64,000 nucleotides of DNA, from the NCBI GenBank assembly GCA_035235625.1, contig CP141143.1:43757178-43821177 (forward strand), given 5' to 3'. Below the pieces are notes generated by a model. It ran no database searches and was not told where the DNA came from. It saw nothing but the letters and a program-made list of their open reading frames with translations. The translations under genes were made by a program, and so were the position numbers. Below are positions 1 through 64,000 of the stretch, one piece after another (position 1 is the stretch's first letter; every line of letters begins with the position of its first letter). This DNA comes from Saururus chinensis. Lineage: Eukaryota > Streptophyta > Magnoliopsida > Piperales > Saururaceae.

Positions 1-922
1 TCTTAAGTAGATTGTACACCTTAACCTCAATAGGACAACCCCAGATGTGTACATGATCTAAACTAGGTTTCCATCCATTCCATAATTTAAAGGGTGTTTT
101 AGGAACAGGTTTCGATGGAACTCGATTTAAAATATACACAGCAGTCTTTAAGGCTTCACTCCACATATTTAGAGGAAGAGAGAAGTTACTTATCATACTC
201 CTCAACATATCCATCAAAGTGCGGTTCCTCTTTTCAGTAATACCAATTTATTGTGGTATGCCTGGTACTATGTATTGTGCAACAATACCATTTTCTTTAA
301 GGAACTGCGCAAATGGTTCAGGTTTTTGTCTACTCTCTATGTACCTACCATAGTATTCCCCTCCTCTGTCCGATTTAACAATTTTGATACTCAATTTAGA
401 TTATTTCTCTACCTCTGCCTTATAAGTCTTGAAAGCATCAAATGATTTAGACTTTTCATTTAAGAGATAAAGATACATGTATCGGGTATAATCATCTATA
501 AAGGTAATAAAATACCTTTGACCATTCAGACAGAGAGTACTAAACGGTCCACCGATATCAGTGTGTATGGTGCTTAATTTCTCATCATGCCTCTTAGCAC
601 CCTTAGAATACTTGTTAGTCTGTTTTCCCTTTATACAGTCTATACATATCTTAAGATCAGTAAAGTCAAGAGTTTTTAAAACTCCTTCTCTTACTAATCG
701 TTTTAAGCGGTCAATGGAGATATGCCCCAACCGCCTGTGCCATAACATAGAGGAGTTCTTTTTAATAACACTTTCTTGCATAGACATCATAGATTGTTCA
801 AAAGAAACATGCAAATAGAGACAATATAATCCATCAATCAAAGAACTAGAACCAATGGTAACTGAATCTTTAATAATCAGAAATGAGGAATTCATAAACT
901 GAAAATTAAAGTCATGAGGCAC
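1..922 (-). pseudogene. copia GAG-pre-integrase and integrase domains (broken)
   Basis: The piece open at 401-922 contains LWHRRLGHIS, a cysteine pair CIDCIKGK (the GAG-pre-integrase zinc-binding segment) and the integrase start with the first catalytic Asp in FIDDYTRYMY. Below 400 the same protein continues after a stop, with SDRGGEYYGRY (second catalytic Asp) and [13 protein letters not shown] (catalytic Glu). A second stop falls just before that Glu motif, where intact elements have a QQNGV-like sequence. The D,D,E set is therefore visible but interrupted by at least two nonsense changes. In live elements integrase inserts the cDNA into the host chromosome. The fragment is certainly copia and surely non-functional. 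Confidence 0.88.
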
Positions 923-1023
923 TAGAAAAATTTGGAATATAGAAAGCTCTCTCTAAATCTAAGGTGTATCCTGTATGAAAAACAAGTCTATATGTCCCCA
1001 CACCTTCAACCTTCGAACACATC

Positions 1024-1992
1024 TTATTTCCAAAAGATGTTATGCTCTTCATCATTTAGTTTCCTTAGACTCAGAAACTCCTGCATGATAGTTGAAACAT
1101 GGATTGTAGAACTAGAGTCAATCCACCATGTGTTATTATAATGAGAATTAACATAATTAGATTCATAATACACTAAAGACATGAAATTACCTCCTTTCTT
1201 AGCAAGCCACTTCTGATACTTAAGGCAATCTTTCTTCATGTGTCCTTTCTTTTTACAGAAAAAGTATTTGGTTTCCTTGGTGATACCAGTAGACTTCATT
1301 AGCACACCTTTACTAGCTTTTTTCTTTGAAGCACCATGATTACCCTTCTTTTGTTCTTTATGAGAAATTAGATAAATACTTTCTTGCTTCTCTTTCTTAA
1401 GTATCCCCTCTTCCTGTACACACATACTTAGAAGGTTATTAACTGACCACTAAGTGTTATGTGTGTTATAAGTGATCTTAAATGGCCCATATTGAGCAGG
1501 CAGAGAGTTCAGAATGAAGTGGACCAAAAAGGTGTTATCAATCTTTATTTAATGTTGTTTAACTGATTAGCAATATCACGCATCTGCATGATATGCTCTT
1601 TCACCCCTTTGTCATTTATTAGCCTAATAGATGACAACTTAGACATTAAGGTGCTGGGCATAACTTTATCAAAACTCTTAAATTGAGCTTCAATAGCTTT
1701 CAAAAGTTCTTAGACTGTAGCGCATTTTGGGATAGATCCCCTAATGCTTTTATTTATGTGAGACCTCATGAGCATCATGCTTAAACGGTTAGACCGCTCC
1801 CACTTTTCATAAGATGCTACCTCACTTGGCATACTTTTTTTCTATAGGAGTGGTGGGTGCATCTATACGAAACGCCAAATCTAAGTCCATACACCCTAAC
1901 AGTAAAAGAACTTTTTCCTTCCAATCCGTAAAATTATCCCCAGACAATAATGGAAGGTGTTGACTTGGGTCAGAAATGAAAGATGGATAAGC
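1024..1992 (-). pseudogene. copia gag and protease remnant (broken)
   Basis: Gag begins with AYPSFISDPSQHLPLLSGDN and WKEKVLLLLGCMDLDLAF (about 1840-1992), a typical copia gag N-terminus. A middle part around 1540-1740 reads KEHIMQMRDIANQLNN and is followed by a stop. The open piece 1024-1425 holds a zinc knuckle, YFFCKKKGHMKKDC, in which the first Cys of CX2CX4HX4C is replaced by Tyr. It ends in a protease start, WWIDSSSTIHVS, where copia proteases have D-S/T-G, so the active-site Gly is lost. Both key sites are damaged in addition to the stops. Confidence 0.85.
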
Positions 1993-2239
1993 TGCAATAA
2001 AAAAATAAATACATACAAACATTAAAGAGGGCAAAAAACATTAACATAAGTATGAAATAGTCAATGTTAAAATCATTTCGTAAAATTGTAAACCTCCTTT
2101 TGGGTCAGAAATGAAAGATGGATAAGCTGCAATAAAAAAATAAATACATACAAACATTAAAGAGGGCAAAAAACATTAACATAAGTATGAAATAGCCAAT
2201 GTTAAAATCATTTCGTAAAATTGTAAACCTCCTTTTGGG
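1965..2239. repeat. 135-bp tandem duplication over the gag splice acceptor
   Basis: Positions 1965-2099 and 2100-2234 are almost identical; I see one mismatch (tagtcaatg versus tagccaatg). The unit contains the end of the proposed intron, the TTGCAG acceptor and the first codons of gag exon 2, so the element carries two acceptor copies in series. Confidence 0.9.
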
Positions 2240-3891
2240 CAAAGGTTGCAATCTGCATCAAAATTACTAAGCAATATAAAAACAAATATTTATTTTGTCT
2301 CATGATAAGGCTAGTGGGTTATACATAAAACATTACAGGAAAATCCCACACCTTTGGGCATAGGGATTCACCCATGTTAAAATATATAACTCTCCACCCT
2401 ATCTTAATTATGTGACGCTAACTAACACCTCCCTTTGGGGCCGAATGACAATCTTTGTCACATAATCAAAATTTGATGACAGCACAATATTTTTATATAT
2501 GTGAATCTATGCACCCATGGTAGCATTCTATATGATTCACACGTTGATAAATAACTTAGGATGCTTTGGTCACTCCTAAATCATCTTAACGGAAGTGGGA
2601 ACTGAATTTGTGCTAATCACCTTTTCAAATAATAAAATGAATGCAATTAATAATCAAACAATCATAAGAATATCCATATACAAAATTAACAATGGCATTA
2701 ATGTCAATTTTATCATTAGGCTTTTGGGACTCGGCCAGGAGTTCCATCACCACACACCACAATTAAAAAATATAGTCCAAAGTCCTTATATAGTCCCTTA
2801 AAAAAGAAAAAATAATACAAGTTGGAAGCTATAAGCCCCTGAAATAGAAAAAATTTATATTAAGACTCAATGACTGCATCCTCCTCCAGACGTGGTCCTT
2901 GAATTCTGGTGTTGCTTACAATAGGTATAATGTACACTCTCTCTCTCTTAAAATTACATAAGTGGTGCGCTCAGTAATTTTAAAAATAAAATTGATAAAA
3001 CATACAATTGCAATATAATCCCCTGGCCGGTCCATAATAATAATAAAGCCCTAATCATGATAATTAAATAACACATCCATAACATACATGCAATCACAAC
3101 TTTATATATAAAAAAATGAATTCTAGGAAATGAAATAATAAAAAAAAATTTTGAATTTTTTTTTAACTGATCCGGAGTGGACTAAACCGGGTTTGAAGAC
3201 CCAGTTTGGGCCGGGTCAGTGAAAACCCGCCCGGGTGCGAGTCAGAACAGACTCGCACCCAACGCGGGTCAGCTATGACCCGCGCGATCGGGTCTGAAGA
3301 CGACCCGGGGTCATCTTCAACCTCTCGTATGTGGTGAGAGGTCTCAAACCTGTGGGTGAGAAAAAAAAAGCCCGCCATCGACCGTCGAAGTCCGCCGGTA
3401 GATCGGAAGTCCTGGAATATTTCCGTCCATGGTGGCGAAGACAGATCCACCCACAAAACCGGAGCGTGGCGGCCGGTTGCGGCGTTTCAAAATGCGCACA
3501 GTGTAAGAAAACCAGATCTGGCGGTTGTGCACGACGCCCGCCGGAGGTTCCAGATCCTGCCCCTGTTACAAACAGCAACAGCAGGCGGCGGGCTTTCCAA
3601 CTTAAAAATGGCGGAAAAAACCAAAGGAACAACGGATCTGTGCGCAGCGGCGGCGCCGGTTAGAGCCCAACGCCTGACGGCAGTGGCTCTAGCCATCGCG
3701 ACTATTCCGGCTAATAGTCCGGCGGTTGTTCAGCAGCTGCCTAGGAACAGTAAACAGAAAAATTACAACGAAGGACAGAAAATTTTACTACAGTAAATAT
3801 AAAGTTTAAAATTTCTGTCCGGCTACTCAACTTGCAATTAATAAACCAGCTCGATAGCAATTGATATACTTAATACAGGGATTAGGCATAC
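1993..3891 (-). other. probable intron within copia gag
   Basis: An ATG at 3901-3899 gives a 10-nt exon (ATGGCTACAG) followed by GTATGCC. A pyrimidine-rich stretch ending TTGCAG lies directly before 1991. Joining the two gives MATAYPSF in frame with the downstream gag. Donor, acceptor and phase all agree, but no transcript is available, so the splice is inferred. The intron is about 1.9 kb and holds a GC-rich block at 3170-3730 with no recognisable coding content. Confidence 0.5.
3233..3260. repeat. perfect 11-bp hairpin
   Basis: GGGTGCGAGTC at 3233-3243 and GACTCGCACCC at 3250-3260 are exact reverse complements around a 6-nt loop. The hairpin lies in a GC-rich block (3170-3730) rich in gggtc/gaccc motifs, inside the proposed gag intron of the copia element. 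Confidence 0.85.
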
Positions 3892-3959
3892 CTGTAGCCA
3901 TTGTAATTGAGAACCTCTTCAACAAAGTTTGATCTTCAACTAATCTACTTCAGAATCAC

Positions 3960-4248
3960 AATAGTATTTCTGGTTTAGAATTTGGCTGAGAGTAATCTCG
4001 CTTAAGACACCGAATTAGGATGGCTAATGATGTATTTATAACTAAACCAGGACACCACTATTAAGAACCCTAGAATCTTGACCGTCTATCCATAGGTCAC
4101 CTAATGGTTCAAATTCGCCACTTAAAACCACAGCTTAATGGGTATTCTGACTCAGACCCATTACCAAGACAGTTTTATAAAAGCCCAAAACAGTATCAAT
4201 TGAGATAGTTGGGCCACTTTATATTTTAATACAAAACAAAGCCCAACA
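3960..4248 (-). repeat. 5' LTR of the copia element (inner edge uncertain)
   Basis: The outer edge, TGTTGGGCTTTGTTTTG at 4248 reading left, is a typical LTR start. A TATA box lies at 4031-4040 and the proposed gag ATG at 3901. The inner edge is approximate because no primer-binding site was recognised. Confidence 0.55.
4031..4040 (-). promoter_or_regulatory. TATA box of the copia LTR
   Basis: The minus strand reads TATAAATACA. It lies about 210 bp inside the LTR edge and about 130 bp upstream of the proposed gag ATG. A weaker TTTATAAAAC sits at about 4172. Confidence 0.5.
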
Positions 4249-7200
4249 ATTTTCATTAAGGACTTGAGAATCTTAAATAGGCTTTACAATAGGACTACAA
4301 TAGGAAATAAAGTGTCATACAAGACTTTTCCAAACTTAGAAAACAAAAAATCTAACCTAAAATCCTTAATCAAATAAAATCTCTAATCTCCTCACTTAAG
4401 TAATTTCCAAATAAAACTCTTAACTAATTTAAAGTCCTAAATATGCTTATAAAATCTTATATTAGTTGCTTTGTTTTTGGCATCTAGGGCCCACTTGTAG
4501 CTCTTTATGAGACCGAGGAAGGCTAGAATGACTCCAAATAAGAAAATAAATTTTTTAATTAATAGAGAATAGACAACAATATTTATCAAATAATATTATT
4601 AAAAATGAGGACATTACCAGAAACCAGCAAACAAATCAGCACGTGGCAGAAAAAAGGAGTTGGATTATGTAAATAAATCTTTTTCACACCATGAGGATTG
4701 AAAAATAAAACTTGGGAAAGCAAATAATTCCCTCAGCATTATTTAACTCTGCTTTTGAGAAATTCATTTACTTTTGACAATTTGAAGACAATAGAAAACC
4801 AAAACTGGTGACAACAAATAAGATTTAATTAACTATAGTCACTATATTAAAGTAGTTGCTTTCCCAAAAAATGAGGTTGGCAACATGGATCTTACACCTT
4901 ATACCTCCATTTGAGCTTATTTTGTACCAACTCTTTCATAATGACAGCACAACCATATCCTTTCTTATTAAAACCATTCATGTTCTATTAAGTCTCCTTC
5001 TCCCTCATTTGGCCTTATTTACATGGATCTTTTTCTTCTTAATACATGCCTATACCAACGCAACCTCCACTTTCTAGAGCTTATCCCCTATAAGTATTAC
5101 CACTATGTTCTCATGTATATATTCATTTCTAATCCTAGCTCTCTTAATTATCCCCCATATCCACCTTACCTTCCTCATTTCAACTACATTCAATTGATCT
5201 ATATAATTTTTTGAACCATATAAAAAAATATAAAATCTAGTTATGTACTTACAAATGTAAAGAACTCAGTCTTTTCTCCTCTTTGAAGAGTTATCTCATA
5301 GGTCCAATCACAAAGATCTTGAAGAAACAATTCTAGTGCTTAAGCTAGAAAGCAAACAGAATGAGCAAGCAATATATTATATCATCAGTGACACATACAG
5401 AGAGATATTCCAACATGTTTTTTTAAACAATTACACCTTAAATAAGCAAACCACAAATACATAATCTTTTTAATCCTTGACCGCAAACAAAAACTATACA
5501 TCAGCAGAAATATAAACAAATAGAAGATTATACAAAGATCATTCACGTAAAAGAAAATAAAATTAAATCAAAAGAAACAGACTAAAAAATACGAAATTTA
5601 AGAACCACACTTCACACTTCAACTCCTTTTTTTGCAGTCACTGCACAATTATCCATCACAATACCAAATTCTCCACACGCAATTGATTTTACTGTCAGCT
5701 AATATTGTAAGTACCAAGAGATGAACTATAACAAAAGCCAAGGGGTAGGCTTCAATGAACATATCTATTAACAGGATCCTACACTTAACAACTAGGTCGT
5801 GCCACTAAAGCATAATGCAGCAAATAAGCATGAGGATAACTAAACATCACCACATTCACAAATTTGCCACACAAATTACTTATCAAATTTTAAGTATGTT
5901 TATCTTCACTGATAATTCAAGCATACTGATTTTTAACGAGCACTCACGATCCAGAACTAACATGAAATAAGCACCTCAAAATATAATATCCTATACTAAA
6001 TTTGTCATCATCATTGCCTGCCCTTTTCCATTTAATAAAAAAGCAGTGACAAAAGAACAGAGAAGAAATCTTTCTAACCTTAATTCCATTAGGAGGAATA
6101 ATAAATGCATAGAAGTGTTGAAAAAATTAGCAACATCAAAGTGTAACCAATACAAAGTGAAAACTAATGGGTATTTGAAGAAATTCTGCAAATTGATATG
6201 GATTAGAGATTCTACTTGTGTATAAATGCATGCACATGGGTAAGCAGAAATCCATCCTATTTGCGAACTGTAGTAACATGGTCCTAGTCAGACCGAAGCA
6301 GCCAAACCATTCTCACTGTCCAACCACAAGCCACACCATTGAGAGGATCTTAAAAATGAAATACAGCGTGTCAGATTCCACATACTGAATTAAGGATACA
6401 GGGATAAAGTGCAGACCAACATTAACATGTCAATAGCCCACCAACAATTCAATATAATGTCTACTACTTTACAATCAAACAATTTACATGAGAATGATTA
6501 CTAGTCAGAGAGTGAATTTCAAGGATCCCTACCGAGGAAAAAAAATCAAGGATCCCTGCTTAAAATATCCTTTCAAGTACATGTCCAATACTGCTTCATT
6601 TGGGGCAGAAGTTAGGCTTAACAAATGGAATATTAAGGAAATGGTAGAATAAATGATGTACAAGCCATTCAGAGGAAATGCTAGAAGATGCAACTATTAG
6701 GCAAGTAGGAAATTTTAAATTTCTGAAATCAAATCCGCATATTAGTTGTCAATTTCAGAACTCAGATGGAAGCTATGGGAGACCTGCTGAGCTCCATTCC
6801 ACCTACTAGACCTGTTTATTTCTTAGTTCACACATATATAAGGTAGCTTGTGCCAATAGCCTTATCTTGCTTGATCTTTCTAGTTCAATTAAGCTAATAT
6901 CAGTTCCCACCTAAGCCCATACATCTTTTACCCTATTACTGCTATCTTTAGCTGTTTTGACTAGCCTATAGTAGTTTCCTAACTATTATGAGCCTTAACC
7001 CTGTTGATTGATTAATTATTTAGATCTATCTGATTAACTCTTTAGTATATTCCTGAATTAGTTTTACTAACACATTGTGAGCTGCTTGCTAACTACTTCC
7101 TAGGTCTTATTAGCATGCTTCTTTCATAAAGCATATTGTCCTGCATCATGTAAGGTAGCGGTTGACATTTCAACTGAAGTATTTAGTTTCAAGAGTGCTT

Positions 7201-7784
7201 ATCTGCCTAAGCAAAACACAATTTATACATATAGAACATAATTTTCAAATAATAAAAAATGATATGCATAATCAGATAAACAGTCACATTGTTGCAAGCC
7301 AAAATTGAGCAATATATTAGGAGGCTCTCTAAACAACATATACAAATGATTTGTCAAAGCTTCAAATAATCCCACAGGTAACAAGGTTCAATTAGATGAT
7401 TTAGGGAACCCAATAAGAAGAAAAAACTATGAAAAATATCCTACTACGCCATAGTTTATTATGTAAAAGAGCCTTCACAGACGCTCCATTCATTACCTTC
7501 CTTAGTGTCGCTAGGGCTAAACGCCATTGAAAACAAAACATCAACATTTTTCTTGTTTAACAATAATAACATGTTGTAACCCAGTCTTCCACTGGGGGCT
7601 CCACTTTCTACCATCCGACCTTCACAATTGGAATTTCTAAATTAAAGCTTTCTTCTTATCTAGGTCTTCTAATTTATTTACTTTCCTTTTATAATTAGAA
7701 GTAATATCTTCGAAGGCTATCTTTCTTACTTTAGGATTTCTATTCTTAATTGGATTTACCCAATGATGCCTATATAATGTAGTC
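4249..7784. other. AT-rich intergenic DNA, no gene recognised
   Basis: There are only short chance open frames in all six frames and no recognisable protein family, LTR edge or terminal inverted repeat. Base composition is uniformly AT-rich. Nothing here can be assigned with confidence. Confidence 0.6.
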
Positions 7785-7925
7785 TTATGTACCTTCGAAA
7801 GGAATCAGAATTCAGAAGTTATGTACCTTTCAAAAGGAATCAGAATTCAGAAGTTATGCTCAGTTAATTAGTTTCTCTCTCTATCTCTCAGTCTCTCTCT
7901 CTCTCATCTCTCTCCCCTTTCTCCT
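7785..7925. repeat. 34-bp tandem duplication and a CT-rich microsatellite
   Basis: Two copies of a 34-bp unit (TTATGTACCTT...GAATTCAGAAG) start at 7785 and 7819 with two or three differences. A CT-rich simple repeat occupies about 7870-7925. Confidence 0.8.
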
Positions 7926-10211
7926 ATGTACAACCCTTGTAGCGAAAGGGCTACAACATTGGTATTGGCTAGTCAGGCCTTCCTACACCTCGTTGTGGCC
8001 TCCACTCCTTTGCGTTGGCTAGTGCTCTGCTACTTTCCATGCACCCCCCTCTCAGTCCCATTCGGAGGGGGTTTCTTCTCAGCCGCAGGCGCTCCCCATG
8101 TTTGGCCATCCGGTGGCTAGTGTATCTCCCTCCCGGCCAGTGTGCTACTGGCTAGAAGCCACCTTCACACAGCCCTTCATTGGCTCCCTTGACTTAGGCC
8201 TAGCTAGGGGTGCTAACAAGTCGAGCCAGTTCGTCGAGCAAGGGTACCTCGACTCGACTCAACTCGAATATAGTTCGACTCGAAGCGGCTCAGCTTAAAC
8301 TCGACTAGAACTCGAATATATTTGAGTCAAGCTCGAGCATACCTTGGCTCGACTCAACTCGACTCGAATAAAACTCAAACTCGGCTCAAACTAGACTCGT
8401 ACTTGACTCGAACTCGAACTCGAACTCGAATGAATATGTAAACATGTTTTATAATATACATAAATATATATTAATACCTATATGTACATATGCATAATTT
8501 GAAATTTAGATATGTCATAGAAATTTAACTTAATAAAGTATATACATATATAGTACAATTGGTAAAAAATAAGATATATTATAGTCTATACTAGGTATTA
8601 AACTATATGTCAATCATTAGACAAAAATGTACCGGTAATTAATATTATATATTATTTCTACATGTCAAATAAATTAAGATATATTTTTTTAAAATTTGGT
8701 GTAAAGACTAATGTTGGAATCGTTAGAAATTTAAATTTTACAACAATTTACTAAAAGTTCTTTATATCATAAGATAAAGGCAAGTTATATTCATTTAAGA
8801 CTAGTTAAAGAGGACAAGACTCCAAGTTTCTTGTTGCTAGTACAATATGATTTTCTTGATAATCATTATTCGACTACTGAGCTGTAAGCATATTGAAGAC
8901 ATCTCGCCACATACCAGACCAAAATTAAGGGTAGTTATAACCTGAAAATAAAATCCAAAGAAGGGACAACATTGATTATACAATTAGATGTTATTTTTTC
9001 ATGCATGCTTAATTAATAATAATATTTTAATATCATATATACTGAAGAATTGGGAGCAATTAAAGCTCGAGTAGAGCCTACTTTGAAGCTTTGAGATAAT
9101 TTTCCATGAGCACATATTAACTTTTATTTGTAACTTTTTATATAATTTTAAAGAAAAATATTGTTATTAATTAAAATATGTACTTGGTGCACGTTAGATC
9201 ATAAGAAAGACAAGCAAATAGAGCCCTCATGTTGCATTATTAAAAGCCACAATACTCTCAAAATTGTGTAATAATGATACATATTGCATGTGCCCATTGT
9301 ACATTTTTTACACATAATAAGGGGACTCAATTTAAAATAAATATAGTGATAAAATTAATAAGCTCCATTTCATACACTCATCACTCTTCAACATGCACCA
9401 AACATAATCAAAATTTTGTAGCCTAAGAATACTTAGTTATCATTATAAATAAAACTTTAGTATAAAATAAATAAAATTATAAAAATATCATTCATTAACC
9501 GTTAACCCAAGCAGCCATACCCCATATTTAAGCCTTCAACGAAATTTGTAACTCCCCATACTTGGACCAACCCCGCTCCACCGCTCCACATTCATTTCTT
9601 AGAAAAAAAACCAAGTCCATTTCAGTTCAGTTCGATTTTATAAAAAAAAACCTGAGAACTAGAACCGAACTAATACCCTAGTATAAAAACGAAGTTCCAT
9701 CCACACTGTTCCCTTGTTTCCCAACCCTAATTTTCCTCCCATTTGGCGGCGCCGTGGCCATTCTCCCCTCTCCGGCCACTCTACCTCCTGTCCGGCCAAT
9801 CTACCTATTGTCTCTCTCACGTCGTCTCCCTCCTTCTCTCCCATAGCCCCCCCTCCGTTTCTCCCACTTTGTCTCCCTTCATCTCTCCCACAGTTCCACA
9901 TTTGGTCTCTCCCATAGTCCCACATTAGAAGCCACTTTGGAGAAGAAGTTCTAAAGGAGAGTGCTCGCCACTGTCAAGAAGAAACTCAAAAAGAGTAGAA
10001 CTGAAGAAACTACTGTGGAGGTACAAACCTCTGCTAATGCGAGTACGTTTTACATTTTTCATTTTAGCAACTGAGACACATATTCACCTCTTCTTGTTTG
10101 ACCTAAAATATTTGAGGGAAAGAGTGGTGGGAAACCATTCACCTAAGATTAGAAAAATACATGTGCTTTTGGTCATTGCTTCTATTTCTAATAGTCATCT
10201 TTGTTTCATAG

Positions 10212-11150
10212 GGTGCACTAGTTGGTTGCCACAAAAGACTTGTCGTTTGTATAATACATCTGGTATGTCTCTGTTCATTGATTTTTCTCTAACTGTTAAT
10301 AGTTGTATATATGTACTCACTCATTTTGCACTACTTCTACACCAATTGTCTTGATGAAGTAATAGTTGATATGGTTTCTAATATCTTTTGTCCTGCTAAA
10401 TATTTTATTTCTTTTTTGAGTTTGTGTATGACAAGGAATGATGCAAAAAAATTTACCCTTCCAATGATGTTGCCTTCTGTGCTATAAACAACATTTAAAT
10501 TGGTCGGGTGTTTTATTGTGACATTCTTTTTATAAAATTTCTTTTAAAGTAGCCCTCCATTAAGAAAAATATAATCTAATCGACCAAAAGTAGAAGAGAC
10601 TAAATTAAATCTATAAGTTGAAGAAGCCATGAGATCTCTCACTAAACAAAAAGTAGTTTATCTATTATGTTAATTTTACACACATAGAGGTATATGTGAT
10701 GCAGTAAATAAGTCCATTAAGGTCTAAACATAGAACATAGTTTTGTGATATGATTTCCATGAGTTTTTGGTAGTATTATTGATTCATCAAAAGAATTGCT
10801 TTACTCAAAAGTTTTCCACAACTTGTATCATCTATATGCCATCTCACTTGTTTTCATGGTTCAGGATGTAAGCTTAATCAGAAAGGGCACATAGAAATAC
10901 ATAGCAAGAAAAGGAAGGGTCATGCGAAAAAGATAGCTGGGTTTTAGGCATCTTGTATATTTATATTGCCCCTTACTAAGTAATATTACTTTTCATAGTT
11001 ATTCATTCCAAATGTTATACTATGTTTAGCACATTAAATATGTTAACACTTTACATATCTAAACCTCTCCAACAGTTTGCACCAGGGAACCCATCGAAAG
11101 TGTTGATTACATCAGCTGATTCACAAATACGAGTTCTTGATCATTTTACT
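10212..11150 (+). pseudogene. captured exons of a WD40-repeat (WDR44-like) gene
   Basis: Three exon-like blocks with remaining intron borders match plant WD-repeat proteins of the WDR44-like group. Block A (10212-10262, after an AG and before GTATGT) reads GALVGCHK and, one frame over, TCRLYNTSG. A single-base frameshift separates them. Block B (10865-10947) reads KGHIEIHSKKRKGHAKKI, then a stop where the family has Gln, and its donor GT is now GC. Block C (11076-about 11150, after CTCTCCAACAG) reads FAPGNPSKVLITSADSQIRV. Because intron borders are kept, the fragment was copied from genomic DNA, not from mRNA. In the source family this part lies in the WD40 propeller. The identification rests on recalled family motifs and was not searched. 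Confidence 0.75.
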
Positions 11151-11268
11151 CTGTCTTCTTACTTCTAATGGTAAATGTTGGATTCCTTCTCAGTATTGTG
11201 TATGAGACTTTTATGTGCCATGAAAACAAAGAAGTGCAGCAAAACTCATAGTATTATTGAACTCTGTA

Positions 11269-11472
11269 ATTGTAGCTTCCACTTCCTCATTAGAAGAAAA
11301 AGTGACAGTCCCATATCCACTTGATTTTGAGGTTCTAGGCACTCGAGATACCTTGGTACCAATAACTTTTCCCTTCTCAGAGAAGAACTAGGTGAGAGTA
11401 TCAGAGGTCACTATCCTTGCAAGGTTTCCCACATAGACTTTGTGTGGGCTATCAAAAAATTCAGAATCCTCA
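11269..11472 (-). pseudogene. captured RRM-domain fragment (chloroplast RNA-binding protein-like)
   Basis: Reading the minus strand, HKVYVGNLARIV is an RNP2-type motif. It is followed by FFSEKGKVIGTKVSRVPRTS and SGYGTVTFSSNEEVEATI, the RNP1 region. The spacing is that of one RRM and the wording is that of nuclear-encoded plastid ribonucleoproteins (cp28/cp31/cp33 type). At least two in-frame stops, one just before FFSEK, rule out function. It lies in the same transposon as the WD40 exons but on the opposite strand, so the two fragments come from different genes. The exact source gene is uncertain. Confidence 0.75.
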
Positions 11473-12074
11473 CACTAAAGGAGGGACAATTCCAAAGTTT
11501 GCAAAGGTTTCTATGGGAAGGCCTCTCCCTCTGAATGTGTCGGTGTATTTGATTTAATATCTTATGGATGTGATTTATTTGACACTTTTAACAAAAATTC
11601 AAATATTTATGATCAACTCAGTCTATGAGCAATATTTGTTTATAGAATGTTGGATTAAAATTTTGGATTCAAAAATTAGGTTTATTTTTATATACTGATC
11701 GAGCTCAATTTGAGCTGGGCTCGCCATTGTAATGGAACGAGTTCAAGCTTGAGTTCGAGCTCGAGCTCGAGCTCGTGGTTTTGGTTTGAGTTGAGTTTGA
11801 GCTAGTAAGTTTGAGCTCGTTCGAGCTTCGAGTCGAGTTTGAGCCAAGTATTCTAACTTCGAGTTTGAGCTGCTTGAGGTAAAAACTCGACTCGGCTCGG
11901 CTTGGTAGCAACCCTAGGCCTAGCCATCACATCCTCCAACTTCCCAGTTCAGCAGCCTTGGATTGCCCCTATTTATGAGCAGTTGCAACAACCAATCCTC
12001 ATTCCTCAAATCTAGCCCCCAAGGATTTCTCGAAAGCACTCTCCGCCTCATCGGTTTTCCCATGATGAGGATGT

Positions 12075-12426
12075 TGTTGTGCCGGTAGTGGCACAACGGC
12101 CTGGTTAGCCGGTAACAAAAAAGGGGAAGGGACCGGCCCAGAAACGCCGGAAAAGGGGAAGAGGAGCGGCATGGCCATCGGACAGGGAGGAAATAGAGAG
12201 AGGAAAAGGGAGAAGACAAGACAATTAATAATTTATTTTATAATCAAATTAGGGCATAGCCCTTACACTAGAGTAGATAAGTGAGCTCACTAACAAGCAC
12301 ATAAGGTCCATTAGTATAATTAAAAGAAAACATTAATTACCTAATTAACCTAATTACCTAAATGCTTTTATTACCTAATTACCTTGGCACATGGTCCCAG
12401 TGATAGCCCCTAGGACATTCACAACA
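12075..12426 (-). repeat. gypsy-type LTR, copy 1 (352 bp)
   Basis: On the minus strand it begins TGTTGTGAATGTCC at 12426 and ends CACAACA at 12075, giving perfect 7-bp terminal inverted repeats. A second, diverged copy lies at 36644-36979 in the same orientation. Directly upstream of its start is a purine-rich tract, GCGGAAGCGGGGTGGAA, fitting a polypurine tract, so this is a 3' LTR on the minus strand. Confidence 0.75.
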
Positions 12427-12835
12427 TTCCACCCCGCTTCCGCATCACTTCATCCTCGAGGTGATCTAAAATTTCAAGCATTGGGCCCACCATAGCTCCG
12501 CTGTAAACAGCCGGTTCGGAACCGCGGATGAGATACGCAAAATGATGGAGATAGTAGGTCACTACTCAAAAGCATATGTGCAGAAGCCAACATGAACATG
12601 AGGAGAGTGTAGTTAATTGAATCTAAGGGCAAGACATAGCTATCGGCGACAGATTAAGGGAGCGAGCTCTGCTTGTTGGGTGCACAATGACTTGGAGGTC
12701 CTGCACAGGTCGCCAACAAGCGGAGTCACCATTGGGGTAAGCCCTGGCTACGACAATTGGACTTTTGTGTGAATGCTCCTTATGTTCTAAAATTGTTGAC
12801 AATTTTACGAATGAATGGGATTTCAACAATGTGTG
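12427..12835 (-). pseudogene. 3' end of the internal region of a gypsy-like element
   Basis: The minus strand is open up to the LTR: it reads MVGPMLEILDHLEDEVMRKR, then GGML and a stop just inside the LTR. An acidic ...HLEDEV tail directly before the 3' LTR is usual for gypsy pol. Further upstream ACWRPVQDLQVIVHPTSRAR recurs in diverged form at 36980-37275. No catalytic domain is present and the element breaks off near 12835. Confidence 0.5.
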
Positions 12836-13942
12836 TGGATTTCAATTTAAAAAAACAAATAATTGTAGCAACCTGTGCAATGTTTTAAAACCTGTACAGT
12901 CGTGAATCGTGATATTGGACCATCCCATATTGAGGCAGACGCGGTATGCATCATTGTCTTAAATTTTTTACTATATTAAGATTTTTTCCAAGCTCGTGCT
13001 CCTTCAACGTAATTAACAATGGAACGTTGCAATTGAACCCCAACTTTTTTCCACACCTACCCTATCCCCTCCTTATCGGATGAGACCACAATGAGCTTTG
13101 TTCTCTATCAAATGATGTCATTGCTTAGAGCCCCTCATAGGCACACATTTTGCTCTGTGAAAATGCATAAAATTATGGTAGCTGAGGCCCAATTCATACA
13201 TTGAAGTAAGGCTTCACTAATGAGGGCATTGACATGTCGATTCTTGTCAACAATAGACTTATATTTTTACCAACTTAAGCATTGATGGGTTGTTGCTTGT
13301 CAATAGAAATTTCTTTATTTCAAAAAATTCAATACATGCTTACAAATACTTCTTTATTTTGTCAAGCTCCTAGTAGTAATGTTTGGTTTCTTATATTTGG
13401 CAACAAATTTTATCATTATATGTAATATGAATATAGGCAAGTGAATGTTAATTATTTATGATTATATATGTTATAAATTATTTTAACTTTTGGGGGTACG
13501 TAGGGGTTTATTTGAGTAATTTAAAATTTTATTGAGGTGTACCAAGAGTGAGGCGCTTGGGAGAAAATAGCATTCTTCTTATATAGGAGGAGGGGGTAAA
13601 TAAATTAGGAACCATGTGCACTTGTGTCATCTCATTCACAGTGTATGTTTTTTAGCTATTAATGTAGGGGGGAAGATAGTAAATCCAAAACCATGCGCAC
13701 TTACATTATATCATTCCGAATGTAGAACACACTACTTGTTAACAAATTGCAATATTTGATAGTCCGTACATATATACCTAGTAATATTAATTTCCACACT
13801 TCATTTATGTCTTCAAAGTTAATAAAATTGGAAAAGTAGGATGAATAAAGGCAAAAAGAGCACTTGCCATCTGCAGATCTGCTTCTTCCTGCACATAAAA
13901 ATGCTTGGATTTGTATAAGCTGATTAAAGGATTATGGAAAGA
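12836..13942. other. intergenic, downstream of the LRR gene
   Basis: AT-rich DNA with no recognisable gene. A weak direct repeat (ACCATGTGCACTTGTGTCAT at about 13612 and a diverged copy at about 13690) is the only structure seen. The 3' UTR of the minus-strand LRR gene must lie at the right edge, but no convincing polyadenylation signal was identified. Confidence 0.5.
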
Positions 13943-15091
13943 TTAGGAGCAGTTGCGTAGGGGAAAGCCGCAGAGACAGTCGTTGGCGGCGAAGGAGGAG
14001 GCCTCTAGATGATCGAAGGGGGACCCAGGGGGAATGCGGCCGCAGAGATGGTTGTGGCTGAGGTCGAGGTGGCCGATGTAGGCAGCGGAGGTGATGGACT
14101 TGGGGATGGGGCCGCTCAGCCGGTTGTAGGCCAGGTCCAGGATCATGAAGTAAGATCTCTGTCCGAACGCATCTGGGATCGGTCCCTCCAACGCATTCTT
14201 GCTGAGGTTGAGGATGCTAAGGCCGAAGCTCGCCACCAGTGTCGCAGGGATTCTGCCGCTAAGCAGGTTACCGTCGAGATAGAGTGATGAGAGTACCGGC
14301 ATTCTCCCGAGAGATGCCGGGATTGTTCCGGAGATATGGTTCATCGATAGATCAAGATCGGCTAGGCGGTACATGCCTGAGATGGAGGCTGGAATGGTGC
14401 CAGAGATGCTGTTGCGTCCAAGGAGGGCGCGGCTAAGCATTTTCAGCCGGTTGAAGCCGTTGGGAATCGGACCAGAGATGAGGTTGCGGCTGAGGTCGAG
14501 GTGCATGAGGCCCGGAAGAGCTGTGAGCGAGGATGGGATCCGGCCGGAGATACGGTTGTCGGCAACGTTGAGTACGGTGAGGTGCTGTAGACGACCGACG
14601 TCTCTGGGGATGGGACCGGATAAGCGGTTGCCTACCAGATCGAGGATGCGGAGGAAGGGGAGAGAGGAGGGGATACAGGCCGGGATGGGGCCAGTGATGT
14701 TCTTCCAGTCGGCGATGATGACAGTGCTGAGGCGTCCGAGGCGGCAGATGGCAGGCGAGATTGTACCGGACATAAAGCCGGTACGGTGGGCTCGCTCAAA
14801 AATGGGATCCTCGGACTCGCCACGGAGGGTGATGTCCGCCACCCGCCCATTAAAGGGGTCGCAGCTCACCCCGTACCAGCCGTGGCAACAGTCCGGCCCC
14901 GTCCACGAGTTGAAGATCCCCAGATACGGCTCGTACAGAGCCGACCTCAGGGCCAGCAGCGCGGCCCTGTCCGAGGGCGGACATGCCTGGCAAGGCCCGA
15001 CGGCGGCCGTGAGCAGCAGCAGCAGCAGCACCGCCATCGCGGCCGCATCAACCAGCACAAGTGGTGGTGGGTGAACATGTGTGGGGCCCAT
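13943..15091 (-). CDS. DRT100-like leucine-rich-repeat protein, secreted
   Basis: This is an intact single-exon gene, and the only convincing intact protein-coding gene in the window. The protein has a signal peptide (MAVLLLLLLTAAVGPCQA) and an LRR N-terminal cap (CPPSDRAALLALRSALYEPY, paired cysteines in GPDCCHGWYGVSCD). It then has NGRVADITLRGESEDPIF, about nine plant-type LRRs of the form LxxLxLxxNxxSGxIPxxL, and a C-terminal Cys cap ending CLCGFPLRNCS. This layout is that of DRT100-like proteins of the apoplast or cell wall, which have no kinase or membrane anchor and whose biochemical role is poorly known. The frame stays open upstream to 15175, but a TATA box at 15177 puts that ATG before the transcript start. 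The first usable ATG is 15091 (382 aa). The next, at 15037 (364 aa), matches the usual family length of about 365-372 aa and puts the signal peptide at the N-terminus, so it may be the real start. GC content is far higher than in its surroundings. Confidence 0.9.
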   Translation of the reverse strand: MGPTHVHPPPLVLVDAAAMAVLLLLLLTAAVGPCQACPPSDRAALLALRSALYEPYLGIFNSWTGPDCCHGWYGVSCDPFNGRVADITLRGESEDPIFERAHRTGFMSGTISPAICRLGRLSTVIIADWKNITGPIPACIPSSLPFLRILDLVGNRLSGPIPRDVGRLQHLTVLNVADNRISGRIPSSLTALPGLMHLDLSRNLISGPIPNGFNRLKMLSRALLGRNSISGTIPASISGMYRLADLDLSMNHISGTIPASLGRMPVLSSLYLDGNLLSGRIPATLVASFGLSILNLSKNALEGPIPDAFGQRSYFMILDLAYNRLSGPIPKSITSAAYIGHLDLSHNHLCGRIPPGSPFDHLEASSFAANDCLCGFPLRNCS

Positions 15092-15176
15092 TATTATGTA
15101 ACAGAGGAGGCGCTGCGACGAGGGAGCGAGTGAGCTAATAAGAAAGTGAAGTGAGGAAGTGATGGGAGGAGACACT

Positions 15177-15184
15177 GTTTTATA
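15177..15184 (-). promoter_or_regulatory. TATA box of the LRR gene
   Basis: The minus strand reads CGCTATAAAACAG here, about 85 bp upstream of the ATG at 15091, which gives a leader of roughly 55-60 nt. This is the basis for rejecting the upstream in-frame ATG at 15175. A short CCAGTC repeat lies just upstream (about 15218-15240). Confidence 0.65.
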
Positions 15185-15240
15185 GCGACTTGGGACTGGA
15201 GTTGGCCAAAATAACGATTCCAGTCCCAGTCCCAGTCCCA

Positions 15241-16398
15241 GAGAGGCGGGCCGACTGGGGATGGAATTATTGCTGGGAGGTAAGGCTCTTTAATGGTCAG
15301 TGCCTTTCTGTGTGGGATAAAAATAATTCTGGCGGTACTTTGAACTTGTGCCCAGAAATTATTGCGCAGCGGGGGAAATCACCACTTGTGCGGTTTTTGT
15401 CGTAGCCAAACCTACTACTGCATGTGCTTATCTTTTATTTTTCATTTGATCCAAAGTTGGTTTTATGTTTAGCTTTATTTATACACGTGTAGTCCAAGTT
15501 ATGGTGGAGTTTTGCGTGATTGAGATGTTCAGTGGCAAATTGGGTAACCAGAAAGAAGAGCCGAGCTTGGCCGATTTATTGCACTCACTGCATATGCTTG
15601 TTTTGAGCGGGCGGGCACGTGAGTGTATCAAAGATCTTAGTGCATGAAATTTCAAAATGGGGAATAGTTGACGCTTTGGCCTTATTAGGAATGCTTTAAT
15701 CTCCCTTCAACATATAATCAAGGTCTTTTAATTTTTTAGAGAAATAATACAAATTAAGATGTAATATATCACTTTTTCTTATCAAGTCAATTATTTTTAA
15801 GGAGTCCATGAAAAAATAAACATGAACAAGTCATTTTATGATTGGTGATAGGCACCACGTAAGCATGCCACATTAGTACCTTATATGTACTTAATATTTT
15901 TTTCGATCTCAATAAAATGTTAAATTTACTTATATATACCTTTTTTCACCTATTAGTATTTTATAACAAAAGATTACTTATTCTAAGTTGCTAGCGTCGG
16001 CTGCATGCCAAGGCACAACCTACAAGCTGCTACCAATGGCCAACCAACAGCTCCATAGGATACGGCTCGCAACCTCGCCCCATCGTGGATTTTTCTTCCT
16101 CTTCTTCAATGCCTCTAGTTTACATTAGATCCATGGGGATTTGCATGTCTTCACACACTACCAACTACATCCCGACCCTGCCTCATAGCCTTACTATGGT
16201 TCAATTCCTGGCAGGGTGCTTTCCAGATCGACACTAGAGCAGTAGGAAGAGGAAGAAGCGTTAAGCTAGTAAAGAAAAGAAGGAGGGTTGATGTGGCACA
16301 TGTGATTTTGTATGATATTCTTGAGTATTTATTAATTATTAACTTGTGTTTGAAATAAAGAAAAGGACTGTAAATTTCTGATTTGCTTTAAGTTCTTG
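15241..16398. other. intergenic, upstream of the LRR gene
   Basis: No gene or complete mobile element was recognised. The first ~300 bp should include the LRR gene promoter. The rest is AT-rich with short chance open frames. Confidence 0.5.
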
Positions 16399-17259
16399 TG
16401 TAATACCACGGTTTTTTCAGAATGGATTTTTTTTATTATCATGGGTGTTATGTTTGTTCTGCCAATAACATGACATAACATCAAAATGGAATATCTAATG
16501 AAATGTGACCGTTGTAAAGGATAAAAGTTAAATGCAAGTGTAATAACATTAAATAATCAATTGACAACTTAGTGCCTTATTACAAACCATAACTAAAAGA
16601 TGTATGAAGTTCAATTTATTACTAAAATATACTCTACTACCAACTGAATAATGCCATTATTAGAAACTTGCTACTCTAAATCTAGTAAAGAACCTACATC
16701 ACAAGGATGCATAAGTATTTCCACTAATACTTGGTAAGATGTAAAAACCACTATGTAAACTAAAATGGAACAACATGAATAATTAATAATTTGAAAATTG
16801 ACATAGCCAAACGGTAACTCAAGTAATTAAAGGAATGACATAGATTATAATTCAAATTGAAATATTACCCCAAAGAAACCAACTTCAATTATGAAGAGAG
16901 ATAGACTCTAACTCTAAAAGTATGCACACTCTAAGCTTGGAGCAACTAGCTAAAATGCTAAGAGTGAACGGACTCGCACTAAAAGGAGTAAGATGCAAAT
17001 GAATAACATATCTCAACATTTCTAGAAATTCATGCGGATCAGTCATGGGCCTAGGGATGTAGGTAGATGAGCCGTCCATAATGCCCATAAACTTGGGTGC
17101 GCACATAGTGCCTCGAAAGAGTTAGGGGCCAAAGCATCGAGAATGCGAAGGCCACAAAGGCCTGCAACCACATTATATTTCACAAGTTCTTCCCCTGCCA
17201 CCTTGGGAGATATGCAATTAGAATTTAGCCTATATTGTGACTTTCCTATGACATTAAAT
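16399..17259 (-). repeat. old LTR fragment, same family as 41277-43767
   Basis: It begins TGTAATACCACGG and follows the same order of motifs as the LTRs at 41277 and 44465. These include GTGCCTTATTACAAA, ATTTCCACTAATACT, CATGGGCCTAGGGATGTAGG and AAGGCCACAAAGGCCT. It is more diverged than those copies and is cut by the CACTA end at 17260. The orientation is taken from the other members. Confidence 0.65.
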
Positions 17260-18350
17260 CACTACAACAAAAAGGACTATTACAGACACTTTGAAGCGTC
17301 GCTAATAGTTCCAAAAGCATCACTAATAATTATTAGGGATGCTTAAAAAGCATCACTAAAATTGTCAATAATAGTCCCGTCACAACTGATCATTAGCAAT
17401 GTTTATTACAAAGCGTTGCTAATAGTATGAAATTAAAGATGCTTTATTTTTTAGATGCTAATATTAGTTTTTTGGTGATGATATAAAAAAATGTCACTAA
17501 TAATAAAAAGCGTCGCTAATAACAAATTATTAGCGATGCTATTAAAAGCATTGCTAATAATTATTTATTAGCAACGCTTTCTAGTGTGTCACTAATTATA
17601 GACTATTAGAGGCGCTTATTGTAAAGCATTGCTAATACAAACTGATTAGCAACACTTTTCAGAACGTTGCTAATATGTTAATAGATTTATAAAAAAATAT
17701 CGAAATGTTATTAGAGCCATTTTTGTGAAATGTCACTAATAAAATGTAAAAATCAAAATTAAAACAAGTGTCGCTAATAAAGTATTATTAGCGACGCTAA
17801 ACTAATTGTCACTAATAACACTATATTTTTGAAAAAAATAGCGACGCAAATGAAGCGTCGCTAAAAAAGATTATTGGCAATGCATAATGAAGCGTCGCAA
17901 AACTAAACAAATGTTAAAAAAAATCCCGCCACCTGCCCCCTAGTCTCCTCCTCATCTAGCAATTGGGAGGGGGTGGAGGCTGGGGCCAAGATGGAGAGGT
18001 GCGTAATGGAGAGGGGGTACTGGAGGGGCGTGCCTGGGGGGAGGAAAGGGAGGGGTGGCATCGGAATCGGGGGATGAAGCTGGATCTGGCGGCGCCTCCT
18101 CTTCACCTCCTCCTCTGGCTGAGGAGGGGGTTGGAAAACTAGAAGGGGGGGAGGAGGAAATGGAGGGAGGTGGGGGTGGGCGGAATCTAGGGACGGCTAG
18201 AGCGGCTAAAACTGGGAGGGAGAAATGGAAGGTGCTAAAGATGATGGTAGTTGTAGGCATAGGCGAAGAGGCGGAAGACAGAGTGGTGAGGGGTGGAGAG
18301 GTGTCTATAGCGAGGAGGAAATAAGTGGAGCGTCAAAATCTAAGGCAGAG
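17260..18350. mobile_element. one end of a CACTA (En/Spm-type) transposon
   Basis: CACTACAACAAAAAGGAC at 17260 is a CACTA terminus. The next ~640 bp (17296-17900) are packed with both orientations of GCGTCGCTAATA and variants, which are subterminal transposase-binding-type repeats. After them come CCCGCCACC and a G-rich block (17940-18330), as is common inside CACTA elements. No transposase frame and no opposite CACTA terminus were found, so the element is truncated or its other end has decayed. The right limit is approximate. Confidence 0.75.
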
Positions 18351-18619
18351 AATGGCAGCGGCAATGGCCAAAATTAAGAGTCAATATCTTAGTTAGCATA
18401 TGCATTCATATAATCATATCAAGCCGAAAGGTTAGAAATGCTTATTCCCTTGATATCCTGAGAAGTAGCATCGTTCACAGTTGCTCCTTCCTTAAGGGCA
18501 TCCTCCCCTTCAAGTCCGGAGATGGCAGACAAAACCTCCTCTATCTCCGGAACATTTCTCTCACGGTGCCCAAAGGTGACAAACATGCACTATCCTTTCC
18601 CATGGCTCTTCTCACTCTA

Positions 18620-18900
18620 TTATTCTGAAAGGCGATAGACAAAACCTTCCCTTACTCAGAGGTTCTTCACATTTCCCACGCCTGTAGGCAATGAACATAA
18701 CTTCCCTTTTCCTGGAGATGTTTCACACTTCTCGCGCCCGTAGGCGGTGGAAAGAACCTAACCTTACCTAGAGATACTTCACACTTCTTGCGCCCATAGC
18801 CGATGGACAGAACCTCCCCTTACCGAGAGACATTTCTCACTTCCGGCACTTGTAAATGGCGGACAGAACCTCTCCTTACCCAGAGACACTTCACATGCCT
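18620..18900. repeat. degenerate ~60-bp tandem repeat, about 4.5 units
   Basis: Units centred on TTCTCGCGCCCGTAGGCGGT, then AGAACCT..CCTTACC.AGAGA.ACTTCAC, recur near 18672, 18730, 18788 and 18842. They are clearly related but each has many differences. Confidence 0.7.
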
Positions 18901-20881
18901 CCTCTTGCCCCAAGTTGTTCCTCCTTTTTAGAGATATTGAGGAATAGACCATTCCATTGCATAGATCACTCTCAAGTTAGCCAGGAGCACCTTTTAAACA
19001 GATAAAAATAGACTCATAATGAGCCGAAAAACTCCCCGGAAGTTGCACGGGATTCCAATTTATAGAGGAATGCCCAATAGTGCACAATAGACGATGACAC
19101 ATCGTGCGTAACACACGCGTGCCACATGTCATGCATAATGTGTGTGCCACGCATTATGCATAATGGGTAGTGCTGCATGCTGTGCATGGTCGCGCGGGCG
19201 CCGGCCAGCGTCCCAAGGGCCCCGTCCTAAGGACGGGTGGGTATGCACAACCCGCCCCATGCTGCACCACACACTGGCAAGTGCAGCTGACGCAGCCTCT
19301 TGCATCATCGTTGATGCCAGCTATTCCGTTATTTTCTTTTTTTAATATATTTTTTATATTATTTTATTTAAATAATATCCCAACTTCAAAACATGATAAC
19401 TTCCTATCCTGAAGACACATTCTTGGTACCGATCGAATCGTATCGATGAGCCCTTCGAAACAACACATGCATAGGTTATCCTACACTTTTTAGTAAGTCC
19501 CACCCATATAACACATTTTTTGAGGTTGTAACTTTTGCTCCCGACCTCTGTTTGTGCGTTCTTCGAATAATCATGCTTGTTACTTCGAGCTTTACCCATA
19601 TACGAGGATTCCATCCCTTAAAACCCCCTAATACTTATCCAAAAGTTATAGAATTACCCCTAATCCCTTTGGTTATGCTTAATCGAAAAATAGGTTGTTA
19701 CGATTTTCCTCTCCCAAAATTCATGACACCTTAGCCATTTTATAAGCCATTAAGTCATTTTAAGACTTTGACTCTAGCAAGATATAAAATTTCATCTTGA
19801 AAGGCTTTAATTAGGTAAACAAAATTGTTAGCAATCAATCATTCCAAACAATAATCAACCATTCACTATTTTCTTAAGTCATGATACTTCAAGCGATCAA
19901 TCTCTCAATCAAGCAACTGATCTCTCGATCATGCAATCGATAAAATAACTCTCGGCTTCATTTTACAAAAGGATGATTGTGTAGGCGATTGATCTCTTGA
20001 TGAAGCAATCGATCATTAGAACTCTTTTGTAAAATAGTCTCTAAATGATCCATCAATTTGTCTCAGTGTCTGTTCTAGCAATCGATCGATGATACTGTTT
20101 ATTTATAGTTTTAACCTTTTTACCCTAATTTGATCAAAAACTTCCAAAATGATCACATTTGAAACTCTTCTAAGTGGCTTTTGTATGAGAATATAAGCTT
20201 AATGATCCTCTTTTCCTATCTACAATCTTTAGTCTTCAGCCTTGATCCATAAGAATACGTATGCTCATATTTTTCAAGTCCATCAATTTTAAACCTAACT
20301 TGACCATAACTACATCTAGCCAGATTCTTAAGACTAATTATATACTTAAAGTTTTAGACATAGTTTCGATTAATAAAATTAGTCAATTACATAATATATG
20401 ACAAATATATTCTTTTAGATAATCAAAGTGTTTAGGTTTTTCCATGGTCTTTTGATGCTATTATTCACAGAACAATGGTGAAAAATTGAACTAGAAAAAG
20501 AGAAACAAAGGAGAGAAGAGAGAAGAAGAGAAGGTAAGAGGAGAAGAGGTCGGCTAGGGGAAAGAGAGAGAAAGATAGAGACAGTGGCCAAAATAGAGAG
20601 AGGTGTGTGGGGTCCCTTATGGGAGGCGTCTTATGTTAGGCATCCTCCTTCCTTGGGATTATTTTCAATCTGATGCATAAAATCAAACATAATCTCCCAA
20701 TTGGGTCAACAGATCTGCCCATTGTGTGCTTTGCCCAACTGAGGTTTGTGTACGGCTTACCCACTCACATGATTCTACACCTAACTCAATCAAAATTAAA
20801 TTCTAAAAAAAACTAGGGTATTATGCGTATCGGCGAAAGTGCATCCTAGAGGACGCCATATCCAACCAAAATTAAGAATAG
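18901..20881. other. intergenic with a possible minus-strand LTR promoter
   Basis: No gene was recognised. A minus-strand TATA-like CTATAAATT at 19058-19066 is preceded by a GC-rich stretch (19080-19310). Near 19728 the minus strand starts TGTCATGAATTTTGGG, which could be an LTR edge. The stretch 19900-20090 is rich in cgatc/gatcg words. None of this is strong enough to name an element. Confidence 0.3.
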
Positions 20882-21085
20882 TAGTCCCTTTGTCTAATAT
20901 TAATAGCTACATTAGAAAAAATAGTAATTTTTATTGAAAGGTTAAAACCACTTAGAAGGGAAAATAAGCATATGATACACTTTTTTTAGTATGTACCTAC
21001 TCACTTAAATTTAACAATATAGAACTATTAATATGGAACAATCTTTTTTGCTAAATAGAGCTATTAATTTAAGATAGACGGAGTA
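20882..21085. mobile_element. Stowaway-like MITE
   Basis: The left end TAGTCCCTTTGTCTAATATT and the right end (opposite strand) TACTCCGTCTATCTTAAATT are inverted repeats of about 33 bp with mismatches. They share the CTCCxTCxxTCxxAAATTAATAG consensus and have TA at both borders. The length is 204 bp with no coding capacity. TA target sites and this consensus are typical of Tc1/mariner-type Stowaway MITEs. Confidence 0.75.
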
Positions 21086-22634
21086 ATAATTTTCTGCATA
21101 GATTTTACAAAAAATTATGGGGTTAGAAATATGCTTCAGATAACCATGTACATGTGAACTTATACTTTCCTCTCAGTACAAAAAATAGCGTGGTTTAGAA
21201 TAAATCGGCAAAATATATCGGTGTGTGCACGTATGAATTTATTATTATCGGAGTCTCCAAATCCTAGATTGTTTAAAGTCAATTTAAATTTCAGTTACTA
21301 GACAAGACGCAATAATTACCCCGCCAGGCATTCCTTAGTTCCAGCGAGGTTGCTGACTCGGGTGTCAAAATTCGCATAAATAAGTTGACCGTTGTTTAAA
21401 CTAGTTCCCTAGTTAATTAAACTAGTTCTACAGGATAAAAGTTGCAATTTTTTTCGCAAATCACAATATAAAAAAATATTTTACGTGAGTAACAAAATAA
21501 CAAGAGAAGGGAGAACTGGGGCTTCCTTATCCTCTTTTATCTTCGAAATCAAGCCAGTAGTTATTCCTTATCCCTTTTATTTAAATTAAATAATTAAGTA
21601 ATAAGCTTATTTTTTAAAAAATAATAAGTTTTACTATTTAATAAAAATTATATTTTTTAAAATATAACTATTAATGAAGGACCTGAGTACCTTATAGACC
21701 CTTAATAATTAACGACTCTAGCTTATGAAGAGCGGCAGTCGGGCCGACATGCATTAATCGGCTTCTTTATGCCACTGAGAGTGACTCCCTGAATCCGACC
21801 AAACCATGTGTCTTCATACAGCCCTCACAACTGTGCACCACCAACCTAATCCAAAGTACTTTCAGGCTTATCATCTCCTGCGAATGACATTTGTTTCTTG
21901 TCCGGAACTCAAACTGTCTGATTTCAAGGATCCAACTATACCACAAAAGTACAAAACTCATAATTTTACAATCAATTAGTCCTCCTTATGAGGAAATCCA
22001 AGGTATAGATTTAAGGTTGACGATAAGGGGACGTGGATGCCCAGATCCAGCAGGCTAAGGCAGGTGGATCTGCAATTGCATTATTGAAAATCATACTGAA
22101 TCGGATAATTGTAGAATCACCTCCTTCATATTATATGTATAATGGGATCGTTCGTCTCTAGCTAGCACGAAATCTACGGGGAGTAAGTACAAAATGATCT
22201 GTTCCAGCTAAGGCCTGGAAGAGAAGGGATCAAGGTGAGCTCGCGGAAATTTGGCAAGCTTATTGATGGGGTTTTGTTGCCATTTGATGCGACGGAGACC
22301 ACGCGAGTGAATCATGAAGCAAACCATGTGGAACTCTGGGTCAAGCTGTCTCCTCATCTGCAATTCCTGACCCCGCGCTTATAATATGAAGATAATTTGC
22401 CTTTGGCTTGTGTTCTCTTTTTGGAAGGTTTTCCTTCATCATTATTTAAAGGTACATGATCATCGAATGATGTACTCGGCAAGAAAATCGAAATTACACG
22501 GCACCTACATTTGGGACAGTGAAGTTAGTCCGGTACATCAGTTTCAATAACAATTTATAATCACATATGATAAAATACAACTTAGTTACTTGTAAATAAG
22601 GGACGATTGGAAAGATAACAACAATGGATTGCCA
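21086..22634. other. intergenic, no gene recognised
   Basis: AT-rich with short frames only. An open stretch of about 50 codons at 22230-22385 (plus strand, ends TAA) has fairly protein-like composition but matches no family I know and has no start or splice context. Confidence 0.5.
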
Positions 22635-23752
22635 GAAGTGTTGGACTTGGGTATGGGCTCGGGCCTGTTTTGGTCCAATATTATTATAGTCCGGGTGAGC
22701 CGGTATGGACCACGGGGTCTAAGGGTGGTGGGGGCAGTTGCGCCGATCCCACATGAGCCATCATGATACTAATTTGATTTGGACCCGCCTACATCACACA
22801 CGTACACTGGGCATGTGACTAGGATGTGCATTAACATGTTGTGGGGTCCAAATGCGCAAATTATGTGTCAATGGTAGGACCTATGATTAGCGAGTGGTCA
22901 ACCATGTCATGGGCTTGGCCGTGTGCAAGGGTCTAGGCTTTCGCGTGCTCTGAGAGACAAAGCCCGGTCCCGTTGTGTATGACTGTCTTAAATTAGCCGA
23001 AAGTTTTAGCTCAAAAGCCCATCACTTGAAGCCTGATTAGAGAGCCCATTTTAGGGGCATTAAGGAAGGTTATTTAAGGGAGACAAGAGAGGAGAAAACC
23101 CTAAGCAAGGGCCGCCCCACTCTCATTCTTTCCTCCCTCCCAATTCCGCCCCCTCTCTCCCATTAGGTGCGGCCTCCCCTTGGTCTAGGGCTGAAGTGTT
23201 GGACCTAGGTATGGGCTCGAGCCCGTTTTGGTCTAATATTATTGTGGTCCGGGTGAGCCGGTACGGGCCACGGGGTCAAAGGCGGTGGGGGCGGTTGCGC
23301 CAACCCTACATGAGCCATTGTGACACTAATTTTATTGGGACCTGCCTATGTCACACACACACACACACACTAGGCATGTGACTAGGATGTGCATTAACAT
23401 GTTGTGGGGCCTAGATGTGCAAATTATGTATAGATGGTGGGACCCATGGTTAGCGAGGGGTCGACCCTGTCGTGGGCTTGGCCGTGTGCAAGGGGTTTAG
23501 GCTTTCGCATGCTTTGAGAGACAGAGCCCAGTCCCTTGTGTATGACCGTCTTAAATTAGCCGAAAGTTTTAGCTTGAAAGCCCATCACTTGAAGCCCTAT
23601 TAGAGAGCCCATTTTAGGGGGATTAAGGAAGGATATTTAAGGGAGACAAGAGAGGAGAAAACCCTAAGCAAGGGCCACCCCACTCTCATTCTCTCCTCTC
23701 TCCCAATTCCGCCCCCTCTCTCCCATTAGGTGCGGCCTCCCCTTGGTCTAGG
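22635..23752. repeat. 558-bp tandem duplication inside the LTR
   Basis: Copy 1 starts at 22635 and copy 2 at 23193, both with GAAGTGTTGGAC. The two run in parallel to ...GGTCTAGGGCTG with scattered differences, many of them C/T changes. Copy 2 has expanded a CA dinucleotide run at 23352-23370. Confidence 0.85.
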
Positions 23753-24188
23753 GCTGGCTGCCTCCTCCTTCCTTCTCCTTCCTCCTATCCTCTCCTCTAG
23801 TGTGTGGTGCAAGGTTGGAAGGACATCTCACTGATTTGGGGCTTCAAGGACGTGGTTAGAGGCTTTCTTTGCTGAGATTTGAATCCAAGCTTAAGGAGCT
23901 TAAGGATCAACTCATACAAAAAGTAATACCATTCTCTATTTTTGTTTCTTGTGCTTTTGGAGGGTGGGCTGATTGATTCAAGGGCATACAAGTGGCTGGA
24001 CAGCCCAAGGTTAGTATGGCCTTGCTCCTAAATTTCTTCTTGATGTATTGTATGTTCTTTGGTTAATTGTTTATTGCTTATATATGTGTACATATGCTTG
24101 TTAGTGTAGAATGTGATTAAAGACTTATTTTTTAATTAGTGTGCCACCCCCACGGGATCATGACTACCACACTTCTGCCGGCCAGCCA
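22638..24188 (+). repeat. 5' LTR of a plus-strand retrotransposon (right edge approximate)
   Basis: It starts TGTTGGACTTGGG and is followed at 24197 by a tRNA-iMet primer-binding site, so it is a 5' LTR on the plus strand. It contains a 558-bp tandem duplication and, in each copy, a TATTTAAGGG promoter-like motif (about 23070 and 23634). The right edge is uncertain: CCA at 24188 is 8 nt from the primer site, more than usual. The body of the element is not identifiable downstream because later insertions interrupt it. Confidence 0.6.
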
Positions 24189-24196
24189 CTCTATAG

Positions 24197-24208
24197 TGGT
24201 ATCAGAGC
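24197..24208 (+). promoter_or_regulatory. primer-binding site, tRNA-iMet type
   Basis: TGGTATCAGAGC is the standard plant retrotransposon site that pairs with the 3' end of initiator methionine tRNA. The leader continues to 24373 and, across the inserted solo LTR, from 27802 to about 27973. Confidence 0.8.
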
Positions 24209-24373
24209 CTAGGAATGGGGGTTAGTCATTGATTTGATTGAAAATCAATTTAATTTACCCGATCTAGGGTTTTGCATGTTAGAAAGGGGGAAACCCCAAA
24301 TTGATTAATTTACATATTCTTACCATAGGGCTTTCATGATTATGATGAAATTGAATGATTATGGGATTGATAT

Positions 24374-27300
24374 TGTGACGACCCGGATTTTCAAAACCCT
24401 TTTTAAATAAATTACACGTTATAAATCATGACAAATTTTTTTCTTTCTTAAACACAAAACAAATCATCCAATTAAATATCCAAGTCTTGATAACTGAGGT
24501 TCACAAATACGAATATCAAAACATATGATATTATTATACATGTCAAAATTCAATAAATAGCAAGTTAACCCTCTAAGTACAAGTTTGTCATATGTCCGAA
24601 AATAAATAACAAAGTAAAGTTGGCTCTCATGCTAATAATCACAATTACTTACATAATTTTAAAAATAAGAGACTAGGTCCCACTAGTGCAATGTCATCCT
24701 AAAACGCCCACCAAAGTCCTGATCTCGCAACATCCCCATCTAAACAACCTGCAAGCAAATAAGACCAAACAGGCAACAAAACATCTCCTCCCCTTAGAGA
24801 AGCATTCAAAAGAATAAACGTACAATTTAATATTTTTCGGATTGGGCCAACATCACCCGATGTTAGTTGCCTACGTACTCATCAGACAACATCTCCAATG
24901 TTTCCAACAAGATCGGATCCAGACATAGTTATCACTAAAACTACACTATACTAAGAAACATAGCATCATACATGCAATATTTAAGTATTTTAAAGCAACC
25001 TACATTTTATGTAAGTCCTTTAATCGTTCCCCTTGTTCTAATTAAACAAGCAATATCAAACAATGTTATTAATTATCTCTCGAATCATTGTTCGATAATT
25101 AATATCCCTGTCCAATCCCAATGACATACAAACTCATCGAATGTTATCCTAAGTGACAAATGATAACTCACCATAGACCACCCTCGAAGGTAAATCATGA
25201 TAAAATACCCTGGAATCCACTAGGCCCCTAAAATCCACCAGGAAGTACCATCACCCCTCCTAGCCCACGAAGGACCTGACTGGAGTGGAAGGGCGTGACC
25301 CACAACTGCACCTGAACAAAAATGGCGAGAAAAGCCAACCAAAGAGGAATGTCAGTTAATCCAAATGCATGTACACTGAAAGATCCTCAATAGATTTGTG
25401 GTCAGCCCATCTCATCTAGAGCTCCCTCCAATGGGGAGGTGCAACTACACGGTCAAATCAGCAACTCCTCAATAGAGCTAAAACTCAGGAAACCATTCCG
25501 AACCCTATCTTTCTCATCATTAAGCCAGTCTCTCGAATAAATATCCCAAACCCTATTAGTCCCATCTAGACTAGGGTTTTAAACTCGAAACTACCACCGG
25601 TTCATCAACCAAGGCAAATCGTCAGGTTAAAGGTTTTGTTCACTCTATGAACTAGTCCCAGACCCCTCTGAGGTATTTTAGTCTTTATCTTGATTAGGTT
25701 TTCTTGCCCAATCTAAAACTATCAAACCCCATTGATTAATCTTTCAATAATCTTAAGTAGATGATAAATTATTATCACAACAACAATAACAAAATATTGA
25801 AATAATGAACAACATAAACCATCAAAACCACACAGGTCTAAACAAATCATAATATCAATAATAGACTTCAATAATGATATTAGAATTGTTCGAGCTCACG
25901 TGCCCTAACCCTCTTTAGGTTAACTTATTAAATCTTTATGAAAACTGATCATAATACACCTAAGAGCATTAAAGTAATTATCCAACATTGGATATGGTCC
26001 TCTCTGCTGTCGGGTAAACCTTTAAACTATCAAAAGGTTTCAGTATCACATTGGCCCGTTAATTCCATCCACACGAATACGGGTCAGTCTGCACAGGGGT
26101 ATTTTTATCTTTTTGCTCAAGGCCTCCCTAAACATTGATGGGTCCAAAACTAATCCCAAGGGTACACATTGACATTGTGAACCCAAGGTAATTTTCTTGC
26201 CGTTTAACGGGGCCATAAACCCCTTGAAACCACCCCGGTTTAATAAATAATCTTACCGCAACCCTAAGGGTAAAATAGTCAAATATCAATTTATTGGGAT
26301 TTTTTCCTCACTAGTGGCTTGGTAAAAATTTAGAATACACACTAAAAGCTTACTGGGATTTTTCTCAATTTTCAAATCTACTCATAGGCCCCTGAACCGG
26401 AGCCCCTAATTCTGGTCATTAATCATTATACTATGCGTCAACTTATAAGGGTAAATTGGTCATTTCAAAGCTCTTGGGATTTTTCCCCAGTCGAAAACTT
26501 GGGCAGTAAACTCGGCATAAACTCATAGCAATTTATCATTTTTTCCAAATTTTTTTGGCTAGTCTAACTCACTGAATCAGACCCGGTTCAATGAGTATAC
26601 ATTATTTTATTTAATTTTTAAGGTCTGGAATGAATCGGGTCGGGTTACCCGACCTGATCCAGGGATTGATAACGACCCACGCTGCAGGTCGCCTCTGGCG
26701 GCTATGGTGGGGCGGAACTGGGCCTCACCGGATCGCTGCCTAGAGGTGATCCCATTGGGCCTGGCCTTGCTACCGCCCGGGCCAAAGCCCATCTTTTCCT
26801 TTTTTTTTTAACCACCGGAGGCACCGCGATGGCAGGCCGCTAGGGCCGGGATTGACTGGATTGCCATAGTCCAGCGATTCCGGCAACCCAAGTCCCTCCT
26901 TAGGCCGGGGATTGTGCCGCGCTGCCGCTGTGTGTGTGTCCTTTTTTTTTTTTTTTTTGATTTCCTCCACCGGTTGAGCACAATGCTCCTTCCCAGCGAC
27001 TGTGGTTTCGATTAACAAACAAAGATATGACTGTTCAACAAAAGGGACTGGTCGGCCGGTGACAGTCCACCCAAATTGAAATAAAATTTTTTGCAAGTTT
27101 ACTGTTCCTCGTAATTACACGGAACAATAATATATGCAATGCAGAAATCCTGTTCATTTTAATTACCAACAGCATATCACAAAAAAAAATTACGAACAAC
27201 ATGCATACTTTCATAATTATGCAACTTATAACTTAATTATTGAATAGAGCTACCCTTAATCTTGACTCGAAACTAAGATAGTGAACCTACCTCCACTGCC

Positions 27301-27801
27301 GGTTTGCTGTCGATCCACCGCCACTGAAGCATTACCGGAGCTTCGCCGACAGCCTTCTCTTCCCCCATCGGCCAAGACCCCCTAATTCTGCCCTAATCAT
27401 CCCTTTTATAAGCATGGGATTAGGGTTCATAATCCTGTTAGAATTTGGGCCAATCCTCCTAAATTAGTACCCCTAATTAGGCTACTAAAAATTAATTTTG
27501 GAATCATAAACAGCTGGGCCCACAAAAATACTTAAGTGGCCCAATTACACATTAAAATCGGGTAAACGAGCCCTATACAATATGTTCAACTTCGAACAGT
27601 CGTATCTCCCTCATACGAACTCCAATTCGTGCATTCTTGGTGGCGTTTCGAAGCTCTTTCTGTCTACTTTCAATTTATATAGATATAAGTCATCATTTCC
27701 AACTAATGATCAAGATATTCTTATGAGATATTCAAGGGGTCAAACACCCTAAATTCCACGTATTTAATTTTTGAAACATAGGACAAATCTGGGATATTAT
27801 A
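24374..27801 (-). repeat. 3.4-kb solo LTR
   Basis: It is bounded by exact 5-bp duplications GATAT at 24369-24373 and 27802-27806. The plus-strand left end is TGTGACGACCCGG. The right end, CTGGGATATTATA, is a decayed GGGACATTACA. A minus-strand TATA box, CTTATAAAAGGG, near 27405 is followed by a leader and a GGAG|GTAGG donor-like site near 27290, which gives the orientation. There is no internal second LTR edge, primer site or coding domain, so I read it as one long LTR left after recombination. A poly-T run lies at about 26943-26959. Confidence 0.75.
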
Positions 27802-30800
27802 GATATGCATTACTAGTTTGCTGAAATGTTACTGATTGGATAGTTAATTATGATTATTGCTTTTGGACAATACAAGGGGCAAAAGGGTCTTTTCCCCTTA
27901 TAATTTTTTGTCCAAATTAATTTTCTGATCACATTCTGCCCACAAACCCACTTGTTGGTCAACAAGAGTAAATTAAGGGCCTGTTTGGAAGGCAATTTTT
28001 GTCCTCAGGAAGCGATTTGTTAAGGGCAGAAATCACTTTCCTGGATGAGAACTGTATGGAAGGGTGAATTCAAGAGAAAATTAAAATCATGTTAAAAATC
28101 CATTTTCCACCCGGAAAGGCTGTTTTTCCTGTCTATTGGAACTCTCCTTCTCCTTGGGAGGAGACTTCTTGTAGAAATTGCTTTCTACGGGAGGCGGAAA
28201 TTATGTTGGTCACACTTGTGACCAAACTATCCCCGACCCTCGTCTTTCCCCCGTCTCTCACCCCACACCCATCTCTTTGCCCTAATCCCACCACAGCCAG
28301 TCCCTCGGCCCTCCCTCCCTCCCTCCATCCCTTCGGCCTCCCTCCCTCCATCATCCCTCCATCCGACCGCGACCAAACTACCCCCGACTCTCCTCTTTCC
28401 CCCGTCTCTCACCCCGCCCCCATCTCTTTGCCCTAATCCTGCCGCAAGCATGCCCCAGGCCCTCCCTCCCTCCCTTCGACTGCAAATCTCCTTCCATCCC
28501 TTAGTCACTTTATCGTACGTAGATCGCACTCTGTCTTGTTAATTCGTTAGCAACGACAAAAGGAGGTTGTTTGTCGCCCCCCGTAAGGTAATGACGATCT
28601 ACCGTTGCACTACTTGTTTGATTGTCGATCTGACGTTGTCTTGCATATGTGATCCTTGATGTTAAAGTTGGCTTTCATGTATTTGTATTGGGCATTTTGG
28701 ACGAGATCTGTGTTGGGTTCGTGAATTGTACTGCTTGTTGTTGCACTGCCTGTTTTTATTGCTAATGTGTTGTTTCATTTTCTTTATGGATTCCTTCGTA
28801 AGCTTCACTTTCTGAGCATTTCAAATGATATCTTTGTGACATGTTATGAATTGGTAGTATGTGTTATATATGAATTATTATTGTTTACAAAAATGAATAG
28901 ATTGCTCAATTCATATTTCATTGAATATCATGAATTTGCACATATTTTTGGTTGTTTGTTGATTATGGCTTAGTACATATTTTCGGTTGCTTGATTCCTG
29001 TCAACAATTTAACATGATCTCTCATTATTATCATTTATGTTTTAGTGTGTTTGATGATGGCTTAATGTGTGTAGAGGAGACTATGATTATTCACTGGCGT
29101 GATTAGTTACATGGTTGCCTGCTAGTCAGACTTGTTTCATTACTTGTTAATGTCATGTGTACAATTTGTGTTCCCATAGTATTGTGAAGTTCATATGCTA
29201 GTCTTCAATTACCTCATGACAATAGTGTTTCAGTCACATATGCTAGTCTTCATTTTTCGGATATAGCTAAACAGAAGATGATTCCCCTTTTATATTCATT
29301 TGCATGATTGCACCCATGTTTTGATTGACTTTATTGTTACAAATTGTGTTGGAATTCTGATTGATAGCTTGATTAGTCTGTACATTTAATCCACATTTCT
29401 TGGAAGTTTATTTGTTTGATCATGCATTTTAGATCCATATGTTTGTTTGTATTTTGTAAATTTTGTAAAAGCTTACTATTTTCACATTGCCAAAATGTAA
29501 TGTCCCTAAATTTTCTACGATTTTCCTCCTATTTTTCTGGTCATTTTCGGCGGGAAAATGTGACGCTTCGGCGTATTCATATTTATGTATTTTTCCCCGT
29601 ATTTATACCCGTAGAGTCGGGTGTGGGGCTTAGTTGCAGGCCGCGGGCCTCGCTGCACGCTTACGGCGCGAATTTTGGAGGTATAACACGTAACCAGTGA
29701 GTTAACGCGCATTAGGGACGTGGATGTAAAAATTAAAAAGATTTTATATAAAAATCAACCCATCCATCGGTTTTCACAGAACCGACATTCCAGTAAATTT
29801 TCATTCGCATCCAGTGGTTTTTTGGAGAAACCCGAGCTCGATTCCGGTCGCTCCGTTCTCCCTCCTCCGTCATCGGATTCCGGCGGTTCTTGTTCAGATC
29901 TGCTTTGCCTCACCGCCACGAGTCTATAGACACCGGCTATGACTGCCGCCACGGCCTCTTCGCTCCTCCACGAGGTACCGAACCTTTTTCGGGATTTTTC
30001 TCTCCTTTAATCCCGTTTTTGAACTGTGGGTATACGATTTTAACATCGTTTGCGGCCGCTCTCAACTAGACTTATGTTTAGTTGGCCGCTAGGAACCCAT
30101 AGGCGCTGGCTAGAGCCGCCGCTGTGCTTTCTGCGCTCCGCTGTGAGCTACCGATCTTTTGGTCGGGTTTTGTTCTCATTTTGCATCTCACTGTCCGTGA
30201 GATTGTTTTGGACGCCGGTGTGTTTCCGGTCGTTGTCCGGCCACCGGATAGACTCCGTCCAGCCTACCTCGACCCAGTGTTGGTAGGGGGTTGCTATTCC
30301 CGACCCCGCCCCGCCTCTATTGCCTTGCTCCGCCTGATTAGACGCTTTGGGTGAGTCTCGGGTCGTTGCCATTGGCGAGCCGTGGGCCATTTGGCCATCG
30401 TGGGCTCTTCCCCGGCTCGGCGACAGTGAGGGCCAGCCCCGATTGGCCCGAGTCTACACTCCGCTAGGAATGGGCCGCTTGCCCTGCACTATACCGTGCG
30501 TGATGTACAGCCGCCCGCACTACATGTGTTAGCTGTGGGTGGCGATAGGCGATGTCGCCACATTGATTAGCCACTGCTAGGGGCCTTAGCCCTGTTGGCC
30601 TTATGTGGGCCTTGGGTCGCCACCGTTCGATCCATCTCCCCCTATAGTGGCACTATTTGGCCGCGTGTGCATGTGGCCATGCGTGCATTTTTGGGTTTAG
30701 GTGCCGTATTTGTGCCGCCTGACCATCGGATGGCTTTGCCACCGAGTGGAGTTGACCACTAGAGTCCTCCTCCACCTTTCCTTTGTCCTCGAGTGTCGCC

Positions 30801-31370
30801 CCATGCCCTCCGCCCTTATGTGGGCCTTTGTTGACCAAAATCGTCGCCGTTGGGTGTTGTCCACGGCCGATTTCGACGTTTTGTGGCCGACTGAGCATGT
30901 CTTAGCCACCAGCCGATCTTCAATGAGTACACCATCGACATTTGGTCGCACTGCCACATATGTTGGCATGATATTTCTCCCGGCCGCCCCTAGTGTGCCG
31001 CCGTGGATCGCGAATTTTGCCGCATCGATTTCTAACACCTCGTTTGGCCGTGATTGTTTCCGGCACTTCTGAAAATCCTCGGGACAGCAGCTCTCTCAGC
31101 TAGGCAACGGTTTTGACCGCCAGCTCCGTCGTCGACGCCGCCACCATCGTGTGCTCGCCATCGAACGTCATGATTACGAGGTAGGGGAGCTTTGAACTCA
31201 TAAATTCATGATAGCATGCTTTGAATGAGTAGTAGCATGCTAGGATTGTATGATTCCATGCTTTAGATGTTAAGTAACGATCTGATTGCATGATGTACGT
31301 GTAAGCACGATTGTATGGTATGTTGAAATGCATATGACATGCATGTTGGTTGTGAGTACGTTGATTGAGT

Positions 31371-31500
31371 ATGTGCTAGTGATGGCTAGCGTATATGTTT
31401 GATGTGTGTTATGCATGTGCTAGTGATGGCTAGCGTGCATGTTTAGTGTATTTTTGATGTATGCATGTGCTAGTGATGGCTAGCATGCATGTTCGTAAGT
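31371..31500. repeat. three spaced copies of a GTGCTAGTGATGGCTAGC motif
   Basis: Copies occur near 31373, 31417 and 31467, each followed by a GTATATGTTT/GTGCATGTTT-like tail. GCTAG at both ends gives the motif partial dyad symmetry. The related LTR at 48262-54540 keeps complementary remnants near 50530-50600. Confidence 0.8.
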
Positions 31501-32719
31501 TACGTATGTATGACCGTATGTGTATGTTATACGTATGTGGGAGACATACGTATGTATGATGACTTTTTGCCTATGGTATGGATATGTGTAAGTGTATGTG
31601 GGCAGAGGTATGGGCGATGGACAGTAAGAGGTGACAGAGGTTTTGTTTGGATTTGGATATAGATGTGGATGCGTAAGCGTATGACAGAGGACAGAGGATA
31701 CGAGTATGACGGGCGAGGATTGGAATAGTCGGTTTGATTTGGATCAAAACGTATGTTGGGGGGTTGTCAGATTGTAAGAGTGTTCATAATTGTACAAGCA
31801 TAACGTACATATTATGAAGTGAAAAGTAAGCATAATCAATGAGGTATTAAGTAAGAGGGCGACAATTGGGTTTGGCTCTGAGGAGCTTAGTATGATGACA
31901 TTTGTGTACGATGTTTTGGCCATAAGGTAGATGGCAGAGATGTAAGATTGTAAGATTTTGGTGTACGGTAAGTTTTGATCCTGATATGGACGAGGTAAGG
32001 AAGTCTGCTGCCCTGAAGAACTAAGGTTTCGATCAGGCTCAACATCGGTTTGATCAGTCGAGGACTGTGAGTTTGTGTGGCATAATTATACCGCATAATG
32101 TACTTAATTCAAACTTGAATTATAAGAATGCTAATGATAGCGTTGTGAGTTTGAGACCTGAGGGTTCGACGGATTAAGTTCTATGTTTGAGCTAGCCGAT
32201 AATGAGTCGGCTAAGCATTTATCATGTCTTGCCATGGTGGTTATCCTGCGAGATGTTGTTTGTGTGCTGTGTTGAGCACCAGACGTCTTTTGCTCTGTTG
32301 AGAGCGACGTATGTTTCCGATTTGGTCTGTGTGCTGTGTAAGCCCAGACGTTTGATGCTCTGTTGAGAGCGTTGTATGATTCCGCCCAAGAGTGGCACTG
32401 CATGTTTCTGCCCAAGTGGCACTGTATGTTCTCTGCCCAAGAGTGGCAATGGCACTATAAGACCCATTATGGTGGGCGATTCTATGGCACTATAAGACCC
32501 CTTATGTGTGGGCAATTGTATGACCCCTTATGTGTGGGTGTATGTTTGCGCGCTCATAGTATCATGGACCTACTCTTACCTGTTTGATCCTGTGCCCCAT
32601 GAGCACTGGTATGCCTTACCTTCGGAAAAGTCCATGGCGTCTAGTCACTCCCCGGAGGTTAAGGTGTTGCCCTAGTGGCATTCTTTTCCATTTCGATGCT
32701 GAAGCTTATTAGTTGTAAT

Positions 32720-33110
32720 GAGCTTCAGTGGTCGTTGATATGTGTACGATTATGAGTTTGAGTACGACTGTATGAGTATGAGTTTGAGCACGATTGTAAG
32801 CGTATGTGTATGAGAACGACTGTAAGTGTATGAGTATGAGTACGACTGTAAGCGTATGAGTATGAGCACGACTGTAAGAGTATGAGTATGATTGTAAGAG
32901 TAAGACTGTAAGCATATGAATCTGAGCAAGACTGTAAGTGTAAGTTTATGAGCAAGACTGTAAGTGTAAGATGTGCGAGTAAGGTCGCACGAGTAAGTGT
33001 AAGATGTGCGAGTAAGGTCGCACGAGTAAGTGTAAGATGTGCGAGTAAGGTCGCACGAGTATGCGTATGTTGCATGAGTATGCGTGCGATGGTACGAGTA
33101 AGTTTGTAAG
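32720..33110. repeat. GTAAG/TATGAG-rich minisatellite with a 33-bp x3 core
   Basis: A long purine/T-rich tract is built from GTATGAGTATGAG and GACTGTAAG words. Within it, a 33-bp unit (AAGATGTGCGAGTAAGG...) is repeated three times without visible change, starting at 32968, 33001 and 33034. Confidence 0.85.
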
Positions 33111-33857
33111 ACCCTAGATAAGGGTGTTTGTGTAAGTTTCATTTGATGATATGACTTTGGCACGATGGTGCATTTGGTATGTTTGTATGAGCATGAGCAT
33201 GATATAGATATGCCTATCTGCTTCATGTTTGAGTTGCATGAACGCATGTTTTTATGAACTTATTGAGTTCACCGTTTGGGATTTCCCCTACTGGGTATTT
33301 TCCTACTGAGTATGAAAATACTCACCCTACCATTTTTAGCCCCGTGGTTTGGGAGGCTTTTGCAGGTTTGTGATGGAGAGCTCCTGGAGATGGATGCTCA
33401 TTTCAGCGGTGGATTGATTCCCGTTGACTCAGGTATATGCTTGACTCATTGCGAGTTTATTTGTGCCACGATCCGATGTATTGGGTGAGACGAGACGTTA
33501 AGATGTTTATTCTTTCTGGACTTTAGTTTGGATTAGTTTGTAGACTGTTATGGGACTTGCACTCAGGGATGCCTGGGAGTGATTTGTATTTTAAAGTCTA
33601 TGATCATAGCAATTTAGTCGTACATGTGTTTTCGAGTAGCGCCTGATGATATTTGCTTTGGCCGTACGATGTTTGACCGTGTGATGAAAATATTTAGATG
33701 GAAAATGGATGTTTAGTGTTTTAAATTATAAACTGTTTTATTAGGTTTTGATTTCGTCATTTTTCCTCCGATTTACAGATGTTATATTGCAAAAATTTTT
33801 CATGAATTTTAAGGAAAATGTGTGAAAATCTCGGGCGTTACACAAAACTTCTCTTAA

Positions 33858-35466
33858 ATGACATATTACCCTGGTCCACCTAAAATGTGCCCCCACACTC
33901 CTCCCGTTGAGGGAAGCAAAAGGTATGCGAAAAACATTAAATGGGACAAGCCACTTCATTATGCATTCTTATCTTATATGGCCCATGCAATTAATAAGGG
34001 TCATAGGAAAGGGAGTAGCCTTGATCGTGAGGGTTGGACTTTAGTAATTGACATGTTCAGGCACTGGCGGATCCACATGCAAAGGTGGGTGGTCATTGAC
34101 CACCCTGAAATTTGGCATTCTTTCGTAACCCCCTATGTTAAAATCTAATGGACCTAGCAAATGCCCAACACAAAATCCTCTTACAGCCTATTTTTATATT
34201 TTTTTAAAATGATATTTTGATATATTTTGTGTTGATCAATTTTTTAAAGGAAAATGTTGTATCAATTCTTATATGCATCTTTGATCAAAAGGTAAGTTAT
34301 GTATAGTTTCTCATAAGAAAAATTACTTGAGTTTTAGTTATTTTTTTACCACCGTGATTAACAATCCTGGATCCGCCACTGTGTTCAAGAATGAGCATCA
34401 CATTGATTTGAATAAGGGCATGCTAAAAAATCACTATGATGCTCAAAGAAGATTCTATCAAGCTTGGGTGGCTTTAAGAGAGATGATTGGAGTTGGGTGG
34501 AATGAGCATACAAACACATTCATCCTTTCTGAAGATGCATGGAGCACTTTCTTAATGGTAAGTAATATTTAAATATTGGGCTACTTATGAAATGATAATT
34601 TGTGTACTGATGTGATATGAGATGCAGAAGCACAAGATTATTAGTCATCTGATGAAGTGGGGGTACGATGAGGAGTCAAAGGGTAATTTATACACTATAT
34701 ATGGCCGGACCCATGTGACAGGTAGCCATGCAAGTTACTACCATTCAGGAGCAAAACCTCATCCCTCATCCACAACTTCAGCCTCAGCCTCAGCCCCAAC
34801 ATCCGCCTCATCATATACCCTAGTTGATGAGAGTTTAAATGAGCATGGTGATGATTTTGGTTATGAAAGGGTTTATGAGGGGGTTGGTCAGAGGGTGGTT
34901 CAACCTATGGTTGACGAGAGTCTGGACGAGACAGGTATGGATCGAGAAGAACACACGGTGATACATGCTAGTGCATTCACTGATAGCTTGGGAGGTGAGG
35001 TTGACAATGGGCCCAATTGCCTTACTACACACCTAGAATGTATAGTGGTACAAGTCAAGTTGGTAGTGCTCACACACCAACCCATAGCCCTACTTCGTTG
35101 CCTACTGGGACTTCCATGCCTCCACCACCACAAAGTGAAAATGAAAGGCCACCTCGCAAGAGGAAGTCTTGAAGCACTGCTACATCAATTGGCGAGTCCA
35201 TTGGTATTGCCATGTCTAGTCAGAATAAAATTTCTCGAGAAAGCTCCTATGCAAATAAGGAACAATATGAAGTTGAATAGTATAAGATGGCAATTAACTT
35301 GATGATGACAATACCTGAATACCGAGAAGACGACCTCATTTTCACCATTGCACTCTCCAAGTTTATGAAGACAAAGTTTAGGCGCATTTGGTTAGCATTG
35401 GGCAATGCTCCAGGGTTGAGGATGAATTGGTTGCGTGACATTTGCCATGCATCAAATTCAAATTAA
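33858..35466 (+). pseudogene. Myb/SANT-like DNA-binding protein of the Harbinger element
   Basis: Exon 1 begins ATG at 33858 (MTYYPGPPKMC). It runs to DREGWTLVIDMF, is interrupted by a MITE, and resumes KNEHHIDLNKGMLKNHYD, QRRFYQAWVALREM and NTFILSEDAWSTFL, the trihelix/Myb-SANT-like domain. An intron with GTAAGT at 34558 and AG ending at 34627 follows. Exon 2 (KHKIISHLMKWGYDEE) leads into a Ser-rich linker, a basic RPPRKRKS that looks like a nuclear signal, and a C-terminal part ending NWLRDICHASNSN at 35466. A frameshift near 35025 and stops after RKRKS and near 35278 make it a pseudogene. In live PIF elements this partner brings the transposase to the ends and into the nucleus. Confidence 0.8.
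34062..34381. mobile_element. hAT-type MITE inside an exon
   Basis: The ends are CACTGGCGGATCCA at 34062 and, on the opposite strand, CAGTGGCGGATCCA ending at 34381. Flanks TGTTCAGG (34054-34061) and TGTTCAAG (34382-34389) are an 8-bp duplication with one change. At 320 bp it has no coding capacity. Removing it and one duplication restores the reading frame DMF-KNEHH of the Myb/SANT protein. Confidence 0.85.
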
Positions 35467-36056
35467 TTATCTCTCCCTATAGTTCCTTCATTTCTACTAT
35501 GATTATCTACAACAATATTTTTTAGGCAATTAAGGAGTTTATGTAATACTCTAAACTTTATGCTTATGTTTTATGCATAGGTCTGTTTGTTTATCAATTC
35601 TGTTTGTTTGTTTTATGATTTCTTACCACATAATTAAGTTGGATTGCGACCTGTCTAACAATGGAACATGTCCATTGGTTTGTTGTGCATGGGTTTGTGT
35701 GTTTTTATCATTTCTGTGTTTGATTTATGATGGCTTACCACATAATAAAGTTTTATAGCAAATGTGTTGGTTTATTTGTTATGCATGGGTTTGTGTGTTC
35801 ATTATCATTTATGTTTGTTTGTTTGATGATGGCTTACATCTTAATAGGATTTGTAATACTACCTTGTTATATGTGCATTTTAGTGTGTAATCTAAATTTT
35901 ATTAGAAATTATTGTAAGTTGCATGTCATTCACTTGGGAAGAGCTTGCATTTGACACAAGTGAAGATGCGACAATCATGTATTATTTAAGAACAGCATTC
36001 CCCCAAGGAATATCATACATATACATCGAGATAGGGGTCACAACATAGTATATGAC

Positions 36057-36642
36057 ATGTTGAATGTGTCTAACGAAATTTTTCATAATATGTGCCGCAT
36101 GAATAAAAAGGCATTCATGTTGTTGTGTTATGAAATGAGGTTGAAATAGTTGCTCAAGGACAAAAGACATGTTGTGGTAGAGGAGAAAATGAGGTATTTT
36201 CTACAAATTTGTGGTCATAGAGAAGGTCATCGTGTTATAGGTCATCTTATGTCCCACTCATAGGAAACTGTGTGTCGACACTTTAAGAAAGTACTAGATG
36301 CATTGTATACATGGGCTACAGAGATGATCAAGCCAATGATTAGTCCACATCACACACCCCACTACATTAGGAGCAAGAGGAAGTACTATCCATGGTTTAG
36401 AAATTGTATAGGAACAATAGACGGTCCTCATGTAGAAGTAGTTGTACCATCAGAAGAGCAACAAGCTTATAGGGGGAGATCAAGAAAGGTTACTCAAAAC
36501 ATAATGGCCGTTTGTGACTTTAGTATGAGATTTATATTTGTAGTGGCAGGGTTCAGCCCATGATTCTAGGGTCTTTTCTCACACTGTAGCAAATCCACTC
36601 TCCTTGTTTCCTAGGCCACCACAAGGGAAATATTATGTTGTT
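36057..36642 (+). pseudogene. Harbinger DDE transposase, truncated
   Basis: It reads MLNVSNEIFHNMCRMNKKAF, then FMLLCYEMRLK and a stop, VVEEKMRYFLQICGHREGHR, another stop, and ETVCRHFKKVLDAL (the N-terminal helical domain). The catalytic core follows, with the first Asp in CIGTIDGPHVEVVV, then YRGRSRKVTQNIMAVCDFSM. A frameshift at about 36550 precedes SAHDSRVFSHTV, the next conserved block, and FPRPPQGKYYVV. Intact proteins continue with D(A/S)GY, but here the gypsy LTR starts. The enzyme would cut and paste the element; this copy lacks the C-terminal third and has stops. Confidence 0.85.
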
Positions 36643-36643
36643 G

Positions 36644-36979
36644 TGTTGTGCTCGAAGTGGCACAACGGCTTGGCTAGCCAGTAACGGGAAGGGAGTGGCG
36701 CAGAAGGCCGGAAAAGGGGAGGGGGACCGGCATGGCCGCCGGACAAGGGAGAAAGGGGAGATAATTAATCATTCATTTCATTATCAATTCAGGGCATAGC
36801 CCTTACACTTAAATTGACTAGCTAAGTGGGCTCACTAACAAGCACCTAAGGCCCATTAGCATAATTAAAAGAAAGCACTAATTACCTAGTTAACCTAATT
36901 ACCTAAATACCCTTATTATATAAAAACCCTAATTACCCTAATACGTGGTCCTAGTGGCAGCCCTAGGACATTCACAACA
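36644..36979 (-). repeat. gypsy-type LTR, copy 2 (336 bp)
   Basis: It has the same edges as 12075-12426 (TGTTGTG...CACAACA) with diverged sequence throughout. It cuts the Harbinger transposase after KYYVV. The expected other side of the transposase was not found beyond 38.5 kb, so no target duplication can be shown. Confidence 0.75.
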
Positions 36980-38532
36980 TTCTACAATGCTTCGCTTGTG
37001 CATCACCTCGTCCTCGAGGTGGCCCTAAAACTCTAGGCATCGGGCCCACCAAAAGTTCCACTGTGCATAGCTGGTCCGGAACTGTGGAGGAGACACGCCA
37101 AATGATGGAGATAGTGGGTCGCTACTCAAAAGCAAACATGCAGAAGCCAGCACAAACATGATGTGAGTGCAATTAACGGAACCCAAGGACAGAGTGAAGG
37201 AGCGGCCTCGACTTGTTGGATGTAGGACAAAGTAGACTATCCGCACAGGTCTCCAACAAGCAGGGTCATCATAGGGGCTACAGGACGCCCCAAGACTGCC
37301 CACAGAGGGCAGCAGATAGCACCATGGTCGGCCCATAGAGGGCATCAGTCTGCCCATAGAGGGCATACGGCTTGCACCACTCATTGATTAGCTCGCGAAC
37401 AGCTGGTACCAATGTCATCGCCACCTTGCTCGACTTCACATCCTTGACAAAGCCGAGCGACCACCATGGAAAGAGACCAAGCACCTCGGTCAGCCCCCCT
37501 ACAAGAGTTCAAAACTCGTGGGAGTGAGCATCGGCCATCAGGAGTGTGGCAATATGGCTTCCGTTGGGGCATAGCTCAATCATAGAGCGGGTCCACTTGA
37601 GCATGAAGAAGACCTTCTTAATGCAAACAGCGGCAGCAATGTGGTCCCCTTGCATTCTAACCGTTTGGGAATGAAAGGAGAAGGAGAATCTCCAACTGTG
37701 GCCAGTGGAAATCTGACCCAAATAAACTCGTGGTGCATCAGCGCAACATTCACAAGGCAATTGCCTGAAGAGCCGGTCCATCAAAAACTGCGGATGGAGC
37801 ATTAGCGAAGTCAGATCCAAATGGGAAGGGAAATCCCGTATGATCAGGACTTCCAAAGCAATCCCGATGGAAGGAATCACGACGCCTCTAGCCGTACAAA
37901 TCTGTAGGGGAGTGCCAAAGAGATCCCATGGAAGCAGGCCAATATGTTCTCCAGCCAACAAATCGAGGTGGCCTTAATCTCCAAGCATCGGGCCCACCAT
38001 AGCTTCATTGTGAATCGCCGGTCCGGAATTGTGGATGAGACACGCAGAAGGTTGCAAGGCAGAGGCCAGTACTTGAAGCCAACATGAAGTAGCTAATGGG
38101 ACATTTAGGAAATCAAGTCAGCGGGCGTTGGCTAAGGGGAAAGGAAACCTCATGCAGTGAACCCATTCAAGGTATCTCTGGTGTCGGCGGGGAAAGGGCT
38201 CACTCGCTTGTCCCATGTGTCTCGGCTTGGTTCCAAGCAAACACATATAACTTCACCTTCGGTAATCTCCATAGCAACAACCAGTGCATATGCAATGGAT
38301 TGGGCAAAATCACCGGTGCATAGGCTAGGTAGCGGATCCCATATTTTCTATATACACCTTGCTGAATAAGGGCCAAACAAAAGTGCGGACAATGCTTTCC
38401 CCAATATGCTTTCTACATTTGGTAGAAAAATCTATATAAGACACCGAAGATAGGTGAGATAATGGGCCATGATTTCTATCGTGGCAAAGGAAAATGTGAG
38501 CTTGCTGACTTTGTGGGCTATTGACATGCACA
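36980..38532 (-). other. internal part of the copy-2 gypsy-like element
   Basis: The first ~295 bp (36980-37275) match 12427-12745, including the acidic tail next to the LTR. Three short copies of a GCCCA(T/C)AGAGGGCA motif occur at 37301-37370. A block at 37966-38045 repeats 37013-37090 in the same direction. The stretch 38060-38532 has no recognised content. Confidence 0.5.
37509..37961 (-). CDS. unrecognised ORF in a gypsy-like element (150 codons)
   Basis: This is the longest open frame in the region. It begins MLAGEHIGLLPWDLFGTP, has a middle part ARGVVIPSIGIALEVLIIRD and ends FFMLKWTRSMIELCPNGSHI, then LLMADAHSHEF. In the same frame past one stop it continues GGLTEVLGLFPWWSLGFVKD and further to about 37278. 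Upstream the frame is also open after a stop within a copy of the LTR-proximal MVGPML segment. I recognise no domain, catalytic motif or transmembrane segment. It may be a decayed extra ORF of the retroelement. Whether it was ever translated is unknown. Confidence 0.3.
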   Translation of the reverse strand: MLAGEHIGLLPWDLFGTPLQICTARGVVIPSIGIALEVLIIRDFPSHLDLTSLMLHPQFLMDRLFRQLPCECCADAPRVYLGQISTGHSWRFSFSFHSQTVRMQGDHIAAAVCIKKVFFMLKWTRSMIELCPNGSHIATLLMADAHSHEF

Positions 38533-38536
38533 TAAC

Positions 38537-39705
38537 AGGGTGTTAGTCATTTTATATTTTAAAGTGATGTATCTCAGATTTTTGATTTCAAATGTAGACT
38601 AAAATCCTGCATTTCGGATGCTTGATTTTAGACTACATAACAGAATACTAGGTTTTTAGAATTCATGATAAAATACACAATAGAATTCAACTTTTATCTA
38701 AACATAAGATATAAAATATTAATTCCTCAAATCTTAGTTGGATAAATAAAAATAAATAATCAATCTATGATAAGATGATATTATGTGCATTTTGTCATTT
38801 ACATATGTGTAACATCCTCTATTTTTCTGTAATTTTTTGTAAATTTTATGCTATTTTTTCTCCTATTTTTTATAGCAAAATTTGATGCTTTGGCATATCT
38901 ATTTTTCGTTATTGACCTTGATATTTATAACATTAGAGTCAAGAGTGGTGTTTAGTCGCAGGTCATGGGCCTCGAAAAGCCACACAAACTTTTGGTGTGA
39001 AAATGGGAGAGAAAAGGAAGAAGAGCGCAGGAGAATATAAACAGAAAGAAAGGAAGAGAAGGAGAAATAAAAAAAACGGAGTGCCCGACCCACGGGCAAA
39101 ATAGAGGAAGGGAACTATCCCATCCTTCTGAGATGCCGGAGGTGACACTACTACCGGCTATCAGCTTCCATCCAATCGACCTCAGCTTGGCATCGCTGCC
39201 GCCACTCCGGCCTGGCCCCACCCGCCGTCGGCCCTTCTCTCTCCTCTTTTCCCATTTCAACCCGACAAAACCACCCACCCTTCCTTCACTCAATTCGCCT
39301 CTGCCACCGGCCAATTGGCCTCCAGTCCACCGCCATGGCTTCACCTCGGCCAGGATGACGTCCGAGCACCACCGTCCCGGCCTCCTCGCCCCTCCTCCAC
39401 CGGCGTGAGGTAAAAATTTGTTTGCCCCTCTTTTTCCCTTTGTTTCTATGTGTTGTGACCTGCAGCAGTGCCACCGGTCGCCGACCACCACCAGCTGGCC
39501 TTTGTCCCCCTCAGCCCAGCGACAACAAGGCCATCGCCCCCGGCCTTTGGCGAATTTGTCTTTCTAAGGGGTTGCAGAGGAGAATATGACGAAGGAGAGA
39601 CCCCTAGCCCGATGCGTGCATTTTCAAATCGCATGAGTTGGGGTCGGAATTGAAAATCCATGAGTGAAGGCTATTTTACGTTGTAAGGTGGGGTTTGAAA
39701 TGTAC
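38537..39705. mobile_element. TIR transposon, TAA-target family, truncated copy
   Basis: After TAA (38534-38536) it begins CAGGGTGTTAGTCATTTTAT and is collinear, in reverse, with the complete copy at 58339-59543. The match runs through CTCCTCTACAACCTCTTAG-like DNA to about 39705, then stops. The second terminal repeat is missing. The interior from about 38809 (TGTAACATCCTC) resembles the 5' part of the long LTR at 29496 (GAGTC..G.GTG.GG.TTAGT.GCAGG), so it includes captured LTR DNA. No transposase is present. Confidence 0.75.
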
Positions 39706-39766
39706 GATCTGATCTGCTCTATTGCGTTCTACTCAGCTTTGTGATAGAGTGAGGTGTAATTCCATT

Positions 39767-39907
39767 GATTTATTAGCTTTCATTTAACTCCGTTGATTTA
39801 TGAGATTGCTATCTGACTTCAATGATTTATGAGATTTTTGTCTAATTTTGATGATTTATGAGATTTTCATTGGACTTTGATGATTTATGATATTTTAGTC
39901 TAACTCC
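39767..39907. repeat. 29-bp minisatellite, about 5 units
   Basis: Units of GATTTATGAGATTTT....CT.A(C/T)TTTGAT repeat head to tail with small differences. The first is 28 bp and the last is partial. Confidence 0.8.
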
Positions 39908-40253
39908 AAATGATATACTTGAATATAAGGATATACGTATTTTAACGCATACAATTTGTGATACTTGATGTATGTAATATCTATTAGGTAGAACTACGTT
40001 TGGATTCGATTGTATTGGAATAACATCGTGGATGATATCCAATATGTACGTAGGCAACCAACGGTACTGCAACATTGGCCCGATCCAAATTATTTGTAAA
40101 TATATGCTTTATTTTGGCCTACATGTGGCATAGCCTTGAAGCTTCGTAGTGCGTTGAAGAACATTACACCTCTTGCACATAGATGATGTTTCCTTGTTTT
40201 AGGAAGAAAATTTTTATTTGAAATTTCTAGACCCTGGTTCAGGCCGGGGTGTT
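39908..40253 (-). repeat. probable LTR edge abutting the satellite
   Basis: The stretch ends GGCCGGGGTGTTAC directly before the satellite at 40254. On the minus strand this reads GTAACACCCCGGCC, the usual start of many plant gypsy LTRs. No other edge was found, so the extent is unknown. Confidence 0.35.
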
Positions 40254-41276
40254 ACCGATTCATTATTACAAACGTAACAAATTATTGGGTTGCACTCCAA
40301 GACTTAACCGATCTAATGATTTGTGTACATTCTTAAAGAAGTTTGGTTTCAATTGATTTAAAGGATATAACCAGAGCAGAAGTGGTTTTATTGGTTTGTC
40401 ATTTAGCATGTTTGATTCATTTTTTACAAACTTAGCAAATGAGTACATATTTATTAACAATAATTTAATACCCATTCGTGATGAGCGGTGGTGCTTTGTT
40501 CAAGAAATATTTAAGGAAGAGTGGTCAAATTGTGGTATCACTTTATCTAATTGATTCGTCATTACGAACGCAACAAATGATTAGGAGATCTCTTTATACG
40601 ATAAACTATGTAATGATTTGTGACAATCTTAATGAGCTTTGATTTTAATCTAATAAAAGAATAAAACTTGACCATAACTAGTATAATTTGTTCATCATTT
40701 AGTATGTTTGATTCATTCCTATTAACTTAGCACATGAGTGTGTATTTATTTAAAACTTTAAAGTTCAAATTTGTGATGAGCTTAGGTGATTTTTTCTAAA
40801 ATTAGTCAAACGTATGAAATGATTTAAGTTTACCGTGAGCGGACAAGCTATGGTATCAGTTTGTGCAATTAATTCATGATGTCGAATGTAACAAATAAAA
40901 TGGAGGACTCTTTATACTTTAAACGATATAATGATTTGTGCACATTCTTAACGAACTTTAGTTTTAATCGATTAAAATGATATAACTAGTCCAAAATTTG
41001 CTTGATTGGTTCGTTGTTCAGTGCATTTGATTCATTATTACAAACTTTGGAAATGAATATATATTTATTTAAAACAATTAAACACACATTCGTGATGTGG
41101 TCAGGAGCTTTTGTTCTAAAACTAGTTAAGTGAATGAAATCACATAGGTTAAGGAAGAACAATTAAATTATGGTATCACTTGGGCCACTTGATTTGTCAT
41201 TACAAATGTAACAAGTGAAAGGGAGGACCCTTTAATATTTAAATGATATAGTAATTTGTGCACATTCTTAACAAAA
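40254..41276. repeat. ~318-bp satellite array, block 1
   Basis: About three head-to-tail monomers. The marker TGTGGTATCA (or a one-base variant) starts at 40531, 40849 and 41169, giving spacings of 318 and 320 bp. Other landmarks are GATTCGTCATTACGAACG, AAAGGATATAACTAGACC and GTGATGAGCTTGG. Two monomer types are visible, one with AAATCACATAGGTTAAGGAA and one with AAAGGATTTAAGTT..GGTGAGCGG. Confidence 0.88.
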
Positions 41277-43767
41277 TATAACACCCAGGGTTTCATTCTC
41301 ATGAACATAGAGGCAATGCGAAACTTAGGGTGTTAACGATATAGCTAAGCATCACATAACATAAAAATAATTCACCAAATGAAATATATTAGTCATAATC
41401 CAGGATCATAGCTCAGCCATGTAAAAGTGCAATAACATAAGAAAATAACATGAACTAATGTTTTGGGCAAGACAGTGCCTTTTTACAAAATAACATGAAA
41501 ATAAACCCATAGTCCTAATAATTCCAGATGTCTATCCTGCTAGCAACTGTGTATTTCCCGCTAATGGAAATTGCTACTCTAAGTCTGGAGTTGTACCTTC
41601 ATCACAGAGATGCTTGAGTATTTCCACTAATACTATGTTAGATGCATGAAAAACCACTCATAGTCATACCAAGGAGGTTGGTATAAAAATAAAAAGGGTA
41701 ATTTAGAAAATGAGCTGCATAAGACAATCGAAATGTCTAATTAGAACATAACTCATAGGGTCTAACCTCTAACCAATTAAGGCCAAGGGCAACCTAATTT
41801 AAAGTGGACTTTGCTCAGGAAGCAATTTACTTATTGCTGCCCAGATATGGACTCTCGCTCAAAGGAGTAACTATATTCTAATAGTAAATCCTAACATCCC
41901 TAGAGATCAACTTGGATTAGTCGAGGGCCTGGAGATGTAGGTACCAACTGTGCTTATGGAAACACTGGTCAGATGTAGATAAGCCTTCCATGATGCTACA
42001 AAATCTAGATGTGTGCGAAGTGCTCAAAGAGCTGGGAACCAACGTCCCATAAGTGTGGAGGCCACACGGGCCTTAAGTTCTGCCTTGGCTATTATTGTGA
42101 GTTTACTTAAACACTAACTCAAACACATGATGCCAATGGATTATAGATTAATCACTGCATATGACAACTTATGGGTGCAGCAAGATGGTGGGTATAACCA
42201 ATTCACTATTCACATACTCATCATGACAATGAATCAAATTGAGGCTTAGATCGAATAACCTATTTCAGCAATACATAACTCAAATTGAGGCTGAGATAGA
42301 GTAACCTAATTCAGCAAGACCTAAATCAGATTGAGGCTTAGATAGAATAACCTAAATCAACAAGACATAGATCAAATTGAGGCTAAGACCTATTCAGGAA
42401 GATAGATCAAATTGAGGCTGAGATAGAATAACATAATTCATAAAGACATAAATCCAATTAAAGCTGAGATAGAATACCCTAATTCAGCATGTGAATGGAC
42501 TGAATTGGGGCTGGGGCAAATTGATACAATCAGCAAGAGAATGGCACTAATAAAGGCTGAAACTTCAATCAAATCTAGCAAGATAATGGCACGAATTAGG
42601 GCTAAATCTTACTATCAAATTCAGCAAGGTATTAGATTGAATTAGGGCTAAAACTCATAATCAATTCAGCAAGGTATAAATAGGGCTAAAACTCCTAATC
42701 AGTTCAGCAAAGTAGTAGATTGAATAAGGCTAAAACTCCTAATCAATTCATCAAGGTAGTAGATTGAATTAGGGCCTAAAACTCCTAATCAATTCAGCAA
42801 GGTAATAGATTGAGTTAGGGCTAACACTTCGAATCAATTCAGCAAGGTAATAGATTGAATTAGGGCTAAAATTTGTAATCAAAATCAGAATCATAAGAGG
42901 TAGACTTAGAGCTAACATATAGAATCAAAATCATCATCATGAGAGATTGAATTAGGGCTTGAATGAATGACCAAATTCAGCATGATAAAAGATTAGATTA
43001 GGGCTGAGATAAATATTAAAAACTAGAATTATAAGAGTTTGAATTAGGCTGAAATATGAAATCAAATATCAAGCATCATAGGGGTCGAACTAGGGATGGA
43101 ATTCATCATCCAATCCAGTATGATTATGGTGTAAAAATTGTATCCTAACTCTACCTGTCCCCCTCCAAAGCTTTGCGCCCTCACGCCTAAGCCTCTACCT
43201 CTAAAATGAGTCAAAAGGTGCTGACTTTCTCCCTCCACAAGCTACTAGCCAAGGGTATGTGTTTTTGGATGGAAGAAAGAGAGGAAAGAAGAGGACTGAG
43301 CAAAAATTGTGCCCCCCCCCCCCCACCCCCCTCCCCCTCCCTCAACCAAGCCTTCATATAACAAAATTCCTATTTTCTAGGGGGTTAAACCAATTATTAA
43401 AATTGGACAAAAGACTGGTGTGTTCCCCCCTAGAGTCCTTACTCCACTTTCCTATTTTCTTGGACCTGCCCCTCCTAAGAGTCTTAGCCATCGCCTATTT
43501 TATAGGGGCCTCCCCCTACAATATAGGACCCGCCCCACATACAAAATCCTCAACCTATTCCTCATTCTTTTGGACTCTCTCCCTCTCAAGTTCTAATCCT
43601 AGAGGGCCGAAAACCCTATCTGACAAAGTGGTCCCCCTTTTTTCCGAGCATGGACTCCTTACCCTATAAGGTTAACAAAACATGCCAATAAAATGAATTC
43701 AAATCAAACAAGCACACACATAAGTAAAAAAAATAATTACCTACAATTAGGGATTAGGGATGTTACA
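41277..43767 (-). repeat. 2.5-kb solo LTR in the satellite
   Basis: It starts TATAACACCCAGGG (decayed TGTAACACCC) and ends GGGATGTTACA. The flanks CAAAA and CTAAC both derive from CAAAC of the satellite, a decayed 5-bp duplication. Satellite phase continues across it (spacing 323 bp after subtracting 2491 bp). It contains a ~46-bp minisatellite (42230-42950) and a C-run near 43312-43330. No coding domain is present. Orientation is inferred from related LTRs. Confidence 0.75.
42230..42950. repeat. ~46-bp minisatellite inside the LTR
   Basis: The first half is built of CAAATTGAGGCTGAGATAGA plus TAACCTAATTCAGCAAGACA units. The second half has drifted to GAATTAGGGCTAAAACTCCT plus AATCAATTCAGCAAGGTA units. 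The related LTR shows the same series at about 45465-46110. Confidence 0.85.
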
Positions 43768-44464
43768 CTAACTTCGGTTTTAATAGACTAAAAGGATATA
43801 CCTACACAAAAAATAGTCCGATTGGTTCGTTGTTTAGTATGTTTGATTCATTCTTATGAACATAGAAAATTAGTACGTATTTATTTAAAATAATTAAATA
43901 CACATTCGTGACAAGCTCGGGTATTTTTTTTCTAAAACTAGTTAAGCGAATAAAATCACATAGGTTAAGGAAGAACAATTATTGTAGTATCACTTTGTCC
44001 ACTTGATTTATCATTAAGAACGTAACAAATGAATGAGAGGTCTCTTTAATCTTTTAACGATATAACAATTTATGCACATTCTTAACAAACTTCGGTTTTA
44101 TTGATTAAACGGATATAACTAGACCAAAATTGTCCGACTATCGTCATTTAGTGCCTTTGAATCATTCTTACGAACTTAGCAAATAAGTATGTATTTATTT
44201 TAAACAATTAAATACACATTCATGACGAGCTTGAGTGTCTTTTATCTAAACTAGTTAAGCGAATGAAATCACAGGTTAAGGAAGAACGGTTAAATTGTGG
44301 TATCACTTTGTCCACTTGATTTGTCAATATGAATGTAACAAATGAATGAGAGGTCTCTTTAATCTTTAAATGATATAAAGATTTGTGTGCATTCTTCACA
44401 AACTTCGGTTTTAATCAAATAAAAGAATATAACTAGACCAAAATTTGTCCAATTGGTTCATCGT
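43768..44464. repeat. ~318-bp satellite array, block 2
   Basis: The marker TGTAGTATCA/TGTGGTATCA starts at 43983 and 44296 (313 bp apart). It is bounded by LTRs on both sides. Confidence 0.85.
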
Positions 44465-46132
44465 TGTAATACCCCGGGTTTTTATTCTCATCAACTTAGA
44501 GGCGATGCAAAACTCAGGGTGTTAACAACATAGAGAAGCATCACATAACATAAAAAAATAATTCAACTTATGAAACATATTAATGATAGTCCATGATCAT
44601 AGCTCAGCCATTTACAAGTACAGTAACATATGGAAATAAAATGAACTAATGTTTTGGGCAACACAGTGCCTTATTAAAAAATAGATTAGAAATAAACCTA
44701 AAGTCCTAAAAATTTCAAATGTCTACCCTGATAGCAATTGTGTATCGCCGGCTAATTGAAATTACTACTCTGAGTCTAGAGATGTACCTCCATCACAGAG
44801 ATGTGTGAATATTTCCACTAATACTCTTTAAGATGCATAAAAAACCCACCCATAGTCATACCAAGGAGATGGGTATAGAAACAAAAGGGGTCACATTGAG
44901 AATGAGCTGCATAAGAGAGTCAATTTTTTTTTAAAACATGACTCATAGGGTATGACCTCTAACTTATAAAGGACAAAGGTAACCAAATTGAAAGTGGAAT
45001 CTGCTCTAGAAGCAATTTACTTACTGTTGCCCGAATACGGACTCCCGTTCAAAGGAGTAACTATATGCTAATAATAAATCCTAACATCCCTAGAGCAACT
45101 TGGATCATTCAAAGGCCTAGAGATGTATGTACCAACTATGCTTATGGACACACTGGCCGGAGGTAGATGAGCCTTCCACGATGCTCAAAAACCTAGATGT
45201 GCGCAAAGTGCTAGGAACCAACGTCCCGAAAGTGCAGAGGCCACATGGGCCTAAAGTGCCGCCATGGCTATTACAGTGAGCTTACTTAAACACTGACTCA
45301 AAGACATGATGTCAACGGATTAAAGATTAATCACAACATATAAAAGCTTATGATTGCAGGAAGACCATGGGTTAAAGCCAAAGATTCAGATCAATGCAAG
45401 CAGGGTTTGATCTCACCATAAACACATAAAACAAATTGACATACTCCCTATGACAATGAATCAATTTGAGGCTGATAGAATAACCTCTTTCAGCAAGACC
45501 TAACTTTAATTGAGGCTGAAATAGAGTAACCTAATTCAACAAGACATAACTCAAATTTAGGCTGAGATAGAGTAACCTAATTCAGCAAGACCTAAATAAT
45601 ATTGAGGCTAAAATAAAATAACCTAATTCAGCAAGACATAATTCAAATTCAGGCAAAGATAGAGTAACCTAATTTAGCAAGGCGTAACTCAAATTGAGGC
45701 TGAGATAGAATAACCTAATTCAGCAAGACCAAAATCAGATTGAGGTTGAGATAGAATAATCTAATTCAGCAAAACATAATTCAAATTGGGGCTGAGAGCA
45801 AATTGATATAATTAGCAAGAGGATGGCACTAATAAATGCAGAAACTTTGAATCAAATCCAGCAAGGTAATGACACGAATTAGGGCAAAATCTTACAATCA
45901 AATTCAGCAAGGTAATGGCACGATTAGGGCTGAATCTTACAATAAAATTCAACAAGGTATTGGCACAAATTAGGGCTAACACTCACAATAAAATTTAGTA
46001 AAGTAATAGATTGAATCAGAGCTAAAACTCATAATTCAATTAAGCAAAGTAATAGATTGAATTAGGGCTAAAACTCATAATTCAATTAAGAAAAGTAATA
46101 CATTGAATTAGGGATAAAATACGTAATCAAAA
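44465..46132 (-). repeat. LTR of the same 2.5-kb family, one end lost
   Basis: It begins TGTAATACCCCGGG, directly in the satellite, and is collinear with 41277-43767 through the minisatellite. It stops at about 46132, where satellite resumes, so the far ~0.8 kb is deleted. Confidence 0.75.
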
Positions 46133-46329
46133 TCAAAATCATTATAAGTTAAGATAGAACGGTCAAATTGTGGTATCACTTTTTCTATTTTATTTGTTAT
46201 TACGTACGTAAGAATTAAGTAAGAAGTCTCTTTAAACTTTATATGATATAACGATTTGAGAACATTCTTAACAAACTTCGCTTTTAATCGATTAAAATGA
46301 TACAACTTGACCAAAAGTTTTTTTAGATG
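46133..46329. repeat. ~318-bp satellite, block 3
   Basis: A partial monomer with the marker TGTGGTATCA at 46169. It ends in ...TTGACCAAAAGT, where the large gypsy element starts. Confidence 0.8.
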
Positions 46330-46408
46330 TACCGGTAGAAGGGTAAGCTTAGTTTAGATGTAATTTGTTTTCCTTTTCAAGTCCCCGGCAACAACACTAA
46401 AAACTTGT
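46330..46408 (-). repeat. duplicated leader and primer-site fragment beyond the second LTR
   Basis: GTAGAAGGGTAAGCTTAGTT, then TTTTCCTTTTCAAGTCCCC, matches 59560-59627 next to the other LTR. The primer-site part is decayed (CCCCGGCAACAACAC). Confidence 0.75.
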
Positions 46409-47816
46409 TAAATTTTAATTGTTTACTCACAGGCACACGAATCTATAGTAGTTAAGCAGCTAAATCGAATATCGATCCCATAGAGACTTAAAATTAGAAA
46501 ACCAAATTTAATCTAACTAAAGTAAGCTATAATCTAGTTAACAACTATAAAGAGAATGACTTGACTAAAGTAACTAACAAAAGCAAATAAGAGTTTAAAG
46601 GCAATGAAACTATCCAAATTAAAATTCTAAAGCTTTAATCTAAAAATAAGAAAACAATGCAAAATAAATAAAATACTATCAAATAAGCAAAATACTAAGA
46701 AATAAATAAAACACTAGGAAATAAAACACCAGCAAATAAACAAAGTACTAGAAAATAAACAAAATACTAGCAAATAAAAAAAGTAATAACAAATAAACAA
46801 AGTACTAGGGCATAAAAATCCACATTCATTAAATCATAAAAACTCATAAATATGATAATTAATCATTTTTTTCACATTCATCTCATAATAATTTAGAATT
46901 CAATCTTCATTATTATTGAAAATATCATCATTAAGCTCTCATGCACAATAAAAAAAAAACATTGTTCCTCCTCACTTCAATGGATTAAAATTAAGTCATT
47001 AATTATATCCACAATTAGCAAATCACAACTAATACCCAATTTCAATATTAAACAAGACAAAACTAATTAAAAAACTAATGAGAACCAATTTAAATCATGA
47101 TAAAATCATGACTAAACATATATCCAAATCAATCTCATCAATTAAAGAGGTAGAAATAATTAACATGAAATCCATCATTAAAAAAAATTAATTGTCTCAT
47201 AATCATGAAATTCTATAATTTAATGAAGCTTCATCCAAGCTCTAGCAAAAAAGATTTAGTGACTCATTAACCTAAGAAATAAAGTATCCATTGAATAAAG
47301 TTGAAAGAAACTTAAAACTTTAGAAGAAAATTAAGCAAAATTTTAAAATTTCGAACTGCTACAGTAGCCATGAACAGTACAGTGAATAGTGCTTCATGAA
47401 CAGTAACTTGTGAGCAAAGACCTGGCTGAGATTTTTCTAATGTGGTTCTCTGCTTTGCTCTTTCTTCACAATAGAACACCTTGAAGGAAGATGATGGCCT
47501 GACCCTCTCTCTTAATTGGCTCTCCTCCCTAGGTCATCCCATACCTTTTTATACTATCAAGAGCAAGCCTCAATCAAATAAGTACCTAAGTTTGTCTTTC
47601 CACTAATGAGAATGGGGCCCACTACTACAACATTCTTAATTGATTAACCTTCTCAATTTCATCATTTCCTCAATTGGTCTTCTGGTTTGAGCCCTGTTCT
47701 CTTGTTTCCCACTTTGTTTCATTCTATCTTTGGCACTTTCCTTAATTAAGACATCTTTCTTTTTATGAGCTCTTCCCTAAAATGTATAAACTATGGTATA
47801 TAAAAGGTTATATCAA
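46409..47816 (-). repeat. gypsy LTR (1408 bp, internally deleted)
   Basis: On the minus strand it starts TGATATAACC at 47816 and ends AATTTAACA at 46409. A TATA box (TATAAAAAGG) lies near 47545. It is collinear with 59628-61259 but lacks about 254 bp corresponding to 60957-61210. Confidence 0.8.
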
Positions 47817-48261
47817 ACCTACTTTTTGCTAGTCCTCGAGCAAAACCAAAAACAAAAACAACAAAAAATAAAACTAGCTACTCCACTTCCGTAGTAAATC
47901 TTGATTGCATTCAGCATATGCAATAAGCCTTTAAACCCCTAGCTTACACTAGTGGACGAGTTATAGTCTTGTGAGGGTTTGCAGTAAATCTACCCCCAAA
48001 ATTTAAAATCGAAAAGATAAAAGAAAATAAAAATTAAAACCATAGAAAATTCACAAATCAACTCATCCTAAACATGTGACTTTATTTAATGAAATCAATC
48101 ATAAATAAGTGTAATGCATAATACAACTTTTCTTCTGAAACAATAATTCATTCTAACAACTTCATATTGGTGGCAAGTACTCATACATTAATAATAGTTT
48201 TAAAAATAGACAATGCCAAGCAATTATACAATCCCAATTTCATGAATCGAACAACTGAATG
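47817..48261 (-). other. 3' internal region of the gypsy element
   Basis: AT-rich non-coding DNA next to the LTR, containing GCTCGAGGACTAGCAAAAAG on the minus strand, a motif usual just before the 3' LTR of this group. It continues on the far side of the inserted LTR at 54546. Confidence 0.55.
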
Positions 48262-51200
48262 TGTAACGCCCGAGATTTTCATACATTTTCCATAAAATTC
48301 ACGGAATTTTTTTTTCAATTTAACAACTATAAATCGGAGGAAAAATGAAGAAATCAAAACCTGTATAAAGAGTTTATAATTTAAAACATCATATGGTTAA
48401 ACATCATACCGCCAAATCAAATATCCTCAGGCGCTACTCGAAAATAAACGTACGACTAAATTACCATGATCATGGATTTTTAAATACAAATAACTCTCAG
48501 GCGTCCCCGAGTACAAGTCCCATAAACAGTCTACTGTCTGATCCAAATTAAAAGTCCAAAAGATATAAACACTTAAATCTCATCTCACCTAATACATCAG
48601 ATCGTGGCACCAAATAGATACTTGCATTGAGTCAAGTATACCTGAGTAAAAAGGGAAACGATACACCTCATAAACGAGTATCCATCTTCCAGAGTTCTCC
48701 AACACAACCTACAAAAGCCTCCTGAACCACGGGGCTAAAAATAGTAGGGTGAGTATTTTCATACTCAGTAGGAAAATACCCAGTAGGGGAAATCCCAAAC
48801 GGTGAACTTAATAAGTTCATAAATACATGCGTCATGCAACTCAACATGAGGCAAACAACGTATAACAATTATGCACATAAACAAATAATCATGCGTAGCA
48901 TATCATGAAACCAAACTCATACAAACACCCTTAATCAGGGTCTTACAAACTTACTCGTATATCATGCTCTTACACTTACACTTTGAATCAGTCTTATCAG
49001 CTTACTCGTACAAATGTACGCTTACAATTACAACGTACACATACTTGTGCAACCTTATTCGTATGAACTCACTTGTACGACCTTACTCGTACAATCTTAC
49101 TCTTACACATAAATGTACTCTTACATCTCCCATAGAAGCTTACACTTACGCTTATGCTTACACTTACACTTACACTTACCATCTGAATCAAAGTCTCACA
49201 AACTTACTCGTACAACTTACTCAGACTCATAAACTTACTCTTACTGTCTTCCAAAGAAGCTCACACTTACTCTAAATCTTACACGTACAACTCACTCAGA
49301 ATCGGAAACATACTAACTCTTACTATTGAACACATACTACCGACAACTGAAGATCATTACAATTAATAAGCTCCAGCATCAGAAAGGAGAGGAATGTCAC
49401 TAGGGCGTCACCTTAACCTTCGGGGAGCAACTAGACGCCATGGACTTTTTCGAAGGCAAGGCACACCTATGCTCATGGGGCACAGGATCAAACAGGTAAG
49501 AGTAGGTCCATGATAATGCTTACCTGAGCGTGCAAATGCCCACTCTTTGGGGCCATACATTGCCAACAAGGGCCATACAGTGCCAACTAAGGGCAGAAAA
49601 CATACAGTGCCACTCTTGGGCAGAACATATATTGCCATCTATAGGCAGAAATATACAGAACCCATGAAGGGCGGAAACTTACAGCGCTCTCAACAGAGCA
49701 TCAAACGTCTGGGCTTAATGCAGCACACAGACCAAAACAAAGCATACATCGTTCTCAATAGAGCATCAGACGTCCGGTGCTCTATATAGCACACAGACAA
49801 AATCCCACAGGATAAACACCATGGCAAGACATGACAAATGCTCAGCCGACTCAGTATCAGCTAGCACAAACACGGAACTTAATCCATCGAACCCTAAGGT
49901 CTCAAACTCACAACGCTGTCATTAGCTTTCTTATAATTCAAGTTTGAATTAAGTAAATTATGCGGTACAATTATGCCACACAAACTCACAGTCCTCGACT
50001 GATCAAACCGAAGCTGAGCCTGATCCGAACCCTAGTTCGTCAAGGCAGCAGACTTCACTTACCCGTCCAAGTCACACATAGCTCACCGTACACAAATCCT
50101 TACATAAACATACCGCCTCTGTCATCCACCTTACAGTCAAAACATCTTACTTACATTGCCAATTTGAGCTCCTCATAGCAAATCCCCGTTATCACCCTCT
50201 TACTTAGTACCTCACTTATTATGCTTACTTTTCACTTCATAATTTGTACATTATGCTTGTACAATTATGCACACTCTTACTATCTAACAAACCCCACATC
50301 AGGCTTCAAGCCTAAGTTCTCTTACTTACAGAAACCAACCCCTGACTTTGCTCCACACCAAACCGATCCAATCCGCTCCATTCTTCGTCTGTCATACTTA
50401 CGTTTGTCATCTTCTATCACACGCTTAACCGTCCACATCCGACTCCATACCAGAAACCTTACCACTTTTTACTGTCCATCACCCATACATCTACCCTCAC
50501 ACAGTCCACACACATAACTAACTCACGATCGCTAGTCATCACTAGCATGTCCATAAAACACATACGTAGCATACTTACAGATTTGCTAGCCATCGCTAGC
50601 GCATACATATTCTACATCCATAGAACGTACATACAACTCATACTTATCAATCATAATTATAGCCCATATGCATGCCATATGTATCTAAACATACCATATA
50701 AATGCTTATATGCACATCATGCAATCCTAGCATGCTACTACTCATTCAAGCATGCTATCATGAAATTATGAGTTCAAAGCTCCCCTACCTCGTAATCATG
50801 ACCTTTGATGGTGAGCACACAACGGTGGCGGCGTCGTTGGAGGAGTCAGTGGACAAAACCATTGCCTAGATGAGAGAGCTGTTGTCTCAAGGGCTTAGGA
50901 AACGCCGAAACTACACACGGCCAAAAAGGCTATCAAAGTCAATGCGATAAAATTCGCGATCCACGGCGGCACACTTGGGTGGCCGGGATAAAGATCGTGC
51001 CAACGAATGGCAGGTGAGACCAGAATTCAAGGGTGTACTAAATGAAGGTCGGCCGACAGCTGAGAAATACTCGGCCGGCTGTAAGACGTTGAAATTGGCC
51101 GTGGACAGCACCCAATGGCATCGATTTCACATTTACAAGGGCCCACATATGGGCGGAGGGCATGGGGCGACACTCGAGGACGAAGGAGAGGTGGTGGAGG

Positions 51201-54200
51201 ACTCAGATGTCAACTCCAGATGATGGCGGAGCCATCTGACCGTCAGGCAGCGCCAAAGCAGCACCAATACCCTAACCCGCACACGTAGCTACTTGCACAC
51301 GCGGCCAAAGGGTGGGGGAGAGGGCTAGATGGTGTCGGTGATTGTTTATAATTAAACCCTTTGCAAGTGTACAAGGTAATTGTACTAGGATAAGTATCTA
51401 AGGGTTGTTGAACCTCAGGGACGGATGAATTAATTACTAAATCTAAAGAGGAATTTGCTGATTAAAAACTAAAAAAAAACATAAACTTTAACTAAGCAAA
51501 AGAAAGAATAAAGTATATCAACAGTAAAAGATTAATATGATAGATTTTACTTAGGAAATCAAATCCACTATAGAACCATAACAATTCCTTAACTTTTAAT
51601 CTAAATCTAGTGTGAATATGAATAAGTATTCTCAGCTACAAGCTAAAATTACTTCAGAAAGAATCATTAATTAATTTCCATGGCATGAACTATCTTCGAC
51701 AATAGCACGAATCATCTACACTAAATAGCTATATGCATGACCCGTCTAATCTTAGTATAACTCATCCAAGTCCTTAATTATCTGAACATTAAAACTATTG
51801 TATGACCATCTCATCTAAATGACAGAAATTAGAATTGATGCAAATATCAAAACCACATCAATCTATCATCTACAAGACAATAAATCAACATAGATTTGAA
51901 TAAACATGAAAAGCTCTTCCATTAAAAAGGAAATCCTTATCATACAATTGTCATAATTCACAATTGAGATCTAAATTAAAAAGAAAAGAAACTGAAACTT
52001 ATCTATAGCTTCATCAACTCCTAAGTGAAAGAAAAGTCTAGCCTTCCATTGAAGAAGAAAGCACTTGAATCTCCATTGAAAGCTTTAAGTTTTTATCCAT
52101 CTTCTTCTTCCTTCTTCTCTTCAGAAAATCTACTTGCTACTCCCCAATTTCGAGCCAATTATGTCTTTATATAGGCATAAGATCCGTAAAAAGGAGTCCA
52201 ATATGAAAAAAACTCGAAATTGATTGAAATGAGGAAACTGCGCGTTATGCCGTTCGAACGCCATGCATTCCCGTTCGAACGCTTATACTACATTTTGCAT
52301 CCAAATCACGTTATCCCGTTCTAACGCCCTACAGGACCGTTCGAACGGCTACACTGTTTCTGCAATCTGGACAGTCCATTTTCTGTTCATTAAGCTGTTC
52401 CTTTCATGTCCATATTAATTTTCAACATGTTTATAACTCCGAAAAGTTGTCCAAATCACTTTAAAGCATGTCAAGACTATTTTCAATTATTCTAAACATC
52501 GTCTAAGTACTTTGATAAGCGTATTTTACCTATAAAACATTAAAACATCACATTTTAGACATATAGAATATAATTAAGATTCCAACTTGATTCAAATACA
52601 TTCTAAAACTACTAATAACTCTCAACATTAATTAATAATCAAACTAAAATACTAATATCTATCTTAATCTAAATAAACCATAACTAACTCTTAATTAACC
52701 TAATCTATACTAGCAAATAAGGTAAAAAGGCATATAAAATAGATATATATTTCATACTTATCAGTCGGCCCAAAGCTCGGAAGGGCGGTAGGGCCATGCC
52801 CAAGGATAGTGACCAACAAAGACAGCCTTTGCCGTTGTCGGGTCGAGGTAAGCCGACTAGAGGCCATACGGTGTCCGATGGAGGTAGAACAGTAAGAGGG
52901 CAACATGTGGCGCTCTCTATAGAGCGGTCCAACACATAATCAACAGAGGGGAATCTGGCGCATGTTGAAAGGAGAGGGGTGGTGCCGCAATAGGGCGGCC
53001 AGCCATCTCCAAGTTGATACCCACCACACTAAGGTGGTCCAGAGGTATTCGGCATCTAACATCGCTCGGTGGCCCAAAACGGGTGGAAAACCTTGGGGCA
53101 CAAAGGAGCAGGGGTTACTGGCCGGCTCCATCATGGCCCTAGCGGCCAGGAAGAGCTATCTCTAGCCAGAGGTGACGGCCAAAATCAGCGGCGACATGCA
53201 GGACAGATGGCACAGTGAGGAGCAAAGGCTCACTTTTTGTGGACGAGCACAACAACCGACGAGGGACGAATCTCGTTCCAACGGAACGGATGGAACGGGG
53301 GCTAAACCAGGCTGGGCGGAAACATCCACCGTCGTTGCCAGGCTGGAGAGAAGCCGAACAAATGTGTGGTGGGTCAAGTCCTGCGTCCAACTATTGGGGC
53401 AGCCAGTGAACTCAAACATGGCCAAAAACAGGGGAGATGAGGGGCTGGCCGGGGAAAACCAATAAAGATGGAGCGGCCATGGGGCGGCAGAGCTGTCAGG
53501 GGGTGGTCCTACTGTCATCAGCCCAAGGCTGGTTGGCAAGAGGCGAGCCGAAGGCTTGCTCTCGCCGGCGCAGCCCCAAAGTCCATCACAGACAGACAAA
53601 GGGGAGAAGATCGGGTCTGGTTGGAGGAAAGAGGGAGAGCGGAGGCGGAACCGGGTAGGGAGGGGTGGTTCACTACCTTTGCCGGACCAAGATGGTTCGG
53701 ACCGAGTCCAGCCGGGGCGTCCAACGGGGGCTGAAGCCAGCCGGCGAGCTCAACGGAAGGGGGCGGAAAAACAGGGCAAAACCACAACTGCCAGGGGGAA
53801 AAATGGAGTGGTGCGGTGGAGGAGCCCCACTGGGGCCGGGAGGGGTGGCCTCCCGCTGTCCCCAGCCCAAGGCAGAGCCCTGGCCGGCCGGCCGGCCACT
53901 GTCAACCCACGTTGGCGGCCACAGAACGCAATACAGAGGAGACGCAAACCGGGAAAAGGGGCAAATGAAAATGAACTAGGAGGCCGAACCAAGTGGCGCT
54001 GGGCCGGGTATGGCCATCCCTGGCTGTCGCCAGGCTGGGGCGGAGCCCACGGTGGCCGGCCGGCCCTTGCTGGCTAGCGGCAGCGGCGATCGAAACTCAA
54101 AATAGAGAGAGGGATCTAACCGGGGAGAAGGTGGCGCGAACGTGGGGGGCCGGGACGGTGGCCCTTGCTGTCGCCGGACCGGGGCGGAGCCGGTGGCGCT

Positions 54201-54540
54201 GCGGCCGGGATAGAGAGAAGCCGGAGGGGGGTGGTTGTGCACTGTTCCAGAAACGTTTGGATTTGGCTCGGCCGAGCTTGAGCCCGTTTTATGCTTTTAT
54301 TCTTTTTTTTTCCATTTAGGTCCCTAATGCACGTTAACCTTATGTTTACGCGTTGTACCTCCAAAATTTATGCCATAAGTGCTTAGCGAGGCCCGTAGCC
54401 CGCGACTAAGCCCCACACCCGACTCTATGGGCATAAAAATGGGGGAAAAATACAAATATGAATATGCCGAACGTCACATTTTCCCACCGAAAATGATCAG
54501 AAAATAGCAGAAAAATCATAATAAAATCTGGGACATTACA
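48262..54540 (-). repeat. long solo LTR (about 4.85 kb plus a nested insert)
   Basis: Exact 5-bp duplications GAATG lie at 48257-48261 and 54541-54545. The edges are TGTAACGCCCG at 48262 and GGGACATTACA at 54540. It is collinear in reverse with the LTR at 29496-33842, including GGAGGAAAAATGA, the GTAAG/CTTAC-rich minisatellite (48960-49320) and the GCTAG repeats (50525-50600). The end at 53170-54240 is strongly GC-rich and full of chance open frames. No gag or pol is present. A 1425-bp solo LTR sits at 51339-52763. Confidence 0.8.
51339..52763 (-). repeat. 1.4-kb solo LTR nested in the long LTR
   Basis: Exact duplications GTCGG occur at 51334-51338 and 52764-52768. The edges are TGATTGTTTATAATT and ATACTTATCA. 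A minus-strand TATA box CTATATAAAG near 52168-52177 gives the orientation. The palindrome-like CGTTCGAACG core occurs three times between 52250 and 52355, twice in the full form and once as CCGTTCGAACGC. The edges resemble the Athila/Tat-like LTRs at 46409 and 59628. Confidence 0.8.
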
Positions 54541-54545
54541 GAATG

Positions 54546-56097
54546 TGTCTCATGTCGACTCAGTAATTTCAATTTACACTAAAAAATAGACATTGACATC
54601 TTCCCATCTTCAAGAGATCATAATAGAGAATCATACAAAACCTTTCATGAAAAGTAAAACACCCTAGATCACCTGACAACTCATTTAGGATATAATTACA
54701 TAATATCCTACTAGAATTTTATGCTTATCTCACATATGACATGTGTAAGGCTTAGCCTTCTTAAGCTTTCTATAAGATCTATGTGACAAGTGTTAGGCCA
54801 GTGACTCCCAATCCAGTTGGCTCAGGGCACTTGAACCAAATAGACTTCAAGGCTAAGCATGCCATAAATTAGTCAACTCTACCTTTTAACTCATACACTA
54901 TGCTTAGTGAGGCACGCCGAGTCCCGATCTACTCAATTGAGAGTATAATTTTTTTTACAATTTTTACAATAGTTTTTCATCCATTTATTTTTTTACTCAA
55001 TTTTTTTTTTCATTTTATTTTCTTTCTTTAGCACATTTTAAAATCAACCTTAATTGTGATGAAAGAAAGTCCAATACTGTTCTACAAACCAAGAATAGTC
55101 AAGCCCAAAACTCTATTATGATAACCTTAATTATATTAGATAATACCTAAGTTTTACTCTCATAAGAAAACAATTACTTAGATTCAATGATATCCACCAA
55201 GATGTAAGACCATAATCAAGGGCTCAAATTCTCACTTTGACAAATGTCTTTCTAATTTTTTAAAATAGGAGCACAATAAACCAATATGATGTAATCAGAA
55301 TTGAAAATCATTAAATCTATCAAGTCATATAAACATGTTCTAAACAATTTGATATCATTAAATATAGTCACATATCTAAAAGAAGCATCAATGTAAATAA
55401 GCAAAAACTTAAAATAAAAAAAATCTAATAAATTTTTTCAATTTCAATTTTGTTTTCATTTTTTAGTAAAACTAAAGCACATACTCTAAAATAAAATAAA
55501 AAAATCTCTTTCTACACCCCCAAACTTAAACTAAACATTGTCCTCAATGTATAAAAGAAAATAAATACAATGTTTAAGATAAGAAAAGAGGAAAAAGAAG
55601 AGATAGTACCTCTATTGACGTGCTCATGGACATAGCTATCAAAAGAAAAACGGTCAATGAAGCACAAGCATAATTACATGAGGATAAATCAATAATGAAT
55701 CATATATGCACACCCTATTAAGGATTAGAGCAATCAACAAAGATAATAAACTAAAAAATAGCTAAAGAAATTAAAAATACTAACTACAAAAACAAACAAA
55801 ATAACTATCTAAGCCTAAAATTGGGTTGCCTCCCAAGAGCGCTAAGTTTACTATCTTCAGCCAGACACACCTACATCTATACTCAACCAGGCTCCTTTAA
55901 AGCAATTATCATCTCTTTGTCAATTCTACTTATCAAATCAGAGTTAGTTAAACAAATATTTAGTGGATCATCAGAATAAATAAAAGGAAAAGCATGCCAA
56001 CCACAAAAGTATCATCAAAGTCTAAAGGTTGTCTACTTGTATCAAATACATTTAACTCACATGTCAAATTCCCTAAAGAAAACTTCATCCCTCTATT
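54546..56097 (-). other. pol-less 3' region of the gypsy element
   Basis: AT-rich non-coding DNA. Just after protease a short open stretch reads GMKFSLGNLTCELNVFD, the family's protease-downstream segment, and then ends. Below it is a CATTGAGGACAATGTTTAG, TTTGGGGGTG motif (about 55510-55545), normally found after pol. So pol is missing rather than decayed. Confidence 0.6.
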
Positions 56098-58172
56098 TCA
56101 ACAATTTATTAGAGCATTAGATATAGTAAGGAAAGGACGACCCAAAATAACAGGAATTTTCCCATGACTATTCTGAATAGGCCGAGTATCAAGGACTACA
56201 AAGTCTACTGGAAAGTAAAATGTGTCAACCTTAATTAGAACTTGTTCAACAACCCCTCGAGGAATTTTTACAGATCTATCAGCTAATTGAAGTGCCATTG
56301 ATATGGATTTCAACTCTCCCAATCCCAATTGCGCATACACAAACTATGATAATAAATTCACACTAGCCCCTAAATCTAACAAAGCCAGCTCAATGTGATG
56401 ATCCCCTATCTTGCATGAAATTGTGGGACAACTAGGATCCTTATATTTGATAGGGAATTTGCATTGAATAATTGAGCTGACTTGGTCTTTTAGGAATGCC
56501 TTTTTAGGAAGATTTGTTTTCCTCTTGAGTCTGACTGTCTTTTAAAAATTTAGCATAGAAGGGAACATGTTGGATAGCATCAAGGAATGGGATGTTTATC
56601 TACACTTGCTTAAGCACCTCTAAAATATCTCCAAACTATGCATTTTTCTTAGGATTGACTAGTCTTTGAGGAAATGGGGCTTTAGGCACAAAACTCCTAA
56701 CTGGGGGTCAACTAAAACAGGTGGGGAGTCTTTGGGTTTCTACTTCTCACTTTTTGACTTTGTATTCTCAGTTTTCTCTTCTTCAGGCATTTTTACATGA
56801 TTGTCAACCTGTCGCCCAGATCTAAGAGTGGTGATTGACTGTACATGTCCTTGGTTATGTGATGCACTTGAAGCATTACTAACAACATATTGACCTTTAG
56901 GGTTGGGTATAGGCTGACTAGGAAACTTGTCTTTCTCACTCTCCCCTACGTAAGTTGCTAACTAGCCAATTTGAGTTTCTAGTTTAGCTATGGCTTGAGT
57001 GTTCATTTGACTAGAATTTTTAAGTTCTAATATGGCCTGGTTAGTAGACTGCATGAATGTTTTGAGATACTCTTCAAGTGATGATTGTTGAAGTAGAGGT
57101 GCAATAACTTGAGGAGCTAATTGGGGAATAGAGGTGTAGGAGGGGTTGGGCTGCGTAAATTGACTAGACATCTGCTGCATTAGTGGCCCTACTCCATTCA
57201 TGGGAGGCTGGTTTTGCCTCTAAGAGAAATTTCGATGATTCCGCCAATTTGGATTGTATGTCTCAGAGAAGGACTACCAAATGGTTTCCCATAATTGTTT
57301 AGTGCATTTGCTTGCTTAGCAAAACTCTTAGAATAACCTGACATGGAAGGACACATTTGAGTAGTATGTATTGGACTTGCACATAGAGAGCACACTTCAT
57401 TTTGAATCTGATTGGCAGAATTCATGTTTCTAGCAACGGTCATGGCTTTTACTTTTCTAGTTAGCTAGTCTAACCTAGCTTTCATGTCAGTATCTTCCCT
57501 TACTTCATATAGGCCTCCTTTCCTAGGGTTTTGGGTTGGTTTTTTTCTATGGCTCAAAAAATCCCATTGCTGGGAACTCTCAGACAAACCTTCTAAGAAC
57601 TTATATGCAACATCATCATTCAGACTCAAGAAACACCCACCATTCATGGATTCAATCATATTGCAATGTATTTGAGTTAAACCATTGTAAAAGTACTGCA
57701 CAAACCGCTATGTTTTAAAACCATGGTGGGGACACTTCAAAAACAAATCCTTAAACCTCTCCCAACTCTCATAAAATTTTTCATGTTCGTCTTGACAAAA
57801 GTCAGCTATTTCTCTCCTTAGGGCATTGGTTTTGGACATTGGGAAATTTTTTGAAAGGAACCTTGCTGGAAGAGAATTTAACCATGCCTTACCTTTATCC
57901 TTTAATGAGAAAGGAAACAGGCACAGATAGACCGACCGATCAGAAAAAAATTAAAATTTAAATGTAGTACAAATTTCAAGAAAATCCTTTACATGCATAT
58001 AAGGATCCTCTCTGTCAAGACCATGGAAGGTGGGGAGAAGTTGAATGACTTGAGCTTTCAACTCACCGTGTGTGGAAGTGGTAGCGGGCAACACTATGCA
58101 TGAGGGAGGATTGATAGTGATCAGTGAAAATAACTCCCTAAGGGGTTTGGCTTCTACATTGTTATCTCTCAT
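56098..58172 (-). pseudogene. gypsy gag-protease polyprotein, broken
   Basis: Gag starts MRDNNVEAKPLRELFSLI, then VIQLLPTFHGLDREDPYMHV and DFLEICTTF (58172-57951). It goes on through KGKAWLNSLPARFLS, FYESWERFKDLFLKCPHHGF and FYNGLTQIHCNMIESMNGG, and then CSLCASPIHTTQMCP, a CX2CX4HX4C zinc knuckle (about 57350). A Gln/Ser-rich stretch follows (57200-56960). The protease at 56340-56098 has LGELKSISMALQLADRSVKI, then FVVLD and VILGRPFLTISNALI. The typical D-S/T-G segment just upstream falls in a stretch (DLGASVNLLS-like, about 56345-56390) interrupted by a stop. Several stops and frameshifts make it non-functional. In live elements gag forms the particle and protease matures it. Confidence 0.85.
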
Positions 58173-58338
58173 TGTAAATGGAAGACCAGTTTCAAATTCA
58201 CTGCTCTATAGGGGGTTTGAATCTACTCTAACTAACCTCTCTGTTTGATCACGTAGCCACGTGGTCATACACGACAAATCCCCACTCTAATGCCCCTGGT
58301 TCTCACCTTTTTTTTTGTTTTTTGTTTTTACACACTAA

Positions 58339-59543
58339 CAGGGCGTTAGTCGTTCTGTATTTTAGATTACAATTCGTTAATTTCAAATTACAAAGTTAGT
58401 CGTTTGGGATTTGGAGCTCGCATTTCAGAATGAGGTGTTAGTCGTTCAGGATTTCGCATGTGCATTTCATATTACCCGGTTAGTCAATGCGAAAATGATT
58501 TCCAAACTCGTACATTTCAAACCCTAGCTTACAACATAAAATAGCATTCACTTGTGGATTTTCAATTCCGACCCGAAGTCATACGATTTGAAAATGCACA
58601 CGTCGGGCCAAGGGTCTCTCCTCTGTCATATTCTCCTCTACAACCTCTTAGAAAGACAAATTTGTCAATGGTCGGGGACGACGGCCTTGCCATCGCTGGA
58701 CCGAGGGGGGCCAAATGCTAGCCTGTGGTAGCCGGCAACCGGCGGTGCTGCCGCTGGTCACAACGCACAGAAACAAAGGGAATAAGGGGCATACAGAGTT
58801 ATACTCATGCCGGCGAAGGAGGGGATGGTGGCGCTCGAACGTCGTCCTAGCCGGGGCTAAGCCATGGCGGCAGGCTGGAGGCCAATCGGTTGGCAGTGGC
58901 AGCGGATCAAGAGAAGGAAGGGTGGGTGGTTTCATCTGGCTGAAATAGGAAAATAGGAGAGAGAATGGTGGACAATCGGTGGGGCCATGCCAGGTTGGCA
59001 GCGGCGCTAGGCCGAGGCGTCGCCTCCGGCCTCACAAATAAGAAGGGGTAGTTCCCTTCCTCTATTCCACCCGCGGGTTAGGCGCACTAATTTTTTTTAT
59101 TTCTCCTCTCTTCCTTTCTTTTTGTTTTTATTCTCCTTCACATCTCTTCCTTTTCTCACTCATTTTTGTGCCAAAAGTTTCTGTGGTGCATTGAGGCCCA
59201 TGACCAACAACTAAACATCCCTCCTGAGTCTACAGTTATGAATATCGAGGTCAATCACAAAAAACATATATACTAAAGCGTCAAATTTCCTCGTCAAAAA
59301 TACGAGCAAAAAAAGAAAAAAATTTACAAAAAATTACAGACTAAGATTTGAGGAATTAATATTTTATATCTTATGTTTAGATAAAAGTTGAATTTTGTCA
59401 TGTATTTTATCATGCATTCTAAAAATTTAGGATTCTGGTATGTAGTCTGAAATCGAGCATATGAAATGCAAAATTTTAGTCTGCATTTTGAAATCAAAAA
59501 TCTAAAATACATCAATTTAAAATACAGAACGACTAACGCCCTG
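58339..59543. mobile_element. TIR transposon, TAA-target family, complete copy (1205 bp)
   Basis: The two ends share CAGGGCGTTAGTCGTTCTGT and continue TATTTTA as inverted repeats. TAA lies on both sides (58336-58338 and 59544-59546). GTTAGTCGTT-like subterminal repeats occur four times in the first 160 bp. There is no transposase. The interior holds DNA resembling the 5' part of the long LTR family (about 58700-59340) in reverse. A 3-bp TAA target suggests a PIF/Harbinger relation, but the ends do not look like that superfamily's usual GGCC/GGGCC. Confidence 0.8.
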
Positions 59544-59603
59544 TAAGCTAAAACTAGTAGAAGGGTAAACCTAGTTTAGATGTAATTTATTTTCCTTTTC
59601 AAG

Positions 59604-59621
59604 TCCCCGGTAATGGCGCCA
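59604..59621 (-). promoter_or_regulatory. primer-binding site of the gypsy element
   Basis: The minus strand reads TGGCGCCATTACCGGGGA six bases after the LTR end. This is close to the TGGCGCC(G)TTGCCGGGGA site found in Athila-type gypsy elements. The second, decayed copy lies near 46387-46404. Confidence 0.75.
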
Positions 59622-59627
59622 AAAACA

Positions 59628-61259
59628 TGTTGTTAAATTTTAATTGTTAACTCGCAAGCGCACGAATCTATAGTAGTTAAGCTGCTAAATCGAGTGTCGA
59701 TCCCATAGAGACTTGAAATTGGAAAACCAAATTTAATCTAACTTAAGTAAACTCTAATCTAGTTAACAACTATAAAAAGAAAGACTTGACTAAAGTAACT
59801 AACAAAAGCAAATAAGAGTTTAAAGACAATGAAACTATCCAAATTAAAATTCTAAAGCTTTAATCTAAGAATAAGAAAATAAATCAAAATAAATAAAATT
59901 CTATCAAATAAGCAAATTACTAAGAAATAAATAAAGCACTAGGAAATAAAACACTAGCAAATAAACAAAGTACTAGCAAATAAACAAATACTAGCAAATA
60001 AACAAAGTACTAGGGAATAGGAATCCACATTCATTAAATCATAAAAACTCATAAGTAGGATCATTAATCATTTTTTACACATTCATCTCATAATAATCTA
60101 GAATTCAATTTTCGTTGTTATAGATAATATCATCACTAAGCTCTCATGCACATTAAAAAAAACATTGTTCCTCCTCACTTCAACGGATTAAAATTAAGTC
60201 ATTAATTGTATCTACAATTTGCAAGTCACAATTAATACCCAATTTCAATATTAAACAAGACAAAACCCAGTAAAAAACTAATGAGAACCAATTTAAATCA
60301 TGAGAAAAGCATGACTAAACTCATATCCAAATCAATCTCATCAATTAAAGAGGTAGAAATAATTAACATTAAATCTAGTAGTAATAAAAATTAATCAAGT
60401 CTCATAATCATGAAATTCTATAATTTAATGAAGCTTCGTCCAAGCCCTAGCAAAAAAGATTTAGATACTCATTAAACTAAGAAATAAAATTTCCATTAAA
60501 TAATGTAGAAAGAAGCTTACAACTTTAGAAGAAAATAAAGCAAAATTTTAAATTTTTAGACTGCTACAATAATTATGAACATTACTTATGAACAGTGACC
60601 CGACTGAGATGTTTCTTCTCTAGTTCTCTTCTCTGCTCTTGCTTCACATTGTAACTCCTTGAAGGAAGATGATGGCTGGACCCTCTCACTCAATTGGCTT
60701 TCCTCCCTAGGACATCCCATACCTTTTTATACTATCAAGAGCAAGTCTCAATCAAGTAAGTACCTAAGTTTGTCTTTCCATTAATGAGAATGGGGCCCAC
60801 CAATACAACATTCTTAATTGATTCACCTTCTCAATTTCATCATTTCCTCAATTGGTCCTTTGGTTTGAGCCTTTTTTTCTTGTTTCCCACTTTGTTGCAT
60901 TCTATCTTTGGCACTTTCCTTGATTAAGACATCTTTCGTTTTATAAGCTCTTCCCTGATTTAACTCTAACCAACTTCTCTATTCCTCTTTTTGGTTCTTT
61001 CCTCATTTAAGGCTTTCCATTCTTTGTACTTTTTATTTCTAAGCACTTGACCATCCACTTGGTTTTAGCAAAGAAATTTTCCAACTTGAAGTTCTTGCAC
61101 AGAAATTTATCATGAATGCTCCAAAATAGCAATTTCATCAATTAAGCTGGTCAAAACCTATAAAATAGTATTAAACTCTACTAAGCCAATATTAATATAA
61201 AATCAATCCTAAAATGCATAAAACTAGGTAATATAAATGGTTATATTACATGCATATCA
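59628..61259 (-). repeat. 5' LTR of the gypsy element (1632 bp)
   Basis: On the minus strand it starts TGATATGCATG at 61259 and ends TTTAACAACA at 59628. The TATA box TATAAAAAGG lies near 60722-60731. Satellite sequence starts at once on its outer side. Confidence 0.85.
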
Positions 61260-61738
61260 GTGGTCCTATTAGTTCGTCATTTAGCATTTTGATTCAGTCT
61301 TACGAACATAGCAAATGAGTATATATTTATTTAAAATAATTCAATAAACATTCGTGACGAGCTTTGGTGCTTTATAAAAAATCTTGTTAAGCAAATAGAA
61401 TCATACAAGTTAAGGAAGAACAGTCAAATAGTGCTCTTAGTTTGTCCATTTGATTCGTCATTACAAATGTAACAAATAAATATGAGGTCTCTTTAAATAT
61501 TAAACAATATAACGATTTGAGCACATTCCTAATGAACTTTGGTTTTCATTAATTAAAAGGATATAGCTTAACAAAAAGTAGTCTGATTGGTTCATCGTTT
61601 TGTACGTTTGATTTATTCTTACAAACTTAACAAATGCATATGTATTCATTTAAAATAATTAAATACACATTCTTGATGAGCTTTGATACTTTGTTCTAAA
61701 TCTAGTTAAGCGAATAAAATCATATAAGTTAAGGATTA
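61260..61738. repeat. ~318-bp satellite, block 4
   Basis: It resumes GTGGTCCTATTAGTTCGTCA directly after the gypsy LTR and runs to AGTTAAGGATTAATGG, where an LTR fragment begins. Confidence 0.8.
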
Positions 61739-62742
61739 ATGGTGCTCAAAGGAGTAAACTATATACTAATAGTAAATCCTAGCATCCCTAGAGATCCACT
61801 TGGATCAACCATGGGCCTGGAGATGTAGGTACCAACTGTGCTCATGGACACACTGGCTAGATGTAGATGAGCCTTCCATGATGCTCAAAAACCTAGATGC
61901 ACATGAAGTGCTCAAAGAACTGGGAACCAAAGTCCCGAAGTGCCAAGGTCACAATGAATTGAATTGGAGCTAAAATAACTTAATCAAAATTAGCAAGTCA
62001 TTGTCATAAATTAGGGTTGGAACTCATAATCAAAATCAGAAGAGAATGGCATGAATTAGGGCTGAAATTTATAATCAAAATCAGCAATAGAATAACACAA
62101 ATTAGGGCTAAAAACTCCAATCAAAATCAGCAAGAGAATACCACGAATTTGGGTGGAAACAAATAATCACAATTAGCAATAGAATGTTACGAATTAGGGC
62201 TAAAACTTATAATCAAAATCAGCATAATAAGAGATCAGATTAGGGCTGAAATATATAATCAGAACTAGAATAGTAGAAGATCATATTAGGGCTGAATGAT
62301 ACAATCAAAATCAGGAGGGCTGGACCAAAGGGCTGGTGCATCCCCCCTCTGTAGAGACATTGATATCATCTCCTATTTTCTAGGGTCCGCCCCCTAGAGC
62401 CCTTGCCAACAACCCCCAATTTCTACGGGTTGTCCCCTATATTCTAAGAGCTGCCCCAAATCCAATTCCATCAGACTTATCCTAGTTCGTTTGGACTCTC
62501 TCTGACTCAAATTCCATTCCTAGAGGGTGGGCCCCCCTGATAGACAAAATGGTCCCCGCTTTACCAAGGCCGGACCCCCTAATTCCCAAACGCCCCCCTT
62601 TACATGAAGTTTGGACACCTTATACCCTATTTGGTTATCAAAATCATGCTAATTGTATGATTTCAATCAACTAAGCAATGAAACAAGCACATATAAGTAA
62701 AAAAAAAAAATTTACCTACGATTTGGGATTAGGGATATTACA
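61739..62742 (-). repeat. LTR of the 2.5-kb family, one end lost
   Basis: It starts in mid-LTR (GCTCAAAGGAGTAAACTATA, compare 41857) and ends GGGATATTACA at 62742. It is shortened by deletion, including much of the minisatellite. Confidence 0.75.
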
Positions 62743-62902
62743 CTGCATGTATACTCAATAGATTGGTGGTGAGCCCATATCACACAGAGCTCCCTCCAAC
62801 AGGGAGCTACAACTTCACGACCAAATCAAATAGCTCATTAATAGAGCTTAGACACATACCCTAACCCCATTAGCCTCATCAGACTAGGTTAAGTCCTCTC
62901 TT
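62743..62902. repeat. fragment of the 24374-27801 LTR family
   Basis: GCATGTATACTCAATAGATT, then AGAGCTCCCTCCAA and CTCATTAATAGAGCT match 25370-25490 of the solo LTR, in the same direction. Both ends are truncated, and it is wedged between an LTR end and satellite. Confidence 0.65.
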
Positions 62903-64000
62903 TTTTCATTTGATTCGTCATTATGAACATAACAAATGATTGGGACATCTCTTTAAACTTTAAAGTATGCAATTATTTAGATGTATTCTTAACAAGCTTC
63001 AAGTTTAATCGAATAAAGAATATACCTTTACCAAAACTAGTCCGATTTGTTCATCGTTTAGTGCATTTGATTCAATTTCACGAACTAAGAGAATGAGTTC
63101 AAATTTATTTAAAACTCTTATGTACAAATTCATGACAAGCTTGGGTGATTTAATCTAAAACTATTTAAACAAATGAAAGGATTTAAGTTGATGGTGAGCG
63201 GTCAAATTGCGGTATCAGTTTTTGCATTTAATTCATCATTACAAACGTAATAAATGAATGAGAGGCCTTTTTAAACTTTAAATGATAACGAACATCAATT
63301 TTAAGTAATTCAAAGGATATAACTAGACCAAAAGTTGTTCAAGTGGTTCGTTGTTTAGTGTGTTTCATTCATTCTTATGAACTTAGAGAATGAGTGCATA
63401 TTTATTTACAAAAAATAAAGACAAGTATCTGATGAGCTTCGGTGCTTTGTTTTAAAACTTGTTAAGTGAATGAAATCACATAAGTTAAGGAAACATGGTC
63501 AAACTGTGGTATAACTTTGTCCATTTTATTTGTCATTATGAACATAACAAATGAATGGGAGGTTTCTTTAAAATATAAATGATATAATGATTTGTGCACA
63601 TTAATAACAAACTTCGGTTTTAATCAATTAAAAGGATATAACTAGACTAAAAGTGGTCTAATTGGTTCATCATTTAGTGCAATTAATTCATCCTAACAAA
63701 CTTAGCAAATAAGTACGTGTTTATTTAAAACAATTAAATACACATTTGTGATGAGCTTGGGTGTTTTGTTCTAAAATTAATTAAGCAAATGAAATCACAT
63801 ATGTTAAGGAAGAATGGTCAAATTGTTGTATTTCTTTGTCCTTTTGATTCGTCATTACAAACGTAAAAAATGATTTGACCGATTTGATCATTCTTACAGA
63901 CTACGAGAATGAGTTCTTATTTATTTCCAACTCTTAAGTAAACATTCATGACGAGCTTCAATGATTTGTTCTAAAACTAGTTAAATGAATGAAAGGATTT
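62903..64000. repeat. ~318-bp satellite, block 5
   Basis: Head-to-tail monomers with markers at 63208 (TGCGGTATCA), 63505 and 63824, spacings 297 and 319 bp. It continues past the window edge. Both monomer types are present. Confidence 0.88.

Follow-up and report, generated by a model that had tools for sequence, protein, structure and literature searches.

MULEs, CACTA elements and Helitrons are the transposable elements that are best known to capture fragments of host genes. In Saururus chinensis, a 64,000-nucleotide stretch of DNA (C4:43757178-43821177, hereafter the window) contains hAT-type ends that enclose pieces of two genes, and this raises the questions of whether those pieces belong to the element, from where they came and in what order they were brought together. 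Using the window sequence and searches of the genome (516 Mb in 11 contigs), we conclude that window 8205-11916 is almost certainly a non-autonomous hAT element (Ac-like, with an 8-bp duplication) of the Pack-TYPE kind, in which a chimera of two host-gene pieces and a piece of another repeat was formed once between the arms of related elements and then spread.

Ends and interior of the element

The element is 3,712 bp long, and the features recognized in and beside it are given in Table 1. Its inverted repeats begin with TAGGGGTGCTAACAAG and TAGGGTTGCTACCAAG, and the left end (TAGGGGTGCTAACAAGTCGAGCC) is identical by eye to the reverse complement of the right end at 20 of 23 positions. A 21-nt end pattern, allowing at most one mismatch, has 695 matches in the genome (364 + 331) and its reversed control has none; thus, these ends belong to a large family. 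No transposase domain was found by a domain scan of the 13 stop-to-stop frames of at least 58 amino acids that overlap the element, and sequences other than transposase make up most of the interior. Pack-MULEs have a 9-bp duplication with MULE ends, and Helitrons have 5'-TC/CTRR-3' ends and no duplication; both identities are ruled out by the 8-bp duplication together with the hAT-type ends.

Table 1. Features of the element and of its flanking duplications, in window positions
Feature	Position	Strand	Identity or basis
Left target-site duplication, GGCCTAGC	8197..8204		8/8 match with the right one
Left terminal inverted repeat	8205..8227	+	End pattern recurrent genome-wide
Left arm	8205..9580	+	77-84% to relatives without WD/RRM cargo in the match
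Other dispersed repeat, fragment	9591..10018	+	70-82% to L064 and L065
RRM donor intron part, left of nested WD piece	10021..10159	-	96% to C10 donor
WD-repeat gene fragment: two exons, partial third, and their introns	10159..11140	+	94.4% to C6 donor
WD exon A	10212..10262	+	By-eye comparison with L020 1654-1705
WD exon B	10865..10947	+	Donor comparison
WD exon C, cut off at junction	11076..11140	+	Donor comparison
RRM donor: most of an exon, with part of the intron after it	11134..11518	-	90.5% to C10 donor
Stretch between RRM piece and right arm	11519..11639		Whole or partial in 13 copies aligned there
Right arm	11640..11916	+	81-85% to right ends of L066 and L071
Right terminal inverted repeat	11894..11916	-	Sequence inspection
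Right target-site duplication, GGCCTAGC	11917..11924		Exact copy of the left one

In relatives without the cargo, some of which bear a transposase, the match to the left arm ends near element position 1376-1396. The adjoining segment, 9591-10018, was considered as host-gene cargo and rejected, because it matches dispersed repeats. One such match, at C8:20752059 (plus strand), is followed on the same strand, about 2 kb downstream, by a sequence that resembles hAT transposase (C8:20754332, 35% identity), whereas near a second one, at C2:55.447 Mb, the transposase-like match is on the opposite strand. Because of this conflict, we regard 9591-10018 only tentatively as the 5' part of another hAT family.

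A preliminary description of the window, made from the sequence alone, had proposed a 3.7-kb hAT-type element without transposase, defined by terminal repeats and an exact 8-bp duplication, and the above results bear it out in each of these respects. It had further placed WD40-repeat exons on the plus strand and an RRM fragment on the minus strand, within a cargo at 9700-11550. The two gene pieces and their strands are confirmed by the donors described below; the part of that interval that falls within 9591-10018 is dispersed repeat.

The two donor genes and the order of capture

Both parent genes were found in the same genome, where the preliminary description had suggested looking for them, and each continues past the captured part. 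The WD piece aligns with a gene on C6 over 994 alignment columns, introns included, and this donor runs on into further exons on both sides. The spliced donor peptide matches Pfam WD40 at 2.7e-20, and the 23-residue WD fragment of the window alone gives no Pfam match. Exon A of the window copy has one base fewer than the donor, so that its frame is broken. Another locus, at C2:16.087 Mb, was rejected as the donor: its protein identity is 45-75% in three pieces and no DNA alignment to the element exists. All 15 candidates detected with the WD probe were scored, and they comprise the C6 donor and 14 element copies. Divergence of the WD piece from the donor is 3.0-5.5%.

The RRM piece (both minus-strand parts in Table 1) matches a gene on C10, and its RRM_1 domain lies at window 11214-11387 on the minus strand. 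The solved structure closest to the captured donor exon is the chloroplast 30S ribosomal protein cS22 (E = 9.5e-43); the exon also matches '30S ribosomal protein 2, chloroplastic', which we take to be PSRP-2. Of the 26 matches to the RRM piece used as a probe, 16 copies and the C10 donor have at least 73% identity, and the nine others reach at most 41%. Divergence of the RRM piece from the donor is 3.0-8.1%. Since introns of both donors are aligned within the element, the capture was from DNA.

The WD piece is nested inside the RRM piece. A search with the C10 donor, in which 39 of 39 candidates were scored, shows the ten copies with both sides preserved to be divided at 276-277/280, a point that the donor alone crosses without interruption. 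In the corresponding search with the C6 donor, the WD copies that are not truncated end at 102 or 104 and at 1085 or 1090. Neither probe revealed a locus outside the element in which the RRM and WD pieces are already joined. Because the copies that keep the junctions have a single set of them, the chimera was formed once, before amplification. When ten copies and both donors were aligned by eye, the right WD/RRM junction was seen to lie in TT[T/C]TTGA, which is common to both donors, and at the left junction the donors have at most one base in common. The foreign DNA may have entered by templated gap repair within the element, with template switching at short homologies.

Past the WD piece, the RRM donor sequence resumes only 3 bp further on, and for this reason we lean towards capture in two steps. 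An RRM-bearing Pack-hAT would have been broken in its cargo and repaired by copying 1 kb of the WD gene, on another chromosome, and the nested product would have founded the amplified family and the short derivative. If this is true, one genome holds an ordered series consisting of a transposase element, a first capture, a second capture in the cargo, amplification and miniaturization. It is also possible, although we give it less credence, that a single concerted repair with several template switches brought all of the foreign pieces together, instead of the RRM piece first and the WD piece inside it afterwards. The resumption after 3 bp is easier to understand as a break in a resident RRM piece that received a WD filler, but the single repair agrees with the lack of an uninterrupted RRM piece in any copy among the 39 candidates, and also with the divergence from the two donors. 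In copies L001-L010, to which the latter comparison is confined, the sites at which no copy has the donor base number 6 of 273 in the noncoding sequence of the RRM piece and 10 of 789 in that of the WD piece (Fisher p = 0.26), and by majority the counts are 9 of 273 and 18 of 789 (p = 0.37). The divergence of the two gene pieces from their donors is not distinguishable, and gives no order in time to the two captures.

Coding state, insertion sites and relatives

Summed over 16 copies, the RRM exon (89 codons; 65 synonymous and 202 non-synonymous sites) differs from the donor by 24 synonymous and 148 non-synonymous changes, a total in which shared changes are counted repeatedly and which is not a proper rate test. 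In-frame stop changes, scored by placing each single-base difference separately in the donor codon, are present in 13 of the 16 copies, and the RRM splice donor is AT in 11 copies and GT in three. Gap counts in the exon were not used, because an extra base in L009 and L010 makes an alignment column. Purifying selection has left no sign in the RRM reading frame. The cargo resembles passenger DNA that is decaying without selection on the protein, and it is probably as such a passenger that it has been carried. Frames of 137 and 148 codons between stops persist in the RRM pieces of L008 and L007, as might be expected if the cargo were a functional chimeric gene under selection and the Pack-element a source of new protein. 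However, we consider this very improbable and reject a coding role, given the stop changes, the non-synonymous changes that are not depleted, the AT splice donor of 11 copies and, in the window copy, the frameshift in WD exon A. Putative regulatory effects, via antisense or small RNA, are possible.

As in Pack-TYPE elements, the host-gene fragments have donors elsewhere in the genome (the C6 WD-repeat gene and the C10 cS22/PSRP-2-like gene), and the cargo travels with the element: the same chimera recurs between the same ends at many places with differing flanks, and the gene pieces have thus reached many chromosomes. Among the best 40 of 1,191 candidates in a DNA search with the whole element, there are at least seven other near-full copies, with 85-91% identity, and many partial or shorter ones. 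Twenty-eight loci were examined, and 16 of them have two credible ends in the fetched DNA. Nine have no end pair there, L020 (the WD donor) among them, and three were set aside from the duplication count: L024 and L025, for which the genuine right ends were located in L071 and L066, and L028, which has poorly matched ends (4 and 3 mismatches) and a duplication of 3/8 but may be real. The duplications of the 16 usable copies match at 8/8 in nine, 7/8 in four, 6/8 in one and 2/8 in two, namely L018 and L004, the latter adjoining a second left end. A match of at least 6/8 is thus found in 14 of 16 copies (14 of 17 with the doubtful L028 included). In cross-paired flanks such a match is found in 7 of 342 cases; this control includes L024, L025 and L028, and for the real copies, unlike the control, the best match was taken from as many as six pairs of ends, a slight bias in their favor.

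When the 500-bp flanks of 19 paired loci were compared, the sole similarity between true copies was that of the right flanks of L001 and L010 (73% over 241 bp). The remaining matches lie within L021, or are those of L024 with L025, whose right ends there are not real. The flanks being dissimilar between copies, the insertions are independent. Other copies with the same terminal repeats, which the preliminary description had proposed to seek, were found both with cargo and as cargo-free relatives; in the genome as a whole, 16 copies have the RRM piece and 14 the WD piece. Its reading of the fragments as part of the element, instead of older residents of the site, holds good, and the presence of the chimera in many copies refutes the idea that the cargo arose where the element is inserted. 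The window copy has decayed, and a search with its joined flanks revealed no empty site for it in this genome, but a chance assembly, in which unrelated relics came to stand between hAT-like ends or the element invaded an old pseudogene cluster, is scarcely conceivable when the identical chimera with its junctions lies between the same ends at many sites, with their own 8-bp duplications.

Elements with different interiors share the left arm, as far as about element position 1376, and the final 277 bp. Locus L062 has Pfam zf-BED, hAT-like RNase-H and Dimer_Tnp_hAT domains. It belongs to a relative on C10 (L024/L062/L071) that has the same left arm, a right arm of 85% identity and an exact duplication, GTTGTGAG. 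This relative, the only one traced to a transposase and to a right end with a matching duplication (n = 1), measures 12.3 kb between its ends, 4.4 kb of which (C10:29061001-29065399) lies outside the sequence read; its transposase frame is interrupted by a related element that belongs to the same end family. Other sequences that match the transposase, with 78-92% identity, are located at C3:29.22, C6:16.64, C1:4.70, C11:18.08 and C2:39.96 Mb, and at four of these five (C3, C1, C11 and C2) the same left arm or left end stands upstream on the same strand. L025 is a 4.0-kb cargo-free relative with both ends and, as seen by eye, the duplication CTACTGAC, and inspection by eye revealed no transposase-like frame in it. 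Because its arms are common to transposase-containing relatives, the cargo form is best read, judging from the sequences, as a derivative that has other sequence in place of the transposase region. Its mobility probably came from the transposase-containing elements that share these arms, and the copies may have been moved by transposase that such related elements supplied in trans.

A short derivative of 1.43-1.46 kb is present in at least nine copies among the best 40 of 139 candidates, and the five of these that have both ends are 1,428-1,464 bp long. Element positions 1-1059 are joined in it to about 3252-3712, and it retains 35-41 bp of RRM donor sequence with 93-100% identity. This remnant shows that it descends from the cargo form, in which a later internal deletion left only a trace of the cargo. 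L026 (1,351 bp) is a different deletion form. L011 (C6:15.498 Mb) and L012 (C2:29.422 Mb), on different chromosomes, have the same internal deletion. Both are also broken near element position 3204, and additional right-end sequence follows at a distance of about 1.5 kb; the two may represent a sub-family that carries an insertion and was mobilized as one piece.

Comparison with known elements, and the neighboring sequence

The biology of the present element is not new in kind; it is a well-resolved further case of the known Pack-hAT elements. In the portions of the literature drawn on here, gene fragments within hAT elements are described for Pack-hAT of maize and rice (PMC8903248), Ds2 and Ds-l4 of maize (PMC3260210), Hatvine-6 of grapevine (PMC2528002) and Pack-hAT of animals (PMC8277862). 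Gene capture is termed a rare feature of hAT elements in PMC3260210, which agrees with the preliminary description in regarding it as less often documented than for MULEs and Helitrons, although it is in print for several taxa.

The maize and rice elements, as far as the relevant passages of PMC8903248 describe them, resemble the present one in their hAT ends, 8-bp duplications, internal gene fragments and multi-copy clusters, and a stepwise acquisition is proposed for them. They differ in end family and genome, and here both donors, transposase-bearing relatives and the order of the nested pieces have been traced. Ds2 and Ds-l4, which are Ac/Ds elements, likewise contain exon-intron fragments from genes on other chromosomes; the examples given in that part of PMC3260210 are single-donor, whereas the present element has two donors, with the same junctions in at least ten copies. 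The interior of the hAT family Hatvine-6 often matches genic exons and introns, but in the account excerpted from PMC2528002 the elements have a transposase coding sequence in common and the interior is often unique or shared by few of them. In contrast, the present cargo form has no transposase and a single, widely shared chimera. Pack-hAT-N8_XT of a frog, too, is a hAT element that has captured part of a gene and is present in multiple copies, each site having its own duplication; as presented in the pertinent section of PMC8277862, it has one 291-bp piece and is found on three chromosomes, whereas the many copies here contain sequence of two genes that amounts to about 1.5 kb.

The donors, breakpoints, transposase-bearing relatives and deletion derivatives are all readable in one genome, and well-resolved cases are fewer for hAT elements. 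It follows that models of capture can be tested base by base, namely template switching in gap repair against tandem insertion and re-mobilization, to which acquisition is attributed in the portion of PMC8903248 considered.

Several other features were recognized in the window. About 2 kb to the right of the element, a frame of 448 codons between stops (13943-15289, minus strand) has an LRR N-terminal domain and leucine-rich repeats, and is apparently an intact intronless LRR protein gene. A retrotransposon relic with a GAG-pre-integrase domain, presumably of the Ty1/copia type, lies at 401-952 on the minus strand. The 135-bp unit present in two tandem copies at 1965-2239, with 99% matches, is a recent duplication. 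Arrays of 45-46-bp tandem repeats, the units of which look related by eye, are located at 42232-43102, 45461-46122 and 62008-62314. The units of two other tandem repeats, at 32261-32522 and 49550-49802, are by eye mutually reverse complementary (..CCCAAGAGTGGCACTG..), and these repeats are perhaps two inverted copies of one element. The plant C/D-box snoRNA snoR71 was recognized above the Rfam gathering score at 57718-57824 on the plus strand.
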